Part shown: positions 1 through 64,000 of the stretch, in pieces
Layout of the letters: each line of letters opens with the position of its first letter
Numbering within the stretch: the first letter of the stretch is position 1
Notes under the pieces: model-generated
What the model saw: only the letters and a program-made list of their open reading frames with translations
What the model was told of the DNA's origin: nothing
Databases searched by the model: none
Made by a program: the position numbers and the translations under genes
Assembly (NCBI RefSeq): GCF_029323795.1
Contig: NZ_CP119758.1
Coordinates: 4,216,001-4,280,000, forward strand
Direction: 5' to 3'
Length of the DNA: 64,000 nt
Origin: Zobellia alginiliquefaciens
Lineage (GTDB): Bacteria > Bacteroidota > Bacteroidia > Flavobacteriales > Flavobacteriaceae

Positions 1-1597
1 AAGTTTCACAGTAGATAATAATAGAACTTTAAGCTATACATGGGGCAACCTGTTGACATTTGACAAGAAAATTAATAATCATAGTGTAAATATGATTGTT
101 GGTTTTGAATATAACCACCGAGATTATTATATGGATTTGGCAAGAAGACAAGGTTATGACAATGATAATATACATTCACTCTCAGCAGGTCAAGAAATAA
201 TTCAGGCCACGGACGCAGCCACGCAGACAAATTTGGTTTCGGTACTAGGGAGAATTAATTATAATTATTTAAGCAAATATATTGTAGCTGCATCCTATAG
301 AAGAGATGGGTCTTCTAGATTTGGGCCAAACACAAAATGGGGGAATTTCTATTCCTTTTCAGGTGCATGGAGGGTTTCCGATGAGAATTTTATGCAAGCG
401 TTTAAAAATATCAGTAGTTTGAAATTGAAGGCAAGTTATGGTGTGACGGGCAATGATAATTTTGCAGACTATAGATGGATTAGCAAATTGACTCAGGCAA
501 GAACTGCAATAGGAAACAGTCTTATTACTACTTATTATCCCTCGAACATCGAAAACCCTGATTTGGAATGGGAGGGTACGAAACAATCAAATTTTGGTCT
601 TGATTTGGGGTTGTTCCAAAGTAGGTTGAGTATTGGGGCGGATTTTTATCATTCCAAGTCTGATAATTTATTACTTGATATACCAATACCTTCAACTAGT
701 GGGTATACCAGCGCCTTTACGAACAATGGTGAGGTTGAAAATAAGGGTCTTGAGGTAGACATTCAAACCATCAATATTTCGAATGAAAAACTCACTTGGA
801 GTACGCAATTGAACTATTCAATGAATAGGAGCAAAGTAACCAAGCTTGGTAGAAATAGTGCACCAATGATTTTTAATTCTAATATGCCAAGAATAAATCA
901 AATAGGGGAGGCGGCGTTTGGGTTTTATGGATATAAATACGACGGAGTCTATAAGAATCAGGCAGAAATAGACGCTGATTCTTCGAGTCCGGCATCCACA
1001 ACTCCAGGTGATGGTCGGTATGTGGATGTAAATGGAGATGGTGTCTTAAATGCTAACGACCGGACTATAATTGGCAATATACAACCAGATTTTATATGGG
1101 GTGCAACCAACAGTTTTGTATCTGGAAATTTTGATTTAAGTTTTTCGCTTCAAGGTGTGGTTGGCGGTGAAATTTATGATAATAACGCAAATAGATCTTT
1201 GCTTTATCATGAGGGACGTAATTATTTAGATGGTGTTAATGGGAGGTGGCGTTCAGTGTCAGAACCTGGGGATGGGTATCATTATAAAGTTTCTGTAGAT
1301 GTTGATGGCTTAGAAAAGACGGCATCAAGTTACTGGCTCAGCAATGGAACTTACTTAAGACTAAAAGATGTGACTGTTGGGTTTAAGTTGCCGGAAAACA
1401 TCATTTCTAAATTCGGGTTATTAAATGCTAGACTTTTTATAAATGGTGTTAATCTTTTAACAATTTCTGAAGCTCCAGTTTACGATCCTGAAAATTTCGC
1501 CGGTCAAAATGGCGACGGACCTCTTTACCGAGGCAATGGAGGTAATGCTTATCCTTCTGCTAAAATTTATTCCTTAGGACTTAATGTAAAATTCTAA
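1..1597 (+). CDS. SusC/RagA-type TonB-dependent receptor, C-terminal part (truncated by window edge)
   Basis: The frame is open from base 2, so the gene begins upstream of the window. The visible part is the C-terminal half of a 22-strand outer-membrane barrel: alternating aromatic and polar strands, the usual SusC phrases 'YRRDGSSRFG', 'GVTGNDNF' and 'GGEIYDNN', and a terminal strand ending in 'NVKF' with a C-terminal aromatic residue. Members import oligosaccharides across the outer membrane with energy from TonB/ExbBD and work with a surface SusD lipoprotein, which is the next gene 10 bp downstream. The plug, carboxypeptidase-like and any STN domains would lie outside the window. Two sulfatases downstream suggest a sulfated glycan substrate; that is inference. 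Family assignment is secure, substrate unknown. Confidence 0.95.
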   Translation, partial: SFTVDNNRTLSYTWGNLLTFDKKINNHSVNMIVGFEYNHRDYYMDLARRQGYDNDNIHSLSAGQEIIQATDAATQTNLVSVLGRINYNYLSKYIVAASYRRDGSSRFGPNTKWGNFYSFSGAWRVSDENFMQAFKNISSLKLKASYGVTGNDNFADYRWISKLTQARTAIGNSLITTYYPSNIENPDLEWEGTKQSNFGLDLGLFQSRLSIGADFYHSKSDNLLLDIPIPSTSGYTSAFTNNGEVENKGLEVDIQTINISNEKLTWSTQLNYSMNRSKVTKLGRNSAPMIFNSNMPRINQIGEAAFGFYGYKYDGVYKNQAEIDADSSSPASTTPGDGRYVDVNGDGVLNANDRTIIGNIQPDFIWGATNSFVSGNFDLSFSLQGVVGGEIYDNNANRSLLYHEGRNYLDGVNGRWRSVSEPGDGYHYKVSVDVDGLEKTASSYWLSNGTYLRLKDVTVGFKLPENIISKFGLLNARLFINGVNLLTISEAPVYDPENFAGQNGDGPLYRGNGGNAYPSAKIYSLGLNVKF

Positions 1598-1607
1598 TAT
1601 CAGCGTA

Positions 1608-3062
1608 ATGAAATATAGATATATAATTTTTTTGACAATCGGATTGCTTGTATGTTCGGCATGTAGTGATAAGCTTGATTTGTATCCAACTACCCAACAA
1701 ACGGAAGGAACTTTTTATCAAAACGAACAAGAAATAGAACAAACAGTTGATGAAATTTATCACCAGTTAGGGTTGATTTATAATGCTAACGGATTACCTG
1801 ATCTTTTCGGTGAATTATACTCAGACAATACTAAAATAATATTACGGACGGGCATTAATAATTATGGAGAGCAAATCACCGATTATTTTTTGCAATCAGA
1901 TAACGGCTTGATTCGTGCAGCTTGGGAATCATGTTACGAAGCTATTGGAATTTGCAATAATGCCATTTATCAACTTGAAAATACATCGGTCGAAATCGAA
2001 TCATCTAAAATAGACCAGTTGAAGGCCCAAGCTACTTTTGTTAGAGCCTTGCTGTACTTTAATATGGTTAGGGCCTGGGGTGCTATTCCATATATTGATA
2101 CCAAGATAACCCCCGAAGAATCCTATAATTATCTTAGGGTTGAACCTGAAGAAGTATATCAAAATCTTATTCAAGACCTTAGTTTTGCAAAGGAAAATCT
2201 CCCGGAATTTTATACAGGAAATGATATTGGGCGCATAACAAAATATGCTGCATCTGCAGTTTTGGCTAAGGTTTATCTTACACAAGGCAATAACCTTGCT
2301 GCAAAAACAGAACTCGAAATTATTTTGGAAAGCAACCGTTATTCATTGGATGCAAACAATGATGGTGCGATTAATGAAGAAGATTATTTATTTTTATTTA
2401 AACCTGATACTAAGAACAGTAAATCATCTATTCTTGAAGCTCAATATTTGTCAGGTGTCAATGCCAGTAACGCCAACCATCAAGTAAATTACACACCGTT
2501 CTTTTTCGATTTCCATCTTCCGGATCAAGTCATTACTTTTCGGGGTAATGGCCATAATACGCCAAGCGAAGATTTGGAAAATGAGTTTGAGGAGAACGAT
2601 CCACGTAAAGAAACTAGTATATATCCTGGGTATGAAAACCTGTCAACGAGCGAATTTGTAGACTATCCCTTTACTATGAAATTTTTTGATCCGGATTTTG
2701 AAAATGAAGGACAAAATTTTGAAATAATCAGATATGCGGATATTTTACTTATGTATGCCGAAATTACCCAAGATGCCCAGTATCTAAATATGGTCCGTGA
2801 CAGGGTTGGAATGCCAAGTTTTGGATCGGTAGGTTATCCATCTGACGATTTTCCATCACTTAGCTTGGCAATAGAACATGAAAGGAGAATTGAACTCTGT
2901 TTTGAATTCCATCGATTCTTTGATTTGGTCCGAACCAACAGGGCAGTAGAGGTAATGGGGTCAAAAGGGTATAGCATTAGTGAGAGTAAATTAGTATTTC
3001 CAATCCCATTGAACGAGATTGACATTAACCCTGATATAACCCAAAACAACGGTTACAACTAA
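1608..3062 (+). CDS. SusD/RagB family nutrient-binding outer-membrane lipoprotein
   Basis: 484 residues, a normal SusD length. The N-terminus has a lipoprotein signal with lipobox 'VCSAC', so it should be acylated and carried to the cell surface. The body has the SusD TPR-like pattern: 'LKAQATFVRALLYFNMVRAWGAIP' near residues 140-160, split here by the family's usual N-terminal helices, and the C-terminal signature 'ERRIELCFEFHRFFDLVR' followed by 'VFPIPLNEIDINP'. SusD proteins form the lid of the SusC transporter and capture the glycan. It starts 10 bp after the susC stop and must be co-transcribed with it. I see no clear terminator after the stop. The following 800 bp hold a decayed sulfatase. 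Confidence 0.95.
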   Translation: MKYRYIIFLTIGLLVCSACSDKLDLYPTTQQTEGTFYQNEQEIEQTVDEIYHQLGLIYNANGLPDLFGELYSDNTKIILRTGINNYGEQITDYFLQSDNGLIRAAWESCYEAIGICNNAIYQLENTSVEIESSKIDQLKAQATFVRALLYFNMVRAWGAIPYIDTKITPEESYNYLRVEPEEVYQNLIQDLSFAKENLPEFYTGNDIGRITKYAASAVLAKVYLTQGNNLAAKTELEIILESNRYSLDANNDGAINEEDYLFLFKPDTKNSKSSILEAQYLSGVNASNANHQVNYTPFFFDFHLPDQVITFRGNGHNTPSEDLENEFEENDPRKETSIYPGYENLSTSEFVDYPFTMKFFDPDFENEGQNFEIIRYADILLMYAEITQDAQYLNMVRDRVGMPSFGSVGYPSDDFPSLSLAIEHERRIELCFEFHRFFDLVRTNRAVEVMGSKGYSISESKLVFPIPLNEIDINPDITQNNGYN

Positions 3063-3222
3063 AAAAGTTATATGTTGTTGAAATATTCATCTCACGTAAA
3101 AGTAATCCGATACACTTTTATGAAATTTTATGTGCCACGTAGCCCTTTTTAAATTGTTCATTGCCTTCTAAGGTATGAACAGTGACTAAATGAACACTCC
3201 TTGATGCAAGTAGGTAAAAGAA

Positions 3223-3868
3223 CGAACATTCTATTTTAATGTCTGACAATCAATTTTGGTTGCTACGGAAACCGAGTACTCGAAAGACCTGAATTATATC
3301 AGGTAGCCAAGGAGGGTGTTCTTTTTACAAATGTCCTTTGCGGCACCCACTTGTTCACTTTGTTGAGCAGCGATACTAACGGGGCAACATCTATGGAAAT
3401 TAAAGGAAGCTGCTAATCTTTGGAGCAGCTTCCCAAAGATAAAAGTCTACTCAAAATTAATGTAAGAGTCGGATTGTAAAATGGGCACGGAAGTAAAATT
3501 GAGGGACCTGGTAATGCAACGGTAAGTAGTTGACTACATAATGCTGAGGAGAGAGGCTTGACTCTTTCAAGGAATTTTATGATGCTAGCTGAAAGGGTAA
3601 ACCATGGATGTACTGGTTCAGTATCAGAAATCTGCATAGGCCTTATGATACGAATAGTTTGAATAAACGAAACATAGCTTTAGACGATATAAAGGTTCCT
3701 TTGTACCTTCTGAATATTGAAGAAATTAGGAAAGATGTAATTGTCTAGTACCGGGAAATCCAGTCGTTTGACAAAGAAGTGGCATCATTTATTGAGACTA
3801 CAAAAACAGGTGAACTAGCACATCTAAGATTAACCAATGAACAATTAGACGAACAATTATTTACATGA
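3223..3868 (+). pseudogene. Degraded sulfatase remnant
   Basis: No long ORF survives, but three forward frames together spell a sulfatase. 'ILMSDNQ' (about 3232-3252) matches the metal-binding start of the family. A shifted frame then gives 'FGCYGN', 'RPELYQVAKEGVLFTNVLCG' and a stop at 3413. A later frame reads 'RPYDTNSLNKRN', 'IKVPLYLLNIEEIRKDV', a stop, then 'YREIQSFDKEV' and 'KTGEL' up to 3868, overlapping the start of the next gene by four bases. These are the order and spacing of central sulfatase segments. The CxPSR formylglycine motif and the C-terminal third are missing. It is a dead paralogue of the two intact sulfatases downstream. The stretch 3063-3222 shows nothing recognisable. 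Confidence 0.75.
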
Positions 3869-5346
3869 AAAGAATAAACTTAACGGCCGTATTTTTCACT
3901 CTAATCTATTTTGTTTTTCAGCCTATAGCTTATACACAAGGGTTGAGCACTTCCATTACAAACGATAACCCGAACATCATCGTATTCATGGCTGATGACG
4001 TCAGCTGGAACGATTTTGGGTGTTACGGAAATACGTTCGTCGATACACCGAATATCGATGCGTTGGCGGCAAACGGAATGAGATTCGACAATGCGATTTT
4101 GACCGCAAGTTCGTGCAGTCCCAGTCGAATAAGCATTATGACCGGGCGTTATCCACATAATACGGGGGCAGCAGAACTTCATACGGAGCCAAAAGTGGAT
4201 TTCGGGTCGATAGCTTCTAGTTTAAAGGCCAATGGTTACTACACCGGTCAAGCGGGCAAATGGCATATGGGCAAATTGTTGCGTAAGGGGTTCGATAAAA
4301 TTTATGAGAAGAGGCAAGTAAACGGGGACGGAGGAGAGAACATGTGGGTTCCTTCTATTGAAGAAAGGTACAAAAACAAGCCTTTTTTCTTTTGGTTCGC
4401 TGCGTATGACGCCCACAGAGTATGGGGCGAGAACAGTTTCTCCAACACCCACGGGATCGAACAAATAGATGTTCCTCCGACCTTGGTCGATAACGACAGT
4501 ACCCGCACTGATCTGGCGCGGTATTATGATGAGATCAAGCGGTTCGACCACCATATCGGCATGGTCGTAGAATCTCTAAAGGAGCAAGGTGTCTATGAAA
4601 ATACCCTGATATTTATAATGGCCGACAATGGCCGCCCGTTTCCCAGGGACAAGACAAGAATGTACGACTCGGGAATGAAGACGCCCTTTATCGCACACTG
4701 GCCCAAGGGGTTGTTGAAAGGCACTAGCAATAGCCTGATCAGTAGCGTTGACCTGGCCCCTACGATTTTAGATGCCTGCAATGTGGCGGTGCCCAAAACT
4801 TTTCAGGGAAAAAGTTTTAAAACACTCTTCAAAGATCCATCCAAGGATTTTAGGACCTATGCCTTTGCCGAACACAATTGGCACGACCATGAGGCCCATG
4901 AGCGTATGGTAAGGACCAAAGATTTCATCTACATTCTTAATTCCAGACCACAGTTTCCGAACCAAGGTCCTGCCGATGCCCTTAACAGCTCTTCCTTCAG
5001 GTCGCTGCAGGAGCAAAACCAAAATAACGCTTTGACCAGTGCCCAATATGACGTGTTCTTGACACCGAGACCATCGGAGGAGCTGTATGCTGTCAAAAAC
5101 GACCCGTTGCAACTCGATAATATCATCGACCGTAAAGCGTACCTGAACGTTCAGGGGAAACTCAAAAGGCATTTACAAAAATGGAAAGAGGATACGGGAG
5201 ATAATATCCCCGAGAATCTGACAAAGGATTGGTACACTCGGGACGGGGGTAAAAAAATAGAAAATAATTTGAATGTCAGGGGAGAAATGCCGGGCGTTCA
5301 AAGCGGGGGAGAGCTCTTGAATTCAAGAAGTGGTTTTAATAATTAA
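3865..5346 (+). CDS. Secreted formylglycine-dependent sulfatase (S1 family)
   Basis: 493 residues with an N-terminal signal peptide (cleavage probably after 'AYTQG'). Metal-binding Asp pair at D44-D45 ('MADDVSW'). The sulfatase maturation motif is C84-S-P-S-R, where Cys is converted to formylglycine by an anaerobic-type or SUMF-type enzyme encoded elsewhere. The second metal motif is 'MADNG' near residue 252, followed by 'DSGMKTPFIAHWPKG'. It hydrolyses sulfate esters, probably in the periplasm, on a glycan taken up by the SusC/SusD pair just upstream. By eye its base composition is richer in G and C than its neighbours, and several codons (gcg, ggg, cgg) are more frequent, which may mean separate acquisition. 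Substrate class cannot be told from sequence alone. Confidence 0.93.
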   Translation: MKRINLTAVFFTLIYFVFQPIAYTQGLSTSITNDNPNIIVFMADDVSWNDFGCYGNTFVDTPNIDALAANGMRFDNAILTASSCSPSRISIMTGRYPHNTGAAELHTEPKVDFGSIASSLKANGYYTGQAGKWHMGKLLRKGFDKIYEKRQVNGDGGENMWVPSIEERYKNKPFFFWFAAYDAHRVWGENSFSNTHGIEQIDVPPTLVDNDSTRTDLARYYDEIKRFDHHIGMVVESLKEQGVYENTLIFIMADNGRPFPRDKTRMYDSGMKTPFIAHWPKGLLKGTSNSLISSVDLAPTILDACNVAVPKTFQGKSFKTLFKDPSKDFRTYAFAEHNWHDHEAHERMVRTKDFIYILNSRPQFPNQGPADALNSSSFRSLQEQNQNNALTSAQYDVFLTPRPSEELYAVKNDPLQLDNIIDRKAYLNVQGKLKRHLQKWKEDTGDNIPENLTKDWYTRDGGKKIENNLNVRGEMPGVQSGGELLNSRSGFNN

Positions 5347-5359
5347 AATAACATATACT

Positions 5360-7003
5360 ATGAAAAACTTTGGTATCCTAATTTTTGGTCTATTGTGCCT
5401 ATTCGGTTGTATTAATCTAAAGAAAGAGCGGGTCCCGACAAAAATTGCCGTAGATCAGCCACCTAATATACTCTGGATAGTGGCCGAAGATTTAAGTCCG
5501 GTATTGCCATCGTTTGGCGACTCCACAGTGGTTACGCCCAATATTAGCCGGTTAGCTGCGGAAGGTGTTAGATATACGAATGTATATTCACCATCTGGTG
5601 TCTGTGCGCCTAGTAGGGCTGCAATTGCCACGGGTATGTACCAGAACCATATCGGCGCGCACCACATGAGAACTAGGGGGAATAGAAAATTCTTGCCAGA
5701 AGTAATTCAACCTTATGGTGCAATGCCTCCTGCCGATATAAAGATGCACAGTGAACATTTAAGACTTGAAGGTTATTATTGTTCCAATAACAGTAAGGAG
5801 GATTATCAATTTATGGCACCTGTCACAGCATGGGACGAAAGTAGTAAAAAAGCTCATTGGAGAAACCGGGGGCCAAATCAGCCATTTTTCTCGATATTCA
5901 ATCTGGGGGTTACACATGAATCCCAAATATGGGCGAAGGCCAAAGACTCGCTTTGGGTCGATGCAGATTTAGATGTACCGGTACCGCCCTATTTACCGGA
6001 CAATGAAATAGGGAGGACCGATGTCAGGAGAATGTATTCCAATATTAAAGAAATGGACCATCAAGTAGGGGAAATACTGGCTCAGTTGGAAGAGGACGGC
6101 TTATTGGACAATACGGTTATATTCTGGTATGCCGACCATGGCGGGCCCTTACCACGGCAAAAGCGTCTATTGTATGATTCGGGAATGAAATTGCCATTGA
6201 TAATACGCTATCCGGAAAAAAAGAATGCAGGAACAGTTGATAATCGTTTGATAAGTTTTGTTGATTTTAAGCCCACTTTGATGTCTTTGGCGGGAATTCA
6301 GCCACCCGGGAATCTTGACGGTAGAGCCTTTGCTGGTGAATTTGAAGTAAAAGAAAAGAGACAATATGTATATGGGGCAGCAGACCGGTTTGATAAACAA
6401 TACGATATGATTAGAGCGGTTCGTGACAATCGCTTTAAATATTTGAAGAATTTTAAAACTGAACAGGGGTATTATTTGCCCGTAGCCTTTCGAGAGCAAA
6501 TGCCTATTATGCAAGAGTTACTACGAATGCGGGATAATGGAGAACTTAATGAAAATCAAGCACAGTGGTTCCGGAAAAAAAAGGTTCCCGAAGAATTATT
6601 TGATACATATAATGATCCGTATGAACTTAATAATCTAGCGGACAAACCTGAATTTGAGGATAAACTAAAAGAACTTAGAGCAGAGTGTAATCGGTGGATG
6701 GGAGAAGTGAACGATAAGGGTCTAATGACCGAAAAAGAATATGTAGAATCTATATGGCCTTCCGGAGAACAACCTAAAACGATTAATCCTGTAGTTAAAT
6801 ATGAAAACGGAAAGGTTGTAATAAGTAGTGCGACCGAAGGTGCATCAATAGGCTATCAAATTTTGACTGAAAAAGAAGATAGGGCTGGAGAGTGGAAAGT
6901 ATATACCAATCCTTTTCCTATAAATGTTGATGAGCAAATTGTAACAGTAGCTCATAGAATAGGATACAGGCAAAGCGATGAGGTCTTTTATAAAGAAAAT
7001 TAA
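5360..7003 (+). CDS. Lipoprotein sulfatase (S1 family)
   Basis: An upstream ATG-like start at 5330 lies inside the previous gene and would put hydrophilic residues before the signal peptide. The ATG at 5360 gives 'MKNFGILIFGLLCLFGC', a clean lipoprotein signal with the acylated Cys at 17. Metal-binding 'VAEDLSP' (E43-D44) replaces the commoner DD. The formylglycine motif is C82-A-P-S-R within 'GVCAPSRAAIATGMY', and the distal metal motif is 'YADHGGPLPR'. Length 547 aa. It follows the preceding sulfatase by 13 bp, so one transcript is likely. The extra C-terminal beta-rich tail (last 80 residues or so, after 'TINPVVKYENGKV') is typical of the longer Bacteroidetes sulfatases. Substrate unknown; sulfated polysaccharide is inferred from context. 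Confidence 0.92.
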   Translation: MKNFGILIFGLLCLFGCINLKKERVPTKIAVDQPPNILWIVAEDLSPVLPSFGDSTVVTPNISRLAAEGVRYTNVYSPSGVCAPSRAAIATGMYQNHIGAHHMRTRGNRKFLPEVIQPYGAMPPADIKMHSEHLRLEGYYCSNNSKEDYQFMAPVTAWDESSKKAHWRNRGPNQPFFSIFNLGVTHESQIWAKAKDSLWVDADLDVPVPPYLPDNEIGRTDVRRMYSNIKEMDHQVGEILAQLEEDGLLDNTVIFWYADHGGPLPRQKRLLYDSGMKLPLIIRYPEKKNAGTVDNRLISFVDFKPTLMSLAGIQPPGNLDGRAFAGEFEVKEKRQYVYGAADRFDKQYDMIRAVRDNRFKYLKNFKTEQGYYLPVAFREQMPIMQELLRMRDNGELNENQAQWFRKKKVPEELFDTYNDPYELNNLADKPEFEDKLKELRAECNRWMGEVNDKGLMTEKEYVESIWPSGEQPKTINPVVKYENGKVVISSATEGASIGYQILTEKEDRAGEWKVYTNPFPINVDEQIVTVAHRIGYRQSDEVFYKEN

Positions 7004-7189
7004 TCTCAAATTTTAAACCTAAATAGGTATGCTTAATCTTCATCTTGATTTATGAGAGAGGTATTAGAAGAGTTAAAACTGGTATTGAATGATTTCAATA
7101 AGAGACTCAATACCCAAAAACCGATGCGAAATTAATGGTGCGTGATATGCTATTTAAATAATATAGTTAGTTGAGTTAGTTGAGTAGTG

Positions 7190-7222
7190 AAAAAGAGCAA
7201 CAGGAAACTGTTGCTCTTTTTT
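7190..7222 (+). terminator. Rho-independent terminator
   Basis: A perfect 14-bp stem (7190-7203 with 7208-7221) carries a GAAA tetraloop and ends in a T run. It lies 187 bp after the sulfatase stop and probably ends the SusC-SusD-sulfatase transcript. Confidence 0.8.
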
Positions 7223-7524
7223 GGTTAAAAACAACCATATGGACATGGTTGAAGCTCCACCATGTGTATGGTGGCTATTATTAAAATGAACCACAATATA
7301 TTTTCCGTCATAACCATACATTCCTTTTATAGTACCCTATTAAAAGTACTTTTTAACTACAATCACCATATTATTTAACTCCTATTTCATCGCTTTGAAG
7401 GGGGGGGCTTTAATAATATATGGCAGATAAGAAACCCATCAACCATACTATTTCATTCTGGTGGCCAAACCAAAAAAATAATACGATTCACACAAAAATC
7501 ACCACTGGCTATACAAATTAACGC

Positions 7525-7586
7525 ATACTCAAAACTACAATCATAATATATTTGGGGCGTGATAATTTCTCATGCGTTTTGAGTAT
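7525..7586. repeat. 11-bp inverted repeat in a 750-bp intergenic stretch
   Basis: ATACTCAAAAC at 7525-7535 is the exact reverse complement of GTTTTGAGTAT at 7576-7586, with a 40-bp spacer. The surrounding non-coding stretch (7004-7757) also holds a small perfect hairpin CCACCAT-GTGT-ATGGTGG at 7258-7275. A 27-codon ATG ORF at 7052-7135 has no other support. No tRNA or recognisable gene relic was seen here. The inverted repeat could be the footprint of a short mobile element or a regulatory site for the downstream gene at 7758. Confidence 0.35.
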
Positions 7587-7757
7587 CGGAAATTATCTGA
7601 CCGACCATCTTCTTTATAAAACAAGTACACACTACAATACTTGAACATTACTTTCTCCCAATTATTCCCTCTTGTAACCTTTTGAGAAAAATAAAAGTCA
7701 TTAGACTCAAAAGTCCTTTGTGCTAGAATAATTAATAATCTATAAAATGAAAATGTA

Positions 7758-10253
7758 ATGGAAGAATCATTATCAAGGCAAATGCTTTATGGTAGGGTAA
7801 CCTGTGAAAAAGAGGGGTGCTCGTTAGAAGGGTTGACCGTAGAATTGGTAGATGCAAATCTACTTAAATTCAGTATGGTCAAATCGAATAGAACCGATAA
7901 GGACGGAAGGTTTAAAATAGAAGTGCTAACAGAAAAAAAAGACACACAAATTGAAAGTGCGCATCTGCAGGTTTTAAATAAAAAGGGAAATCTCATGTAT
8001 GTTCATGAGTCCAATATTTTTGAAACAAGTGGAGCATTAGACCAAATAGAAATTAAGCTTCCGGAATCCGTAATGGAAGCGGTATCTTACGATTTTACGA
8101 GATTTCAGTTTAATTCTATTGTAAAACTAAATCCCAACTATTTTGGGGCTTATGAAAAATTAAAGCTTCCTAAAATTCCTCCAATTATCACCCCAAAGAA
8201 AGGAGATACAAAGTATGAAGAATTGGAGTGTATAGGACTGTATCCTGAAACGGATGAATTGGAAGCGGTCTTTAAAGTTAAACTTCCATACGGATTTGGC
8301 GGTAACCTCTGTTCGGATGGGAGTAAGGAATATGTATCCTTTTATGTGGATTACGGTTCAGGTTTTCAATCTGTAGGCCCTGCGGTTTCGGTAAACACGC
8401 ATAGCTTAGGTACTGTTCGTAAAGGGCCTTTGTGCTATGCGGTTAAGCAGTTTGTAGACTTTGAAAAGAAGAGCTGTAAAACACCCTACTTGGTTAAGGT
8501 TAGAGCCATATTAAGCTGGAATACGCCACCTATGGGGCCAAATTATATTCCCACTTGGGGAAATATTAAAGATGCGTGGGTACAGATCGATCCTATCAAA
8601 AAATCTTGGGATATACTTACCGATAAATTTAGTGATATAAGCTTAGTGAAGTCATACAGTGATCTTCAGGTTTCCAAAAAAGAACTGATCGAGTCATTAC
8701 AAAGTTCACTGGACTATAATAAGAAGGGACTTGAAAAGGAGCGTGTGGATTTTAAGGATAATATTCTTAAAAACCCTAATTTTTATGCAGCAATGGCGGA
8801 TAAGGATAATTTTCAATCCGCAGTTGAACAAATCTATATGTTGCCTCCTGAAATTTTAGAAAAGTTCAAGCCAAAATTAATAGACCCAAAATGGTTGCTT
8901 CCTGTAAAGCCTTTTAATTATAACACCAATTATGAGGAGTTAACTTGTGTGGGGCTATACCCAGAAAGAGACACGCTAGAAGCTACGGTAGCGATTAAAA
9001 AGCAAAATGGTTATAAAGGGAATTTATGCTCAACGGGCAGTGAGGAGTATGTAGCTTTTTATGTGAATTGGGGAGATGGTCTGGGTTACCAACATGAAGG
9101 TACAAAGTTCTTTAAGGCACATGATATTCCTAGAGATGTTAATCCGTTAATGTATGCCGTTAATCTTCGGGTTCGGGATATGGCTAAAAAATTAAAGCGT
9201 TGTAAAGAAGAAAATATCATTCGGGTTCGTGCTATTTTAAGTTGGGAGATTGCTCCCACAAGTCATACGTATAGACCGTCTTGGGGTAATGTTAAAGAGT
9301 GTCGTATACAGGTTAGACCATATGGCAGTGTAAATGATAAATGTGAGATTCAACATGTAAATAAAGTGTTGGTTGAAGATATTAATAGCCAAGGGTATGC
9401 ACGTAAGGTTATTGATGATTCAACCTTTTCACCATCGATATTTGACCGTCCTTTTGGCGCCACCATAGCCATTTGGGGTAGTATTAATAATGCTACAGCG
9501 GTATATTATCGTATGCGCTTTAGTGATGATAATGGAGCCACCTGGAATACGGTATTGACCAAAAGGAAGTATAGAACAGGTTTCTTGACTGTAGCGGAAA
9601 GAACACCAGATGCAGATGGATGGTTCTCTGTAAACAATTACAATACGGATTTAGGAAACTATAGTGATACACCTTTAGCCAATTGGAGTAGTGGTACAAG
9701 AACAGGACAGCATATCTTACGAATAGAACTTGCAGGTACATCAAAAGTACCAATTGTAGGTGCTTCATGTCAGGTTACCGTGTTTTTGGATAATCAGAGA
9801 CCAGAGCACTTTGAATTTGTAGATGCTACCATACCACAACAAGGGGTTACCGTTAAAAATGAAGCCGGTATTATTAAAAAATGCGGAAAATATAAAGGAG
9901 CAGAAAAAGTGTACGTTTATGGTAATTTCAAGGATGCACATTTCAATGCCTATTCTCTATTGCTTTTCGGTGGAAATCTAGCCTCAAGTGGAGTAGGTAT
10001 TACTCCTGCGATTAATGAATATGATGAAGGTACTCCCTTAGACACAAATGGTATTATAGGAGCCACCAACCCAGGAAATGGCAGTTTGTTGGCATCTGTT
10101 GATATGCCAGCTATTGGAGCGGATATAGACTGTGCCTATGGGATAAGAATGGTAACTTCAGATAGAACTATCAGAGGGTATTTTTCAACCTATATTTTTA
10201 GGTCAACTACACATGCTAATGTCTCTTATGTGACTTTTAATTGGACACCATAA
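7758..10253 (+). CDS. Unrecognised 831-aa protein with a tandem duplicated domain
   Basis: No signal peptide or membrane segment is visible, so it looks cytoplasmic or exported by a non-Sec route. Residues 10-110 resemble a CNA-B/transthyretin-like beta sandwich ('RLYG.V.....LEGLTVELVD', 'RTDKDGRFKIEV'). Two copies of a domain follow, about 155-285 and about 393-530. They share 'YEELxCxGLYPExDxLEA', 'GNLCSxGSxEYVxFYV', 'VRAILSW' and a 'TWGN/SWGNV' element. Four or more cysteines are conserved between the copies. The C-terminal 290 residues contain a further beta-rich segment ('AIWGSINNATAVYYRMRFSDD'). It stands alone between two terminators, so it has its own promoter. I do not recognise the family. 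Beta-sandwich architecture suggests binding or structural work, but no function is claimed. Confidence 0.85.
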   Translation: MEESLSRQMLYGRVTCEKEGCSLEGLTVELVDANLLKFSMVKSNRTDKDGRFKIEVLTEKKDTQIESAHLQVLNKKGNLMYVHESNIFETSGALDQIEIKLPESVMEAVSYDFTRFQFNSIVKLNPNYFGAYEKLKLPKIPPIITPKKGDTKYEELECIGLYPETDELEAVFKVKLPYGFGGNLCSDGSKEYVSFYVDYGSGFQSVGPAVSVNTHSLGTVRKGPLCYAVKQFVDFEKKSCKTPYLVKVRAILSWNTPPMGPNYIPTWGNIKDAWVQIDPIKKSWDILTDKFSDISLVKSYSDLQVSKKELIESLQSSLDYNKKGLEKERVDFKDNILKNPNFYAAMADKDNFQSAVEQIYMLPPEILEKFKPKLIDPKWLLPVKPFNYNTNYEELTCVGLYPERDTLEATVAIKKQNGYKGNLCSTGSEEYVAFYVNWGDGLGYQHEGTKFFKAHDIPRDVNPLMYAVNLRVRDMAKKLKRCKEENIIRVRAILSWEIAPTSHTYRPSWGNVKECRIQVRPYGSVNDKCEIQHVNKVLVEDINSQGYARKVIDDSTFSPSIFDRPFGATIAIWGSINNATAVYYRMRFSDDNGATWNTVLTKRKYRTGFLTVAERTPDADGWFSVNNYNTDLGNYSDTPLANWSSGTRTGQHILRIELAGTSKVPIVGASCQVTVFLDNQRPEHFEFVDATIPQQGVTVKNEAGIIKKCGKYKGAEKVYVYGNFKDAHFNAYSLLLFGGNLASSGVGITPAINEYDEGTPLDTNGIIGATNPGNGSLLASVDMPAIGADIDCAYGIRMVTSDRTIRGYFSTYIFRSTTHANVSYVTFNWTP

Positions 10254-10271
10254 TGAAAGGGATGTTTAGTA

Positions 10272-10309
10272 GAAAAGCCGACTTCCAATTTATTGGAGCC
10301 GGCTTTTTT
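10272..10309 (+). terminator. Rho-independent terminator, possibly bidirectional
   Basis: Arms AAAAGCCG-A-CTTCCAA and TTGGA-GCCGGCTTTT pair around a short AT-rich loop and run into a T tract. The complementary A tract at the left arm lets it also serve the convergent hsdR gene, which ends 65 bp away. Confidence 0.75.
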
Positions 10310-10373
10310 GTATAGAGAAGTATTTGCTTTTTATTTACTTCGTATTTTTTAATTACACACAGTTGTGAGAACG

Positions 10374-13300
10374 TTAACTTTGATAAACACTCCTACCGGC
10401 ACCATAGTAGTTAGAGTAAATATGTTGATATACATTGGCAGTTTTAATACCTACTTCTTCATCAGAGTAAGATTCTTGTGGTAGGTACAGTAAGTTATCG
10501 TAGATAGTACTTTTGACTTGTGCTTTTATCTGCCTACTTTCTCTCCATTTATCTATGCTAAGTTTTTCTGCCTTTAGAATATCAAGTGTTTTTACAGCTA
10601 CTTTTTTTACTTCTTTTAATTCTTTATCAGATAATTGCTTCCCCTCTTTAAGTAAATCAAATATTGCTAAAGCTTCTTGATTGCTAAGTTTTTCTCTTAC
10701 AACTCGTTGTTCTTCAAATGATAAGTCTTTAATGAATTCATTTAACTTGTCAAATGTTCTGATGGTGTCTTCTAAATCTTTTCCTTTATTATAAGCTTCT
10801 ATGATTTCTCTATATTTATCATAGAATTTGACTCGAAGCGGATTTTCATTAACCATTTGTTTTAACCTCTTTTCAATTGCATCTTGTAGGTTAAAAACGA
10901 GTGTATTTTTACGAGGAGTTTTTGAAAAAGCAGCTCTTAATTTATCAAAATCCAAGGATGATAAATCTACATATACATCTTCATCACCTTCTTTTAAAAT
11001 AGTATCTTGAATGACTACACTGTCACTAACTATCGCCTGTAGATCCATAATAATTTGTGTGACGTCAGCAGATTTTACATTCTGATTTAGTGCAGTGTAA
11101 ATAGCCTCTATTGCATTAAAATTTGTAACATGTGGTTTTAGTTCTTCTGAAGGAAATAACGCTTTATACTTTCTAAATACATTCCGAGCCATCATTTCGA
11201 ATGTGGTTCTTGTAGTTTCATTCAAACAAACAGCATCGGTAGCATCTTTTAGTTTTGCAATTTTAGACATGGGTTTCACTTCTTTAAGCTCTTGTAGCGA
11301 AAAATCAAGTTCTTTTAAATATGCCTTTACATCTTTAATCGCCTGCTTCAGCTCTTTCACCAAATCCTCTAAAGGATCAATTGGCTTGCCTTCTGGACCA
11401 GATTTCCCTCCTTCACCGTATACAGAGTAGGCTTTTTCTAATTGCTTGTAAACATTACCATAATCTACTATTAATCCATTTTCCTTTTCATCGTCGTAAA
11501 CTCTGTTAGCCCTAGCTATGGTTTGCATTAGGGTATGCCCTTTAATTGGCTTGTCTAAATAAACGGTGGAGACACAAGGAGCATCAAAACCAGTAATCCA
11601 CATAGCGCAAACAAATGCTAATCTAAAAGGGTTGTCTTCATCTTTAAATTCCTTTTCTAGATTTCGTTCCACCATTTTACGACGGTGAACTTCAATATCT
11701 AAATTCATTTTACGGAATTTATCTAACTCATTTTGCTCACTACTAACTACAACGCAAATTTCTGTTTCTTTAACCTTATTGTATTTTCTTCTTAATTCTT
11801 GAGCTTCTTGTTCATCGTCGGCATTTTTAATTCGCTGATTTAATTCTTCTAAATACTTTGGCCAATATGCAACTGCTAATTCATACATTTTAATAGCTGT
11901 TGGCTTGTCTAATGCTACATACATAGCTTTACCTTGATAGCCACGTTCGTTAAAGTGCCAAACTAAATCTTTTGCGATAGCTTCTAAACGAGGTTGCGAG
12001 GTTAAAATAGGGTAGTCTCTATTAAATAGATATTCTAATTTTTTCTTTTGGTCATCATCTAAGTCTTCATTTTCAAAAACCTCGGCCATTTTTTCATCTA
12101 GATCAGGGTTTATTATATCTAATTTTTCACCTCTATTTAAATAGCGCAAGGGTAGGGTAGCCTGATCTTCGATTGCCCTTTTAAAATCATAGACCGATAC
12201 ATATTCACCAAATATATTCTTGGTTAGTTCTTCTTCCTCTTTTATAATTGGCGTACCTGTAAAACCTAAATATGATGCATTGGGTAAACCATGAAAACGC
12301 ATATTCCTAGCATAGGTACCCGATTGTGTCCTGTGAGCTTCATCACTAATTACAATTACATTTTTACGTTCTGTAATAAGTGGGTATTCAGTTTCTAGTT
12401 TTGGATCAATAGAAAACTTATGAATTAAGGTAAAAACATAGCGATGATTTTCTGATAGTAACTGTCGAAGGTGTTCACGACCAGTAGTTCCTTTCTTTTT
12501 GCCTGCAATTACATTTTTATCGTTGACCACACCAACCCCTGAAAAAGTATCATATAATTGATTCTCTAGCTCAGTACGATCTACAGCAATTAAGAAGGTG
12601 TACGAGCCACCAAGTTTTCTGTGAATTTTTTCGCATAAAAAGACCATTGAGTATGACTTTCCACTGCCTTGGGTATGCCAGAAAACACCGAGTTTACCTT
12701 CTAGGTCTTCAATATTATGTACATTGTCGATAACCTTATTTACACCAATATATTGGTGGTTTTTAGCCATAAGTTTCACTACATCTCCCCCTGAATCATC
12801 AAATAACAAGAAGTTCTCAAAAATATCCATGAGACGTTTTTTGTCACATGTACCGCGTAGCATAGTGTCTAAACTAACCTCGCCTTCTTCATCTTCTTCT
12901 ATACGTTTCCAATCTAGAAAGTACTTGTATTTACTGGTGACGGTGCCTACTTTAGCATCTGTGCCATTACTTAAAATTATAAATGCATTATTATGAAATA
13001 ACTGTGGAATGGCATCTTTATAATCTTTTAAATTGTCTGAATACGCATGCCGTAATTCTTGATGGTGCGCTTTAAGCTCAAATAATACAAGGGGAATACC
13101 ATTTACAAAACCAACAACATCTGGTCTTCTTAAATAAAGTTCACCTAAAACTTCTAATTGCCGTACGGCGAAGAATTCATTATTAGTAGGGTTGTTAAAA
13201 TCAAAAACCTTTAGTTTGGTCTTTATGAATTCACCTTTATCGTTGGTATAGCTAACAGGTACGCCATTTCTAAGGATATTACTTTTGTCTTTATTAATCC

Positions 13301-13565
13301 TACCTAAAGTTTGATCTGCTACATTTTGACTAATCAGTTCAATAGCTTGCTCGTAAGCAGTTTCAGGATGATTGGGGTTTAGCTTTTTAAGTGCAGAAAA
13401 TACATGCCGTGTAAGAACAATTTCATTTTTGTTTTCTCTGCCTAACAACCCTTTCTCACCAAAAGATTCATTGTGCCAAGCTGTAACTACAGACCAACCT
13501 AGTTCTTGTAATACATCTTGGGTGGCTTGTTCTATTAAAGCATCTTCAGAATATTCGTAGCTCAT
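10374..13565 (-). CDS. hsdR: Type I restriction endonuclease, R subunit (HsdR)
   Basis: 1063 residues, normal for HsdR. The N-terminal PD-(D/E)XK nuclease is visible as D149 with E163-L-K165 ('RRPDVVGF', 'VLFELKAHHQ'). The SF2 translocase motor follows: Walker A 'TQGSGKS' at 298-304, DEAH box 408-411 ('VISDEAHRTQSG'), motif III 'LGFTGTP', and motif VI around 'TIARANRVYDD'. The C-terminal third is helical and mediates assembly with HsdM/HsdS. In the complex it translocates DNA using ATP and cuts it far from the recognition site. It is the last gene of the minus-strand cluster, 14 bp after mcrC. It is separated from hsdM/hsdS by about 9.4 kb of other genes. All catalytic motifs look intact. Confidence 0.96.
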   Translation of the reverse strand: MSYEYSEDALIEQATQDVLQELGWSVVTAWHNESFGEKGLLGRENKNEIVLTRHVFSALKKLNPNHPETAYEQAIELISQNVADQTLGRINKDKSNILRNGVPVSYTNDKGEFIKTKLKVFDFNNPTNNEFFAVRQLEVLGELYLRRPDVVGFVNGIPLVLFELKAHHQELRHAYSDNLKDYKDAIPQLFHNNAFIILSNGTDAKVGTVTSKYKYFLDWKRIEEDEEGEVSLDTMLRGTCDKKRLMDIFENFLLFDDSGGDVVKLMAKNHQYIGVNKVIDNVHNIEDLEGKLGVFWHTQGSGKSYSMVFLCEKIHRKLGGSYTFLIAVDRTELENQLYDTFSGVGVVNDKNVIAGKKKGTTGREHLRQLLSENHRYVFTLIHKFSIDPKLETEYPLITERKNVIVISDEAHRTQSGTYARNMRFHGLPNASYLGFTGTPIIKEEEELTKNIFGEYVSVYDFKRAIEDQATLPLRYLNRGEKLDIINPDLDEKMAEVFENEDLDDDQKKKLEYLFNRDYPILTSQPRLEAIAKDLVWHFNERGYQGKAMYVALDKPTAIKMYELAVAYWPKYLEELNQRIKNADDEQEAQELRRKYNKVKETEICVVVSSEQNELDKFRKMNLDIEVHRRKMVERNLEKEFKDEDNPFRLAFVCAMWITGFDAPCVSTVYLDKPIKGHTLMQTIARANRVYDDEKENGLIVDYGNVYKQLEKAYSVYGEGGKSGPEGKPIDPLEDLVKELKQAIKDVKAYLKELDFSLQELKEVKPMSKIAKLKDATDAVCLNETTRTTFEMMARNVFRKYKALFPSEELKPHVTNFNAIEAIYTALNQNVKSADVTQIIMDLQAIVSDSVVIQDTILKEGDEDVYVDLSSLDFDKLRAAFSKTPRKNTLVFNLQDAIEKRLKQMVNENPLRVKFYDKYREIIEAYNKGKDLEDTIRTFDKLNEFIKDLSFEEQRVVREKLSNQEALAIFDLLKEGKQLSDKELKEVKKVAVKTLDILKAEKLSIDKWRESRQIKAQVKSTIYDNLLYLPQESYSDEEVGIKTANVYQHIYSNYYGAGRSVYQS

Positions 13566-13579
13566 AGTTCTAATTAAAA

Positions 13580-14830
13580 TTAATTAAGCCAGTCATTAAA
13601 TTGCTCACTTATGTTTTCTTGCCATTTCTTTATATTGTTATCTACTTCAATAGTAATGACACCACATTCTTTATCTATTGGATTACTAGAAACAGGATCT
13701 AAAAACAATCCATTTCGTTTTTCATTCTTAACTCCCGGGTAAACTAAAGCAACTTTTTGAGCTTTATAATATTCATGGTAAACATACATCTGCCTTAAAT
13801 CATCAGGAGATGGATTATATCCATTCAAATTTTTCCACTTTGTATCTAGAATAATACTTTCTCCATCATTTTCTATCCAAATATCAGGTTTCATTTTAGA
13901 CCGATTTCCTTTTTCTGGCTTCCAAAAGTATTTAGATGTTTGTGCTGTAATGCGAGACTGACTATTTTTATATTTTAGTAAACTCTTAAATATGAATTTC
14001 TCCCAAAGCATATTCATATCAAACATTAACGCTAAAACATTATTTCTACCTTTGCTTATGTCTGGATGATATTGCAATAACAATAGTTTGGCTATTTCAA
14101 TTCCTTTTTTATAGTGCTCCGTTTTTCTGTTGAATATTAATTTGTTAAAAGTAGATTCTGTTACTTTAATATTTGGCATTTCTGGAAAATTCAATAACAA
14201 AGACCCAATTCTACTATGTAATGATGTATTACTGTTTATTTGTTTGATAAGTTGAATTGCCTGGTATAAAATAATATGCAATTGGTGCACAACATCATAT
14301 GTTGTATGGCTAACATAAAACCTTTCCTGATGTGTTAAATTATATTGAATATGTTTATTAAATTGTAAACTACCTTTTAATGCAAGAACATTACCTTTTT
14401 TTTTTCTATACTTCTTTATTAAGCCTGAATGTAGAATATATTCAACCTCATTTATAAACATTTCAAAATATAAATCGAGTATTGAATTAGGCTTTATTTT
14501 TAAATTACTTGAGCTTGTAGATTTTATATTAAAACTACCAACTGAACGCATCATACCAATTAAGATATCACGCCATTTGTTTTCTTCTATTGTCGAATTT
14601 GAATTCTTGTCCGCTTTTGGTAAAACTTCAATAGTAGTTTTACCTATTTGAATAACCCCAACATATTCATTGAATTGAACTCCATTATAAATTAATTTAA
14701 AATAGGGTACACCTGAGCCATAATATTTCTGAAGTGCATCAAATTGTGGCTTACTTATCCGTTTTTCTCCTTTATCAAAACGAAGTGCTTCATGTTCAAA
14801 AACAACAATATGATTATCTTGATTACACAA
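13580..14830 (-). CDS. mcrC: McrC-like subunit of a modification-dependent (type IV) restriction system
   Basis: 416 residues. The N-terminal beta domain has the McrC phrase 'YVGVIQIGKTTIEVLPKADK'. The C-terminal nuclease has PD-(D/E)XK residues D316 ('MKPDIWIEND'), D329 and K331 ('ILDTKWK'). McrC is the nuclease and GTPase-stimulating partner of the McrB AAA+ ring and cleaves DNA carrying modified cytosines. Its start overlaps the mcrB stop by 8 bp, so translation is coupled to the partner upstream. It precedes hsdR in the same transcript. Assignment is firm at family level. The modification recognised cannot be predicted from McrC. Confidence 0.93.
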   Translation of the reverse strand: MCNQDNHIVVFEHEALRFDKGEKRISKPQFDALQKYYGSGVPYFKLIYNGVQFNEYVGVIQIGKTTIEVLPKADKNSNSTIEENKWRDILIGMMRSVGSFNIKSTSSSNLKIKPNSILDLYFEMFINEVEYILHSGLIKKYRKKKGNVLALKGSLQFNKHIQYNLTHQERFYVSHTTYDVVHQLHIILYQAIQLIKQINSNTSLHSRIGSLLLNFPEMPNIKVTESTFNKLIFNRKTEHYKKGIEIAKLLLLQYHPDISKGRNNVLALMFDMNMLWEKFIFKSLLKYKNSQSRITAQTSKYFWKPEKGNRSKMKPDIWIENDGESIILDTKWKNLNGYNPSPDDLRQMYVYHEYYKAQKVALVYPGVKNEKRNGLFLDPVSSNPIDKECGVITIEVDNNIKKWQENISEQFNDWLN

Positions 14831-17759
14831 TAGTATCTTTCATTAATAGTTTAATGGCTTTATCAAAAGTCATCTCAATTTCATTATTCTTTACTCTTAC
14901 TAAATAGTTATGATTTTCATTTCTATAATCGATAATTTCATAAACTTCCCGCTCTTCAAAATCGCTAGTACTATCATGATCGAAATCGGCGAAACCATCA
15001 GTATTTTTATCCCAATTTATAAGTTTAATAAAACCTTTTCCTAAGACCAATCCTATTTTTCCATAATCACCAAAGAAGTATTCCTGTAAAAGCGGAATAA
15101 TGTTTTTATAAAACGCTTTGATTATTTCTTTTTCACGATTCTTCTCTTTTTCTATAATAAAAAAGGAGTGACCAATTGCATGATCTTTATCTAATAGCTT
15201 TTCAATACGATTATTAATAGTTTTAAGAATTCCTGAAACTTTGTAATTAAATACAGAATAATCTAGTTCATTTAAAGCATAATTAGGTGGCATTTCTTCA
15301 AACGAAAAACGTCTGCGCAAAGCTGTATCTAGAGCTTCCACACTTCTGTCAGCAGTATTCATAGTGCCAATAATATATAAATTTGGCGGCACTCCAAAAG
15401 AATCTTTGCTATAGGGTAATGTAACTTGTAAAGCTTCTTTATGACCCAATCGTTTATCTCTTTCAATTAATGTAATAAGTTCTCCAAAAATTTGAGAGAC
15501 GTTACCTCTGTTAATTTCATCTATTATAATAACAATCGGAGGTGCTGAATCACCTAATTTATTAGTTGCTTCTCTAAATACGCCGCTATTAAATTTTTTT
15601 ATAATTTCATTTTCATCTAAGGTGTCTACTTCCTTTGATTCTTTTATTAATTGTGAATCTGGATTGAAAACTTTCTCCTCGAAATTCTTTAGACCTCCAA
15701 ACACCGCGTAAAATTCAGTTATCCTAGTTGTAATTTGAACCGCATCCTTAACTTGGCTTAAGTTATTAATCTGATTAATTGACTTGAATGTGTCGTATAA
15801 TTTTTGAATATTCTCTTTTGTTAATGGGGCTGACCTATTTGCAATAGAGTCTTTAGCTCTTGCAATAATTGAGTTATTCCTGTTGATTTCTTTAATTTCA
15901 ACTTCGTTCCCTCTTAATGTTTTATAAATTGGAGGAGTGTTGTTATCAATTAATGATGTAACATGGCTTATAAATGCTTCATACAAATCATCAAAAGTGT
16001 AATGCTCTGATGCTTGATTAGAATTGATTAATTCTTTATAACAAGCATATGCAGCGTGAGCACAGGCTTTTTTAAATATACCAGATTCAACGTCATACTT
16101 CAAAAAGTCCACGTCTTCTTCAGGATTTTGAGGTTTTATACCTTCAATAAAATCTTCATAATTCATGCTTTGATGAAAAGTTGTAAACACGATACGATTT
16201 TCTTTTACTAACTTATCGTATTCCTTTTTTACCTCTTTACGATCTTGTTGAAGGTTAAATTGTGGATTTACAATTTCTATTGCCTTATTTGTAGTATGAT
16301 ATGTTTTTCCTGTTCCTGGAGGTCCAAAAAGGATTTGATTTAAAGGTAACTCCATATAATTGTTTTTTGTATTTAATGATGTTTGCTTGCTATAAAGGAA
16401 ATCATCAATTTGTTTTTTTAATCCGATTGTTGAAAGCTCATAAACCGTTGTCATAAGTCCAACATCATTAGTGAAATCTGGATTAATAATTTTCCAATCG
16501 GTTTGCTTTTGATGAGAAAAATTATCTACGCCTTCATATACATATTCATCAGAAACAATACCAATACCTAATACTTGTGCACCATCTTGAGCCAGAATAA
16601 CATCTCCAACATTAATATCATAAAAATTGAAAATTTCGCCCGCTTTTCTACTTATGGTTCTATTGTCATGTTGATAAAACCCTTTGTTTTTTAGCAGTTT
16701 TATAATATCTTTTTTTGATTTAACTTCAGTTTCATTTAAATCTCCTATCTCAGACCAACCAATGCATATTTTATTGTTGGTTTTCATAGTTTCCCAATAA
16801 CTTGTATTGTCATCTTTAGTCCCTATTCTCCAATATCTTTTTTTGTTTCCAAATTCTTTGTCTAAACCTTGATAAAGAATGTCTTGGGCGAGAATTTTAA
16901 AGTGTACATCATTAAAAGCCTCATTTGGTAAATTTTTTTGAAACAAATAAATTAGTTCTTTATCCTTTTTAATATAGTTATCAATTAAATCTTCAATTAG
17001 GTGTAAATAATGGACATATTTTTCACCTTTCTTTTTTGATTTTACACCTACTAAATCACAATACTTTTTATAAAATGAATTTTTATAAAAAGTATATTTT
17101 TCTGGATTGTAATAGGTTAGAAAAGTCGCCATTGTACGTTCATCATGATGATGAGAAAAACGTTTTTCTGGCACAAATGTTCTGTAAATTCTTAAAGTTT
17201 CTGCATCAAAATATTGGACCCTTTCTTCTAATGACCGTGATTCATCAAACAAAACATTAAAACATTCTCGGTATGCCTCTGCAGCATCTTTTGCTAAATG
17301 GTTTATTACACCAACACCAACAGGGTAAATAAGATTCGCAAAATTTATTTCTTTTATTTCTTCTGTAAAATTAACAGCCCTTGTGTTTGGTCTGCCCTTA
17401 TATTGATTTAATAAATGCCATTTATAAACTTCTTCTTCTAAACCTACTTTTACTAAGTGCTTTTTGTATTTATTGATTAAATCTTTCAAGTAGTTATCTT
17501 TAAAAGCAACTACAGAATATCCAGTTACTTTTTCAAGATGAGTTCTATAGTTTGTTTTGCTATTAAAATCTTTTAAAGTCAAATTAATGTCTGCTAATTT
17601 TGCTGCCTCTGTAACCAATAATTTAAAAGGGTAGTTTGTACCTTTTATTGAAATTGCATACCCTGTACCTTTTCTTTTAGAAGGAACGCCATTTTTATCT
17701 ATCTCTAGAGCCGCTTTATCAATTAAGTCTTTTGTAATAAAATCTAGTTTGCTCTCCAT
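14823..17759 (-). CDS. mcrB: McrB-like AAA+ GTPase with two N-terminal sensor-like domains
   Basis: 978 residues, about twice E. coli McrB. The AAA+ domain occupies the C-terminal half: Walker A 'FGPPGTGKT' with K485, Walker B and neighbour 'VIIIDEINRGNVSQIFGE' around 735, the McrB signature 'MNTADR' at 800-805, then 'ALRRRFSFEE'. A helical insertion of about 150 residues separates Walker A from Walker B. The N-terminal part seems to hold two modules. Residues 25-60 ('GTGYAISIKGTNYPFKLL') resemble the head domain of ScoMcrA-type enzymes. Residues 305-440 ('RYWRIGTKDD', 'CIGWSEIGDL', 'VGDVILAQDG') resemble an EVE/PUA-like modified-base reader. Those two calls are tentative. It probably assembles as a hexamer with McrC. 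A fragment like an hsdS end lies in the 123 bp before it, in the same frame as its ATG. Confidence 0.92.
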   Translation of the reverse strand: MESKLDFITKDLIDKAALEIDKNGVPSKRKGTGYAISIKGTNYPFKLLVTEAAKLADINLTLKDFNSKTNYRTHLEKVTGYSVVAFKDNYLKDLINKYKKHLVKVGLEEEVYKWHLLNQYKGRPNTRAVNFTEEIKEINFANLIYPVGVGVINHLAKDAAEAYRECFNVLFDESRSLEERVQYFDAETLRIYRTFVPEKRFSHHHDERTMATFLTYYNPEKYTFYKNSFYKKYCDLVGVKSKKKGEKYVHYLHLIEDLIDNYIKKDKELIYLFQKNLPNEAFNDVHFKILAQDILYQGLDKEFGNKKRYWRIGTKDDNTSYWETMKTNNKICIGWSEIGDLNETEVKSKKDIIKLLKNKGFYQHDNRTISRKAGEIFNFYDINVGDVILAQDGAQVLGIGIVSDEYVYEGVDNFSHQKQTDWKIINPDFTNDVGLMTTVYELSTIGLKKQIDDFLYSKQTSLNTKNNYMELPLNQILFGPPGTGKTYHTTNKAIEIVNPQFNLQQDRKEVKKEYDKLVKENRIVFTTFHQSMNYEDFIEGIKPQNPEEDVDFLKYDVESGIFKKACAHAAYACYKELINSNQASEHYTFDDLYEAFISHVTSLIDNNTPPIYKTLRGNEVEIKEINRNNSIIARAKDSIANRSAPLTKENIQKLYDTFKSINQINNLSQVKDAVQITTRITEFYAVFGGLKNFEEKVFNPDSQLIKESKEVDTLDENEIIKKFNSGVFREATNKLGDSAPPIVIIIDEINRGNVSQIFGELITLIERDKRLGHKEALQVTLPYSKDSFGVPPNLYIIGTMNTADRSVEALDTALRRRFSFEEMPPNYALNELDYSVFNYKVSGILKTINNRIEKLLDKDHAIGHSFFIIEKEKNREKEIIKAFYKNIIPLLQEYFFGDYGKIGLVLGKGFIKLINWDKNTDGFADFDHDSTSDFEEREVYEIIDYRNENHNYLVRVKNNEIEMTFDKAIKLLMKDTIV

Positions 17760-17760
17760 T

Positions 17761-17865
17761 ATTAATTATATTTTGCATTCCCTTCTGCGACCATCCCATA
17801 AAATCTCTAACCTCCAAATTACCACTCATTAAACGTGGTTATAAAATATTGCGATGTTATTTCAA
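17761..17865 (-). pseudogene. Relic of an hsdS 3' end
   Basis: On the minus strand this spacer reads LK-stop-HRNIL-stop-PRLMSGNLEV, then runs open into the mcrB start codon. The intact hsdS ends with LKEARDILLPRLMSGMIDV. At DNA level 17 bases are identical (17822-17838 and 23044-23060 on the plus strand) and flanking bases remain similar. The two stops are explained by single-base changes. This is a fossil of a second specificity gene at this position. Confidence 0.75.
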
Positions 17866-17882
17866 GAATGCTAAAAGGTGAA

Positions 17883-20800
17883 TTAATAAACCTTATTAAT
17901 TTTAACTCTTTGATCCCGCTCTGCAAATTTCAATAAATCACCTTCTTGGTTACCTAACAATAACTTACCCAAATCACTATGTATTGACAGTACCCGAATC
18001 CCATCTCGGCTTATGGGTTGTTGATTTCTTGGGATATCCATTAATAAGACTTCCTGTATTTTGTTTTGCATATCAAGCATTGTAATTTTACACTTACTGT
18101 TTACTGCTACAATAGTTGCGCTTGTCTTCTCTAATTCAGAATAATCCATAGAAAACAAGTCTTGTGTAACATCCTCTTTCAATTTGGGTTTACTTGCATA
18201 TTGCTTGTTAATCGTTTCCTCAATGACTACTTCCTTTTCTTCTTCAACAGATTCAACAGATTCAATGGATTCAATTTCTTCTTCATCTTCTTCTTCATCA
18301 AACTCCGGAAGAACTTCAATTTGTCTTTGTGAATTTCTCTCAATAAAAGTGATAAGCTTTTCTAGTTCACCTTCGGGGTCAATTCTAAAACTAGAGTATG
18401 TGATTCTATGAATTTTCCAACCTATTCTTTCTAAAAACTCTTGGCGCTCAATATCGTAGGCAACATCTTCTATTGAAGAATGATATATATCGCCGTCACA
18501 TTCAATTGCTAAGGGTGTACCGTTATTATAAACAACGAGATCTAAAATAAAATGTACATAGGTTTCTTTTCCTAAACGTGCATTATGAAATAGTTCTTTT
18601 TTCTTGATTTGATATTGAGGCAAGATAAATTGATAGCCCTTTTCAAAAAGTAAACTCGCTACATCATATTCAAACCAACTATCAAATGGCTTTGGTCTGT
18701 TTTCAGGAATTCTAAGTTTTTTTTCTAGATTTGGTGGTAGTTCTATTGGTTTAACAGGACTAAATTCTTCATCAAAAAACGAGATAATTTTTCTTCGAAA
18801 ATCTGTTGTTTTCAATTCATCTAATTTAATAGAATGAAATAGTATCATCTGCTCTTTAGCTCTACTTAAACCAACATTAATACCTCTAAGTTTAGAAGTA
18901 AGATTTTGATCTATATTATCAACTATTGAACCTGGAGCACTAATTGAGTTATCGCTATTTACAGTATTTGCTACGCCTAAAGAAACCAATATTACATCTC
19001 TTTCATCACCTTGAAATTGTGCTGGGCTATCTATTATAATATTGTGTTTTTCTAGCTTTTTAATAGATAAATCTTCTAAAATTGTTTTCAACTCTCGGGT
19101 ATGATTTGCAAGCCCTAAACTTACAACACCGATAGTTTTATTAGCATATGTGGGGTCTTCAATCAACTCACGGAGCTTTGTGGCGATAGCTCTTATTTCT
19201 TCTTTAACTATTTTATTATCATAGTTTGCATTTTTAATAAATAATCTTTTTTTAGGGGTAAGTCTATTGGCACTAATTACCTTTAAAGGGATTAATTTGT
19301 TTTCATAAAAGTGCTTTTTTGAAAAATCAATTAATTCAGGTACACACCTAAAGTGTTCTCTAAGCATTTGGCTTGTAGAACCAGAAACTAAATTTGCTAA
19401 TGAAAATAAGCTAGCATCTGCTCTTATATTTATCGCTTTTGGTCCCATAAAATTAAGATGGTCCTTTCTAAGAGAGTCAAATGCTTCATTAGTAATTGAT
19501 ACATCTTCTGGCGATGTTTGTTTTTCATCACCTACAACAATCATCTTTTTGCCATAATAGCCAAGTAGTATACTGTTAAAGTTAAGTTGACTAGCTTCAT
19601 CTGTAATTATGCAATCAAAAACTTCTGGGGCTGAATCTACAGTTTTTAAAACGTCATCAAATTTCATTACCCAACACGATATATTCGGCGCAATTGCTTT
19701 CGCCGTTTGTTGGGCATTTCTTCTAAATTTATCTTTATCTGCAATACCTCTTTTACTTTGTTTGAATTCATGTTCAAAATTTGAAAGCAAATTGATGAAG
19801 TCATTTTTTTCTTGTTGGTTAAAGCGCTTTTTAAAATTTTCTTTAGCCAAACCGCTTAAAATGTCTGCTTTGGAATTCTTAATAACATCTGTAAGGTAGC
19901 GTAGTCTTTCACTTGTTTTTTGAAGATCAATTGATGTTGCATCTTCAACTAATTGGGCACCATATTTCAAGTGAAAAGAATCTTTGTTTATGCCCTCTAA
20001 AACTTTTGTTGAATTAGTACTTAAAGTTTTTAGGGTTTGCGGTATAAATTCTTTTAGAACTGTTTTTGCTTTTGCGGATTCTTGATGCGCTAGATGCGCG
20101 CTTTCTAATTCTTGTAATTTGTTTTTTACCTCTACTATATTTTCTTTTTTGTTAAGTAAACTGATTCCTATAGTTGAAATTATTTTTTGAGTATTTATTA
20201 TAGCATCACCTACTTTATCTTTTTCTTGTTTTATTCTATTAGCTTCTTCAAAAACAGAAATTAATTCTTTTGCAGTATTTGTAATTTTTTCACACTTGGC
20301 ATGAGTTAACTCATATGTTTTTTTAAACTCAATTATATCATCTGAATTTAATTTGTTTAATAACTCTAAATTCATATCAACTTTTATAATACCCTTTTTT
20401 GCTGCACTTTGCATTTCTTTTAAACTACATTGTTCTTTTAGGGCATAGTCAATAAAGTTATTTTCAGACAGTAACTCTATAAGTTCATTTAGGTTGGAGA
20501 AAGTGTTTAAAAAGACTCTAAACTTCATCAATGTCTTCCTATTATTAGAGAACACATCATTTATAGAAATTTGATCTATATACTTAACATCTTTGTAAAG
20601 TGAGTTGAGTTTTTTTTGAAAAAATGAAAGGGTGTCTTTTCCCTCTGGTAAGAGAGCTAAGTACGTAGAGATGTCTCTAGCGTATTTGGCACTGTTTAAT
20701 TTAATTTCTTGGGCAGATCTATTTATCTGATAATCTTCTACTATTTCTTCAATAATAGCACGCTTTTTAAGCAAAGAATCAAGTAATTCTTTATTCTCAC

Positions 20801-22508
20801 TTATTAAGTCTTTATCCTTAAAGTTATTTAGAGTTTTTGGTATTAAACTAGCCCTTTCAAAATTAAATTCTTTTAGGCTTGATACTTTTAAGGTTTCCAG
20901 TTTACCTCTAAAATTATCTGATAAATTATCAAATCTATCAAAATCAACTAAATCTAAAAGTTTAAAAGTTTCTTCAAAATTTATCGATGATTTTTTTTTG
21001 GTTACTGGTTGTAATTCTATGTACTTTTTTAAAGCCCTATTAATTTGGTCAGAATTTGATAACGTTTGATCATTAACAGTATCTTTTATATACTCCCAAT
21101 TCGTTTTTCGCTCATCAACAAAGGTGTATAACTCATAAATACTAAAGTCTCTTTCAAAATATGGAATATTTATAGAGGTATACTCTTGCCGTAGAAGTTT
21201 TGCAAGAATCTTTTTTTCTGAATTATAATTTTTTTTGGTTTTGTTTAGTTTTTCTAGATCTGCATTAAGGTCATAAATGTTACTATTTAATAAGAGTTGC
21301 CTGATATTACTTATGCTGTTGGATAAAGTATATTCCGATTGATTTTGTTGTTTAATATCAGCCATTACCAACCCATTAAATTGATAAGGAATTTTGTCCA
21401 ATAATGATTCTAGAGCTTTGTCTGTCTTTGCCGTAATAAGTATACGTTTACCTTCTGCTAACATAGCGCAAAGTAAATTTACAATACTGTGAGATTTTCC
21501 TGTTCCAGGTGGTCCGGTTACGACAGATAATTGGTGTGTATTGTAATTTTTATAAATATCTAATTGTTCTCTATTATAAGGTAAAGGAAAAAACTCTTCA
21601 AAATCTGAAGCATCTAAACTTGTAAATTTATCTTTTATAGACTCATAGATATTTGCAAAATAATGAGAATCGCCTTGCGATAAATTATTTTTTTGCCCTA
21701 ATAAAATGTCTAGAACAGGTGGACTAACATTGTTTCCCTCAGAGAAGTCAATGATTTTATCCATTAGTTTTTGAAAATGACGTGGTCGCTTATGTCTTAG
21801 AATAAAACATGGTGCAAACTTTACAAAATTTTTAGTTAGGGTGTCTATTGGTTTTGAGTGGTTGGGGTCATAAACCAGACTTGGGTGTAATGCTAAAACA
21901 TCGTTACTAATTATTTTTTTAAAAGCTGCTGTTTTTAAAAAAGCGACACCTAATTCATCAATACCTGTTTCAAAAGCATTTATTATTTTTAAAAGCTGAT
22001 TTCTATCTATTTGTGGATTATTTAGAAAAAAAGCGTCTATATACGGATCTTCAATGGTATCTAGTTTAAAAACGACTTTACTGCCTGATATAATTGCAGA
22101 AAGTGGAATATGAAAAAGATGAACTTTTACCATTGATTCACCTATTTTAAGATGAAACAAACCAAAAGAGTACACAAACTCTAAACTACTGTTTTTTGCA
22201 GTATCTCTTGCTGCTTGATAAAAATATGAATACGCCTCTCTGTTAAATTTTTCTTCAAAAGTTTCTTCATCTTCATCTAGTCCATCATTTTTAGGTAATG
22301 GGCGGCGTACATCTAGAAGTATATTAGTATTAGTTTCTTCTACATCAACAGCAAACAGACTTTCAAAAACATTCTTAACAACGATGTCAGATTCTTCAAT
22401 TTCTTCTTTCCATAAAGTATTTTTTAAACGCAATACATTTTTAGATCCTCTTTCAAGTAACTTATTATATTCTCTTAAAAATGCTATATATTTTTGAATA
22501 ACTGCCAT
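17883..22508 (-). CDS. Giant SF1 helicase with Vsr-like nuclease and Gre-like C-terminal domains
   Basis: 1541 residues. Walker A 'TGPPGTGKS' has K338. Walker B 'DEAS' begins at D970. Later SF1 motifs are 'GDEKQTSP', 'QFQGDERDVILVSLG' and 'GLSRAKEQ'. The 630 residues between Walker A and B are predominantly charged heptad-like helix, i.e. a large coiled-coil insertion. The motif set is UPF1/DNA2-like. A PD-(D/E)XK domain of the Vsr/MTES_1575 type follows near 1260-1380, with D1323 and E1336-x-D1338 ('AIECDGD-IYH'). An acidic linker leads to a final 79 residues (1463-1541) with the Gre/Rnk C-terminal pattern 'ISRDGIRVLSIHSDLGKLLLG'-like, shown here in parts: 'VLSIHSDLGKLLLGNQEGD'. Helicase and nuclease are clear; the Gre-like call is a pattern match. 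Its role is presumably anti-phage, from context. Both flanks carry hsdS-tail-like relics. Confidence 0.88.
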   Translation of the reverse strand: MAVIQKYIAFLREYNKLLERGSKNVLRLKNTLWKEEIEESDIVVKNVFESLFAVDVEETNTNILLDVRRPLPKNDGLDEDEETFEEKFNREAYSYFYQAARDTAKNSSLEFVYSFGLFHLKIGESMVKVHLFHIPLSAIISGSKVVFKLDTIEDPYIDAFFLNNPQIDRNQLLKIINAFETGIDELGVAFLKTAAFKKIISNDVLALHPSLVYDPNHSKPIDTLTKNFVKFAPCFILRHKRPRHFQKLMDKIIDFSEGNNVSPPVLDILLGQKNNLSQGDSHYFANIYESIKDKFTSLDASDFEEFFPLPYNREQLDIYKNYNTHQLSVVTGPPGTGKSHSIVNLLCAMLAEGKRILITAKTDKALESLLDKIPYQFNGLVMADIKQQNQSEYTLSNSISNIRQLLLNSNIYDLNADLEKLNKTKKNYNSEKKILAKLLRQEYTSINIPYFERDFSIYELYTFVDERKTNWEYIKDTVNDQTLSNSDQINRALKKYIELQPVTKKKSSINFEETFKLLDLVDFDRFDNLSDNFRGKLETLKVSSLKEFNFERASLIPKTLNNFKDKDLISENKELLDSLLKKRAIIEEIVEDYQINRSAQEIKLNSAKYARDISTYLALLPEGKDTLSFFQKKLNSLYKDVKYIDQISINDVFSNNRKTLMKFRVFLNTFSNLNELIELLSENNFIDYALKEQCSLKEMQSAAKKGIIKVDMNLELLNKLNSDDIIEFKKTYELTHAKCEKITNTAKELISVFEEANRIKQEKDKVGDAIINTQKIISTIGISLLNKKENIVEVKNKLQELESAHLAHQESAKAKTVLKEFIPQTLKTLSTNSTKVLEGINKDSFHLKYGAQLVEDATSIDLQKTSERLRYLTDVIKNSKADILSGLAKENFKKRFNQQEKNDFINLLSNFEHEFKQSKRGIADKDKFRRNAQQTAKAIAPNISCWVMKFDDVLKTVDSAPEVFDCIITDEASQLNFNSILLGYYGKKMIVVGDEKQTSPEDVSITNEAFDSLRKDHLNFMGPKAINIRADASLFSLANLVSGSTSQMLREHFRCVPELIDFSKKHFYENKLIPLKVISANRLTPKKRLFIKNANYDNKIVKEEIRAIATKLRELIEDPTYANKTIGVVSLGLANHTRELKTILEDLSIKKLEKHNIIIDSPAQFQGDERDVILVSLGVANTVNSDNSISAPGSIVDNIDQNLTSKLRGINVGLSRAKEQMILFHSIKLDELKTTDFRRKIISFFDEEFSPVKPIELPPNLEKKLRIPENRPKPFDSWFEYDVASLLFEKGYQFILPQYQIKKKELFHNARLGKETYVHFILDLVVYNNGTPLAIECDGDIYHSSIEDVAYDIERQEFLERIGWKIHRITYSSFRIDPEGELEKLITFIERNSQRQIEVLPEFDEEEDEEEIESIESVESVEEEKEVVIEETINKQYASKPKLKEDVTQDLFSMDYSELEKTSATIVAVNSKCKITMLDMQNKIQEVLLMDIPRNQQPISRDGIRVLSIHSDLGKLLLGNQEGDLLKFAERDQRVKINKVY

Positions 22509-22575
22509 TATAGTTTTGTTTGTTTAACGAAACAACTTCATTATAAATACTCTTATTATTTCTACTGCAATCATT

Positions 22576-22648
22576 AGCTAATTCTCGTCTATTTCTAAAT
22601 TGTTAATACCTGCAATAGCAGTTATCACAACGTGTCAGTAAAATATTA
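22576..22648 (-). pseudogene. Possible second relic of an hsdS 3' end
   Basis: On the minus strand ATATTTTACTGACACGTT matches the hsdS segment encoding 'ILLPR' at 15 of 18 positions. A frameshifted continuation reads 'GINNLEIDEN' and a stop, which is like an hsdS tail after 'LMSG'. The match is shorter and weaker than the relic at 17761-17865. The rest of the 166-bp spacer shows nothing else. Confidence 0.4.
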
Positions 22649-22674
22649 TGTATTTTTTTTAACAATTAGTTTAA

Positions 22675-22980
22675 TTATTCATCACCAAACACACTATCAT
22701 AAGACATAGAATCATCATCAAAATCTTCATCGTGTCTATCAGGAAACATGCTGTCTAATTCTCCTTCTGCATCGTAAAAATCATTCTCTTGTTTAAATTC
22801 TTTTACAAGTTTATCTAATTTGTTAATTTGTTTTTCATCTTCCTCTTTAAAAACTTGATGAAAAACCTCTTGAATTTTTTCTTCTAAATCATATATGAGT
22901 TGGTGGTCTTCGTTTCCTTCTTCAAAAATATTTTCTATTTCAAGAAAGCGTGCTTTTAGTGTTTGTATTTCTTCGGTCAT
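22675..22980 (-). CDS. Small acidic protein between hsdS and helicase
   Basis: 101 residues, strongly acidic, helical, with a heptad-like stretch ('FHQVFKEEDEKQINKLDKLV') and an Asp/Glu-rich C-terminus ('DEDFDDDSMSYDSVFGDE'). It starts 5 bp after the hsdS stop, so it is co-expressed with hsdS and precedes the helicase gene by 166 bp. I do not recognise the family. Acidic DNA-mimic inhibitors and complex-assembly factors have this kind of composition, but nothing here proves either. Confidence is for its being a real gene, from position and codon structure. Confidence 0.65.
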   Translation of the reverse strand: MTEEIQTLKARFLEIENIFEEGNEDHQLIYDLEEKIQEVFHQVFKEEDEKQINKLDKLVKEFKQENDFYDAEGELDSMFPDRHDEDFDDDSMSYDSVFGDE

Positions 22981-22985
22981 AAGTA

Positions 22986-24263
22986 TTAATTAATTAGCTC
23001 TGTTTTATTGGTTTCTACCTCCAAACCATCAACATCTATCATCCCACTCATTAAACGTGGCAACAAAATATCGCGTGCTTCTTTTAAGTGTTGATTTTGG
23101 TTTTGAAGATTTGATATACTTTCAAATACTTTAGAGGCAAACGTTTTGAATTTTATAGAAATATCTTCGGAAGGCACAATAAAAGGTGATTGACGAACAA
23201 TTCCTGTGTTAATATTTTGAATTGCTGCTCCATAAGAAATACTCTCGAAGTATGATTTTAAACCTATAAAGCTGAAATAAAAATATTCTTTTAATTTATC
23301 ATCTATTCCTTTAAAATATAACCAACCATCATGAATACAAGCTTCAACACCTAAAATCATTGGAAAACCTAAAGTCCCACTAGCAGCAACAACTATAGAA
23401 CCTTTTGGTAATTTTCTACTAAAAGATGCTCCATATTCATTAACATAGAGTTTGGTTTCATAAATATAAATATGTGAAGAAGTCGCATCTGCTATTTTTA
23501 ACCAAGGAATAGTTCCTCCTTCAAAATATTTTTGATTTGAAATTGGTCTTGGCGAACTCCCTCTACCTACTTCTATCACATCTTGAATCTTTTTCTTCTC
23601 CCACCCAACTGGCAAACCACTTTCCTTATCAGTCTCCACATCCTCATAACCAGGAAATTTAAAACGTACAAACCACTCTTCGTAGGTTTGTTGTGCTTGC
23701 TCTTCTAATAAATTTATGCGTTTTAGATTGATTTCTATTAAATCATCATAACCCGATAAGATGGATGCTATTTTGCGTTGGGTTTTTAATGGTGGAAGAT
23801 TGATTTTTATTTTTCTCAACCCTGAAATTGTTAAAGCTTTTTGGGATGAACCTATTAAAACTGAATCTAATTTGGCCTGACCATAAGGACTAACAATAAA
23901 ATAATAAAGAAATTTGGATAAAGTTTTGTTTTTACTTTTATTAAATTTTATCCATATCAAATTACCATCCTTAAAATAAAATGGTTCTTCATTTTTTACT
24001 AAATAAGGGACTCCAATACTTCCCACTGATGTTATTAAAATATCTCCTAGTTGTGGAACACCATATTTTTCTTTAATCTTGAGGTATTTGTCTTTTTCAA
24101 TAAATAGTTCAAGGCTTATATCTTGACCTTTAAATGACTCAATAATTTCTTTTGACCTAAAAAAGGGAATACCTTTTTCTACGTAATCAGAAAGAAATAT
24201 TCTTTTACTAGATTTAATCTCCAATAAATTACCTAACAATTCCTCTTTCCAACTTTCCATCAT
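22986..24263 (-). CDS. hsdS: Type I restriction-modification specificity subunit (HsdS)
   Basis: 425 residues with the two-half plan of HsdS: target-recognition domain 1 (about 1-150), a conserved helical spacer beginning 'PPLKTQRKIASILSGYDDLI', TRD2 starting 'GLPVGWEKKKIQDVIEVGRG', and a second conserved helix ending 'LLPRLMSGMIDVDGLEVE'. It sets the bipartite DNA target of the methylase and nuclease. Its start overlaps the hsdM stop by 4 bp (ATGA). It is intact. Related tail fragments lie further along the operon, so specificity genes have been exchanged here. Confidence 0.95.
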   Translation of the reverse strand: MMESWKEELLGNLLEIKSSKRIFLSDYVEKGIPFFRSKEIIESFKGQDISLELFIEKDKYLKIKEKYGVPQLGDILITSVGSIGVPYLVKNEEPFYFKDGNLIWIKFNKSKNKTLSKFLYYFIVSPYGQAKLDSVLIGSSQKALTISGLRKIKINLPPLKTQRKIASILSGYDDLIEINLKRINLLEEQAQQTYEEWFVRFKFPGYEDVETDKESGLPVGWEKKKIQDVIEVGRGSSPRPISNQKYFEGGTIPWLKIADATSSHIYIYETKLYVNEYGASFSRKLPKGSIVVAASGTLGFPMILGVEACIHDGWLYFKGIDDKLKEYFYFSFIGLKSYFESISYGAAIQNINTGIVRQSPFIVPSEDISIKFKTFASKVFESISNLQNQNQHLKEARDILLPRLMSGMIDVDGLEVETNKTELIN

Positions 24264-25840
24264 AATTTCACAGATTGAATTTGCTCCATTAAACTATTGG
24301 CTTCGGTATTAAGTTCTGCTAGTTCAGTATGTATTTCGGTCATTCTACTCTTGTAGTCAAAATCCATATCAATATCAATCTTCACACCAACGTAGCGTCC
24401 TGGTGTTAGGCTGTAATCTTGTTCTGCTATTTCTTCTAGTGTGGCTATGTTGCATAAACCTTCTATGTCTTGGTAAGTTCCTTTAGGGAAGTTTTTGTTA
24501 AACCAAGTATTGCCTTTGCTTACACCTAAATCGTCTCCTCTAAAGGCATTCATTAAAGCAGTTAAGCCTTCTAGGTGCTCATCGCTAAAGTCGTTAATGG
24601 TGGTGCTTACTTTGTTAAAGGTGTTACGAGCATCTATCATTAAGACCTTATCCTTGTTTTCTTTCTTTTTCCCTTTATTAAAAAACCAAACGTGACATGG
24701 TAAACTACGTGTGTAGAAGAAATTGTTGCTAATGGCTACAATACATTCTACATCACCAGATTCTATAAGTTTTTGGCGTATTAATTTTTCCGCATTTCCA
24801 GCATCAGTTGCAGAACTTGCCATAACAAAACCAGCTCTTCCTGTTTCATTCAAATACGAATGAAAATATTGCATCCATAAATAGTTTCCATTGCTTATGG
24901 TACCTTTTCCTGTTAATGGTGCACCAAATGGTAAACGATCATCATCTGCTAGAAACTTATTTTTAGCATCAATTTTATCCACATTAAATGGGGGGTTAGC
25001 CATTACAAAATCGCACTTACCTGTTAGGTTATGTGGGTTAGAGTAAAAGCTATTGCTCTCTACAATTTTACCTTCTATGCCATGAATGGCAAGGTTCATT
25101 TTTGCTAAACGTGTGTTGTTGCTTTTTAGCTCCGTACCATAAACGGTTATGGCTTCGTTAACATTTTTGTTTTCATGGTCTGTTATAAAGTGCGCAGTTT
25201 GTACAAACATACCACCAGAACCACAAGCAGGATCGTGTACTATACCATGGTCTGGTTGTATAAAGTTAACAATGAGGTTAACTAAAGATGGTGGTGTAAA
25301 GAACTCTCCGCCTTCTTGCGCACCTGCGCCTTGCATAGAGAATTTCATTAAGAAAAACTCATAAATACGTCCAAACACATCGCCTTTGGCATTTTTTACA
25401 GCGTCTTTGTTAAATACACGTACCAAGTCTCGCAATAGTTTATCATCAAATTCTTGATAGCTTTTTGGTAGAATACCTTCTAAATCTGGATATTCGGCTT
25501 CAATAAGCTTCATGGCATTGTTAATGGCTTCGGCTATGTTTTCGCCTTCAGGTAAATCGGCTAAATAATCATACTTTGCTTTTTCGGCAATAAACATAGC
25601 GCCAGCGCCTGCGTAATCCCCTTTATTTGCCTCTCGTTTTTTACCCGTTCTTGGGTTAATAGGCAGTTTTTTTTCTACTTCTATTTTTGCATCTTCAAAC
25701 CTATTTTGGGCAAAACGCAGTAATACCAAACCTAATAATGGGTCTTTATATTCGGCAGCAGTTAGTTTAGAATTTGCTCTAAGATCATCGGCTGCGTCCC
25801 AAAGTTCGATTTCTAATTTCTTTATATTTTCTTGGGTCAT
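24260..25840 (-). CDS. hsdM: Type I restriction-modification DNA methyltransferase (HsdM)
   Basis: 526 residues, standard length. The N-terminal helical domain ('LEIELWDAADDLRANSKLT') is typical. The N6-adenine methylase core has the AdoMet motif 'DPACGSGGMF' near residue 200 and the catalytic NPPF at 282-285 ('VMANPPFNVDK'). It methylates adenine in the HsdS-defined target and protects the host from HsdR. It is the first gene of the cluster; the upstream region carries repeated ATACTTAT half-sites that may be regulatory. No defects seen. Confidence 0.97.
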   Translation of the reverse strand: MTQENIKKLEIELWDAADDLRANSKLTAAEYKDPLLGLVLLRFAQNRFEDAKIEVEKKLPINPRTGKKREANKGDYAGAGAMFIAEKAKYDYLADLPEGENIAEAINNAMKLIEAEYPDLEGILPKSYQEFDDKLLRDLVRVFNKDAVKNAKGDVFGRIYEFFLMKFSMQGAGAQEGGEFFTPPSLVNLIVNFIQPDHGIVHDPACGSGGMFVQTAHFITDHENKNVNEAITVYGTELKSNNTRLAKMNLAIHGIEGKIVESNSFYSNPHNLTGKCDFVMANPPFNVDKIDAKNKFLADDDRLPFGAPLTGKGTISNGNYLWMQYFHSYLNETGRAGFVMASSATDAGNAEKLIRQKLIESGDVECIVAISNNFFYTRSLPCHVWFFNKGKKKENKDKVLMIDARNTFNKVSTTINDFSDEHLEGLTALMNAFRGDDLGVSKGNTWFNKNFPKGTYQDIEGLCNIATLEEIAEQDYSLTPGRYVGVKIDIDMDFDYKSRMTEIHTELAELNTEANSLMEQIQSVKL

Positions 25841-25880
25841 TTTTTATTGGTTGTGGTCATCTTAAATGATAACTGTCGTG

Positions 25881-25918
25881 ATACTTATATACGAACCTTA
25901 AATATACTTATTAGTATA
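25881..25918 (-). promoter_or_regulatory. Candidate control sites upstream of hsdM
   Basis: ATACTTAT occurs at 25881-25888 and again at 25904-25911, 23 bp apart. The second copy sits inside the inverted repeat TATACT-TATT-AGTATA (25903-25918). They lie 40-80 bp upstream of the hsdM start. Repeated sites like this would suit a repressor of restriction genes, but no controller gene is visible nearby. Confidence 0.3.
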
Positions 25919-25968
25919 AGAAAAATGATATACTATCTTTTACAAAATGACTACTAGGGTTAATTATT

Positions 25969-26892
25969 TCATGGGTTCACAAAACCCTCAATGACCTTTT
26001 CAACACTTGAAGCTAGATCTGCATTCTGAATTTTAAATTTTTGAATACCCATTTCATTGAACCAATTGGTCCAATAGGCCCGCATAACATCAATAGCATA
26101 TGGGTTCTTAGGGTTTAAGCTTTCAACACCAATAACCAATACTTCTAAGTCTTCAAGATTCTCATTTGCCTTAATAAAACCATATCCTTTTTCATTGAGT
26201 GTGGTCTCCCACTTTGAATTAGATAAAGGAAGACGATGCAATGATTTTGGAGTTAAATACGAGCTTAAGTTCCCTTCTTTAATTTGGCTGTTTTCATGAT
26301 ACATATAGCCATCCGTGAGAATCACTAGAATATTTCTATGACAATTGCTAATGGTGTAATCTTTAACATTGTACTTGAAAAATTGCCATATATCTGAACC
26401 GGGAAAATCTTTCGGGTTTTTAGCATCTGCTAATGCAAGATTATATATTTCGGCAGGTTGGCCAGCATATAATTCTTCCGTTTCAGTAATTTTAGCTTTT
26501 GGCGAATTTTTATCGAACTCTATATGGAGTTTTTCTGCTATAGCATTAATGGCATCATTAGTAGGTTCGGGATTGAAATACAATTGCATTTGATCTTGTA
26601 AGAATATCAATTTTTTTGTCTTTACGTGAGATGTAAACGCCTTAGAAACACTCTTTAAATACTCGGTGTCTTTTTGAATGGTTTTTGGCTGTGTTATTCT
26701 ATCCGATAGGTCTAAAAACACACTAATGTTCAGGTTGTTCTTCTTGTTATCCAGAATATATTTAGGGCAGTCACCTTTAATTTCTGTCTTAGCAATTTTG
26801 ATTTCCTTGGTTTCTTCTTTTGTATCGGATTTGCAGGCGGAAAGTATAATGGAAATGGTAGCGTAAATAAAAAGCTGTTGTATGTTTCTCAT
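25969..26892 (-). CDS. VWA-like lipoprotein, last gene of the TerB-containing operon
   Basis: The ATG at 26892 gives a lipoprotein signal with acylated C20 ('IISIILSAC'-like). The in-frame start at 26940 lies inside the preceding gene. The mature protein (307 aa in all) has two elements of a von Willebrand A fold with a metal site: 'VFLDLSDR' (D61-x-S63) at the first strand and 'ILVILTDGYMYHEN' near residue 185. Its start follows the stop of the preceding gene by one base. It would be anchored to a membrane, facing the periplasm or outside. VWA domains usually bind protein partners through a bound metal. No specific family recognised; the VWA reading is from motifs and moderately sure. Confidence 0.8.
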   Translation of the reverse strand: MRNIQQLFIYATISIILSACKSDTKEETKEIKIAKTEIKGDCPKYILDNKKNNLNISVFLDLSDRITQPKTIQKDTEYLKSVSKAFTSHVKTKKLIFLQDQMQLYFNPEPTNDAINAIAEKLHIEFDKNSPKAKITETEELYAGQPAEIYNLALADAKNPKDFPGSDIWQFFKYNVKDYTISNCHRNILVILTDGYMYHENSQIKEGNLSSYLTPKSLHRLPLSNSKWETTLNEKGYGFIKANENLEDLEVLVIGVESLNPKNPYAIDVMRAYWTNWFNEMGIQKFKIQNADLASSVEKVIEGFVNP

Positions 26893-26893
26893 G

Positions 26894-28159
26894 TTATAAG
26901 GTTTTCGTGTAAACTTTATTTTGGTAGTCATCTGAGTCAAGGTCTAATTTGGTAATATGGGTGTCATATACTTTACGGCACTCATTTAAATAATCTCTTG
27001 TTTGTTCCGGGCCTAATACAATTTCTGAGGTAATACACTCTTGCCAGCCCTGCAAGTACTCAGATGATAGTGCTTTGTAATTTCTAATAGGAAGTATGAA
27101 ACCATCAATGATATCCTCTAATTCCGAACATCTAATTTTATTTTCACTGATAACTTTTTCCAGTGATAGAATGGTATCGTTTTGCTTATCTATAATTTGA
27201 AGTAAATTCTTTATATCACTTTCCAAAGAGGAAATATAATTTTCAATTTTATCCTTATCCGCATGCTCTTTCATGACGATGTCAAAAACAAGTCCCCAAA
27301 TAATATAAGAGACAAAACCCGCAAAGATGATGACCCAAAAGCTTGGACTTGTGAAAGCTACGGCAATAGAAAAATCCGGATCTTCAAATGTTTTGTTTAA
27401 GTTATATAATTTCTCATCTATTAAATAAGCTAGGAGTGCATCAAAAATAAATGTGGTTATAAATAATAGAATTACTTTGAAAATATTTCCAATACTATGT
27501 TTGTGCATGAAAATATGAATGAGATACCCTAACCCAAAAAACACAAAGGGGATAAAGAGAATAAACCCCAATTCTAATGCACCCGCATCATAAGCTTCTT
27601 GTAGTGCCTTTGGGTAGAACATTCCCCCGAATAGTTCAGTAGACGGGTCAAAAGTTCTAAAAAAAGCTGAAAATGATGTGGAAATATAAAATATGAAGAT
27701 ATAAACGGTTAAAAATGCCAAGAGAATAGAACCAATCCAAAACTTAGAAGAAGACCTTCTATCTACGGGTATACCAAAATCTTGAGGACTTCTTCTGACC
27801 TTGACAATATCCGTTCTTAATTTTTCAATTTTATTTTCTTTTTCTTCAACTCGTTCTTTTTCGCGTTGTAGCTCTTCATCTTTGGTCAATAAGAGGGTTT
27901 TCTTTCCCTTAAGTTCGGTAACGTAGGGTTGCTTTAGTTTTATTTGCTCTAACTCTTCTTTTTTGCAATTGTTTTCGAACTTATGATAGATTGCATCCAA
28001 ACTGGCTTGTAGGTTTTCAGAACGTCCTTGACATGACTTGGAGGTAGAACGTCCATCTTCATGATACGTTTTTCGTTGATCTTCAAAAGTTGGTGCACTA
28101 TTATTAACCTCTGGTTTTTTGATTGGTTTTATTTGAGCAATACTTTTTAAAAGTCCCAT
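26894..28159 (-). CDS. Coiled-coil membrane protein with four TM segments
   Basis: 421 residues. A charged N-terminal coiled coil (about 62-122, 'EELQREKERVEEKENKIEKL') is followed by four hydrophobic segments near 141-160, 196-217, 226-247 and 272-294, and a second coiled coil about 300-350. Both coiled coils should face the cytoplasm with an even number of TM helices. It sits between the TerB-like gene (3 bp away) and the VWA-like lipoprotein. I do not recognise the family. The layout suggests a membrane scaffold joining a cytoplasmic sensor to the outside lipoprotein; that is inference. Confidence 0.8.
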   Translation of the reverse strand: MGLLKSIAQIKPIKKPEVNNSAPTFEDQRKTYHEDGRSTSKSCQGRSENLQASLDAIYHKFENNCKKEELEQIKLKQPYVTELKGKKTLLLTKDEELQREKERVEEKENKIEKLRTDIVKVRRSPQDFGIPVDRRSSSKFWIGSILLAFLTVYIFIFYISTSFSAFFRTFDPSTELFGGMFYPKALQEAYDAGALELGFILFIPFVFFGLGYLIHIFMHKHSIGNIFKVILLFITTFIFDALLAYLIDEKLYNLNKTFEDPDFSIAVAFTSPSFWVIIFAGFVSYIIWGLVFDIVMKEHADKDKIENYISSLESDIKNLLQIIDKQNDTILSLEKVISENKIRCSELEDIIDGFILPIRNYKALSSEYLQGWQECITSEIVLGPEQTRDYLNECRKVYDTHITKLDLDSDDYQNKVYTKTL

Positions 28160-28162
28160 AAG

Positions 28163-28573
28163 CTAGTTGTTTAGTTCTAATAAAATCGATTCTTTACTTT
28201 TTCCTTCTTTAGCGCTCTCAATGAGATATTCGGTGAGAGGAACTATTTTATCATCTAGGAATTCAAATTTTTTACAGTACTTTTTTAAGGTATTGTATTC
28301 ATCATCTGTAACTATTTCATCTGCCCATATCATTAGGGCAAAATCATATAGATATTCTATTCTCTTTTCTAAGGTTTCGGGAATAGTGATGATACCGGAG
28401 TGCGCGGTTAAAATTTCATCTAACTGTTCTTTGGATATGTTTCTTTCGTTTGCAAATTGATAGAGCAGACGCATTTCTAATGGGCTGAATTCGTCGTCTG
28501 CCAATGCAATTTGGTAAAGTCTTAAAAAATGGCTTTTAATCTCTTCTGAGATGGTTTGGTTCTGCATAATCAA
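28163..28573 (-). CDS. TerB-like (tellurite-resistance/stress) domain protein
   Basis: 136 residues, all helical. Two repeats of the TerB pattern with acidic metal-binding-type turns are visible: 'ALADDEFSPLEMRLLYQFA' and 'MIWADEIVTDDEYNTLKKYC'. TerB-like domains are linked to membrane-associated stress and phage-response systems. The second ATG six bases in (28567) is an equally good start. It is separated from its neighbours by 12 and 3 bp, so it belongs to a tight operon with membrane proteins on both sides. Confidence 0.8.
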   Translation of the reverse strand: MIMQNQTISEEIKSHFLRLYQIALADDEFSPLEMRLLYQFANERNISKEQLDEILTAHSGIITIPETLEKRIEYLYDFALMIWADEIVTDDEYNTLKKYCKKFEFLDDKIVPLTEYLIESAKEGKSKESILLELNN

Positions 28574-28585
28574 AAATGGGTTTGG

Positions 28586-28960
28586 TTAAAATTTTCTATC
28601 TCTGCCATAGGATTTGGCTGCTTTTTTTCTAGCATACGGTATAAAGGGTTTGGTGTTTTTTATTTTAAATGCACTGGCTAAAAAGACTAATGCACAGATA
28701 ATATCTATTGGAATCCAAATAAACTTTTGAAATAGATAGATAGGGAATATAGGATTGAATAGATAGGCTATAAGAATGAATGAAAGAAGAGTGGAAGGGT
28801 TCTTAGTAAACTGACTACTAATGATAAAAGCACTGATACAGACAAATACTCTTAGAAATTTATAATAGAAGCTATCTAGTGGAAAAATTGCTAAGGTTAG
28901 AATGAAAGCACTAGCTAGGGCTAAGTAGCTATAAAAATCTCTTTTAAAATTATACTTCAT
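28586..28960 (-). CDS. Small four-TM membrane protein, first gene of the TerB operon
   Basis: 124 residues with four hydrophobic segments ('YLALASAFILTLAIFPL', 'VFVCISAFIIS', 'LSFILIAYLFNPIFPIYLF', 'IDIICALVFLASAF') and a very basic C-terminus ('YARKKAAKSYGRDRKF'), which should stay cytoplasmic. A TAGGTTTG -7 box lies 29 bp upstream. Similar small hydrophobic proteins are common in Bacteroidetes without known role. It leads the four-gene transcript ending at 25969. Confidence 0.75.
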   Translation of the reverse strand: MKYNFKRDFYSYLALASAFILTLAIFPLDSFYYKFLRVFVCISAFIISSQFTKNPSTLLSFILIAYLFNPIFPIYLFQKFIWIPIDIICALVFLASAFKIKNTKPFIPYARKKAAKSYGRDRKF

Positions 28961-28988
28961 TTGTTAATTGGATTGGCTAAATACATTT

Positions 28989-28996
28989 CAAACCTA
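28989..28996 (-). promoter_or_regulatory. -7 promoter box of the TerB operon
   Basis: TAGGTTTG on the minus strand fits the Bacteroidetes TAnnTTTG box, giving a leader of about 20 bases before the start at 28960. The -33 TTTG element is not clear. Confidence 0.45.
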
Positions 28997-29053
28997 TTAC
29001 AATTCGCTAGTCATACTTTACAGAATCCCGTAATGGGCACAATTTATTTCTGT

Positions 29054-29061
29054 TAATTTTG
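29054..29061 (+). promoter_or_regulatory. -7 promoter box of the exported phosphodiesterase-type nuclease
   Basis: TAATTTTG fits TAnnTTTG and would start transcription about 12 bases before the ATG at 29080. It overlaps the TTG at 29059, which argues against that codon as start. Confidence 0.45.
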
Positions 29062-29079
29062 CTTTGTAATAAAAAAACC

Positions 29080-29892
29080 ATGCTTAAAAAGTTACTCGTT
29101 TACGTATTTGTTCTCTTTGCTTTTAGTGTATTCTCCCAAGAACAAATAAGCCTCATCTCTTGGAACATAAGAGACATGGGGAAGACCAAAAACTCCGAAG
29201 AATTAGATAAAATGGCAGAAATAGTTCGTGATGCGGATATTGTTGCTATTCAAGAAGTAGTTTCAGGTTATGGAGGTGCACAAGCGGTTGCTAAACTTGC
29301 TGATAATCTTAATAGAAAAGGAGCAAAGTGGGATTATGTAATCAGCAACCCTACCAACAGTACAAAATACGCTACCGAACGTTATGCCTTTATTTGGAAA
29401 ACCAAAAGAATCAAAATTAAGAACCGAGGCGAGTTAATTAAAGAATTGGACACTTTGGTAGATAGAGAACCTTTTTACATCGATTTTTTCATAAATGGGC
29501 AGAAGCTAACTGTTCTTAATTTTCATTCAAGACCTCACAACAAAAATCCGGAGGCCGAAATCATGGCTATATCCAATTACCTAAAAAGTAAAGAAATTGC
29601 CCATCCCTTGGTACTTGCAGGTGATTTTAATGTTGATGAAAAAGAACTCGTTTTTGATACACTTAAAGAGCTGGATTATAAACCGAGTATTCGTAATCAA
29701 AAAACTACTTTAAAACATGAATGCAGGGAAAATGGATATTTAAACCATACAATAGATAATATTTTTTATTCTAAGGAAATTTCAAAGGTAAAGGGTATGG
29801 CAATAGATTTTGTAAAGTACTGTGATAACCTAACAAGTGCTCGTAATCTTTCCGATCATTTACCTGTTTTATTGGAGCTTAAAATTGAATAA
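29080..29892 (+). CDS. Exported endonuclease/exonuclease/phosphatase (DNase I-like) protein
   Basis: The ATG at 29080 gives a signal peptide ('MLKKLLVYVFVLFAFSVFSQ'); the TTG seven codons upstream overlaps a promoter-like box. The mature 250 residues show the EEP fold order: 'ISWNIRDMG' (Asn), 'VAIQEVV' (metal Glu), 'NFHSRPH' (His), 'LAGDFNVDE' (Asp-x-Asn), 'NTIDNIFYS'-like Asp and 'LSDHLPVLLEL' (catalytic Asp-His). All active-site residues are present. It probably cuts DNA in the periplasm or outside, for nutrient gain or against incoming DNA. It ends 8 bp before a bidirectional terminator shared with the tiny lipoprotein gene on the other strand. Confidence 0.9.
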   Translation: MLKKLLVYVFVLFAFSVFSQEQISLISWNIRDMGKTKNSEELDKMAEIVRDADIVAIQEVVSGYGGAQAVAKLADNLNRKGAKWDYVISNPTNSTKYATERYAFIWKTKRIKIKNRGELIKELDTLVDREPFYIDFFINGQKLTVLNFHSRPHNKNPEAEIMAISNYLKSKEIAHPLVLAGDFNVDEKELVFDTLKELDYKPSIRNQKTTLKHECRENGYLNHTIDNIFYSKEISKVKGMAIDFVKYCDNLTSARNLSDHLPVLLELKIE

Positions 29893-29900
29893 ATGATATA

Positions 29901-29931
29901 ATTTGGGCTGTACGTTCAATACAGCCCAAAT
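29901..29931. terminator. Bidirectional terminator between convergent genes
   Basis: Perfect 12-bp inverted repeat ATTTGGGCTGTA / TACAGCCCAAAT with a 7-base loop, placed between the nuclease stop (29892) and the stop of the minus-strand lipoprotein (29944). T-rich flanks are weak. Confidence 0.7.
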
Positions 29932-29943
29932 ATTCAGATTTCG

Positions 29944-30099
29944 CTACCCACGCGGTGGAGTAGGTGGTGGATTGCCGTCATCCCCTTCCGTTGATTGGGT
30001 ATTGTATAATCCGTCTGTCTCTGCAATGGTTTCATCATTACAGGAAAATAGAAATGTATTAAAAGCTAAGACCGTTATGGCTAAAATTATTCGCTTCAT
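29944..30099 (-). CDS. Tiny lipoprotein (51 aa)
   Basis: On the minus strand ATG at 30099 begins a 51-residue protein with a lipoprotein signal ending 'FLFSC' (C20), then a short acidic stretch ('NDETIAETDGLYN') and a Pro/Gly tail ('DGNPPPTPPRG'). It fits no longer family I know, but the signal peptide is convincing. The opposite-strand ORF over the same bases is a shadow. The terminator at 29901-29931 serves its 3' end. The long 5' region (30100-30460) holds the interleaved inverted repeats described separately. Confidence 0.7.
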   Translation of the reverse strand: MKRIILAITVLAFNTFLFSCNDETIAETDGLYNTQSTEGDDGNPPPTPPRG

Positions 30100-30201
30100 T
30101 TTATTGGAATTACAGGACATGCCGATGGCCGTCCGAGTTAATACTCAGTGATTTTTGCGATGAATACATCGCGTAAAAAAATGAAGGGACGTCTCCCGGT
30201 T

Positions 30202-30272
30202 TTGAGAAGTAGAAATCCGAATACAGTAGCGTACAGCTTACTTCTCAATTGGGCTTTTTGCCGACTGTATTC
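30202..30272. ncRNA. Pseudoknot-like interleaved inverted repeats
   Basis: Two inverted repeats interlock. TTGAGAAGTA (30202-30211) pairs with TACTTCTCAA (30239-30248); GAATACAGT (30219-30227) lies inside that loop and pairs with ACTGTATTC (30264-30272) outside. Order B-A-B'-A' is the topology of an H-type RNA pseudoknot with stems of 10 and 9 bp. It lies 100-170 bp upstream of the tiny lipoprotein and could be its leader (minus strand), or a transcript of its own. A short hairpin CGATGAATACATCG lies nearer the gene. No known riboswitch class was matched. Confidence 0.4.
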
Positions 30273-30460
30273 TGGACTTTCTTATGAAATGATTTTTCTA
30301 GAAACACCATGTTAGCAATGCAGGGCGACAATCATTTCGAGAACAAAGTAAATGAGGTGAAGTATAAATTTGTGGAGAATCGGGGGAAAAGAAATTCCGG
30401 AAAAATAGTTCCATGAAATTTCCATAAGTATTAGTTTTAGAATCCAAACCAACCAATAGT

Positions 30461-31219
30461 ATGTCACTAGAAATTTTAGCACTTGCCTTTAAAAAGGCAG
30501 AAAAGGAAATTGGGTCAAAGAGGAAAACACATCTGGCCAGGCATCTTTCGGATGTCCTGCAAGAAGATTACAATTATACCATTAGCGAACGTACGTTAAG
30601 GGACTATTTTAATAAAATAGAAAAAGGAGATACGGGACCCCAAGATGATTTAAAGCCTAAGCTTATAGAACCCTTATGTCAATATTTAGGATATGTAAAT
30701 TATGCGGAGTTCATAAAATCACACGGGAATATCAATAGGAGAATTTCTGACGAAGAAGTAATCAACCCAACTAAAAAAAGTTTAAAAAAAATATGGGTTG
30801 CGGTCTTGTTAATCTGTTTGAGTATTGGTGTTGGTATATCTTTTTTAATATCTCAGAGGAGCATAAATGAATCCAATGCCACTATGTATAAGGAATGTAT
30901 GACCTGGGCGGATTCAACCTACGTTAAGGTTTCCTGTGATAAAGGACCGTATTCTAAATATGGTACAAAGGTTATTCCTTACGAAGAAAATAGATTTAAA
31001 AACTTGAAAAGAGTTAGGGTACATTTAGCCTATAATTATTTTAATGAAAAAGGTCAACCTCTAGTTTGGTACTTTAGAAACGACGATAAGCAATATGAAT
31101 TTTTTACAGCACCCGGTTTACACCCTATAAGTGAAAAAACCTTAAAGGCGATAACTCCATACATTATACAAAAGTATGTTCCATTGCATAATGACCAAGA
31201 GGATTCATTTATAGAGTAA
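30461..31219 (+). CDS. One-TM protein with a helical N-terminal domain, unknown
   Basis: 252 residues. The N-terminal 85 residues are helical and basic ('SKRKTHLARHLSDVLQ', 'ISERTLRDYFNKIEKG', 'LCQYLGYVNYAEFIKSH'), with a pattern that could be a DNA-binding or adaptor domain. One membrane segment follows near 105-130 ('IWVAVLLICLSIGVGISFLI'), then a C-terminal domain of about 120 residues with two cysteines, probably outside. This N-terminal module in front of a TM helix recurs in Bacteroidetes hypothetical proteins, as far as I recall. Function not assigned. It precedes the exported NucA-like nuclease by 160 bp but probably has its own transcript. Confidence 0.75.
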   Translation: MSLEILALAFKKAEKEIGSKRKTHLARHLSDVLQEDYNYTISERTLRDYFNKIEKGDTGPQDDLKPKLIEPLCQYLGYVNYAEFIKSHGNINRRISDEEVINPTKKSLKKIWVAVLLICLSIGVGISFLISQRSINESNATMYKECMTWADSTYVKVSCDKGPYSKYGTKVIPYEENRFKNLKRVRVHLAYNYFNEKGQPLVWYFRNDDKQYEFFTAPGLHPISEKTLKAITPYIIQKYVPLHNDQEDSFIE

Positions 31220-31378
31220 TCAATCATGTGTTTAACTTTCTTCACAACACAACATTTAATAGATTTCTTTTTCATCATCAAATTATTTTGAAACATCCTT
31301 TATATGACACAATAAGTAGGTAAAGTATTACATTATGATTACTAGATAACATATTGTAAAACTAAAAGTAATAGCCTT

Positions 31379-32827
31379 ATGAAGTTCTTTACCCCAAATT
31401 ACCTTTCTCTTTTTGCCGTTTTGTCTTTTTTTTTGATTGGATGTTCTACAGATGAATATTATACAGATAATTCTATTTATGAGAAAGTTCCAATAGAGGA
31501 AACTCCCACAGAAGGAATTATAATTAATGGCGAACTGGTTGTTGATACCTATTATTACGATAATCAAGGGCCTCATAAGCACAAGGCATATGGATTAACA
31601 GCAAAAACTGTTGGTTTTACGGAAACTTTTGAGTCAGGTTCAAAGGGTAGCTATGCTGGAGGTACTGTAAGTTTATCCCCTTCAGGAGATTGGTACCTTG
31701 ATGATGCGCTTGTAGGTTCATTGACGAACGACCGAAAGTTTGGTTCCAAGTCGGTCAGGATAAGAAACAATGGCACTTTAACCATGAGTTTCAATATGGA
31801 TAATGGAGCTAGTAGCATTCTTGTTCGTCATGCGGCATATGGTACCAACGGAGCATCCGATTGGAGATTAGTGGCTTCATACGATGATGGTACCACTTGG
31901 TACTATATAGGAGATACTATAACAACCAATTCAACCACATTAAATACGGTTACCTTTGAGGTAAATGAAACCCAAAGTGTACGATATGGTATTTATAAAA
32001 TTTCCGGGGGGTCTAACAGAATTAATATTGATAATATTGAAATTGAAGTAAATACTTCGGGTGGAGGCACCAGTCCATCCATGGATAGTAACCTTACTTT
32101 TGGTAATCCTTCCGATGCAGCTTCTTCTATTGATAATTATTTCCTTTCTAAGCCTGATTTTAGCTTGTCATATAACAACAGTAACGGAACGGCCAATTGG
32201 GTTAGCTGGCATTTAAGTACAGCATGGACAGGAACCACTTCTAGGTGCAACTGTTTTAAGTCGGATAAAACATTGCCTACCACCTTTTTTAGAGCCACTA
32301 CCAGCGACTATACAAATTCTGGTTTTGACAGAGGGCATTTGTGCCCATCCGCAGATCGTAATGGTAGCGAAGATTCAAACGAGAATACCTATTACATGAC
32401 CAATATTGCGCCACAGGCTCCGGATAAAAATCGTAGGTCATGGGCTAATCTTGAAAGCTATTTACGGTCATTAACTTTAGAAGGAAATGAAATACATATT
32501 ATTTCCGGGGTTGTTGGTACCGGTGGTACGGGTAGCAATGGATCGGCCAATACAATATCAAACGGAGAAATAAATGTACCGGATGCTTTTTGGAAAGTAG
32601 CATTGATTTTACCTAACGGAAATAATGATATTCAACGTGTGACAACATCCACAAGGGTGATTGCTGTACTGGTACCTAATGACCAAGATATAAATACAGA
32701 TTGGACACATTTTAAAACTACGGTAGATAATATAGAGAGTTTGACAGGGTATGACCTGTTTGAGAACATATCCGATACTATAGAATCTATTTTAGAGTCT
32801 ACTGTGGATGCGGAACAGTCAGTTTAG
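31379..32827 (+). CDS. Exported DNA/RNA non-specific endonuclease (NucA type) lipoprotein
   Basis: 482 residues. Lipoprotein signal with lipobox 'FLIGC'. Residues 80-225 form a beta-sandwich module ('GFTETFESGSKGSYAGGTV', ending 'INIDNIEIEVN'), probably carbohydrate- or substrate-binding. The C-terminal half is a NUC1/NucA nuclease with the 'DRGHLCPSADR' motif (catalytic H320), N342 in 'TNIAPQAPDKN' for Mg binding, and 'WANLESYLR'. It should degrade extracellular DNA or RNA at the cell surface. A strong palindromic terminator follows at 32875. It is the second exported nuclease in 4 kb. Confidence 0.92.
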   Translation: MKFFTPNYLSLFAVLSFFLIGCSTDEYYTDNSIYEKVPIEETPTEGIIINGELVVDTYYYDNQGPHKHKAYGLTAKTVGFTETFESGSKGSYAGGTVSLSPSGDWYLDDALVGSLTNDRKFGSKSVRIRNNGTLTMSFNMDNGASSILVRHAAYGTNGASDWRLVASYDDGTTWYYIGDTITTNSTTLNTVTFEVNETQSVRYGIYKISGGSNRINIDNIEIEVNTSGGGTSPSMDSNLTFGNPSDAASSIDNYFLSKPDFSLSYNNSNGTANWVSWHLSTAWTGTTSRCNCFKSDKTLPTTFFRATTSDYTNSGFDRGHLCPSADRNGSEDSNENTYYMTNIAPQAPDKNRRSWANLESYLRSLTLEGNEIHIISGVVGTGGTGSNGSANTISNGEINVPDAFWKVALILPNGNNDIQRVTTSTRVIAVLVPNDQDINTDWTHFKTTVDNIESLTGYDLFENISDTIESILESTVDAEQSV

Positions 32828-32874
32828 CTAATGTCCTTTTTCAGTTTAGGAGGTTTAATTCTAGTATAGATTAT

Positions 32875-32918
32875 AATAGGGTGTATTATTGGTTAACCAA
32901 TAATACACCCTATTTTTT
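32875..32918 (+). terminator. Strong rho-independent terminator
   Basis: A near-perfect palindrome of about 19-bp arms centred on GGTTAACC, closing with AATAGGG/CCCTATT and a run of six T. It ends the NucA-type gene. Confidence 0.85.
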
Positions 32919-33065
32919 GGGTTTAATTTAAACAAATTGAGGAAACAGTAGGTGTATTTTATTTGATGAACTATAGGAAAATTTAGTAAGAAAATCCCTT
33001 ATTTACTGATGTTAACAAGGATTCAACAGCTTATTAAATTGCGATATTAAGTAATAAGAAAATGT

Positions 33066-33086
33066 CATATCTATAATATAGATATG
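33066..33086. promoter_or_regulatory. Palindrome upstream of the ECF sigma gene
   Basis: CATATCTAT-AAT-ATAGATATG, 9-bp perfect arms, about 85 bp before the sigma-factor start, in a 340-bp gene-free stretch (32828-33171) otherwise holding only the terminator. A candidate operator. Confidence 0.35.
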
Positions 33087-33171
33087 CGGAAAAAGGGTTT
33101 TCTGTTATTCTCGGAGATATACTATACCCAATATTATTTTTTGGTTAAGTTTAGAATATAAACCACTGTTG

Positions 33172-33756
33172 ATGCCCCGAGATTATAAAACTATTAAGAG
33201 TGAATCATATAGCCACAGTTTAAATATTAATAGCGATGTGGAGTTTGAAATTATATTCAAGCTTTATCATTCTAAACTATTACATATCGCAAAAAGCTAT
33301 GTTGTTGAAAAAGAAGACGCCGAAGAAATAGTTCAAGAAACGTTTATCAAATTATGGCAAAAAAGGAAATTACTAACTCTCCAACCTAATGAAATTAGTA
33401 ATTATTTGTTTATAATGGTTAAAAATGGATGTCTCGACTATTTAAGAAAAAAAAAGAGACAGCTAAGTTTATATGGTCCTGCTGAACAAATAGAAGATAG
33501 TATAAACTATAATGCGCTTACGGATGATGTAGCAACAGACATAATAGCAAAAGAATTAGCAGAGCAAATTCGACAAGCCATAGAATTGCTTCCGAGGAAA
33601 TGTCAAAATGTGTTTGTAAAAAGTAGGGTAGAAGGTTTTAATCATAAAGAAATATCAGAAAAACTCCAAATTTCTACGAAGACGATAGAAAGTCATATTG
33701 GAAAGGCTTTAAAGCATATGCGCTTTCATTTACAGGAGTATTTACATTTATTTTAA
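33172..33756 (+). CDS. ECF RNA polymerase sigma factor
   Basis: 194 residues from the ATG at 33172 (a TTG three bases earlier is less likely). Region 2 is visible ('FKLYHSKLLHIAKSYVVEKEDAEEIVQETFIKLWQ' in parts: 'DAEEIVQETFIKLW') and region 4 near 135-185 ('LPRKCQNVFVKSRVEGFNHKEISEKL', with 'STKTIESHIGKALKHM'). It belongs to the FecI-like group that partners FecR anti-sigma factors. FecR follows 68 bp later, then SusC with an STN domain. This is the classical trans-envelope relay in which a substrate-loaded receptor activates the sigma factor, which transcribes the receptor operon. Confidence 0.93.
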   Translation: MPRDYKTIKSESYSHSLNINSDVEFEIIFKLYHSKLLHIAKSYVVEKEDAEEIVQETFIKLWQKRKLLTLQPNEISNYLFIMVKNGCLDYLRKKKRQLSLYGPAEQIEDSINYNALTDDVATDIIAKELAEQIRQAIELLPRKCQNVFVKSRVEGFNHKEISEKLQISTKTIESHIGKALKHMRFHLQEYLHLF

Positions 33757-33824
33757 AAAAAAATCGAAAATCGCTTAAGGGGTAACTGCATTTAATTCGT
33801 TTTTATTATAAAGACACTATTTAA

Positions 33825-34796
33825 ATGCAAGACGATTCACTTCAAAAATATTTAAAGAATGAACTTTCTCCGGAGGATAGAAAATTTGTTAATGGTTGGA
33901 TAAAAGAGAGTGATGAAAACGGTAAATATTTTAATGCCCTAAAGGCGAGATACGTAGCGAAATCACTAAATCAAAGTTCAATTGCTGATTCTAAAACTGC
34001 TTACGAACTTTTTGAAAGGAAGAAAAACAAGAGACGGTGGTCTCACTATGCTTCTTACGCTGCAATTGGCTTAATTTTTCTTTCAACTAGTTTTTTCCTT
34101 TTAAAGGATAGTTTAAGCTATGATCAAAAAGATCATAAATTTTTAAAAGATAAACTTCAATTTGCTGAATCATCCAATGTAAATAAGGAAAGTGTAGTTC
34201 TGCCCGATGGTAGTACTGTGGTTTTAAATATTGATAGCCGTATTGAGTATCCTGCTAGCTTTACGGGAGAAACAAGGAGAATTTTGCTATATGGAGAAGC
34301 AATATTCGATATTGTCCATGACTCCTTACATCCCTTTATTGTCCAAACAGAACACTATGATGTAAAAGTATTGGGAACTACGTTTAACGTTAAGTCTTAC
34401 CCAAATGATACCCAAACGGAAACAACCCTCATAACCGGAAAGGTGGAACTTTTAAGGGATAAACAAAACCCTATAGTTCTCTCTCCTTCTGAAAAAGCTG
34501 TTTTTCATAAAGTAGAAAATAAAGTAAAAGTTAAAAAAGTAATTTCTGCAGATGTAGTTGCATGGCAGAAAGGAACGCTTGTTTTCAACAATACACCATT
34601 ACAGCAAGTTGCTCTTGATTTAGAACGAAAACACAACAAAAAAATAACAATTAACTCTGTAAGATTATTAAAATATGAATATACCGGAACGTTAGATAAT
34701 TTGACTTTAGAGGAGTCACTTGAATTACTGAAAATTTCATCCCCAATTGATTTTAGAATATCAGAAAATGAAATAGTACTTAAAATGAAAGAGTAA
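33825..34796 (+). CDS. FecR-family anti-sigma factor
   Basis: 323 residues. The N-terminal 75 residues are cytoplasmic and bind the sigma factor ('NELSPEDRKFVNGWIKESDENG'). One TM helix follows near 85-103 ('YAAIGLIFLSTSFFLL'). The periplasmic FecR domain shows 'VVLPDGSTVVLNIDSRIEYP', 'RRILLYGEAIFDIVHD', 'PFIVQTEHYDVKVLGT' and 'TTLITGKVEL'. The C-terminal STN-like lobe (from 'LVFNNTPLQQVALDLER') contacts the receptor's STN domain. It signals SusC occupancy to the ECF sigma factor upstream. No defects seen. Confidence 0.93.
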   Translation: MQDDSLQKYLKNELSPEDRKFVNGWIKESDENGKYFNALKARYVAKSLNQSSIADSKTAYELFERKKNKRRWSHYASYAAIGLIFLSTSFFLLKDSLSYDQKDHKFLKDKLQFAESSNVNKESVVLPDGSTVVLNIDSRIEYPASFTGETRRILLYGEAIFDIVHDSLHPFIVQTEHYDVKVLGTTFNVKSYPNDTQTETTLITGKVELLRDKQNPIVLSPSEKAVFHKVENKVKVKKVISADVVAWQKGTLVFNNTPLQQVALDLERKHNKKITINSVRLLKYEYTGTLDNLTLEESLELLKISSPIDFRISENEIVLKMKE

Positions 34797-34800
34797 ATAA

Positions 34801-34828
34801 AAAAGAGGATGTTGTCGCATCCCCTTTA
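34801..34828 (+). terminator. Hairpin between fecR and susC
   Basis: AAAGAGGATG pairs imperfectly with CGCATCCCCTTT around TTGT, followed by an AT-rich tract. It may be a partial terminator that separates low sigma/anti-sigma expression from high receptor expression. Confidence 0.5.
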
Positions 34829-34878
34829 TTTATATCAATCAATCTAATTATTGATCAATATCAAACCAATTCAAAATT

Positions 34879-37800
34879 ATGAAAAAAAGCGAACTTAAAA
34901 GGTTTTCGCTTAGAAAACAATTTCTAAGAATTATGAAAATCTACATCGTAATTGTATTTATTAGTCTCACAAAGCTATTTGCTACTAATGTTAATGCACA
35001 GACAATTACTTTAAAAGAAAAGAATTCAGAACTCAAGAGCATTCTTGATAAAATAGAAGCTACTAGCGGTTATCATTTCTTTTATAATAGTAGTATCGTA
35101 GACGTATCAGAAAGGACAACTATAGTTGTTAATGAGAAAGGTATAGAGCTTGTCTTAACGGAACTCCTATCCAATACTACAATAAGTTTTAAAATCTTCA
35201 AAAATCAGATTGTTCTGTTCCCTAAAAATGACCCTTCCGGTCAGGAATTTTTGAGATACTTAGAGGAACAGGAAAAACAACGTAATAATTCGTTGCAGTC
35301 TCCAAGTACGAATCTTAGTTCTTTTATGGGGAAAAATTTTCAAAACACCATTACGGGAACAGTGAAAGATGAACATGACGAACCTTTAGCAGGTGTGTCA
35401 ATAGTTATACAAGGAACCACAACGGGTGTGCAAACTGATTTTGATGGAAATTATCAAATTATAGCAAACAAAGATGATGTGCTATTATTTTCATATCTCG
35501 GTATGGAGTCGCAAACTGTAACCGTTACTACAGAGAGTTCTATAAATGTTGTTCTTAAAGAGAATTCAACTGAGTTAAACGAAGTTGTAGTTGTTGCATA
35601 CGGAACTTCAAGGAAAGAGGCAATAACTGGGTCTATATCTTCTATTGCCTCAGAAAACATTGAGAAAAGGAGCATTACGAATATATCAACTGTTATTGAG
35701 GGTTCTTCACCTGGAGTTATTGTTGCAGCACCTTCAGGGCAGCCGGGCTCAGGGCAAAGTATTCGCGTGAGAGGATTTGGGTCTTACGGTTCTTCAAATG
35801 ATGTTTTATATGTGGTAGATGGTATCCCCATTAATGGAGACATAAGCAATTTGAATCCTTCTGATATTGAGAGTGTGAATATCTTAAAAGATGCAGGGTC
35901 AACAGCTTTGTATGGTAATAAGGCTGCTAACGGAGTTGTTCTGGTTACTACAAAAAGTGGGAAAAGCAAAGATGGAGAACTTAAAGTTAGTGTGTCTACG
36001 TCAACCATCAATAGAGGAACTAAAGAATATGATAGATTAGGGCCGGCAGATTTCTATGAAGCATATTGGGACGCAAGAAGAAACGCGATAGCAGTACCGG
36101 GTATTGCTAGTAATGCAGAATTAACTGCAGCCAATTTAGCATCGTCAGCTGGTATTTATGATGATCTGCTAAAGAATCCTTTTAATGTGCCAAATGACCA
36201 AATAGTTGGCACCGATGGAAAAATTAATCCTAATGCAAGTTTATTATACCCTGATGATCTAGACTGGGTAGATGCTCTTACCAGAACAGGAATAAGACGT
36301 ACTGCGGACATGAGTTTCAATAGTAAATCAGAAAAAGGAGATCTATATGGCTCTTTAGGATATCTTGATGAAGAGGGGTATTTAATTAATTCAGATTTTA
36401 ATAGAATTACAGGGAGAGTAAAGGGAAGCTATAAAGCAACGTCTTGGTTAGATGTGGGTATAAATTTATCAGGGTCACTTTCAAAAGCAAATCAGGCCCA
36501 AACCTCAGTTTCAGGAAGCACAATTAATCCATTCAGGTTTACCCGGAATATGGGGTCAATTTACCCTATTTACCAACATGATCCCGTTACAGGCGATTTT
36601 ATCTTGGATGAAAATGGAGAAAGAACCTTGGACCTAGTAAGAGGGCCGGGAGCTAGTAGTGCTAGACATATATTATATGAAATAGAGAACGACACCCATT
36701 TGGAAGAGAGAAATCGACTTGATGGTAAAACATTTGCTAAAATACAGTTAGCAAAAGGGTTAACTTTTACAAACAACATGTCTTATGAGGTTGAAGATTT
36801 TTATGCAAGTGACTATTTCAATGCAGAAATAGGGGATGCAGCCCCTAGTGGAGAGGCTGCAAGAACTTATATACGTACTTCTACTGCAGCTTTCAATCAA
36901 TTACTGACTTATAATTTTGATTTAAATTCAATTCATTCGTTTGATGTTTTGGCGGGTCATGAGACTCAAGATTTTACTAGGACATATTTGTATACTAACA
37001 TGTCTTCACAAATATTTCAAGGTAATCAGGAACTAGCAAATTTTGTATCTCCAAATGGTACAACATCTTACATTGATAAAGTAAAAGAAGATAGTTATTT
37101 TGGAAGGCTTGGTTATAATTATGATTACAAATACTTTTTAAGCGGATCCATCCGTACAGATGGAAATTCCAAATTCGCCGATGGGCATAAGTGGGGTGTA
37201 TTTTATTCTATAGGTGGTTCATGGAGTATTCATCGAGAAGATTTCTTGGCAAATGCGAGTTGGATTAATAATTTAAAAATTAGAGCTTCACAAGGAGAAC
37301 TGGGGAACGCTAATTTAGGGGACGGTGTTTACTATCCCTATCTTCCACTCCTTGGGCTGGGCTACAATAATCAATCTGAAGCTGGTGTGCTTACAACTTC
37401 ATTGGGTTCACCAGATTTGAAGTGGGAAAAGTCAGTACACACAGATGTTGCTATAGAATTCAGCTTTTTCAATCGATTGAGGGGATCTGTCGAATATTAT
37501 AAAAAGCTCTCTAAAGATTTAATTTTTGCAGTACCACTACCTTTATCCGCGGGAGGAATAGTTTATGATGATAGTCAATTACAAAATGTTGGAGAGTTAT
37601 ATAATAAGGGGATTGAATTGTCTTTAACCTATGATATTATACAAAAGGAAGACATCGGATGGTCGACTACGATAAATGCCTCAACAATTCAAAATAAAAT
37701 CACAAAGTTACCGGAAGGCCAAGAAGCCATTTTGACAGATGACAATAAAAGACTGGAGGTAGGAAGGGGTTTATTTGATTACTATTTACGTGATTGGTAC

Positions 37801-38418
37801 GGTGTAGACCCTTCAGATGGCTCAGGATTATTTGTAGCCAATGACCCAACAGCTAACGATGTTAGAACTATAGATGGTGTATCTGTTACGCCATTTGCTA
37901 ACAATGCAAAAGAAGTGTACGCAGGTTCTGTGCTTCCTGATCTCTATGGGTCAATCAATTCTAACCTAAGATATAAAAGTTTTAACCTGGGCTTCTTATT
38001 TACCTATCAAATAGGAGGGGATAACCTGGATCTTAATTATGGAAATCTAATGGCCACTGACACTTACGGAGCGGCTTTACATGCCGATGTAATAAATAGG
38101 TGGCAACAACCAGGTGATATAACAGATGTTCCAAGAGCGGACACTACTATGGACACTCAATGGCAACAGACATCCGACAGGTTCTTAACTGATGCGTCTT
38201 ACTTAAGCTTGAGACAAATTAATGCGTCTTATAACCTTCCAGATACCTTGATTCAAAAAATGGGGGTTTCTAGTATCAGGTTCTTTGCCAATGCAGAGAA
38301 TGTATTTAATCTTAATGCAAGAAAAGGTTTGAACCAGCAACAAGATTACAGCGGGAACACTTCTAATTTATATGTACCAGCTAAGTCATTTTCTATTGGA
38401 TTAAACATAACGTTATAA
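34879..38418 (+). CDS. SusC/RagA TonB-dependent receptor with STN signalling domain
   Basis: 1179 residues. N-terminal signal anchor, then an STN domain about 45-115 ('SELKSILDKIEATSGYHFFYN', shown by 'LDKIEATSGYHFFYNSS'), a carboxypeptidase-like beta sandwich about 158-235 ('GTVKDEHDEPLAGVSIVI'), the plug ('VVVVAYGTSRKEAITGSISS', 'VLYVVDGIPINGD', 'ILKDAGSTALYGNKAANGVV') and the barrel. The STN domain tells that it regulates its own operon through FecR and the ECF sigma factor just upstream. It imports the ligand held by the SusD protein that starts 9 bp downstream. The ligand may be a sulfated glycopeptide or glycan, given the S9 peptidase and sulfatase that follow. Confidence 0.96.
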   Translation: MKKSELKRFSLRKQFLRIMKIYIVIVFISLTKLFATNVNAQTITLKEKNSELKSILDKIEATSGYHFFYNSSIVDVSERTTIVVNEKGIELVLTELLSNTTISFKIFKNQIVLFPKNDPSGQEFLRYLEEQEKQRNNSLQSPSTNLSSFMGKNFQNTITGTVKDEHDEPLAGVSIVIQGTTTGVQTDFDGNYQIIANKDDVLLFSYLGMESQTVTVTTESSINVVLKENSTELNEVVVVAYGTSRKEAITGSISSIASENIEKRSITNISTVIEGSSPGVIVAAPSGQPGSGQSIRVRGFGSYGSSNDVLYVVDGIPINGDISNLNPSDIESVNILKDAGSTALYGNKAANGVVLVTTKSGKSKDGELKVSVSTSTINRGTKEYDRLGPADFYEAYWDARRNAIAVPGIASNAELTAANLASSAGIYDDLLKNPFNVPNDQIVGTDGKINPNASLLYPDDLDWVDALTRTGIRRTADMSFNSKSEKGDLYGSLGYLDEEGYLINSDFNRITGRVKGSYKATSWLDVGINLSGSLSKANQAQTSVSGSTINPFRFTRNMGSIYPIYQHDPVTGDFILDENGERTLDLVRGPGASSARHILYEIENDTHLEERNRLDGKTFAKIQLAKGLTFTNNMSYEVEDFYASDYFNAEIGDAAPSGEAARTYIRTSTAAFNQLLTYNFDLNSIHSFDVLAGHETQDFTRTYLYTNMSSQIFQGNQELANFVSPNGTTSYIDKVKEDSYFGRLGYNYDYKYFLSGSIRTDGNSKFADGHKWGVFYSIGGSWSIHREDFLANASWINNLKIRASQGELGNANLGDGVYYPYLPLLGLGYNNQSEAGVLTTSLGSPDLKWEKSVHTDVAIEFSFFNRLRGSVEYYKKLSKDLIFAVPLPLSAGGIVYDDSQLQNVGELYNKGIELSLTYDIIQKEDIGWSTTINASTIQNKITKLPEGQEAILTDDNKRLEVGRGLFDYYLRDWYGVDPSDGSGLFVANDPTANDVRTIDGVSVTPFANNAKEVYAGSVLPDLYGSINSNLRYKSFNLGFLFTYQIGGDNLDLNYGNLMATDTYGAALHADVINRWQQPGDITDVPRADTTMDTQWQQTSDRFLTDASYLSLRQINASYNLPDTLIQKMGVSSIRFFANAENVFNLNARKGLNQQQDYSGNTSNLYVPAKSFSIGLNITL

Positions 38419-38427
38419 AAAATTAAG

Positions 38428-39933
38428 ATGAAAAATATAATTATAAAACTGACCCTGGCACTTGTTTGCTGTGTATTGATTACTTCGTGTAATAAAGAGT
38501 TTTTGGAAACCGAACCCACTAATCAAGTTTCGGCAGATCTTGCCGTAGAAACCACGGCTAATGGGATGATTCTTTTGAACGGTTTACATAGGTCTATGTA
38601 TCATAAGTTCTACACACGAATAATTTTTAATGGAATTGGAAGTCAACTAATAATAAATGATCTAGCTGGTGATGATTTTGTTGATACCGGAAGTAATAAT
38701 ACATGGACAACCGTATACCAGTGGACTGCCTCTACAAGTGATACTGATTTATTTTCCGATTTTGCATGGAAGTTTTATTATCACTTAGTTGCCAATGCAA
38801 ATATCCTTATTAATGGAATAGATGGTGCAACAGGTACTCAGGATGAAAGAGACTATATTAAAGGCCAAGCCCTTGTTTATAGAGCATTTGCGCATTATCA
38901 ATTAGTTCAGTTGTTTGCAGAAAGATACAATCCGGAAGCTGATAATAAACAACTAGGTGTCCCCTATAAACTTAACACGGATGATTTATTGGTACCTAGA
39001 GAAACTGTGGAGAATGTTTATGGTTTGTTAAATACAGACTTAGATCTTGCCATCAAATTACTTGAGGGAGAAGGAAGATTGAACAAATCCCATATTAATC
39101 AATCGGTCGCCCTAGGAATTAAAGCTAGAGTTGCACTTACACAAGGGAATTGGGATGTTGCAATCACCAATGCAACGATGGCTCATGAAGGTTTTGCCTT
39201 AATGAATCAATCAACTTATGCTCAAGGTTTTACTAGCGATTCAGAGAGTAATCCAGAATTCATGTGGGCTTCTCAAATAATAGCAGGAGATCAAGCAATT
39301 CCTTTTTCCGATTATGGTGCTTGGGTTTCAAGAAATTTCAATGGAAATGCTGTCAGGGGGAATCCAAGAGCTATCACAAAAGTTTTATACGATAAAATTG
39401 CGGATAGCGACGTAAGAAAAACACTTTGGGACCCTACAGGTTTGCACCCTGATGTTGATTTGACCGATAACCACACACGACACCCTTACACAAATCAGAA
39501 ATTTCTTGTTGAAGATATAGCAGATAGTCGGATTGATATTCCTTTAATGAGAGCTGCGGAAATGTATTTGATAATAGCAGAAGCAAATGCACGTAAAGGA
39601 GGAGCGGATGCGTTAGCTGCACAAGCATTGTTTGATTTTGCTTCAACCCGAGATTTAGAATATTCTTTATCAACAAATACTGGCCAGGCATTAATTGATG
39701 AGATTATGGTTCAAAGAAGGGTAGAACTTTGGGGGGAAGGATTTCGGTTTTATGATTTAAAACGTTTAAATCAAGATTTGGTAAGGGAAGTAGGTCTTGC
39801 GGATACGGGTACACATCAAGCATCGTTTATTGGAAATGTATCTTTTGTTCCTGCGGGCGACAAGAGATGGGTGTTTTTGATTCCGAAATCCGAAATTGAT
39901 GCTAACCCTTTAGTTGAGCAAAATCCATTATAA
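38428..39933 (+). CDS. SusD/RagB family lipoprotein
   Basis: 501 residues. Lipoprotein signal with C21 ('CCVLITSC'). SusD helices 'IKGQALVYRAFAHYQLVQLF' (about 145-165), 'VALGIKARVALTQGNWD', the C-terminal 'IMVQRRVELWGEGFRFYDLKR' signature (given here in short: 'QRRVELWGEGFRFYDLKRLN') and 'RWVFLIPKSEIDANP' close to the end. Partner of the STN-type SusC 9 bp upstream. The family is certain; ligand unknown. A hairpin 90 bp after the stop may end or attenuate the transcript before the peptidase gene. Confidence 0.95.
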   Translation: MKNIIIKLTLALVCCVLITSCNKEFLETEPTNQVSADLAVETTANGMILLNGLHRSMYHKFYTRIIFNGIGSQLIINDLAGDDFVDTGSNNTWTTVYQWTASTSDTDLFSDFAWKFYYHLVANANILINGIDGATGTQDERDYIKGQALVYRAFAHYQLVQLFAERYNPEADNKQLGVPYKLNTDDLLVPRETVENVYGLLNTDLDLAIKLLEGEGRLNKSHINQSVALGIKARVALTQGNWDVAITNATMAHEGFALMNQSTYAQGFTSDSESNPEFMWASQIIAGDQAIPFSDYGAWVSRNFNGNAVRGNPRAITKVLYDKIADSDVRKTLWDPTGLHPDVDLTDNHTRHPYTNQKFLVEDIADSRIDIPLMRAAEMYLIIAEANARKGGADALAAQALFDFASTRDLEYSLSTNTGQALIDEIMVQRRVELWGEGFRFYDLKRLNQDLVREVGLADTGTHQASFIGNVSFVPAGDKRWVFLIPKSEIDANPLVEQNPL

Positions 39934-40022
39934 TATTATAGGATATTATGGGAGCTAGAAAATACTCTTTAAGATATCTATACATGAGACTTTGGCTTAA
40001 GAAACAGCTATCATAATTATTG

Positions 40023-40063
40023 ACCCTGCAATTAATACAACTTTAAGGTATTATGAGCAGGGT
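40023..40063 (+). terminator. Hairpin after the SusD gene
   Basis: ACCCTGC...AATAC pairs with GTATT...GCAGGGT (16-bp arms, about three mismatches), followed within a few bases by a T-rich stretch. A likely terminator or attenuator in the 249-bp gap before the peptidase. A 22-codon ATG ORF at 39948-40016 lies just before it without other support. Confidence 0.5.
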
Positions 40064-40182
40064 TGTATAATTATTTTGTCTGGTTAACCAGTGTTTAAAG
40101 GAGCAGTTGAGAAAATTTTTGAGCTCCAAATTTGAATTGAAATATTTTCTATTCAATTCAACAGCAAATTAAAATTAACAAG

Positions 40183-42195
40183 ATGATAAAATATTACTTA
40201 CTTGGGATGGTCTTTCTAAATACATTGACTATTTACTCTCAGGAAGCGAAAAGGAACATGTCCATAAAAGACTTTTTAAGTATTCCTAGTGTCTCCAATA
40301 TCCAAATTTCGCCGGACGGCAAATCGATACTATACATTCTAACCGAAAGTAATTGGAAAGCCAATAAACAAATAAAACACGTTTGGCAAGTAGATAGTAA
40401 TGGTAAGCAAACAAAGCAAATAACCTTTGGTCTAGGAAATGAAAGTGAGCCTCTGTGGTCTCCAAATGGAAAATGGATCATTTTTTTATCTAAAAGAAAT
40501 GCTGATAAGGGGAGTCAAATTTATTTGATGAAATCAGATGGTGGGGAGAGTAGGCAACTAACAAAACATAGCACTTCCGTTTCAAACCTGAGTTGGTCAA
40601 CGAATAGCAAAAAAATATTCTTTATTGCTAATGATTCTATGACAGCCATTGAACAGCACTCAAAAACAGATAAGAATGATGTTTTTCCTTTTGAAGAAAA
40701 TTATAAACAAAAACATTTATGGCAAGTAGATTTAGAAGCTAATAAGAAAAAAATTACTTCAGGGGATTATTCAATTTTGAATTATAGTATTTCAAATGAC
40801 GGTAAAAAACTTGCTGTGCATAAATCACCTAATCCTCTTCCCGATTACTCGTTCCACAGTGAAATTTGGATGATGAATGAGGATGGAAGTAATGCAATTC
40901 AACTGACGGATAATAAAATCTCAGAAATAGCAAATAACAGACTTTTTAAAACGGGAGCTAGAATCTCTCCAAACAATAAAACCATTCTTTTTGTAGCTCC
41001 TGTTAACGATAAACTTGAAGAATACTACAATAATAAATTATTTCAATTGAATTGTTCTGCAAATTCAAATATTGATTTGCTAATAAAAGATTTTCCTTAC
41101 GAAGTATCTGCAGCTGAATGGTCCTCAGACGGGCGAAGAATTTTTTTTGTTGCTAATATGGGGTCACAATCTCAGCTATGGGAATATCAAACATCAGCTA
41201 AGAAGTTAATTCAACTTACTCGAGGTGAGCATTCAATAGGGCAATGGACTTATAATCAGCGTGACGATGAGCATTTTTTAACCATTAAAACAATGGAAAA
41301 CCCAGGTGATATTTATTCCTTTAAAAAGGGCAAGTTTAATCAGATTACTCATCATCATGATTCCTTAAGCGTGAAATTCAATTTACCAAAACAGGAGGTA
41401 ATCAAATGGACAGGGTCTGATGGAGTTTCTGTAGAAGGATTAATATATTATCCACATAATTATAATAGTGATACAAAATACCCACTAGTTGTTCAAACAC
41501 ATGGTGGTCCAAGAGCTTCTGAAAAATATGGAATGTCATTACGATATACTACTTATGTACCGGTTCTTACCGGCTTGGGTTATGTAGTGTTACAACCAAA
41601 CTATAGAGGTAGTACTGGTTATGGCGACGAATTCTTACGAGGTATGGTAGGTGGGTATTTTAATGAATCTCACCTAGATGTAATGGCAGGAGTTGATTTG
41701 CTTATAGACAAAGGTATTGCGGACGCAGATAAAATGATAAAAATGGGTTGGAGTGCCGGCGGACACATGACCAATAAATTGATTACATATACGAACCGGT
41801 TTAAGGCGGCTTCTTCAGGAGCAGGTGCTGTCAATTGGATAAGTATGTATTCTCAAAGTAATGTTAGAAATAATCGAAACGAGTGGTTTGGTGGTTCTCC
41901 ATGGCAAAAAAATGCACCTATTGAGGCTTATTGGAACAGTTCTCCATTAAAAGATATAAGTAATGTTGAAACACCAACACTTGTTATAGTTGGTGAAAAT
42001 GACCCTGTTGTTCCAATGCCTCAGTCTGTAGAGTTATTTAGAGCATTGAAAAGTAATAATGTACCTACTCATCTATATATTGCTCCTAGAGAGGGTCATA
42101 GATGGATGGAATTAAAGCATCGTTTGTATAAGATAAATGTGGAATTAGAATGGTTTGCTAAGTACGCACTTGGTAAATCGTATGAATGGGAATAA
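40183..42195 (+). CDS. S9-family prolyl-oligopeptidase-like peptidase, exported
   Basis: 670 residues. A signal peptide ('MIKYYLLGMVFLNTLTIYS') is followed by a beta-propeller of WD40/PD40-like repeats ('SPDGKSILYI', 'WSPNGKWIIFLSKR', 'ISNDGKKLAVHKS', 'WSSDGRRIFFVAN') and a C-terminal alpha/beta hydrolase. Catalytic triad: S524 in 'GWSAGGHM', D607 in 'GENDPVVP' and H639 in 'REGHRW'. It cleaves short peptides in the periplasm. It sits between SusD and a sulfatase, so the imported ligand may contain peptide and sulfate ester, e.g. a sulfated glycoprotein. The active site looks intact. Confidence 0.93.
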   Translation: MIKYYLLGMVFLNTLTIYSQEAKRNMSIKDFLSIPSVSNIQISPDGKSILYILTESNWKANKQIKHVWQVDSNGKQTKQITFGLGNESEPLWSPNGKWIIFLSKRNADKGSQIYLMKSDGGESRQLTKHSTSVSNLSWSTNSKKIFFIANDSMTAIEQHSKTDKNDVFPFEENYKQKHLWQVDLEANKKKITSGDYSILNYSISNDGKKLAVHKSPNPLPDYSFHSEIWMMNEDGSNAIQLTDNKISEIANNRLFKTGARISPNNKTILFVAPVNDKLEEYYNNKLFQLNCSANSNIDLLIKDFPYEVSAAEWSSDGRRIFFVANMGSQSQLWEYQTSAKKLIQLTRGEHSIGQWTYNQRDDEHFLTIKTMENPGDIYSFKKGKFNQITHHHDSLSVKFNLPKQEVIKWTGSDGVSVEGLIYYPHNYNSDTKYPLVVQTHGGPRASEKYGMSLRYTTYVPVLTGLGYVVLQPNYRGSTGYGDEFLRGMVGGYFNESHLDVMAGVDLLIDKGIADADKMIKMGWSAGGHMTNKLITYTNRFKAASSGAGAVNWISMYSQSNVRNNRNEWFGGSPWQKNAPIEAYWNSSPLKDISNVETPTLVIVGENDPVVPMPQSVELFRALKSNNVPTHLYIAPREGHRWMELKHRLYKINVELEWFAKYALGKSYEWE

Positions 42196-42270
42196 GGGCG
42201 AAAGCATTTTATCAGCCAAATATTTAAACTTCAAAAAAGTAAATCATTTGTTCAAGAAACATAACTGATT

Positions 42271-43608
42271 ATGAGAAAAATAATAGTATTGTTATTAATT
42301 AGTACATTCTTTTTATCATGCTCCGATAAAAAAAAGGAAATTGAAAAGACCCCGAATTTTATAATTATAATGGCGGACGATTTAGGGTATGGAGATATTT
42401 CTTGTTATGGTAGCCCTCATACAAAAACTCCCCATATAGATCAATTAGCAAATGAAGGGACTAGGTTTCTTGATTTTCACTCTAACGCTCCTGTTTGCAG
42501 TCCAACAAGAGCTGCTTTTATGACAGGAAAGTATCAACAGCGGACAGGAATAGAAGGAGTTGTTACTTCCAAAAAACATAGAGATGTAGGCCTAGGCCTA
42601 AAAGAGATTACCATTGCAGAAGAATTAAAAAAATATAATTATAATAACGGCATTTATGGAAAATGGCATTTAGGGTATTCAAAAAAATATAACCCTATGA
42701 ATCAAGGGTTTGATGATTATGCAGGGTTTGTTAGCGGAGGGATAGATTATCACGGCCATATTGACCAAGAAGGATACTTAGACTGGTGGAAAGGAACAAA
42801 AATGGAGAATGAAGATGGGTATGTTACAGATTTAATAACACAATACGGGGTAAAGTTTTTAAAAGAAAATGATCCTAAGAAAACAAATAAACCCTTTTTC
42901 TTATATCTACCACACGAATCTCCTCACAGACCCTATCAAAGGCGCATAGACAGAGTATTGAGAGAAGTTGGTAAGGCGGGTACTCTAGCGGTTCAAGATA
43001 GTATTCAAAGCATTTATCGAGAGATGGTAGAGGTTATGGATGAGGGAGTGGGTGAAATAATGGAGGCCTTAAAAGAAATTGGAGAGTATGATAATACAGT
43101 CGTAATTTTTTTGTCTGACAATGGAGCTAATGAATATGGTAGCAATGGTGTGTTAAGGGGATTTAAAAATGAAGTTTATGAAGGTGGTAGTAGAGTTCCT
43201 GCAATTATTAGTTATCCAGGTCATATAAAAGCGGGTATTGTTAATGATCAAACGGTTCTTACAATGGATTTACTTCCCACTGTACTTGATTTAATTCAAA
43301 AAGAACCAACTGCGAATTACATAGATGGTATTAGTATCAAAAACAGCCTTTTAAATGAATCTGACCTGCCTGAAAGGGATGTTTTTTTTGCATATGGAAA
43401 CTTAAGTTTTGTGAGAAGTGGTAAGTGGAAAATGATTCGGATAAAAGAAGACAATGGCTTTAATTATGAACTTTATGATTTGATAAATGACCTTTCTGAA
43501 AAAAATAATATGGCTTTAGAAAATTCAACTTTACTTAATACTATGAAGAATAAACTTTTACTTTGGGAGAAAGAGGTCAGAAAGGGAGCAGAAATAATAA
43601 CTCAATAA
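42271..43608 (+). CDS. Lipoprotein sulfatase (S1 family)
   Basis: 445 residues. Lipoprotein signal with C17 ('FFLSC'). Metal pair D36-D37 ('IMADDLGYGDISCYGS'). Formylglycine motif C76-S-P-T-R in 'VCSPTRAAFMTGKY'. 'YGKWHLGY' contains the sulfate-binding Lys and His, and the distal motif is 'FLSDNGANEYGSNG'. All key residues are in place. It closes the second uptake locus, 75 bp after the peptidase. Its Thr-type motif (CSPTR) and 'NAPVCSPTRAAFMTG' differ from the two sulfatases at 3865 and 5360, so it is not a recent copy of them. Confidence 0.94.
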   Translation: MRKIIVLLLISTFFLSCSDKKKEIEKTPNFIIIMADDLGYGDISCYGSPHTKTPHIDQLANEGTRFLDFHSNAPVCSPTRAAFMTGKYQQRTGIEGVVTSKKHRDVGLGLKEITIAEELKKYNYNNGIYGKWHLGYSKKYNPMNQGFDDYAGFVSGGIDYHGHIDQEGYLDWWKGTKMENEDGYVTDLITQYGVKFLKENDPKKTNKPFFLYLPHESPHRPYQRRIDRVLREVGKAGTLAVQDSIQSIYREMVEVMDEGVGEIMEALKEIGEYDNTVVIFLSDNGANEYGSNGVLRGFKNEVYEGGSRVPAIISYPGHIKAGIVNDQTVLTMDLLPTVLDLIQKEPTANYIDGISIKNSLLNESDLPERDVFFAYGNLSFVRSGKWKMIRIKEDNGFNYELYDLINDLSEKNNMALENSTLLNTMKNKLLLWEKEVRKGAEIITQ

Positions 43609-43611
43609 ACT

Positions 43612-43627
43612 AGTTTACGGGTAAACT
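43612..43627. terminator. Short hairpin between convergent genes
   Basis: AGTTTAC-GG-GTAAACT, 7-bp arms, in the 46-bp gap between the sulfatase and the minus-strand integrase-partner gene; an A-rich tract at 43644-43655 follows. A weak bidirectional terminator. Confidence 0.4.
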
Positions 43628-43654
43628 TAAATATTTGTCTCTAGGTAAAAAAAA

Positions 43655-44449
43655 TTAAGTTTTATTCTTTTCAGCCTGCTTAATAAAAACCGTATCAATC
43701 AAAAAGGTGGTGACTTCTTTATCTGAAATTAAGGGAAGGCGTTTTTTCTTTTTGATAGGTTTTTCTACAGTCTCCGGAATTGTTTCACTTTTACTTTCAT
43801 CTATCGAACTAGAATCTTCAGTTTCAAAATAGAACTGCTCATTGAAAATTGTCAGGATTCTTCTTGAAGCTTCAAACTGCAATATTTCATAAAGAATAGA
43901 ACTTTTAGCAATCAGCGAGTCATTAAAATAACTAGCATCCCCAATAAGAAAGTGGTTGAGGTGTATTGGATTTTGAGTAGCCAAATTTTCCTGTAAAACC
44001 TCTTGCCGCATATTAAAAAGCTCTGTTTTTTTGGCTCTACTCACGATGGGGTACCCGTCACTAGACCTTTTGATACGGATAACATCAAACTTATCCTTAA
44101 TGGTGAGTTGTGCAATTTCTCTGTAATAGCTGTGTGCAATATTTTTGGTCTCTTTCTCATCATGTCCTTGTATATCTTCTTCGTACATATAAAAGAATCC
44201 AATCAGTGAATTTTCTAAAACATTCTCATATACCTTTAAAAGGTAATCGTAAAACTCTTTGGTCAATGCGGTATTAGGTACATATACCGGGTCACTATTT
44301 TCTTGAGAAATAGAATTAGGACTACCATCTAGGGTTAACGATACCCGATTTACTTGTTCAAAAACACCATTGGAAAGCTGTATTTCTTTCAGTTCGTTTA
44401 TGCTCACCGAGTTTAAATCTAAACCTTTGAGTAGTCCGTAATAGCTCAT
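43655..44449 (-). CDS. Unknown protein encoded with the integrase
   Basis: 264 residues, no signal peptide or TM. Mixed helix/strand N-terminal part ('YYGLLKGLDLNSVSINELKEI'-like; 'FYDYLLKVYENVLENSLIG') and a low-complexity acidic then basic C-terminus ('SSSIDESKSETIPE', 'KPIKKKKRLP'). It starts 5 bp after the integrase stop, so it is co-transcribed. I do not recognise it. Genes in this place often code excision or stability factors of the same element, but no such family could be identified. Confidence 0.7.
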   Translation of the reverse strand: MSYYGLLKGLDLNSVSINELKEIQLSNGVFEQVNRVSLTLDGSPNSISQENSDPVYVPNTALTKEFYDYLLKVYENVLENSLIGFFYMYEEDIQGHDEKETKNIAHSYYREIAQLTIKDKFDVIRIKRSSDGYPIVSRAKKTELFNMRQEVLQENLATQNPIHLNHFLIGDASYFNDSLIAKSSILYEILQFEASRRILTIFNEQFYFETEDSSSIDESKSETIPETVEKPIKKKKRLPLISDKEVTTFLIDTVFIKQAEKNKT

Positions 44450-44454
44450 GAAAT

Positions 44455-45894
44455 CTAATTGTTTTCTGTTTGATGTAAAAGATTAGAATAGTCTTCGGGT
44501 AAAGCCGCATCTATATCTCGCAAATATCTATCTAAAGCCTCGCGTGTGGAATGGCCTGTTATGAGCATTAACCGACTTTTGACTACTTCTGGGGTGCTGG
44601 TTTTCACCATCTCCCTGTAGAGCCTTGTAATGAACGTATGTCTAAAACTATATAAGCCATAATCTTTGCCTAGTTTAAAATGGTCCTTAACCTTTTTGAA
44701 CCGTTTGGTAAAGTAATTCCGCTTTTCGGTCTCGGAGACGGTCCATTCTCCACCAATTCCATTGGGAGTAAATAAATAGAGTTCCTTTTTCATTTGTGAA
44801 ATGTCAGGTATTCTATCCAGCATTATTTTAGGGATAATCTTCACCTTCACCGGTTTGTTCTTTGCTTTTACATATAATTTTTGATCATGTATATCTATAT
44901 CCCCGATCTTCAATCTGCATACTTCAATAGGGCGAAGAAAGTTGTAGGAGACGAACTGAACGAACAAACGTAGCAACGGGTCGTTCTCCTTCATGTGGTT
45001 GTCAATATCCCGTACCAATTGCGGTGTGTAGGTCTTGTTACGTGTTGGAACTGATTTTAGATTGTTGATTTTTAGAATAAAATTGTCTTCTATCAGTTCA
45101 TTGTCTTCTAAGGTGGTAAAGAAAGAACTTAATGCCGATCTAGCATTATTTCTGGTCCTCGGGCTAGTTCTTTGGAGGACGGCATTCAGATGTTTAATAA
45201 CTACTTTTTTCGTTACATTTTTAATGTCGGAAACATCAACCTCGTTTTCCCCCAGCCATCGTTGAAATTGAAGTATTCGGTTCTCATATTTGGAATAGGA
45301 GTTTACGTTAAGCGTACTCTTTTTTATTTTCAATCCAAGCGCAAAAGCCTCTGCTACGGACATCTGGGGTTCTGACTCCACTTCTTTGGTTTCCGGTTTG
45401 ACCTCTTCTTTCAATTCTATACGGTTATCGTCCAAAGCGGAAAATATGTCAATTTCTATAGGACCCGGAGGAGGAGTTGGCGTTTCTTTGATAACTTCTT
45501 TTGTTACGGGAACAGGAGGTAGAATTGGCTTTTTTGGTGGCTTTTGAGTGGTTTCTGAACTAAGGTCTGTACTTTCTTGTGTACCGTTCTTAATCCTGTT
45601 TTCCAATTCTATATTCCTTTCATATGGATTGAAGCCTTCAATTAAAAGAAAGTGTAGTTTGGTCCTAATAATTTTAAGAAAAGAAAGTCGGTCTCTTTTA
45701 TTCGTGTGAAAATTTGCACCTGCCTTAATGTTGGGTTGGCGTTTTAATAATCCGGTATCAGGATTTCGGAACGAAAAATAAACATACCAAGGTTTACTAA
45801 GAGCTTCTTTTTGTTCTGATTTAGAGAGCTTGGACCATTGGTCAATATCCACTCCGCCCGTGAAAATTTTGGGTTCGGTATAGGTCGGTTTCAT
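44455..45894 (-). CDS. Tyrosine recombinase/integrase
   Basis: The ORF opens at 45951, but a TACTTTTG -7 box (45928-45935) sits inside those first codons, so ATG at 45894 ('MKPTYTEPKIF', 479 aa) is the better start. The C-terminal catalytic domain has the tyrosine recombinase set: Arg in 'NFLRPIEVCRLKIGDI', 'YGLYSFRHTFITRL' (H-x-x-R region 'SFRHTFITRLY'), His in 'LMLITGHSTREALDRYL' and the nucleophile Tyr in that last string. A SAM-like core-binding domain precedes it (about 205-300). The first 100 residues form an arm-type domain, joined by a Pro-rich linker ('KPPKKPILPPVPV'). It faces a tRNA 3'-half 110 bp upstream, a probable attachment site, so it likely mobilised a genomic island. Confidence 0.92.
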   Translation of the reverse strand: MKPTYTEPKIFTGGVDIDQWSKLSKSEQKEALSKPWYVYFSFRNPDTGLLKRQPNIKAGANFHTNKRDRLSFLKIIRTKLHFLLIEGFNPYERNIELENRIKNGTQESTDLSSETTQKPPKKPILPPVPVTKEVIKETPTPPPGPIEIDIFSALDDNRIELKEEVKPETKEVESEPQMSVAEAFALGLKIKKSTLNVNSYSKYENRILQFQRWLGENEVDVSDIKNVTKKVVIKHLNAVLQRTSPRTRNNARSALSSFFTTLEDNELIEDNFILKINNLKSVPTRNKTYTPQLVRDIDNHMKENDPLLRLFVQFVSYNFLRPIEVCRLKIGDIDIHDQKLYVKAKNKPVKVKIIPKIMLDRIPDISQMKKELYLFTPNGIGGEWTVSETEKRNYFTKRFKKVKDHFKLGKDYGLYSFRHTFITRLYREMVKTSTPEVVKSRLMLITGHSTREALDRYLRDIDAALPEDYSNLLHQTENN

Positions 45895-45927
45895 TGTAAA
45901 AGTATGTACTGTTTCGTGTACGCTCTG

Positions 45928-45935
45928 CAAAAGTA
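45928..45935 (-). promoter_or_regulatory. -7 promoter box of the integrase
   Basis: TACTTTTG on the minus strand fits TAnnTTTG, 33 bases before the ATG at 45894. It supports that start over 45951. Confidence 0.45.
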
Positions 45936-46001
45936 CGGAAATAGAAGGCATAAAAAAACGGCTTGTGAGTACACAAACCGCTGTTTTTACTGGTTTTAAG
46001 C

Positions 46002-46047
46002 CTTGTAGCGAGAGGGGGGCACAATCCCCCGACCTCCGGGTTATGAA
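46002..46047 (-). repeat. tRNA(CAT) 3'-half, probable integrase attachment site
   Basis: Read on the minus strand, this is the 3' half of a tRNA: loop TTCATAA with anticodon CAT, CCCGG, variable loop AGGTC, T stem GGGGG/CCCCC, acceptor strand TCTCGCT and discriminator A. The 5' half is absent: the bases before CATAA do not pair with CCCGG. The T loop (ATTGTGC) has lost its usual TTCGA core. A displaced tRNA end next to an integrase is the footprint of site-specific integration. A hairpin with T run (45955-45988) separates it from the integrase start. The matching second site is not in the window. Confidence 0.6.
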
Positions 46048-46434
46048 TTTGGAAAAATATCCAAATTTTAGGCTATTTTAATATAAATGCTGGTAAACTG
46101 TTTACCGAATTGTTTACTGTGTTAGTACTAATTTTAGTTAATGCGTAAGGTAAACAATAACAATATCCAAAGCAATTATTTGTTCAGATTTAGAACTTCG
46201 GGAGAACAGGTAGTACTGGTAAAAAGAATTCAATTATACCTCTCTTAAGTGAATAGAATTTGGAATAATTATTTAATGTTTCGTTCATATTTGTCATAAA
46301 GTAACTGTGTCCAAATAAGTAAAACTGCATAACCTAAAACTGTTACAGGTTTATTGTATTTCGTTAAATGTATTGTAGCTAAAGGTTTAACTTTATTAAA
46401 TACAGAAAGTACATCTTTCACTTATAGAATTATT

Positions 46435-46872
46435 ATGATTGATTATAGTATGATTAGCCCATTAGCTTATGCCGACGATGATGAAGACGATAGAATGTTC
46501 TTTGAGGAGGCGATGCAAGAAATATTTCCCAATATTAAAATGAATTTATTTCCTAATGGGAAATCACTGTTGACCTTTATCGTGTCTAATTTATCGGCTG
46601 GAATTCTTCCTAGATTAATTTTTTTAGATTTGAACATGCCCGTAATGAACGGAATCGAGTGTTTGTCCGAATTAAAAAAAAATAAAATATTGACTGAAAT
46701 TCCTGTTATTATATATTCAACCTCTTCATCTGAGGGGGATAAGCGTAAACTTATGGAAATGGGAGCGATATGTTTTTTGACTAAAGAAACCTCCCTAAGT
46801 CGGATGCAGTCACAGTTAAAGCAAATCGTTGAGGATTTGTGCCAAAAAGAACTGTTACCAAAAACAACCTAA
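46435..46872 (+). CDS. Single-domain response regulator
   Basis: 145 residues from ATG 46435; the 27 codons of open frame before it are low in coding character. Receiver-domain residues: acidic pocket 'ADDDEDDRMF', phosphoacceptor Asp in 'LIFLDLNMPVMNG', Thr/Ser in 'IIYSTSSSEGD' and Lys in 'CFLTKETS'. No output domain, so it acts by protein contact in a phosphorelay or as a Rcp1-like partner of a sensor kinase. Its closest kin in Bacteroidetes often pair with light or redox histidine kinases. It converges on the AraC-BLUF regulator gene with 3 bp between them. The gene-free stretch 46048-46434 shows no other feature. Confidence 0.88.
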   Translation: MIDYSMISPLAYADDDEDDRMFFEEAMQEIFPNIKMNLFPNGKSLLTFIVSNLSAGILPRLIFLDLNMPVMNGIECLSELKKNKILTEIPVIIYSTSSSEGDKRKLMEMGAICFLTKETSLSRMQSQLKQIVEDLCQKELLPKTT

Positions 46873-46875
46873 AAG

Positions 46876-48336
46876 TTATGCGGCGGAGTTGTTGGAATTA
46901 ACTTTAATAATAGTTCTCACTTTTCTCCAAAGGTTCTCAGAATCCATAGCGCTTTTATCTAATTTTCCAAGAAGATTACTTAATTCAAGATTTTTAGTAT
47001 TTCCTTGAATATCTACTTTTAACACTCCTTCGTCACTAATAGTTGCTAAAGCCCAGTTATTAAACTCACGTTTAATTTTAAAACCTTGCCACATGATTTG
47101 AATATCTTTATGCCTTCTGTCATTGCAAATATTCTTGAACAAGGCCAGGACTTCTTTTTTAGGACCTTCAATAATTTGAAAGAAGATATTACGGTGAAAA
47201 ATAATACTACCCGTTATTTGAAATTGAGGGTTGAAAGATCTCGCAATATTAATGATATTATCAACATCCTTACCATCAATGGAATCTACGGCCAATGAGC
47301 GATAACTTATATCATATAACAGATTGGCCTCTTCATAACTTTTTCTAAAGACACTAGGAGAGTTGCCAAAGGTATCCGAGAAAATCTTAGAAAAATAGCT
47401 TTTACTCTGGTATCCTACGGCAAAGCAAATCTCTGAGATATTCATTTCTGTAGAATGCATTAATTCTTTACTGTGCTCTAAGCGAAGCCTAGTGAGATAT
47501 TCATTTGCCGAATAGCCATATAAAAAACGAATGCCCGATTGCAGTTTTTTTGGTGAAATCCTTAAGTGTAGACTAATCTCATCAATAGAGACTTTTTCCG
47601 AAATGTTCTCTAAAACATAATCACCAATATAAGTAATTCTTGAAAGTTCGGATTTGGTTAAAGCTGGCTTGAAATTATCGCTATTACTATCGTGTTCATG
47701 AGCCTCTATCTGTGATCCCAACATTCTTAGAATAGCTCCTTCGGTAATCAATCTGCCAATTATATCCGTTCTTTCATTCTCTACTATAATATCTGCATAA
47801 GTTCCAATTCTAGCATCTATATCGCCAAAATATCGGAAGGGTTCATTTTCCTTGTCAAGCTTAAAACTTTCAGCTAAATCTTGAACCAATTTGAGTTTGC
47901 TGGAGATTTTACTTTTCTTAAGTAGTTTTGGGTTGATTATAATATAGCAGCATTTATAGTCTATGTTGCCGGGGATTATAAACTCTGAACTACTATTTGG
48001 TTTGCTGATTATGACAAAATTCTGCCCTTGGCGGATTTTTTTATAATCTTCATCTTTTGGAAACTTCTGTAGTTGATAACCTGATATATTATAACCGAAG
48101 TAATAAGGTTTGTCATCGGTGAAATTCATATTAATCACCAAATCTTTCGTAAAGTTTATATTATATATCCAAGAAGTGAGACCTGGTAATATCTCATATA
48201 AACTAATGTACCCAATGCCGTTTTCATTTTCAATGGACATTTTGGCGGCACCTAAGTTCTCAAGTAAATCACCGTCAAAATGAACCGAAAATTGACGTAA
48301 CATATCAAGAGGACTTTCTTCTCTTAACCTTAACAT
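46876..48336 (-). CDS. AraC-type regulator fused to a BLUF blue-light sensor
   Basis: 486 residues from ATG 48336; the ORF opens ten codons earlier, but a TATTTTTG -7 box overlaps those codons. Residues 1-220 are a beta-rich domain of AraC-sensor type. The double helix-turn-helix is about 235-332 ('VSIDEISLHLRISPKKL', 'ISEICFAVGYQSKSYFSKIF'). The C-terminal BLUF domain (about 339-430) has the flavin-contact residues Y345 ('SYRSLA'), N369 ('ARSFNPQFQITG'), Q387 ('FFQIIEG') and W428 ('FNNWALATI'), and 'ICNDRRHKDI'. It should bind FAD and switch on blue light. Such a sensor C-terminal to a DNA-binding domain is unusual. Tandem 13-bp repeats just upstream are candidate self-binding sites. Neighbours are DNA-repair genes. 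Confidence 0.88.
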   Translation of the reverse strand: MLRLREESPLDMLRQFSVHFDGDLLENLGAAKMSIENENGIGYISLYEILPGLTSWIYNINFTKDLVINMNFTDDKPYYFGYNISGYQLQKFPKDEDYKKIRQGQNFVIISKPNSSSEFIIPGNIDYKCCYIIINPKLLKKSKISSKLKLVQDLAESFKLDKENEPFRYFGDIDARIGTYADIIVENERTDIIGRLITEGAILRMLGSQIEAHEHDSNSDNFKPALTKSELSRITYIGDYVLENISEKVSIDEISLHLRISPKKLQSGIRFLYGYSANEYLTRLRLEHSKELMHSTEMNISEICFAVGYQSKSYFSKIFSDTFGNSPSVFRKSYEEANLLYDISYRSLAVDSIDGKDVDNIINIARSFNPQFQITGSIIFHRNIFFQIIEGPKKEVLALFKNICNDRRHKDIQIMWQGFKIKREFNNWALATISDEGVLKVDIQGNTKNLELSNLLGKLDKSAMDSENLWRKVRTIIKVNSNNSAA

Positions 48337-48351
48337 TCTTAGTGTTTTTTT

Positions 48352-48359
48352 CAAAAATA
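48352..48359 (-). promoter_or_regulatory. -7 promoter box of the AraC-BLUF gene
   Basis: TATTTTTG on the minus strand, 16 bases before the ATG at 48336. It lies within the codons of the longer ORF and favours the shorter start. Confidence 0.4.
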
Positions 48360-48365
48360 AAAACA

Positions 48366-48410
48366 TCCGAATAAAATGTTTAACGTTATTCGGAAAATTT
48401 AACGTTATTC
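48366..48410 (-). promoter_or_regulatory. Tandem operator-like repeats upstream of the AraC-BLUF gene
   Basis: TTTAACGTTATTC (plus strand) occurs at 48379-48391 and 48398-48410, exactly 19 bp apart. The first copy also forms the right arm of an inverted repeat TCCGAATAA (48366-48374) / TTATTCGGA (48386-48394). Tandem sites about two helical turns apart just upstream of -7 are typical binding sites for AraC-type dimers, so autoregulation is likely. Confidence 0.5.
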
Positions 48411-48468
48411 AGCCAAAATTTCATTCTTTGCTTTTAATTTTTGAAGAGCCAATAGTTAATAGTTCATT

Positions 48469-49710
48469 TCATTGGGTGGTAAATCTTGGACTACGGTGGT
48501 CTTTTATAAGAGCCCATTTCTTACTTCGGTTACCCACCATAGCCATTTTAATTTTGTTCTTACCGTATTTATTATTCAGGTCATCCATAACGTTTGTAAT
48601 AGAGCTACTCTCGCTTTTATGGGGGGGGTCGAACAAATTTGTTTGTACCTCGCTTCGGTTGACCAGATGAGTAAGATTTACTCCAACTTTTTTATAGCGA
48701 TAGCCTGGCTTATAGATTTTTCTTAAACCCTTAAGGGCTTCTTTGGTAAGCTTAATGGTACTATCCGTTGGAGAATTTAAGTTAATTACAATTTTATTGG
48801 AGTATTGTTTATCTATCTCACTATGTTGATTGGTCTGCAAAGAGACTTCTAGCTGAGAAGCAACACTTTGCTGTTGTCGTAATAAATCGGCAACTTCGGA
48901 CACATAATAACTACAGGCTTCTTCAATAAGTGTAAAATCCGTTAATTTAAAACCAAAGGATTTAGCGGTACCTATTCCTTTTTTTGCATTCGGTTCCGTC
49001 ACCATTTCTAGGCATGGCACATTATTAAGTTCTCTCCATAAACGTTCGCCAATAACGGTCATTTCCTTTCGTACCCATGACACGGGCATATTGGCAAAGT
49101 CAAGTGCTGTAACAACATTGATTTTCTCTAAACGAATGGCGTGTTTTTTTCCTATTCCCCATATGTCTTTGACCTTAAGATTTCTTAGTAAATGTTTCCT
49201 CTTTTCTTCCGTATCAACTACATATACATTATTATTTGAAGCAATTTTTTTCGCATACTTATTGGCTAGTTTTGATAGTGATTTGGTTTTTGCTATTCCA
49301 ACCCCAACAGGTATTCCTGTGTTTTTATGAACGGTATCCTTTATTTTATGGGCGACGGAATCATATTCTCCATTTTTGAATGAACTTAGGTCTACAAAGC
49401 TCTCATCAATGCTATACTCTTCCACAATAGGAGAAAACAGTTCTAAAGTATCCATTACCCTTCTAGACATATCACTGTACAAGGTATAGTTAGACGAAAA
49501 GTACGTGACATTATTCTCATCAAGTAACTTTCGTATTTTAAATATGGGTTGAAACATAGGTATTTCAGCCAATGCCTTTGCTTCTTTGTTAGCGGCAATA
49601 ATACATCCATCGTTATTACTTAAAACAACAACAGGTTTGTTCATTAGGTCCGGTCTAAACACCTGCTCACAGGAAGCATAAAAACTATTACAGTCAACTA
49701 ATGCAATCAT
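48469..49710 (-). CDS. umuC: Y-family translesion DNA polymerase (UmuC)
   Basis: 413 residues. The first catalytic Asp is in '[18 protein letters not shown]'; '[10 protein letters not shown]' supplies the second Asp-Glu pair. The finger '[18 protein letters not shown]' and the helix-hairpin-helix '[18 protein letters not shown]' (about 155-175) are typical. The little-finger domain follows, and the end (about 385-413) shows the '[16 protein letters not shown]' tail of the family. It copies past lesions such as UV photoproducts. It overlaps umuD by 4 bp (ATGA), so the two are translationally coupled. The active site is intact. Confidence 0.95.
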
Positions 49711-50066
49711 CTAGATTTTATGATATAAGTTATAATACCCCAGATATTTAATTCTCTATCACCGGCTCCATCAAATTCAAGAATTGTAAATGTATCGTCA
49801 ACAGTGGCCAGAATGAGCTTGTTCATTTTCGGTGATAATGATTTATCAACAATTAGAACATCACTTTCATCTATATCAAACTCCTGAAAAGAATCACCTT
49901 CAACCCGGATAAAAAATGTAGAAGAGGAATTGGTAACCAATTCTTCGTTTAGGTCTATTCTAGGTTCTTGATAATGGGTTGCAGGACTTGAAAACCCAGT
50001 TTGGGTTGGTCTTTTGACCCTATGACCATTTGTTGATTTTTTTATCAAACTTGCCATAATATTCAT
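49707..50066 (-). CDS. umuD: UmuD/LexA-like S24 protein lacking the usual catalytic Lys
   Basis: 119 residues (139 in E. coli UmuD). The cleavage-site region is retained as '[10 protein letters not shown]', the counterpart of the Cys-Gly site with 'FPSPA'. The nucleophile Ser is S59 in 'VEGDSFQEF'. At the position of the catalytic Lys in 'FTVKKL' this protein reads 'FTILEF', i.e. L96. The segment that normally follows ('PMNSAY...' in E. coli) is shortened by some 20 residues. Self-cleavage by the Ser/Lys dyad should therefore be impaired, and activity may depend on another protease or none. Start M1 at 50066 or M4 at 50057. Coupled to umuC by a 4-bp overlap. Confidence 0.88.
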
Positions 50067-50094
50067 CTTTCTAATGGTTTATATATTTTAATTT

Positions 50095-50370
50095 CTAAGA
50101 TTTCCGCTCTCTTACCCATTGTTCGGTTGGCACGCTCCAAAAACCCAATACGGACATGATTTTAAATACTGCACGTGATGGATATCTGTAGTACAGGTAA
50201 ATGTTACTGGTGTCGGTTTCATACTCAACAAAGAAACCATGCATGGATAGTGGCTTATTTGTAGATAGTCCGGCATCGCTTAATGCACACTCATACCGTT
50301 CTTTACCAATCTCTTTCAGAAGGACTTTAATGGCACTAATATCATGGTTTCGAAATACTGTAATGGACAT
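50095..50370 (-). CDS. Small unknown protein upstream of umuD
   Basis: 91 residues, no signal peptide or TM. It has a mixed alpha/beta pattern ('VFRNHDISAIKVLLKEIG', 'SNIYLYYRYPSRAVFKIM'). It is 28 bp upstream of umuD in the same direction, so it is probably the first gene of the umuD-umuC transcript. Not recognised. Small ORFs in front of umuDC in Bacteroidetes may be regulators or inhibitors, but nothing here decides that. Coding character is fair. Confidence 0.6.
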   Translation of the reverse strand: MSITVFRNHDISAIKVLLKEIGKERYECALSDAGLSTNKPLSMHGFFVEYETDTSNIYLYYRYPSRAVFKIMSVLGFWSVPTEQWVRERKS

Positions 50371-50477
50371 TTTCCAAATTTCAGGATATATTCCAAAATA
50401 TTTGCTTTATTTTTGAAAATGTTATCAACAATATATAATGAACTGACTATGGTCGGTGGGGTGTATTGATTTAGGTG

Positions 50478-50497
50478 TTTAACCTTATAAGGTTAAA
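50478..50497. promoter_or_regulatory. 20-bp perfect palindrome between the umuDC and Ku operons
   Basis: TTTAACCTTATAAGGTTAAA is its own reverse complement. Wider bases add GTGTTTA (50475-50481) against TAAACAC (about 50500-50507). It lies 108 bp from the 91-aa gene start and 170 bp from Ku, in the 296-bp divergent region. A dimeric regulator, perhaps a damage-response repressor, would suit it. The rest of the stretch holds no gene. Confidence 0.5.
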
Positions 50498-50666
50498 TAA
50501 TAAACACTTTGAGTCACTTAGTTATACAGACCTGCCCTAATTTATACCAGATAAAAAAGGATGAACTTGGGTAAATAAATGTGGTCAGTAAGAATTAATG
50601 CTATATGCCGAGGGAGACCAACAAAAGAGTTCAAGAAATATATTAAGTAACATAAAGTAAAATTCT

Positions 50667-51440
50667 ATGAGATCAATATGGAACGGCTCAATAAGCTTCG
50701 GTTTAGTATCTATTCCTATCAAGCTATTTTCAGGTTCTGAAGATAGAAAATTGGATTTGGACATGTTGGATAGCCATGACGGAGCTCGAATACGCTATAA
50801 AAGAGTAAATGAGGACACGGGGAAAGAAGTGGAATGGAAAGACATTGTCAAAGGTTATAAAAAGGATGATGAATATATCATATTGGAAAAGGAAGATTTT
50901 GAAAATGCCAATATGAAAAAAAGTAAGACTATCGATATTGAACAGTTTATAGAGGCCGATGAAGTCTCGGATGTTCTTTTTAAAAAACCATATTTCATTA
51001 AGCCTCAAAAGGGAGGAGAGAAATCGTATGCATTACTCAGAAATGCGTTAAAGAAGACAGAAAAGCTCGGAGTTGCAACATTCGTTATGCGTCAGAAAGA
51101 GCATCTATCTTTAATTGGGGTTTATGAAGATGCACTTGTCTTGCACGTAATTAGATTTGAAGACGAAATTAGAAGTACGGCCGAACTTGAGTTACCTAAA
51201 ACGAAAATCGCCAAAAAAGAAATGGATATGGCTATTTCTCTAATTGATCAGTATACCGAGGTATTTGATTTTGCGAAATTCAAGGACATTTATAATGACC
51301 AGCTTCTGAAAATAATAGAATCGAAATCTTCCGGAAAAGTTTCCAAACCAGAAAAATTTGAATCAAAACCGACACCGGCAAAAGATTTAATGGCGCAGTT
51401 AAAGGCTAGTTTAGAAAAACGTGATAAAAAGGCATCATAA
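50667..51440 (+). CDS. ku: Non-homologous end-joining protein Ku
   Basis: 257 residues. 'MRSIWNGSISFGLVSIPIKLFSG' (shown by 'SIWNGSISFGLVSIPIKL') is the bacterial Ku start. The Ku core beta-barrel with 'YKRVNEDTGKEVEWKDIVKGY' (in short 'RVNEDTGKEVEWKDIVKG') and 'FKKPYFIKPQKGGEKSYALL' follow, then 'LGVATFVMRQKEHLSLI'. The C-terminus is short and Lys-rich and recruits LigD. As a homodimer it binds DNA ends. ligD starts 3 bp after its stop. This is the first gene of a four-gene repair operon facing away from umuDC. Confidence 0.96.
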   Translation: MRSIWNGSISFGLVSIPIKLFSGSEDRKLDLDMLDSHDGARIRYKRVNEDTGKEVEWKDIVKGYKKDDEYIILEKEDFENANMKKSKTIDIEQFIEADEVSDVLFKKPYFIKPQKGGEKSYALLRNALKKTEKLGVATFVMRQKEHLSLIGVYEDALVLHVIRFEDEIRSTAELELPKTKIAKKEMDMAISLIDQYTEVFDFAKFKDIYNDQLLKIIESKSSGKVSKPEKFESKPTPAKDLMAQLKASLEKRDKKAS

Positions 51441-51443
51441 CGA

Positions 51444-53861
51444 GTGAATTTAAAGTCGTATCATAATAAAAGAGATTTTAAGAACACTCCCGAACCACAA
51501 GGGGGCCTTCAACCTGTATCTAATACACAACGGTTCGTTATTCAACGCCATGCCGCTAGTAGGTTGCATTATGATTTGCGTTTGGAAATAAATGGAACTC
51601 TTAAAAGTTGGGCTATTCCCAAAGGTCCTTCTATGAACCCTAGCGATAAAAGATTAGCTGTTAGAACGGAGGACCACCCTATTGAATACCTTAATTTTCA
51701 AGGCACTATTCCAAAAGGGAATTATGGTGCAGGTAAAATGATTATATGGGATACCGGTACTTTTAAAATAGATGATACCGAAACGGATAAAAGTCTTTCT
51801 GAACAACTAGCGATCGGCAATATAAAATTACTGTTTTACGGGAAAAAAATCCGTGGGCGTTTTGCTTTGGTTCGCACAACTTCAAAAACTGATACGGAGC
51901 AATGGTTACTACTGAAAAAGAAAGATGAGTTCGCTATTACAACTTTTTACGATGCCGAAACCCTAGTACCCATTTCGGAGAGTAAATCTAGCAAAAACAA
52001 TGATGAGATAAAGCCTGGCAGGATACTACAACCTATGCTGGCTTCTAGTACTAAAGAAATTTTTAATGACCCTAATTTCATTTATGAACTAAAGTGGGAT
52101 GGGTATAGGGTTATTTCCCAAATTGCTAATGGAAAAGTGCTATTGCAATCACGTAACGGTATTAATTACAACACAAAGTTCGAAAAATTATATGAGGAGT
52201 TAGGAGCCATAGAACATGAAGTTATTTTAGATGGAGAGGTTGTTTTGGTTGATGCTAATGGCGTTTCACATTTTGGGGAATTACAAAATTACCCTAACGC
52301 CAAAGGCGAACTTCGCTACTACGTTTTTGACATGCTGTATCTCAACGGCCACAGTATGCTCGATTTAAAATTGTTAGAGAGAAAAAGTCTCATTAAAGAG
52401 GTTATAGATGGATTGGTAATTACCCAATACTGCGACCATATAGAAGGTATGGGTGCCGCATTGTACAACAAAGCAATTGAGGCAGGTATGGAAGGCGTAA
52501 TGGCCAAGGAAAAGAATTCAAAGTATACGATTGGCTATCGGACGGAAAAGTGGTTAAAGGTTAAGGGAGTACAAAGTGTCGATGCCATTGTTTGTGGATA
52601 TAGCGAGTCCAATAATAGCCCCCAATTAATTGGTTCGCTCATACTGGGCCAGTATGAAAACAATGTACTGAAGTATATCGGAAATTGTGGGTCTGGTTTT
52701 TCTGACAAGAGCCGAAAAGAACTTCAAGAATCACTTAGAAATTTTGAGATAGAAAAAAGTGTGTTTGAAAAACAAATACCTTTAAAAGGGAGGAAAGCAC
52801 ATTGGTTAGAACCTATATTTGAATGTGAGGTAACTTTTTCGGAGCGTACAAAAAATGGTTTTCTAAGAAACCCCATTTTTAAGAGGTTTACGACTGCTTT
52901 GCCCGAAACTGTTTCGAAAGAGGTAACACCAGCCAAATATAAGGTAAGTGCTAAGAAAGAGGTGATTACCATTGATGGTTTAAAGGTTCCTATCAGTAAC
53001 TTGAACAAAGTCTATTGGCCGCAAAGCCACTTGGTAAAGTATGATTTAATTGATTATTATCTGAATATAGCTGATTTTATATTGCCGCATTTGGTAGATA
53101 GGCCACAAAGTTTGCATAGACATCCCAATGGTATTGAAGAGGAAAGCTTTTACCAAAAAGACAATGATAGTTTGCCCGATTGGTTCGAAACGGTTTCCAT
53201 TTATTCGAAATCCTCTGAACGTGAAATAAATTATTTAATGTGCCAGAATACGGCATCATTAATTTATATGGCTAATTTGGGTTGTATCGAAATTAATCCT
53301 TGGAGTTCAAAAGTGTTTAGCCTTGATTATCCCGATTACGGAATTATAGATTTAGACCCACCGAACGGTTTTGACTTTAAAAATGTGGTGCAAGTAGCAC
53401 AGGAGTTTCGTAAAATCCTGAAGGATATAAAGATTGAAAGCTTTTGCAAGGTTTCGGGTTCAAAAGGTATCCACATTTATCTTCCTATGGCACAGAAATA
53501 CACTTATGAAGAAGTAAGAAATTTTGTAAAACTGATATGCCATTTGGTAGAGGAGAGGTTGCCGAAACTAACTACGTTAGAGCGGACCATAAAAAAGAGA
53601 AACGGAAAAATTTACTTGGACTATCTACAAAACAGAAGGGGGCACACCATTGCTGCTATTCATTCGGTAAGGCCTGTTGAAAAAGCACCTATATCGGCAC
53701 CTATCTTTTGGGACGAGCTGAATGACAAACTTAGTTCACGTAAATTTTTGATGAAAGATTATCCAAAACGATTGGAAAAGCATGGAGACCTATTTAGCAA
53801 ATTGATTAATGCCGACTTTGACATGCAAGCTACATTGTCGAATATTAATGATTTTGATTAA
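51444..53861 (+). CDS. ligD: DNA ligase D (phosphoesterase-ligase-polymerase)
   Basis: 805 residues from GTG 51444. Order is PE-LIG-POL. The 3'-phosphoesterase covers about 28-165, with H36 and H42 in 'RHAASRLHYDLRLE'. The ATP-dependent ligase has the adenylated K217 in 'ELKWDGYR' and 'MEGVMAKEKNSKYTIG' as motif IV. The archaeo-eukaryotic primase-like polymerase runs from about 505, with 'NLNKVYWPQ', 'GIIDLDPPNGF' (catalytic Asp pair) and 'KVSGSKGIHIYLPM'. It trims, fills and seals broken ends held by Ku. All three active sites look whole. It lies 3 bp after ku and 41 bp before the helicase. Confidence 0.96.
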   Translation: MNLKSYHNKRDFKNTPEPQGGLQPVSNTQRFVIQRHAASRLHYDLRLEINGTLKSWAIPKGPSMNPSDKRLAVRTEDHPIEYLNFQGTIPKGNYGAGKMIIWDTGTFKIDDTETDKSLSEQLAIGNIKLLFYGKKIRGRFALVRTTSKTDTEQWLLLKKKDEFAITTFYDAETLVPISESKSSKNNDEIKPGRILQPMLASSTKEIFNDPNFIYELKWDGYRVISQIANGKVLLQSRNGINYNTKFEKLYEELGAIEHEVILDGEVVLVDANGVSHFGELQNYPNAKGELRYYVFDMLYLNGHSMLDLKLLERKSLIKEVIDGLVITQYCDHIEGMGAALYNKAIEAGMEGVMAKEKNSKYTIGYRTEKWLKVKGVQSVDAIVCGYSESNNSPQLIGSLILGQYENNVLKYIGNCGSGFSDKSRKELQESLRNFEIEKSVFEKQIPLKGRKAHWLEPIFECEVTFSERTKNGFLRNPIFKRFTTALPETVSKEVTPAKYKVSAKKEVITIDGLKVPISNLNKVYWPQSHLVKYDLIDYYLNIADFILPHLVDRPQSLHRHPNGIEEESFYQKDNDSLPDWFETVSIYSKSSEREINYLMCQNTASLIYMANLGCIEINPWSSKVFSLDYPDYGIIDLDPPNGFDFKNVVQVAQEFRKILKDIKIESFCKVSGSKGIHIYLPMAQKYTYEEVRNFVKLICHLVEERLPKLTTLERTIKKRNGKIYLDYLQNRRGHTIAAIHSVRPVEKAPISAPIFWDELNDKLSSRKFLMKDYPKRLEKHGDLFSKLINADFDMQATLSNINDFD

Positions 53862-53902
53862 TTTATAGTACACAATTATATTCTAGCATAGAAAGTATTT
53901 TA

Positions 53903-55960
53903 ATGACCCAGAAAGAACTTAACAAAGAACAGCTCAAGGTCGTAGAGTTTTCGGGCAAGCACCTTTTAGTATTAGCCGGCGCAGGAACCGGTAAAACCCG
54001 AACGATTATTGGTAGGGCGACATATCTAATCGAAAACGGTGCAAACCCTTCTAAAATTCAGATTCTAACGTTCACAAAAAAAGCTGCTAATGAAATCGTG
54101 GAACGGGTAAAAGCAAGTTTGCCACAGTCTAGCAGCCGTTCATTGAACGGTGCGACTTTTCACTCTTGGTGTAACCAATTGATAATAAAATACCCAAACC
54201 TGTTCGGTGCGGCCAACTTTACCGTAATTGATCCTGATGACCAATTAGGTCTTATGAAAATGGTTTCCGGTAACCATAGTGATGTATACGGAAAGCTAAG
54301 GATAAAACCGCAACAATTATTGGACACCTATTCGTACGCACGAAATACAAAAAAAAACCTAACAGAATCCCTACGTGCTTTGATTTACAAGGGTAAGGAA
54401 GATAAGGATACCGAGTATGAGATTACGGCAATGAAACCTAATGTGGAAACGTTGCTAAGGGCATATCAGAAAAAAAAAATGGAGCAACGGTATCTAGATT
54501 ATGATGATTTGTTGCTCGTGGTCTCAACACAGTTAAAGTCCAATCCTGATGCAAGAGAGCTACTTTCTCAAGACCTTGAATACCTACTTGTTGATGAAAT
54601 GCAGGACACGAATCCTTTACAGTGGGAGCTATTATCTCCATTTATAGACATATGTAAGCTGTTCTGTGTGGGTGATGATGCACAATCCATATATTCTTTC
54701 CGTGGTGCGGATTTTAAGAATGTACACCAGTTTAAGGAGCGGGTAAAGGATTCTGAAGTATATAAGCTAGAGAAAAACTATCGTTCCACTCAAGAAATCC
54801 TGGACATATCAAACTGGCTGTTGGATAAATCTCCAATTGATTACAAGAAGAAACTGCAATCGGCAAGAGGTGCTGGAGAACTCCCTATTTTATTAAATGT
54901 CAGTGATGAATGGCAAGAAGCAAATTGGGTCGCAGATGAAGTGCTGAAAAACTATACGGATGAAGACCGTCAATTTTCTGACCACCTTATTCTGTCTCGT
55001 TCACAATTCTATACGAAAACATTACAGGCCGTGTTTATTAGGCGGAAGATACCCTATGTTACCTATGGAGGGCGAAAATTTTTACAAGCGGCACATATAA
55101 AAGATTTGGTTTCATTACTAAGAATTGTTAACAACCCTTATGACGAAATAGCGTGGGTTCGTTTCCTTACCTTTTGGGAGGGCATCGGAGAAGTTAGGGC
55201 ATCTAGAATCATGGCGATTATAATTGCTGACGAAGGGAAAACCGATATTCCGACTTTATTGAAAAAAGCCATACCAGGGGATGATGGAATAAAAATCTCA
55301 GAGTTATATAATGCCGTACAAAAAGAAAAGGGGAAGGTCGGCAAAATGGTAGATATTGCTTATGACGCTATGTCGTTGGGACTAGCTTATAAATATAGAA
55401 AAGATTGGATTGAAAAACGGAAAGGAGATTTTCCTGTATTAAAACTATTGGCGGACAGTTATTCAAGTCTTGGGGAATTTATCGGTGAGGGTCTGTTGGA
55501 TAATGCCGATAAAATGAATGGGGCTCCCGTGTTAAGCGAATCACAATTAGATACCGCAGAAATTAAAGATCATGTAATAATTTCTACTATCCATTCGGCT
55601 AAAGGTCTAGAAGCAGATGTTTGTATTGTATTGAATGTATCCCCAAAATCATTTCCATCTTCATGGTCTTTAGATGATTTGGATGCTATTGAAGAAGACC
55701 GCAGGGTTTTGTATGTGGCACTTACGCGTGCGAAGAATAGATTGATTATCACGAGGAATACCGCATCGATTGCGGCTATTCATGGCAAATCTATACCTAC
55801 GGCTAAGGGTCAACAATCCGATGATGCTGAAACATATTTTTTGATGGCTATTCCCCAGAGATTGGTCAAGCAAGAAACGATAGGTCATGATTTTAGAACC
55901 GTTAGAGACGCCCCGGAACCGAATAATATTGATTTGTCCTCTGGGATGGACTTTAGTTAG
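53903..55960 (+). CDS. UvrD/PcrA-like SF1A DNA helicase
   Basis: 685 residues. Walker A 'LAGAGTGKTRTIIGRA' near 28-40, motif Ia 'QILTFTKKAANEI', Walker B 'LLVDEMQDTNPLQWELL' (DEMQD instead of the common DExQD), motif III 'GDDAQSIYSFRGAD', motif IV 'LEKNYRST', motif V 'ISTIHSAKGLEADVCIVL', motif VI 'YVALTRAKNRLII'. A 3'-5' helicase. It lies 41 bp after ligD and 8 bp before the GIY-YIG gene, so it seems tied to end joining rather than to general UvrD duty. Association of such a helicase with Ku/LigD is known in some bacteria, but this exact order may be less common. Confidence 0.93.
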   Translation: MTQKELNKEQLKVVEFSGKHLLVLAGAGTGKTRTIIGRATYLIENGANPSKIQILTFTKKAANEIVERVKASLPQSSSRSLNGATFHSWCNQLIIKYPNLFGAANFTVIDPDDQLGLMKMVSGNHSDVYGKLRIKPQQLLDTYSYARNTKKNLTESLRALIYKGKEDKDTEYEITAMKPNVETLLRAYQKKKMEQRYLDYDDLLLVVSTQLKSNPDARELLSQDLEYLLVDEMQDTNPLQWELLSPFIDICKLFCVGDDAQSIYSFRGADFKNVHQFKERVKDSEVYKLEKNYRSTQEILDISNWLLDKSPIDYKKKLQSARGAGELPILLNVSDEWQEANWVADEVLKNYTDEDRQFSDHLILSRSQFYTKTLQAVFIRRKIPYVTYGGRKFLQAAHIKDLVSLLRIVNNPYDEIAWVRFLTFWEGIGEVRASRIMAIIIADEGKTDIPTLLKKAIPGDDGIKISELYNAVQKEKGKVGKMVDIAYDAMSLGLAYKYRKDWIEKRKGDFPVLKLLADSYSSLGEFIGEGLLDNADKMNGAPVLSESQLDTAEIKDHVIISTIHSAKGLEADVCIVLNVSPKSFPSSWSLDDLDAIEEDRRVLYVALTRAKNRLIITRNTASIAAIHGKSIPTAKGQQSDDAETYFLMAIPQRLVKQETIGHDFRTVRDAPEPNNIDLSSGMDFS

Positions 55961-55968
55961 GATGCACT

Positions 55969-57348
55969 ATGTTAGAAAGAAAATTTGCGGTGGTTACATT
56001 AACCACATTTGGTTATAAACCAAAACCTTTGAGAATTGTACAGTTGACGATAAGTAAACTTAAAGACGGCAGCTACGAACCCGTATTATCAACGAATATC
56101 AATCCTGAAGAGCAAATACCGAACTACATACAGCAAAAAACTGGACTGACTGATGAGGTTTTATTAAAAGCACCATGTTTTCTAGAGTTGGCAGAAATTA
56201 TTTTTAAGGAACTTGAAGAATACGTTATAGTGGGGCATAACGCTTCTTTCTTGCATTATGCGCTACAGTCTGAGTTCAGGGATGTAGGGTTAACCTTTAA
56301 GTTACCACAATTATGCACTCAAAGGCTCGCTAAAAAGCTAATTCCGGATATGTTGAGCTATGAACTATCTTATCTGTGTGGGGTGCTTGGTATACCGTTA
56401 TATAATAATGACGATGTGATAGATTTAAATCGGGCGGTATCCATTATGTTCGATAGACTTTTACAACTTGATGAGCAAGGGAAAGTAGTGTCCCAGCTTT
56501 TAGCACCAAAGGAAAAGAATAGAGTGGCAATGTCAGCAAACATGGAGAATTCCCAATTGACCAGTTTGCCCAGTGAACCAGGCATTTATAAGTTTCAAGA
56601 TCAGGAAGGTGAAGTAATTTATGTAGGTAAGGCTAAGAATATCAAGAAACGGGTATTAAGCCACTTTAGTAATACAAGCGATAAAGAAGTCCTGCTTTGT
56701 GGGGCTACGTACAAAATCGATTTTGAAATAACGGGCAATGAGTTGATAGCGTTGTTACGAGAAGCAGATTTAATCCATAGTCTTGATCCGGTTTACAATT
56801 ACATTCAAAAAAAGGAATACGTTACCTATCATATCATTCCGCAAAAGAATAAAAAGGGTATACTTCAATTAAAAATAGAAAGAAGACCATTTGAACATAC
56901 GCCAACAGAAGTATTTCTCAAGAGAGGGGATGCAATAAATCGGTTAATTGAATTAACAACGAAATTTGAATTATGTCCTACCTATTCAGGTTTAAAGAGT
57001 AAACTTGGTTCTTGTAGGTTTGGTGATATATATACCTGTAAGGGAATTTGTAAAGATTCAGAAAATATTTCGGATTACAACCAAAAAGTGGAGAATGCTT
57101 TACAGTACTTAAATAATGAAAAAGAGAATTACGTAATTTTTGAGAAAGGTCGTGCTAATGATGAACGCAGTTTTGTTTTAGTTCAACATGGTGTTTACCA
57201 GGGCTACGGATTTTTAGATGATTCATGTTCCATTTCCGGAATTGACGACTTGCAGAACATGATGACACCAAAGAGACATACATTTCATTCGGCAAATATT
57301 ATTTCAGCCTATAAAAAACGCAATCCTAAGAATGTCAAAACTTTTTAA
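55969..57348 (+). CDS. Inactive DEDD-exonuclease domain fused to a GIY-YIG nuclease (Cho/UvrC-like)
   Basis: 459 residues. The N-terminal 175 residues follow the fold of a DnaQ-type exonuclease, but its metal residues are gone: 'VVTLTTFG' replaces 'VVDIETTG', 'GHNASFLHYAL' lacks the Asp of 'HNASFD', and 'DVIDLNRAV' replaces the final His/Asp pair. The GIY-YIG domain is intact: GIY 205-207, YVG 218-220, R228 in 'NIKKRVLSHF', E265 ('LLREADLIH') and N277. A Cys-rich segment follows near residues 320-365 ('CPTYSGLKSKLGSCRFG'). It should nick damaged DNA like the repair nuclease Cho; the dead domain may only bind DNA. It is last in the Ku-LigD-helicase operon. Confidence 0.88.
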   Translation: MLERKFAVVTLTTFGYKPKPLRIVQLTISKLKDGSYEPVLSTNINPEEQIPNYIQQKTGLTDEVLLKAPCFLELAEIIFKELEEYVIVGHNASFLHYALQSEFRDVGLTFKLPQLCTQRLAKKLIPDMLSYELSYLCGVLGIPLYNNDDVIDLNRAVSIMFDRLLQLDEQGKVVSQLLAPKEKNRVAMSANMENSQLTSLPSEPGIYKFQDQEGEVIYVGKAKNIKKRVLSHFSNTSDKEVLLCGATYKIDFEITGNELIALLREADLIHSLDPVYNYIQKKEYVTYHIIPQKNKKGILQLKIERRPFEHTPTEVFLKRGDAINRLIELTTKFELCPTYSGLKSKLGSCRFGDIYTCKGICKDSENISDYNQKVENALQYLNNEKENYVIFEKGRANDERSFVLVQHGVYQGYGFLDDSCSISGIDDLQNMMTPKRHTFHSANIISAYKKRNPKNVKTF

Positions 57349-57484
57349 CAATCTTGAAAAGGCACGTTTAATTTCTAATGTATTCTTTCTAATTCCTAAA
57401 CGCAATAGAGTATAGGCTATTTATTTACTATAAATGCGTGGATAACGCCAAGTAACTGTAGCCTTCCGTAAAAGCCCGGATTCT

Positions 57485-57634
57485 CTAATTATGACCGGTA
57501 CCTAAATATGGGAGGAGGTCACCATCTACAAAACGGTCAATTGTACGCACTGAATTTTCCTCGGCGATCATATCATCCAGACAAGTGGTGTAGAAGGTTA
57601 GCTGGGTACTGGATTGTTTCTGTTGATACTCCAT
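57485..57634 (-). mobile_element. Fragment of an IS1182-like transposase
   Basis: The 49 residues on the minus strand match the N-terminus of IS1182-family transposases: 'TQLTFYTTCLDDMIAEEN', 'SVRTIDRFVDGDLLPYLG'. The frame stops at 57485, and no catalytic DDE part is nearby, so only the first tenth remains. The stretch 57635-57715 may be the terminal non-coding end of the element. 57349-57484 shows no other feature. Confidence 0.6.
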
Positions 57635-57715
57635 ACTTAAAGATAAGGAATATCGAACCTTGCGAGGTAAAGCTATCTTTAAGTATTGAGACAGTCTGAC
57701 GTTTTGGCCATGCTC

Positions 57716-57870
57716 AGTGCGGGAGCAAACTAGCGTTTGGTTTCCGCCTCGCACAGAGCGAAATCTTTTGGTTTTGTTTTTTCTTTTTTTGTATTAAAGC
57801 GAAATTCCAAAGATTTCGCGACCTTATAAAAATACGCAAACCCTAGCGTTTAAGTTAGAAGTCCGTATTG
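57716..57870 (+). repeat. 155-bp dispersed repeat, copy 1
   Basis: It matches copy 2 (62200-62354) along its full length with scattered changes. Shared blocks: AGTGCGG at the start, GTTTCCG, GCAC, a GCGAAAT/GCTAAA arm followed by a T-rich tract, CCAAAGATTT, GCGAC, and AGTCCG at the end. Within copy 1, GCGAAATCTTTTGG and CCAAAGATTTCGC can pair into a long hairpin. Both copies flank accessory genes in the same orientation. Confidence 0.65.
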
Positions 57871-57900
57871 TTTATAGGTTGTGTTGTAGCACGTTTTTAT

Positions 57901-58170
57901 TTATTTGTTTAATTTTTCTTTGATTAATATGAAGCTCAATATTGAAAAAATACATATCCCAACAGTCAATAATCCATATTTGAGTAATCCCGTAAATAAT
58001 ACAGAAACAAACTTTGAAGTATATTGATTATAACGAAATGTACTCCATTGTTTAGTAAGTTCATATATTACATTATAATTTTCCATTAAGAAATAACCGA
58101 TAATACAGAATAGACTAATTATGTAAAGTCGTACAATTTTTAAATTTCTTTTATTGCGATTTGATGTCAT
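57901..58170 (-). CDS. Small two-TM protein, unknown
   Basis: 89 residues from ATG 58170 ('MTSNRNKRNLKIVRLYIISL'); a longer frame to 58200 overlaps the preceding gene more. Two hydrophobic segments: 'LYIISLFCIIGYFL' and 'LKYGLLTVGICIFSILSFILI'. The start overlaps the end of the GspG-like gene by 20 bp, so it is translationally coupled. Not recognised. It is the last gene of the cassette. Confidence 0.55.
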   Translation of the reverse strand: MTSNRNKRNLKIVRLYIISLFCIIGYFLMENYNVIYELTKQWSTFRYNQYTSKFVSVLFTGLLKYGLLTVGICIFSILSFILIKEKLNK

Positions 58171-58618
58171 CTCCCGTTTTAAGTTTTCCATCCGAACCAA
58201 CAGAAATGATTAAAAATCCTTGCCCATTCTCCGTAATCTTAAATTCATACTCTCTATTCCAAGCGTCTTTTTTCCAATCTTGTCTCAAAGGATTATTTCC
58301 GATTAATTCATTCAGGTCTGTTGGATATTTTCCAAACTTCTCATTCCAATTTGCCATTCTCTCACTAATTTCAGCTATTTCTTTTTCAGTTTTATCAGGA
58401 TAGATAGACGTTCTTTAATAACCGAAAAATAGTAATGCGCTTATACTTCCAACTACTAAAAACGAAATGACCATAATTGAACTCGGTTGTAGAAAATATT
58501 TCTGAATAGCTCTTTTAACACCATCTTCTTTTTCTTTTTTACTAATTCGTTTCCGATGTTTGTAATCCTCGCGAATAAGTCCAAATTCTGCTAAAGTCGA
58601 AAGTATTAATTTAATCAT
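58151..58618 (-). pseudogene. GspG-like membrane protein split by an in-frame stop
   Basis: Two frames of 67 and 68 codons are in the same register, divided by TAA at 58415-58417 and 19 more open codons. Joined, they give a 155-residue protein: a basic N-terminus ('YKHRKRISKKEKEDGVKR'), a TM helix ('IMVISFLVVGSISALLFFGY'), then a periplasmic domain with type II pseudopilin-like (GspG) features ('YPTDLNELIGNNPLRQDW', 'AWNREYEFKITENGQGFL', 'SVGSDGKLKTGDDI'). The stop falls just after the TM helix and could come from one change in a Tyr codon. Alternatively two real short proteins are made; ATG at 58357 is available. Loss of function is likelier. Confidence 0.6.
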
Positions 58619-58652
58619 TTAGTTGGTTTTGGTAAATGTGCTACAACGGTTC

Positions 58653-58761
58653 GTGTATGATTAGTTGCGGACTTTTCCAACGGAAAATGTCCGCCCGGTT
58701 CTAAAGATAATTGATTGCAAAGGATTCCGTTTAAGGAATCCGCCCGCAATTAATTATACAC
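58653..58761. repeat. Cloverleaf-like palindrome
   Basis: The outer arms (58653-58670 and 58744-58761, 18 bp with two mismatches) enclose two perfect or near-perfect hairpins: GGACTTTTCC-AAC-GGAAAATGTCC (58669-58692) and GGATTCC...GGAATCC (58722-58741). The whole folds as a three-way junction. It separates the small-gene cassette from the T9SS gene's 3' end. It may be an attachment or transposition end, or a transcription stop in both directions. Confidence 0.55.
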
Positions 58762-58779
58762 CGTGTTGGCAACTGGCTT

Positions 58780-61700
58780 TTATCTTTTTAAAGTAAAGTG
58801 GCCCGAAAAAATGGTGCCTTCTCCTAGATTGGCCCGGAACCAATAATCGTTAGAAATCATTTCCCTACCATTGAAAAAACCATCCCAACCTTCGTCTTCA
58901 GGTCGTAATTGGGCCAGTAGTTTTCCATACCTGTCAAAAATATAGACTTGAGCGTCTGGAAATGCTTCGATGCCAAATATTTGCCAATATTCGTTGAAAC
59001 CATCATTGTTTGGGGTAAAAAACCTTGGATAATCGATAAGGGTAACTTGCTGGCTATCTTCTCCACAGCCCTTTTTGTCGCGGACCATAACTGTGTAGTT
59101 GCCCCCAAGGATGTTGGGGAAATAATTACTGTCTTGAAATACCACGCCATCTATCGAATATTCAAAATCTCCATCACCAGAGGCTATAATTTCAATATAA
59201 TTATCGGTAGACAATTCTCGCCGTTTTATTTCAACAATGGTCGGTAGTTCAGACCGAACGAGTTCAAATTCATAGTGGTTTTCGCAGTATAGTCCGTTGG
59301 TAGTTTGACCAATTGTAAGGGTATACATTCCTTCGCTCGTAAGTTCCGTTTCAAAAGCGTTGGAGATTACAGAGCCGTCCGGTTGGGTCCATTGGTAATA
59401 TTCAAAATCGGTTTCTATTTGTATCGCTAATGAGGGTTCAAGTCCGCATATAAAATATGTTTCCTCTAACAAGGCTGTTGATGGTAGTTCAGTAACCACT
59501 AGGTCAATGCTGGTTTCCGAATAACATAAATTGTTCAGTTCATTTTCCACACGTACCAATAAGGTTTGATTCCATGCTGCGGTATTTTCGTAAAAACTGG
59601 GCAGTGGATTTGGCAATTCCACGCCATCTTCTTGAATGAAATGTGTGACCAAGCCTGTCTGACTTCCCAGGATTTCAGCCTCAACATGGGAAAGGTCAAA
59701 TTGGGCGAAACCATTCCCCAAATCACAGGCGTAGATGGGTTGCGGGCTATTGAGTTGGGGTTGCGAAGACGTGCGTAGCAATAGCTGGGTCTCTTCATAG
59801 CAGTAGGTCTCCTCGTTGGTTACCCGTACGGTAATGGTTTCCTCATTGCTGACCGTATTGGTATACGGATTGGGTAAAGGGCTGGGCAATACAAGGCCAT
59901 TTCCATCAAAGTAGGATACCGTTAGACCAATTTGGCCCCTAGTAACCTGAGATTCCACATTGGAAGTGTCAAAATATTCTGAAATGTCATCACCATTATC
60001 ATCACAACCAATCAAAACTTCGGGTTCATACGCCATTGGAAGTGGATTGACCATTAATCGAAATGAAGCTTCGTTAGTGCAGTTGTTGACACTTTCCACC
60101 ACCTGTACCGTAATAACCTCTTCATTGGCAACAAGGTTCTCCACAGCATTTAAAGGGTCCCCAATAGGACTGCCATCGGCGCGATAAAATGAGACGGAAG
60201 CTGCAGTATTATCGGCCAAGATAATATTTTGTACCTGTTCCAAATCGAAGGTTGAAAATCCGTCCGTTCCATTGCTGCAAACAAAGAGGTCGGTAACTGA
60301 AGAAAGGTCGGGAATCGGATGTACAATCAAGTCAAATGTCGTTTCGGAATAACAACATAGATTATTGGCATGGGCTACCCTGACCACTATGGTTTCCCTA
60401 TCCCTTACCGTGTTGGTAAATGTATCAGGTAAGGTTTCATATTCATTTCCACTCCCATCAATAAAGGTAACTTTCATATAGTTTTGGCCGCCTAAGACTT
60501 GTGCGACAGTCTGCGAAACATCGAACGAAGATGAAATTCCAGTGCCGAAAATGTCTTCACAAGCATAAAGGTTATCTATGCCATACGCATTTGGAGGTTC
60601 TTTGGCCTCTATGGTTTCCGTCAATACTTCAATAGTACCATCATTACCCGTTACCGTGGCTGTAATTGTGTAATTGCCGTCAGAAGAAAAATCATGAAAG
60701 GGTGATAAATCATTGGAACTATTGTCACCCCCCGATGCAGGGTCTCCAAAATCCCACACTACCGAAGCAACATTTCCAGCCGGTGTCACGCTGAATTCCT
60801 TTAAAAATTCTGAACAGACATTGGATATGTTCATTGAAAAATTATTGGTGACGTGATGTACGTCTCCTGTGACATTGATGTAAAAATTGGCATCAGGCCT
60901 TCCAAAATCTTGGGTGTCTACGTATTCGTCAAAGCCGAAATCGTGTTCGGATGAGGTTCTAGTACATCCTCTTTGCCATGAAACACCTGTATCTTGGCTA
61001 GAACCTGCAATAAATGCCAAGCCATCTCCATATACAATTCCTTTATGTACTTCAACAAGAATACGATTGACTCCAGCCGGGACGACGATAGGAGTATCAA
61101 AGGCTACATTTATAATTCGAGAATTCCTATCTATATTCGGTGAAAGCTGTTGATATTGACTACTGCCTATTAAATTTGCTTCAGAAAATGAATCTGGAAA
61201 ATTGTCATCAATCTCATAAATATTGAAGCTTATTTCGGGAAGCCACCCTACTTTATTAATGCCAACTTGCCCAGAGGTAATTACAAATTCTTCATCGTCA
61301 GAGATTCCAAAATCATCTAAATAAAAGTCTCTTGCCCAATAAATATAAGAGGAGGAGCACGAGTGTATTCGAGTTTCTATGATATCGTCACATAAATTAT
61401 GGGATAGGGTTACTGATGCGCCGCTTTGGGCAATGTTTTGGATTTCTCCAGTGACATTTATAAAAAAATTGGCATCAGAAACGGATGTATTTAAGTCTTC
61501 GGTGCTAATATGCGTATAATGTTCCCTGCATCCTTTAAACCAAGAGGTGTCATTGTCAAATTCAGTGCCCGCAATTAAAACCTCTTTGTAGTCATCATTA
61601 TAAATGTCGTCCATTTGCGTGACCTCTACCAAAATTCGTTCAACGCCTGCAGGTATGACTACCGGGGAATCAAAATTTATCTGAACGATTTCAGGTGTAT

Positions 61701-62034
61701 CCCCAATTTCAGGTGCCAATACCAGATTTCCATAACTAATTCGTTGTGGGTTTTGGGTGGGCGCTTCGGAGGTAAGACTGTAAAAATTAAACACCAGTCT
61801 GGCGCCATCATATGAATTGCCAATGGCTACCTGAGCCGAATTGATTAAAAACTGATCTGCTGTGGTTATGCCAAAATCAGAAAGTGTAAAAGCCCTTGCC
61901 CATGCTTCTTCATATTGGCAAGAAGTCACATCAGTTTTTATTGGGGTGTTACCAATATTGTGTGTTAATGTAATTTGCGCAGAAATCACATTGCATAACA
62001 AAACAAATGAGACTAGAAGTAGGTTCTTGAGCAC
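58780..62034 (-). CDS. Large exported protein with PKD domain and T9SS type-B sorting signal
   Basis: 1084 residues. Signal peptide 'MLKNLLLVSFVLLCNVISAQ'. Two related beta-sandwich domains lie in the N-terminal 390 residues ('VVIPAGVERILVEVTQMDD' and 'VVPAGVNRILVEVHKG'). A PKD domain (about 400-475, 'VVWDFGDPASGGDNSSN') is followed by four or so repeats of a beta module ('YACEDIFGTG', 'FVCSNGTDGFSTFDL', 'IGCDDNGDDISEYFD'). The C-terminal 85 residues are a gliding/T9SS type-B sorting domain ('FFTPNNDGFNEYWQIFGI', 'IFDRYGKLLAQLRP', 'GWDGFFNGR'). It is exported through T9SS and put on the surface, perhaps as adhesin. The N-terminal modules are unassigned. Confidence 0.9.
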   Translation of the reverse strand: MLKNLLLVSFVLLCNVISAQITLTHNIGNTPIKTDVTSCQYEEAWARAFTLSDFGITTADQFLINSAQVAIGNSYDGARLVFNFYSLTSEAPTQNPQRISYGNLVLAPEIGDTPEIVQINFDSPVVIPAGVERILVEVTQMDDIYNDDYKEVLIAGTEFDNDTSWFKGCREHYTHISTEDLNTSVSDANFFINVTGEIQNIAQSGASVTLSHNLCDDIIETRIHSCSSSYIYWARDFYLDDFGISDDEEFVITSGQVGINKVGWLPEISFNIYEIDDNFPDSFSEANLIGSSQYQQLSPNIDRNSRIINVAFDTPIVVPAGVNRILVEVHKGIVYGDGLAFIAGSSQDTGVSWQRGCTRTSSEHDFGFDEYVDTQDFGRPDANFYINVTGDVHHVTNNFSMNISNVCSEFLKEFSVTPAGNVASVVWDFGDPASGGDNSSNDLSPFHDFSSDGNYTITATVTGNDGTIEVLTETIEAKEPPNAYGIDNLYACEDIFGTGISSSFDVSQTVAQVLGGQNYMKVTFIDGSGNEYETLPDTFTNTVRDRETIVVRVAHANNLCCYSETTFDLIVHPIPDLSSVTDLFVCSNGTDGFSTFDLEQVQNIILADNTAASVSFYRADGSPIGDPLNAVENLVANEEVITVQVVESVNNCTNEASFRLMVNPLPMAYEPEVLIGCDDNGDDISEYFDTSNVESQVTRGQIGLTVSYFDGNGLVLPSPLPNPYTNTVSNEETITVRVTNEETYCYEETQLLLRTSSQPQLNSPQPIYACDLGNGFAQFDLSHVEAEILGSQTGLVTHFIQEDGVELPNPLPSFYENTAAWNQTLLVRVENELNNLCYSETSIDLVVTELPSTALLEETYFICGLEPSLAIQIETDFEYYQWTQPDGSVISNAFETELTSEGMYTLTIGQTTNGLYCENHYEFELVRSELPTIVEIKRRELSTDNYIEIIASGDGDFEYSIDGVVFQDSNYFPNILGGNYTVMVRDKKGCGEDSQQVTLIDYPRFFTPNNDGFNEYWQIFGIEAFPDAQVYIFDRYGKLLAQLRPEDEGWDGFFNGREMISNDYWFRANLGEGTIFSGHFTLKR

Positions 62035-62199
62035 TGATCAGTAGATTGTTTAGGAATATAACGATTTCAAAATACTAATTGTTTGCTAACCAGCTAAACT
62101 TTTTTGATTAGGGGTAAGAAAAAGCGTTATACAAACACTTTTAGTTCCTATCGCTTTCAAAACTTTTGGAGCTTGTTTTTTGACACAGTACCTAAGCGT

Positions 62200-62354
62200 A
62201 GTGCGGAAGTAAGGAAACTTTTCGTTTCCGTCTTAGCACGAAGCTAAAGCTTTTTGTTTAGTTTGATTTTTTTTGTCCAAAGCTAAATCCCAAAGATTTA
62301 GCGACACAATAAATATACTCAGACCTTTCGGTTTTACCCAAAAGTCCGCATTAC
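62200..62354 (+). repeat. 155-bp dispersed repeat, copy 2
   Basis: Same length and orientation as copy 1 (57716-57870). It contains the hairpin GGAAAC-TTTTC-GTTTCC and the arms GCTAAA...CCAAAGATTTAGC. It lies just before the IS110-type element and fills much of the 62035-62416 gap. The rest of that gap (62035-62199, 62355-62416) holds no gene. Confidence 0.65.
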
Positions 62355-62416
62355 GTTTAGCATCGATGAAAAAGCAGCAAGTCAAGTATCTTTAAAGTTC
62401 ACTAAAACAATAAGAT

Positions 62417-63472
62417 ATGAACACTCAACAAACTGCTTTCCCGAAGTTATACATTGGTATCGATATTCACAAACGAAGTTGGAAAGTACATTGTGCAACA
62501 GATTTGTTCGCAGGTAAGTCTTTCAGTATGTCGCCCGACCCAAAGCAATTACATGCCTATGTTTCAAAACATTTCAAGGAGTATGAAGTTGCCGTGGCCT
62601 ATGAAGCAGGTTGTTGCGGTTACCATGCCCATCGCTGTTTTGAGAGTTACGGTTGGCGTAGTTTAGTAGTCAATCCGACGGACATTCACAGAAAGGGCAA
62701 GGAGAAACATGCCAAGACCGATAGGATAGATGCGCAGTTGATAGCTAGGGAGTTGAAGGATAACCGATTACAGAGTATCACAGTGCCGGATAGGAAACGG
62801 GAAGAGCTTCGAAGTTTGTTCAGACGCAGGAACGACCTTGTAAAGGATTTTAGAAGGATAAAGAGCTATATAAAGATGCAGCTGTTGTATTTCGGAATCA
62901 AAGAGCCTGAAGAATTTGATAATGACCATTGGAGCCATAAGTACCGCAATTGGCTGGATGATATAATGTTCGAGTACCCAACGGCGAAGGCCACATTGGA
63001 GAGTAGAATGCGTTTCTTTCGTTTTGTGGACCAAGAGCTTCGGGATGTATCGACCCAGCTGAGAAAGTATTGCAAAGTGCATTACAAGAAGGATTATCTA
63101 TTGCTTAGAAGTATACCGGGAATCGGAGGTATCGTGGCGTGCGGCATATTATGTGAACTAGGTGATTTATGACGTTTTAACAATATCAAGCATTTGGCAG
63201 GTTACGTAGGTCTGGCACCAAGTATGTATCAAAGCGGAAACAGTCAAAGGACAATGGGCATGACTCCACGTGCGAACCGTTTATTAAGGAGTTATTTCGT
63301 GGAGGCTTCCTGGCAAGCTATCCGTGCAGACCCTATTATGCAGGCTTACTATCGTAAACATCAAGGAAAGAACGTAAAAAGTATTATTGTCAAAGTAGCC
63401 AGAAAGCTACTGAGTAGAACCTTGGCGGTAATAAAGACGGAAGTTCCATATACCATTGGGGTTATTGAATAA
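62417..63472 (+). pseudogene. IS110/IS1111-family transposase with an internal TGA
   Basis: The two frames 62417-63172 and 63173-63472 are in register, broken by one TGA at 63170-63172 where kin have Arg ('LGDL' stop 'RFNNIKHLAGYVGL'). The full length would be 351 residues. The N-terminal DEDD RuvC-like domain has D16 ('IGIDIHKRSWKV'), E63 ('YEAGCCGYH'), D102 and D105 ('KTDRIDAQLIAREL'). The C-terminal Transposase_20 part has the likely nucleophile S276 ('YQSGNSQRT') and 'RANRLLRSYFVEASW'. One base change (CGA to TGA) explains the break, so the copy is recently dead or relies on read-through. The long non-coding 3' side points to the IS1111 branch. Confidence 0.85.
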
Positions 63473-63720
63473 TAAGTAGAAAAACAATATAATAAGAATC
63501 ATAACAAAGCTCTAGAATAGTAGTGAGGACCGTATCACAAAACAAAACCCGTGACCTGTACCGTTCAGTATCACATTTTTAGCAAGTGACCGGTTTTATT
63601 ATAATTTATAATAATACAGATGCCGGTGACGTTTCAAGTGTTGAGACGATCACAAATAGGAGTGCGAGCAAGTTATATTAAAAGAAAAAAAGGTGGTTTA
63701 AAGTAAAAAGAAAATATTAA
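63473..63720 (+). ncRNA. Candidate guide (bridge/seek) RNA region of the IS110/IS1111 element
   Basis: IS110-family enzymes are directed by an RNA made from a non-coding end of the element. Only about 60 bases separate the CDS from the repeat upstream, so the 3' side is the likely site. It is gene-free and contains GTGA...TCAC near 63521-63536, and a nested hairpin ACCGG (63589-63593) with TTATTATA/TATAATAA and CCGGT (63623-63627). The right boundary of the element is not defined. Confidence 0.45.
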
Positions 63721-63779
63721 TTAACTTTAGAGAGAACTGGACGAAGGCTTTTCATAGGAGGTTTTGTTGTATGCAGTTT

Positions 63780-64000
63780 TTATTTCAATTCATGGAAAAC
63801 CTTAGTGAATTCTAGCTTTTCAGATACCTGCAATTCCTTTTTTTTAAATTCAAACTGCTCTAATGATAAAGGAACACTCTTACTTGCTCTAGCCACTTCA
63901 ATTATATGGTAATACGTCACATTTTTGTTCAGTCCGTTTACAGAATCTTTGGGATGGCTTTTTGCAATTATAAAATTATCATTATGTCCAACTTCAAAAA
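63780..64000 (-). CDS. Unknown protein, C-terminal part (gene continues beyond window)
   Basis: On the minus strand 73 codons are open from the window edge to TAA at 63780-63782. The fragment reads 'FEVGHNDNFIIAKSHPK', 'NVTYYHIIEVARASKS', 'PLSLEQFEFKKKELQ' and 'KVFHELK' at the end. The pattern recalls small DUF3997-like lipoproteins of Bacteroidetes and Bacilli, but the N-terminus is outside the window and the call is weak. The 8-A run inside it keeps one frame. Confidence 0.65.
   Translation of the reverse strand, partial: FEVGHNDNFIIAKSHPKDSVNGLNKNVTYYHIIEVARASKSVPLSLEQFEFKKKELQVSEKLEFTKVFHELK

Follow-up and report, generated by a model that had tools for sequence, protein, structure and literature searches.

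BLUF proteins are mostly short, or are fused to EAL or cyclase domains, and their outputs are indirect. AppA, PixD/Slr1694, BlrB, BlsA, and OaPAC are short or otherwise fused, and they signal via a partner protein or through a cyclase or phosphodiesterase. In R. sphaeroides, the BLUF protein AppA feeds a transcription regulator, PpsR, which is a separate protein. In the excerpts of the E. coli report (PMC3509220), BluF-BluR likewise supplies BLUF input to a transcription regulator by means of two separate proteins. Excerpts of a 2014 survey (PMC4844311) class 64% of BLUF proteins as short and 34% as carrying EAL, and there HTH domains are mentioned only with LOV proteins. A blue-light flavin sensor and a DNA-binding domain share one chain in EL222 and other LOV-HTH regulators (PMC4844311) and in BLADE, which the excerpted paper describes as an engineered fusion of the AraC HTH to the LOV protein Vivid (PMC9614035).

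The window considered here, a 64,000-nucleotide stretch of the Zobellia alginiliquefaciens genome, encodes a protein that combines features of these systems in one ORF. It is like the BLUF photoreceptors in sequence, fold, and the photocycle residues Tyr/Asn/Gln/Trp of its BLUF domain; however, an AraC HTH precedes that domain. It is like the AraC/XylS regulators (AraC, CuxR, ToxT, RhaR) in its cupin/dimerisation domain, its double HTH, and the tandem direct repeats about 21 bp apart that form the predicted sites of the fusions, but it has a BLUF domain behind the HTH. In contrast to EL222, other LOV-HTH regulators, and BLADE, the photosensor is a BLUF rather than a LOV domain, and BLADE is in addition engineered and without the AraC cupin domain. 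Unlike AppA-PpsR and BluF-BluR, the sensor and the regulator form a single chain. No description of a natural AraC-BLUF protein was found in the titles and abstract openings of the open-access literature, and the excerpts of four papers that name BLUF proteins (PMC9020721, PMC2890560, PMC3164672, PMC4603819) name none that is an AraC-BLUF fusion; a mention in other literature or in domain databases is possible.

The fusion gene encodes 486 amino acids and lies within a minus-strand ORF at 46876-48366 (Table 1). The start at 48336 had been chosen in a first-pass annotation made from the letters of the window; it is preferred here because the ORFs of 18 named full-length relatives begin within six residues of that register and because a block just upstream of it is conserved in three Zobellia species. 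The same annotation placed AraC and BLUF parts in one chain, and Pfam agrees: BLUF (PF04940; 82.8 bits, cut-off 25), HTH_18 (69.4 bits, cut-off 33.6), and HTH_AraC (42.8 bits, cut-off 26.6) all match above cut-off. The Pfam matches of the fusion up to an E of 1 include no PAS/LOV family, and no single chain among the PDB matches listed covers both the AraC and BLUF parts. In the full-length model (pLDDT 84.6, pTM 0.85), the last HTH helix spans residues 327-335 and the first BLUF strand residues 340-349; the HTH part aligns with 3oio (Z 15.9, 112 residues, rmsd 2.5) and the BLUF part with BlrB (Z 17.0, 134 residues, rmsd 2.9). The domain matches and models together indicate a complete AraC-type regulator with a BLUF domain appended at its end; the two are joined by about four residues.

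Table 1. Features of the AraC-BLUF locus, in window coordinates.
Feature	Position	Strand	Basis
AraC-BLUF fusion gene	46876..48336	-	ORF list, Pfam, relatives
AraC-type cupin/dimerisation domain, residues 1-221	47674..48336	-	AlphaFold model; fold match to CuxR, BgaR, AraC
AraC double helix-turn-helix, residues 228-335	47332..47655	-	Pfam HTH_18/HTH_AraC, model
Junction, last HTH helix to first BLUF strand, residues 336-339	47320..47331	-	Model
BLUF domain, residues 340-432	47041..47319	-	Pfam, AppA alignment, model
C-terminal tail, residues 433-486	46879..47040	-	Low-confidence stretch, then helices (W470, R474)
Candidate -7 promoter element, TATTTTTG	48352..48359	-	Exact in window and locus L043; L044 differs by one base
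Predicted autoregulatory operator: two AATAACGTTAAA half-sites (48379-48390, 48398-48409), 19 bp apart	48379..48409	-	Three Zobellia
Gene of a single-domain response regulator, tail to tail with the fusion	46435..46872	+	Pfam Response_reg, 55.7 bits
Predicted operator ahead of the response-regulator gene: direct repeat at 21 bp	46341..46368	+	Conserved in three Zobellia

The N-terminal part has neither a Pfam family of its own nor a sequence match in the PDB. Described in the first-pass annotation as a beta-rich domain, it is modelled (pLDDT 90.9) as an AraC-type cupin/dimerisation domain. Among the families listed by VIA-align, the model matches CuxR (Z 10.4, 159 residues, rmsd 3.8), AraC (Z 9.0, 149 residues, rmsd 3.7), and the AraC-family domains of BgaR (Z 9.7), RhaR (8.4), and ToxT (8.0). 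Other cupins score alike, such as the pirin YhhW (Z 10.7), and Foldseek ranks the sigma-1 receptor and other cupins near the AraC-type domains. The AraC-type assignment is preferred on account of the alignments over 149-159 residues and the position of the domain ahead of an AraC HTH.

The BLUF domain of the window protein keeps the photocycle Tyr, Asn, Gln, and Trp, which the first-pass annotation had listed: Y345, N369, Q387, and W428 align by phmmer with Y21, N45, Q63, and W104 of AppA. The strand-5 position that is usually Met is occupied by L430. Across 24 distinct fusions (represented by 48 matches in the fetched loci), Tyr and Gln are present in all, Asn in 23, and Trp in 20; the strand-5 Met position holds Met in 14 and Leu in the other ten. 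The strand-5 Trp and Met vary even among members of the BLUF family. The distance from the HTH proline (P327) to the BLUF tyrosine (Y345) is invariant in all 24, and the recurrence of the architecture in this many distinct genes with a junction of equal length places it beyond chance. As judged from the coding sequences, the BLUF part is under purifying selection (dN 0.14-0.17 among the three Zobellia proteins; synonymous change close to or beyond saturation, at a proportion of 0.73-0.79). One genome, G154, carries two tandem AraC-BLUF genes (locus L039, 7902-11000), the first of which keeps the BLUF Asn and Trp and the second of which lacks both; the degenerate second copy might be a light-blind partner.

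The rarity of the architecture, also claimed at first pass, holds in genome samples of increasing breadth. Within the family, full-length fusions occur in at least seven of 299 genomes (a sample that includes the window's own genome, with up to five candidates scored per genome): its own, G154 and G172 with two each, G189, G190, G193, and G256. Within the order, a BLUF domain of any kind occurs in 34 of 395 genomes, and three of the 46 BLUF matches listed lie in a long frame (489-510 aa, in two genomes), whereas the other matches listed lie in frames of at most 173 aa. The phylum sample contains the fusion in three of 395 genomes (its own, G154, and G720, the last from another family), and the class sample in the same three of 395, with up to four candidates scored per genome. 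In named genomes scanned with one peptide pattern, at least 18 loci (L043-L060) carry a full-length fusion. Zobellia amurskyensis (76%) and Z. russellii (74%) are represented, as are Maribacter, Euzebyella, Pareuzebyella, Aquimarina, and Aurantibacter; by name, nearly all of the loci belong to the Flavobacteriaceae. No plasmid-borne relatives were found in 72,556 records at E 1e-15.

Two trees bear on the origin of the family. In a tree of the N-terminal domain and HTH (69 rows, omitting six redundant unfused copies and unfused rows of at most 140 bits or 330 aa), a single clade (100/99) unites the 24 fusions with two unfused genes; the fusion label requires three changes, of which the starred branches force two. 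The 45 unfused paralogues of this tree end after the HTH, at the point where BLUF begins in the fusions. In a BLUF tree, which omits the short BLUF of L059, L073 (400 aa), and duplicate fetches, the BLUF domains of the fusions form one group (97/89; 98% of 200 bootstrap trees) that adjoins the short BLUF proteins of flavobacteria (95/89 for both together). A single origin is the best fit to both trees, and one fusion event with a later loss in genome G188 is the simplest reading. AraC-BLUF proteins form a rare natural family, conserved and probably of one origin.

The G188 gene (L010, 1504-2517) falls within the fusion clade and has no BLUF domain, and tblastn finds no BLUF remnant in the 1.5 kb behind it; it likely represents a loss of the sensor. 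A two-gene form is found only in G045 (L121, 6310-7781), where an unfused AraC gene from this broader family and, 14 bp behind it, a short BLUF gene stand as separate genes. An origin of this pair by fission of a fusion is conceivable but not supported, as its BLUF groups with the short flavobacterial BLUF proteins (fork 80/87) and its AraC row sits on a very long branch; the placement of the pair is unsure.

Z. amurskyensis and Z. russellii have the tandem AATAACGTTAAA of the predicted autoregulatory operator at nearly equal distance from the start, although the gene further upstream differs in each species. In its own genome the tandem operator has one match at zero mismatches, and none is expected by chance in the window. 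Two further places at three mismatches equal the control of two and are rejected. The predicted operator lies inside the region 48366-48410 that the first-pass annotation had singled out for EMSA. The candidate -7 element may be compared with the Bacteroidetes consensus TAnnTTTG; a scan for sigma-70 promoters and terminators gave about the level of shuffled sequence.

The half-sites of AraC itself are spaced 21 bp apart, and the same spacing stands out across the family. For 18 lineages (23 loci before reduction, with the second G154 copy left out), 21-bp direct repeats in the 120 bp before the fusions have a summed score of 152, versus 125.2 (sd 5.1) in shuffled sequence; the z value at 21 bp is 5.2, and that of the next best spacing 2.2. 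A score of 152 is reached by none of 20000 sets resampled from 164 neighbouring upstream regions, and an equal excess at any spacing by none of 5000 resampled control sets. The core GTYA-N17-GTYA is present in nine of the 18 lineages, against five of the 164 controls (drawn from 27 loci, some of them near-copies) and two of 50 upstream regions of unfused genes (which include duplicate fetches), and is found in none of the 18 in reverse orientation. The corresponding Fisher values (p 1.5e-7 versus controls, 4e-5 versus unfused) are descriptive, because the spacing signal had already been seen when the core was chosen. Of the five control pairs, two belong to the response-regulator gene that adjoins the Z. 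amurskyensis and Z. russellii fusions. The longer TTGTYA-N15-TTGTYA occurs in five of 18 lineages and in none of the 164 controls.

The core pair is absent from the other nine lineages, and the operator of the window itself is spaced 19 rather than 21 bp; the Maribacter fusions have an upstream block in common and no GTYA pair. A mild excess at 21 bp is also seen for the unfused paralogues (mean 7.70 versus 7.05 in controls), so part of the 21-bp signal may belong to the AraC family and not to the fusion. Our overall confidence is slightly lowered on two counts: the core repeat is missing from half of the lineages, and some of the spacing signal is found in the paralogues too.

A second predicted operator, overlooked in the first-pass annotation, precedes the response-regulator gene and is the clearest conserved block of its intergenic region in an alignment of the three Zobellia species. 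It has one match at zero mismatches in each of the three genomes; further places at three mismatches number 1, 2, and 0, versus 0, 1, and 1 in controls. Such a gene adjoins the fusion in four loci (the window, L043, L044, and L049) and not in most; the predicted operator is absent before the L049 homologue. A wider regulon predicted from single half-sites was rejected as chance, with 10, 10, and 13 matches in the three genomes versus 11, 9, and 7 for the reversed control; with single half-sites at control level, only local targets are suggested. The best-supported candidate targets are the fusion gene itself and the adjacent response-regulator gene. Close to the fusion, at 43655-45951, the window also contains a tyrosine-recombinase-like gene (44455-45951) and a 264-aa ORF of no assigned family.

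The best reading of the locus, and one we consider fairly probable, is a dual-input one-component regulator that responds to a ligand and to light and acts on its own gene and on the response-regulator gene. The protein would be a dimer of the AraC type, in which a cupin sensor/dimerisation domain and a double HTH are followed by a BLUF photosensor at the C-terminus; the junction that ties this photosensor to the last HTH helix is very short and does not vary in length. The BLUF domain would bind flavin and undergo a photocycle in which blue light rearranges the hydrogen bonds around the flavin (Tyr, Gln, Trp). The rearrangement could be transmitted via the junction or the C-terminal helices and so alter DNA binding by the HTH pair or contact with RNA polymerase. 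The regulator is expected to bind direct repeats in tandem, spaced at 21 bp in many lineages and at 19 bp in its own Zobellia promoter. Its predicted sites lie ahead of the fusion gene and, for Zobellia, also ahead of the adjacent response-regulator gene, which the protein may control positively or negatively. Light, together with a putative cupin ligand, would thereby enter a two-component pathway. Direct light control of DNA binding in one chain, as proposed in the first-pass annotation, is the natural reading. More tentative, and in our estimate somewhat short of an even chance, is the statement as a whole for a natural family that reads both ligand and blue light, binds tandem repeats of 19-21 bp, and controls its own gene and a response regulator.

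Three rival explanations are less probable. Light might act chiefly by way of a protein partner, either a kinase or the neighbouring response regulator, and the HTH would then serve as an anchor. The BLUF protein PixD acts with a partner, PixE, and the response regulator beside the fusion in four loci, together with PAS histidine kinases near several members (L043, L053), would suit such signalling. The rigid, constant fusion to an intact HTH and the conserved operator-like repeats argue against it, and the response regulator is missing beside most members; we rate signalling through a partner as the least probable of the three. It is also unlikely, though less so, that the BLUF domain is no longer a light switch and serves as a redox or temperature sensor or as a structural add-on. 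AppA and BlsA also sense redox or temperature, and Leu replaces Met in the window protein, Trp is lost in four of 24 fusions, BLUF is lost in G188, and a catalase and an MsrA-like fragment (a short ORF in L056) lie near some members. Such a change of function fits poorly with the retention of Tyr and Gln in every fusion and of Asn in all but one, with purifying selection, and with the company of light-related genes in other loci: a bacteriophytochrome and heme oxygenase in L045 and short BLUF genes near the fusion in L053 and L059.

The remaining explanation, put forward in the first-pass annotation, is light-anticipated DNA repair, in which the regulator controls umuDC and perhaps Ku/LigD or, in a looser form, whichever photodamage genes adjoin it in each lineage. 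The neighbours it named are present: umuC (48469-49710, 133 bp upstream of the fusion on the same strand), a umuD-like gene (49707-50066), and Ku (50667-51440) have Pfam matches, and the ORF at 51444-53861 is LigD-like as read from the ORF list. Two genomes of the same genus with only short BLUF proteins (G001, G236) are also without a close umuC (best 25-26% identity), and one GTYA-N17-GTYA pair lies 150-175 bp before Ku (about 50492-50516, plus strand), outside the tested zone. Control of these genes is nevertheless not supported by comparison with two other Zobellia species. Neither umuDC nor Ku/LigD appears in the flanking sequence fetched around the Z. amurskyensis and Z. russellii fusions, and the umuC orthologues of the two species (82% and 81%) are on other contigs than the fusion. 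The umuDC promoters of all three share a different conserved block, GGAATATATCC-N5-TTTGGA, and AATARCGTTAA half-sites and 21-bp pairs were not found in those of Z. amurskyensis (L130) and Z. russellii (L131).

The looser form is kept alive by repair and photodamage genes near other members: SRAP directly downstream of the fusion in L045 (Pfam), with a homologue in L046; uvrA in the same position in L050 (Pfam), with homologues in L051 and L060; a photolyase about 5 kb from the member in L037; and a catalase in L053, with a homologue in L059. Most loci, however, have no repair gene beside the fusion, and the repair category was chosen once the neighbouring genes had been seen. Unrelated neighbours include a penicillin-binding protein (L047), an M50 peptidase (L048), and a pyrroline-5-carboxylate reductase-like gene (L057). 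The neighbours look like light and photodamage biology in part of the family, not like one repair pathway. A DNA-repair role of the regulator is weakly supported, and we judge light-anticipated repair in either form to be improbable.

If the preferred reading of a light-responsive one-component regulator is true, the fusion is the natural BLUF counterpart of the engineered light-controlled AraC, and the DNA-binding output lies in the BLUF protein's own chain. The family would constitute a natural one-gene blue-light AraC switch and offer a direct path from light to transcription in flavobacteria; its 24 variants (with or without Trp, with Met or Leu, and including a degenerate tandem copy) can be compared with one another. 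With BLUF on a short constant junction to a DNA-binding domain and with operators predicted, the signal from BLUF to effector becomes measurable.

Several further observations concern the neighbourhoods of the fusion and its relatives. The region 50371-50666, which the first-pass annotation had also proposed for EMSA, contains both the conserved umuDC block and the GTYA-N17-GTYA pair before Ku. The block itself (50373-50394) is a candidate umuDC operator. Between the divergent umuDC and Ku/LigD genes, a perfect 20-bp palindrome, TTTAACCTTATAAGGTTAAA, occupies 50478-50497; it was not found upstream of umuD in L130 or L131. The uvrA gene behind the Maribacter litopenaei fusion (L050, 8592-11437) is split over two frames, either by mutation or by sequencing error, and is one long frame in L051 and L060. 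In L045 (8632-14304), SRAP, an unfused AraC paralogue, response regulators, heme oxygenase, and bacteriophytochrome genes lie beside the fusion (Pfam), and homologues of this set flank the fusion in L046 (8698-14353). Elsewhere in the genome of the window (L123, 8138-18891; C1, about 2668137-2678890), one stretch brings together short BLUF, ferritin-like, and DUF892 genes with an unfused AraC paralogue and PAS histidine kinase, response-regulator, and SRAP genes.
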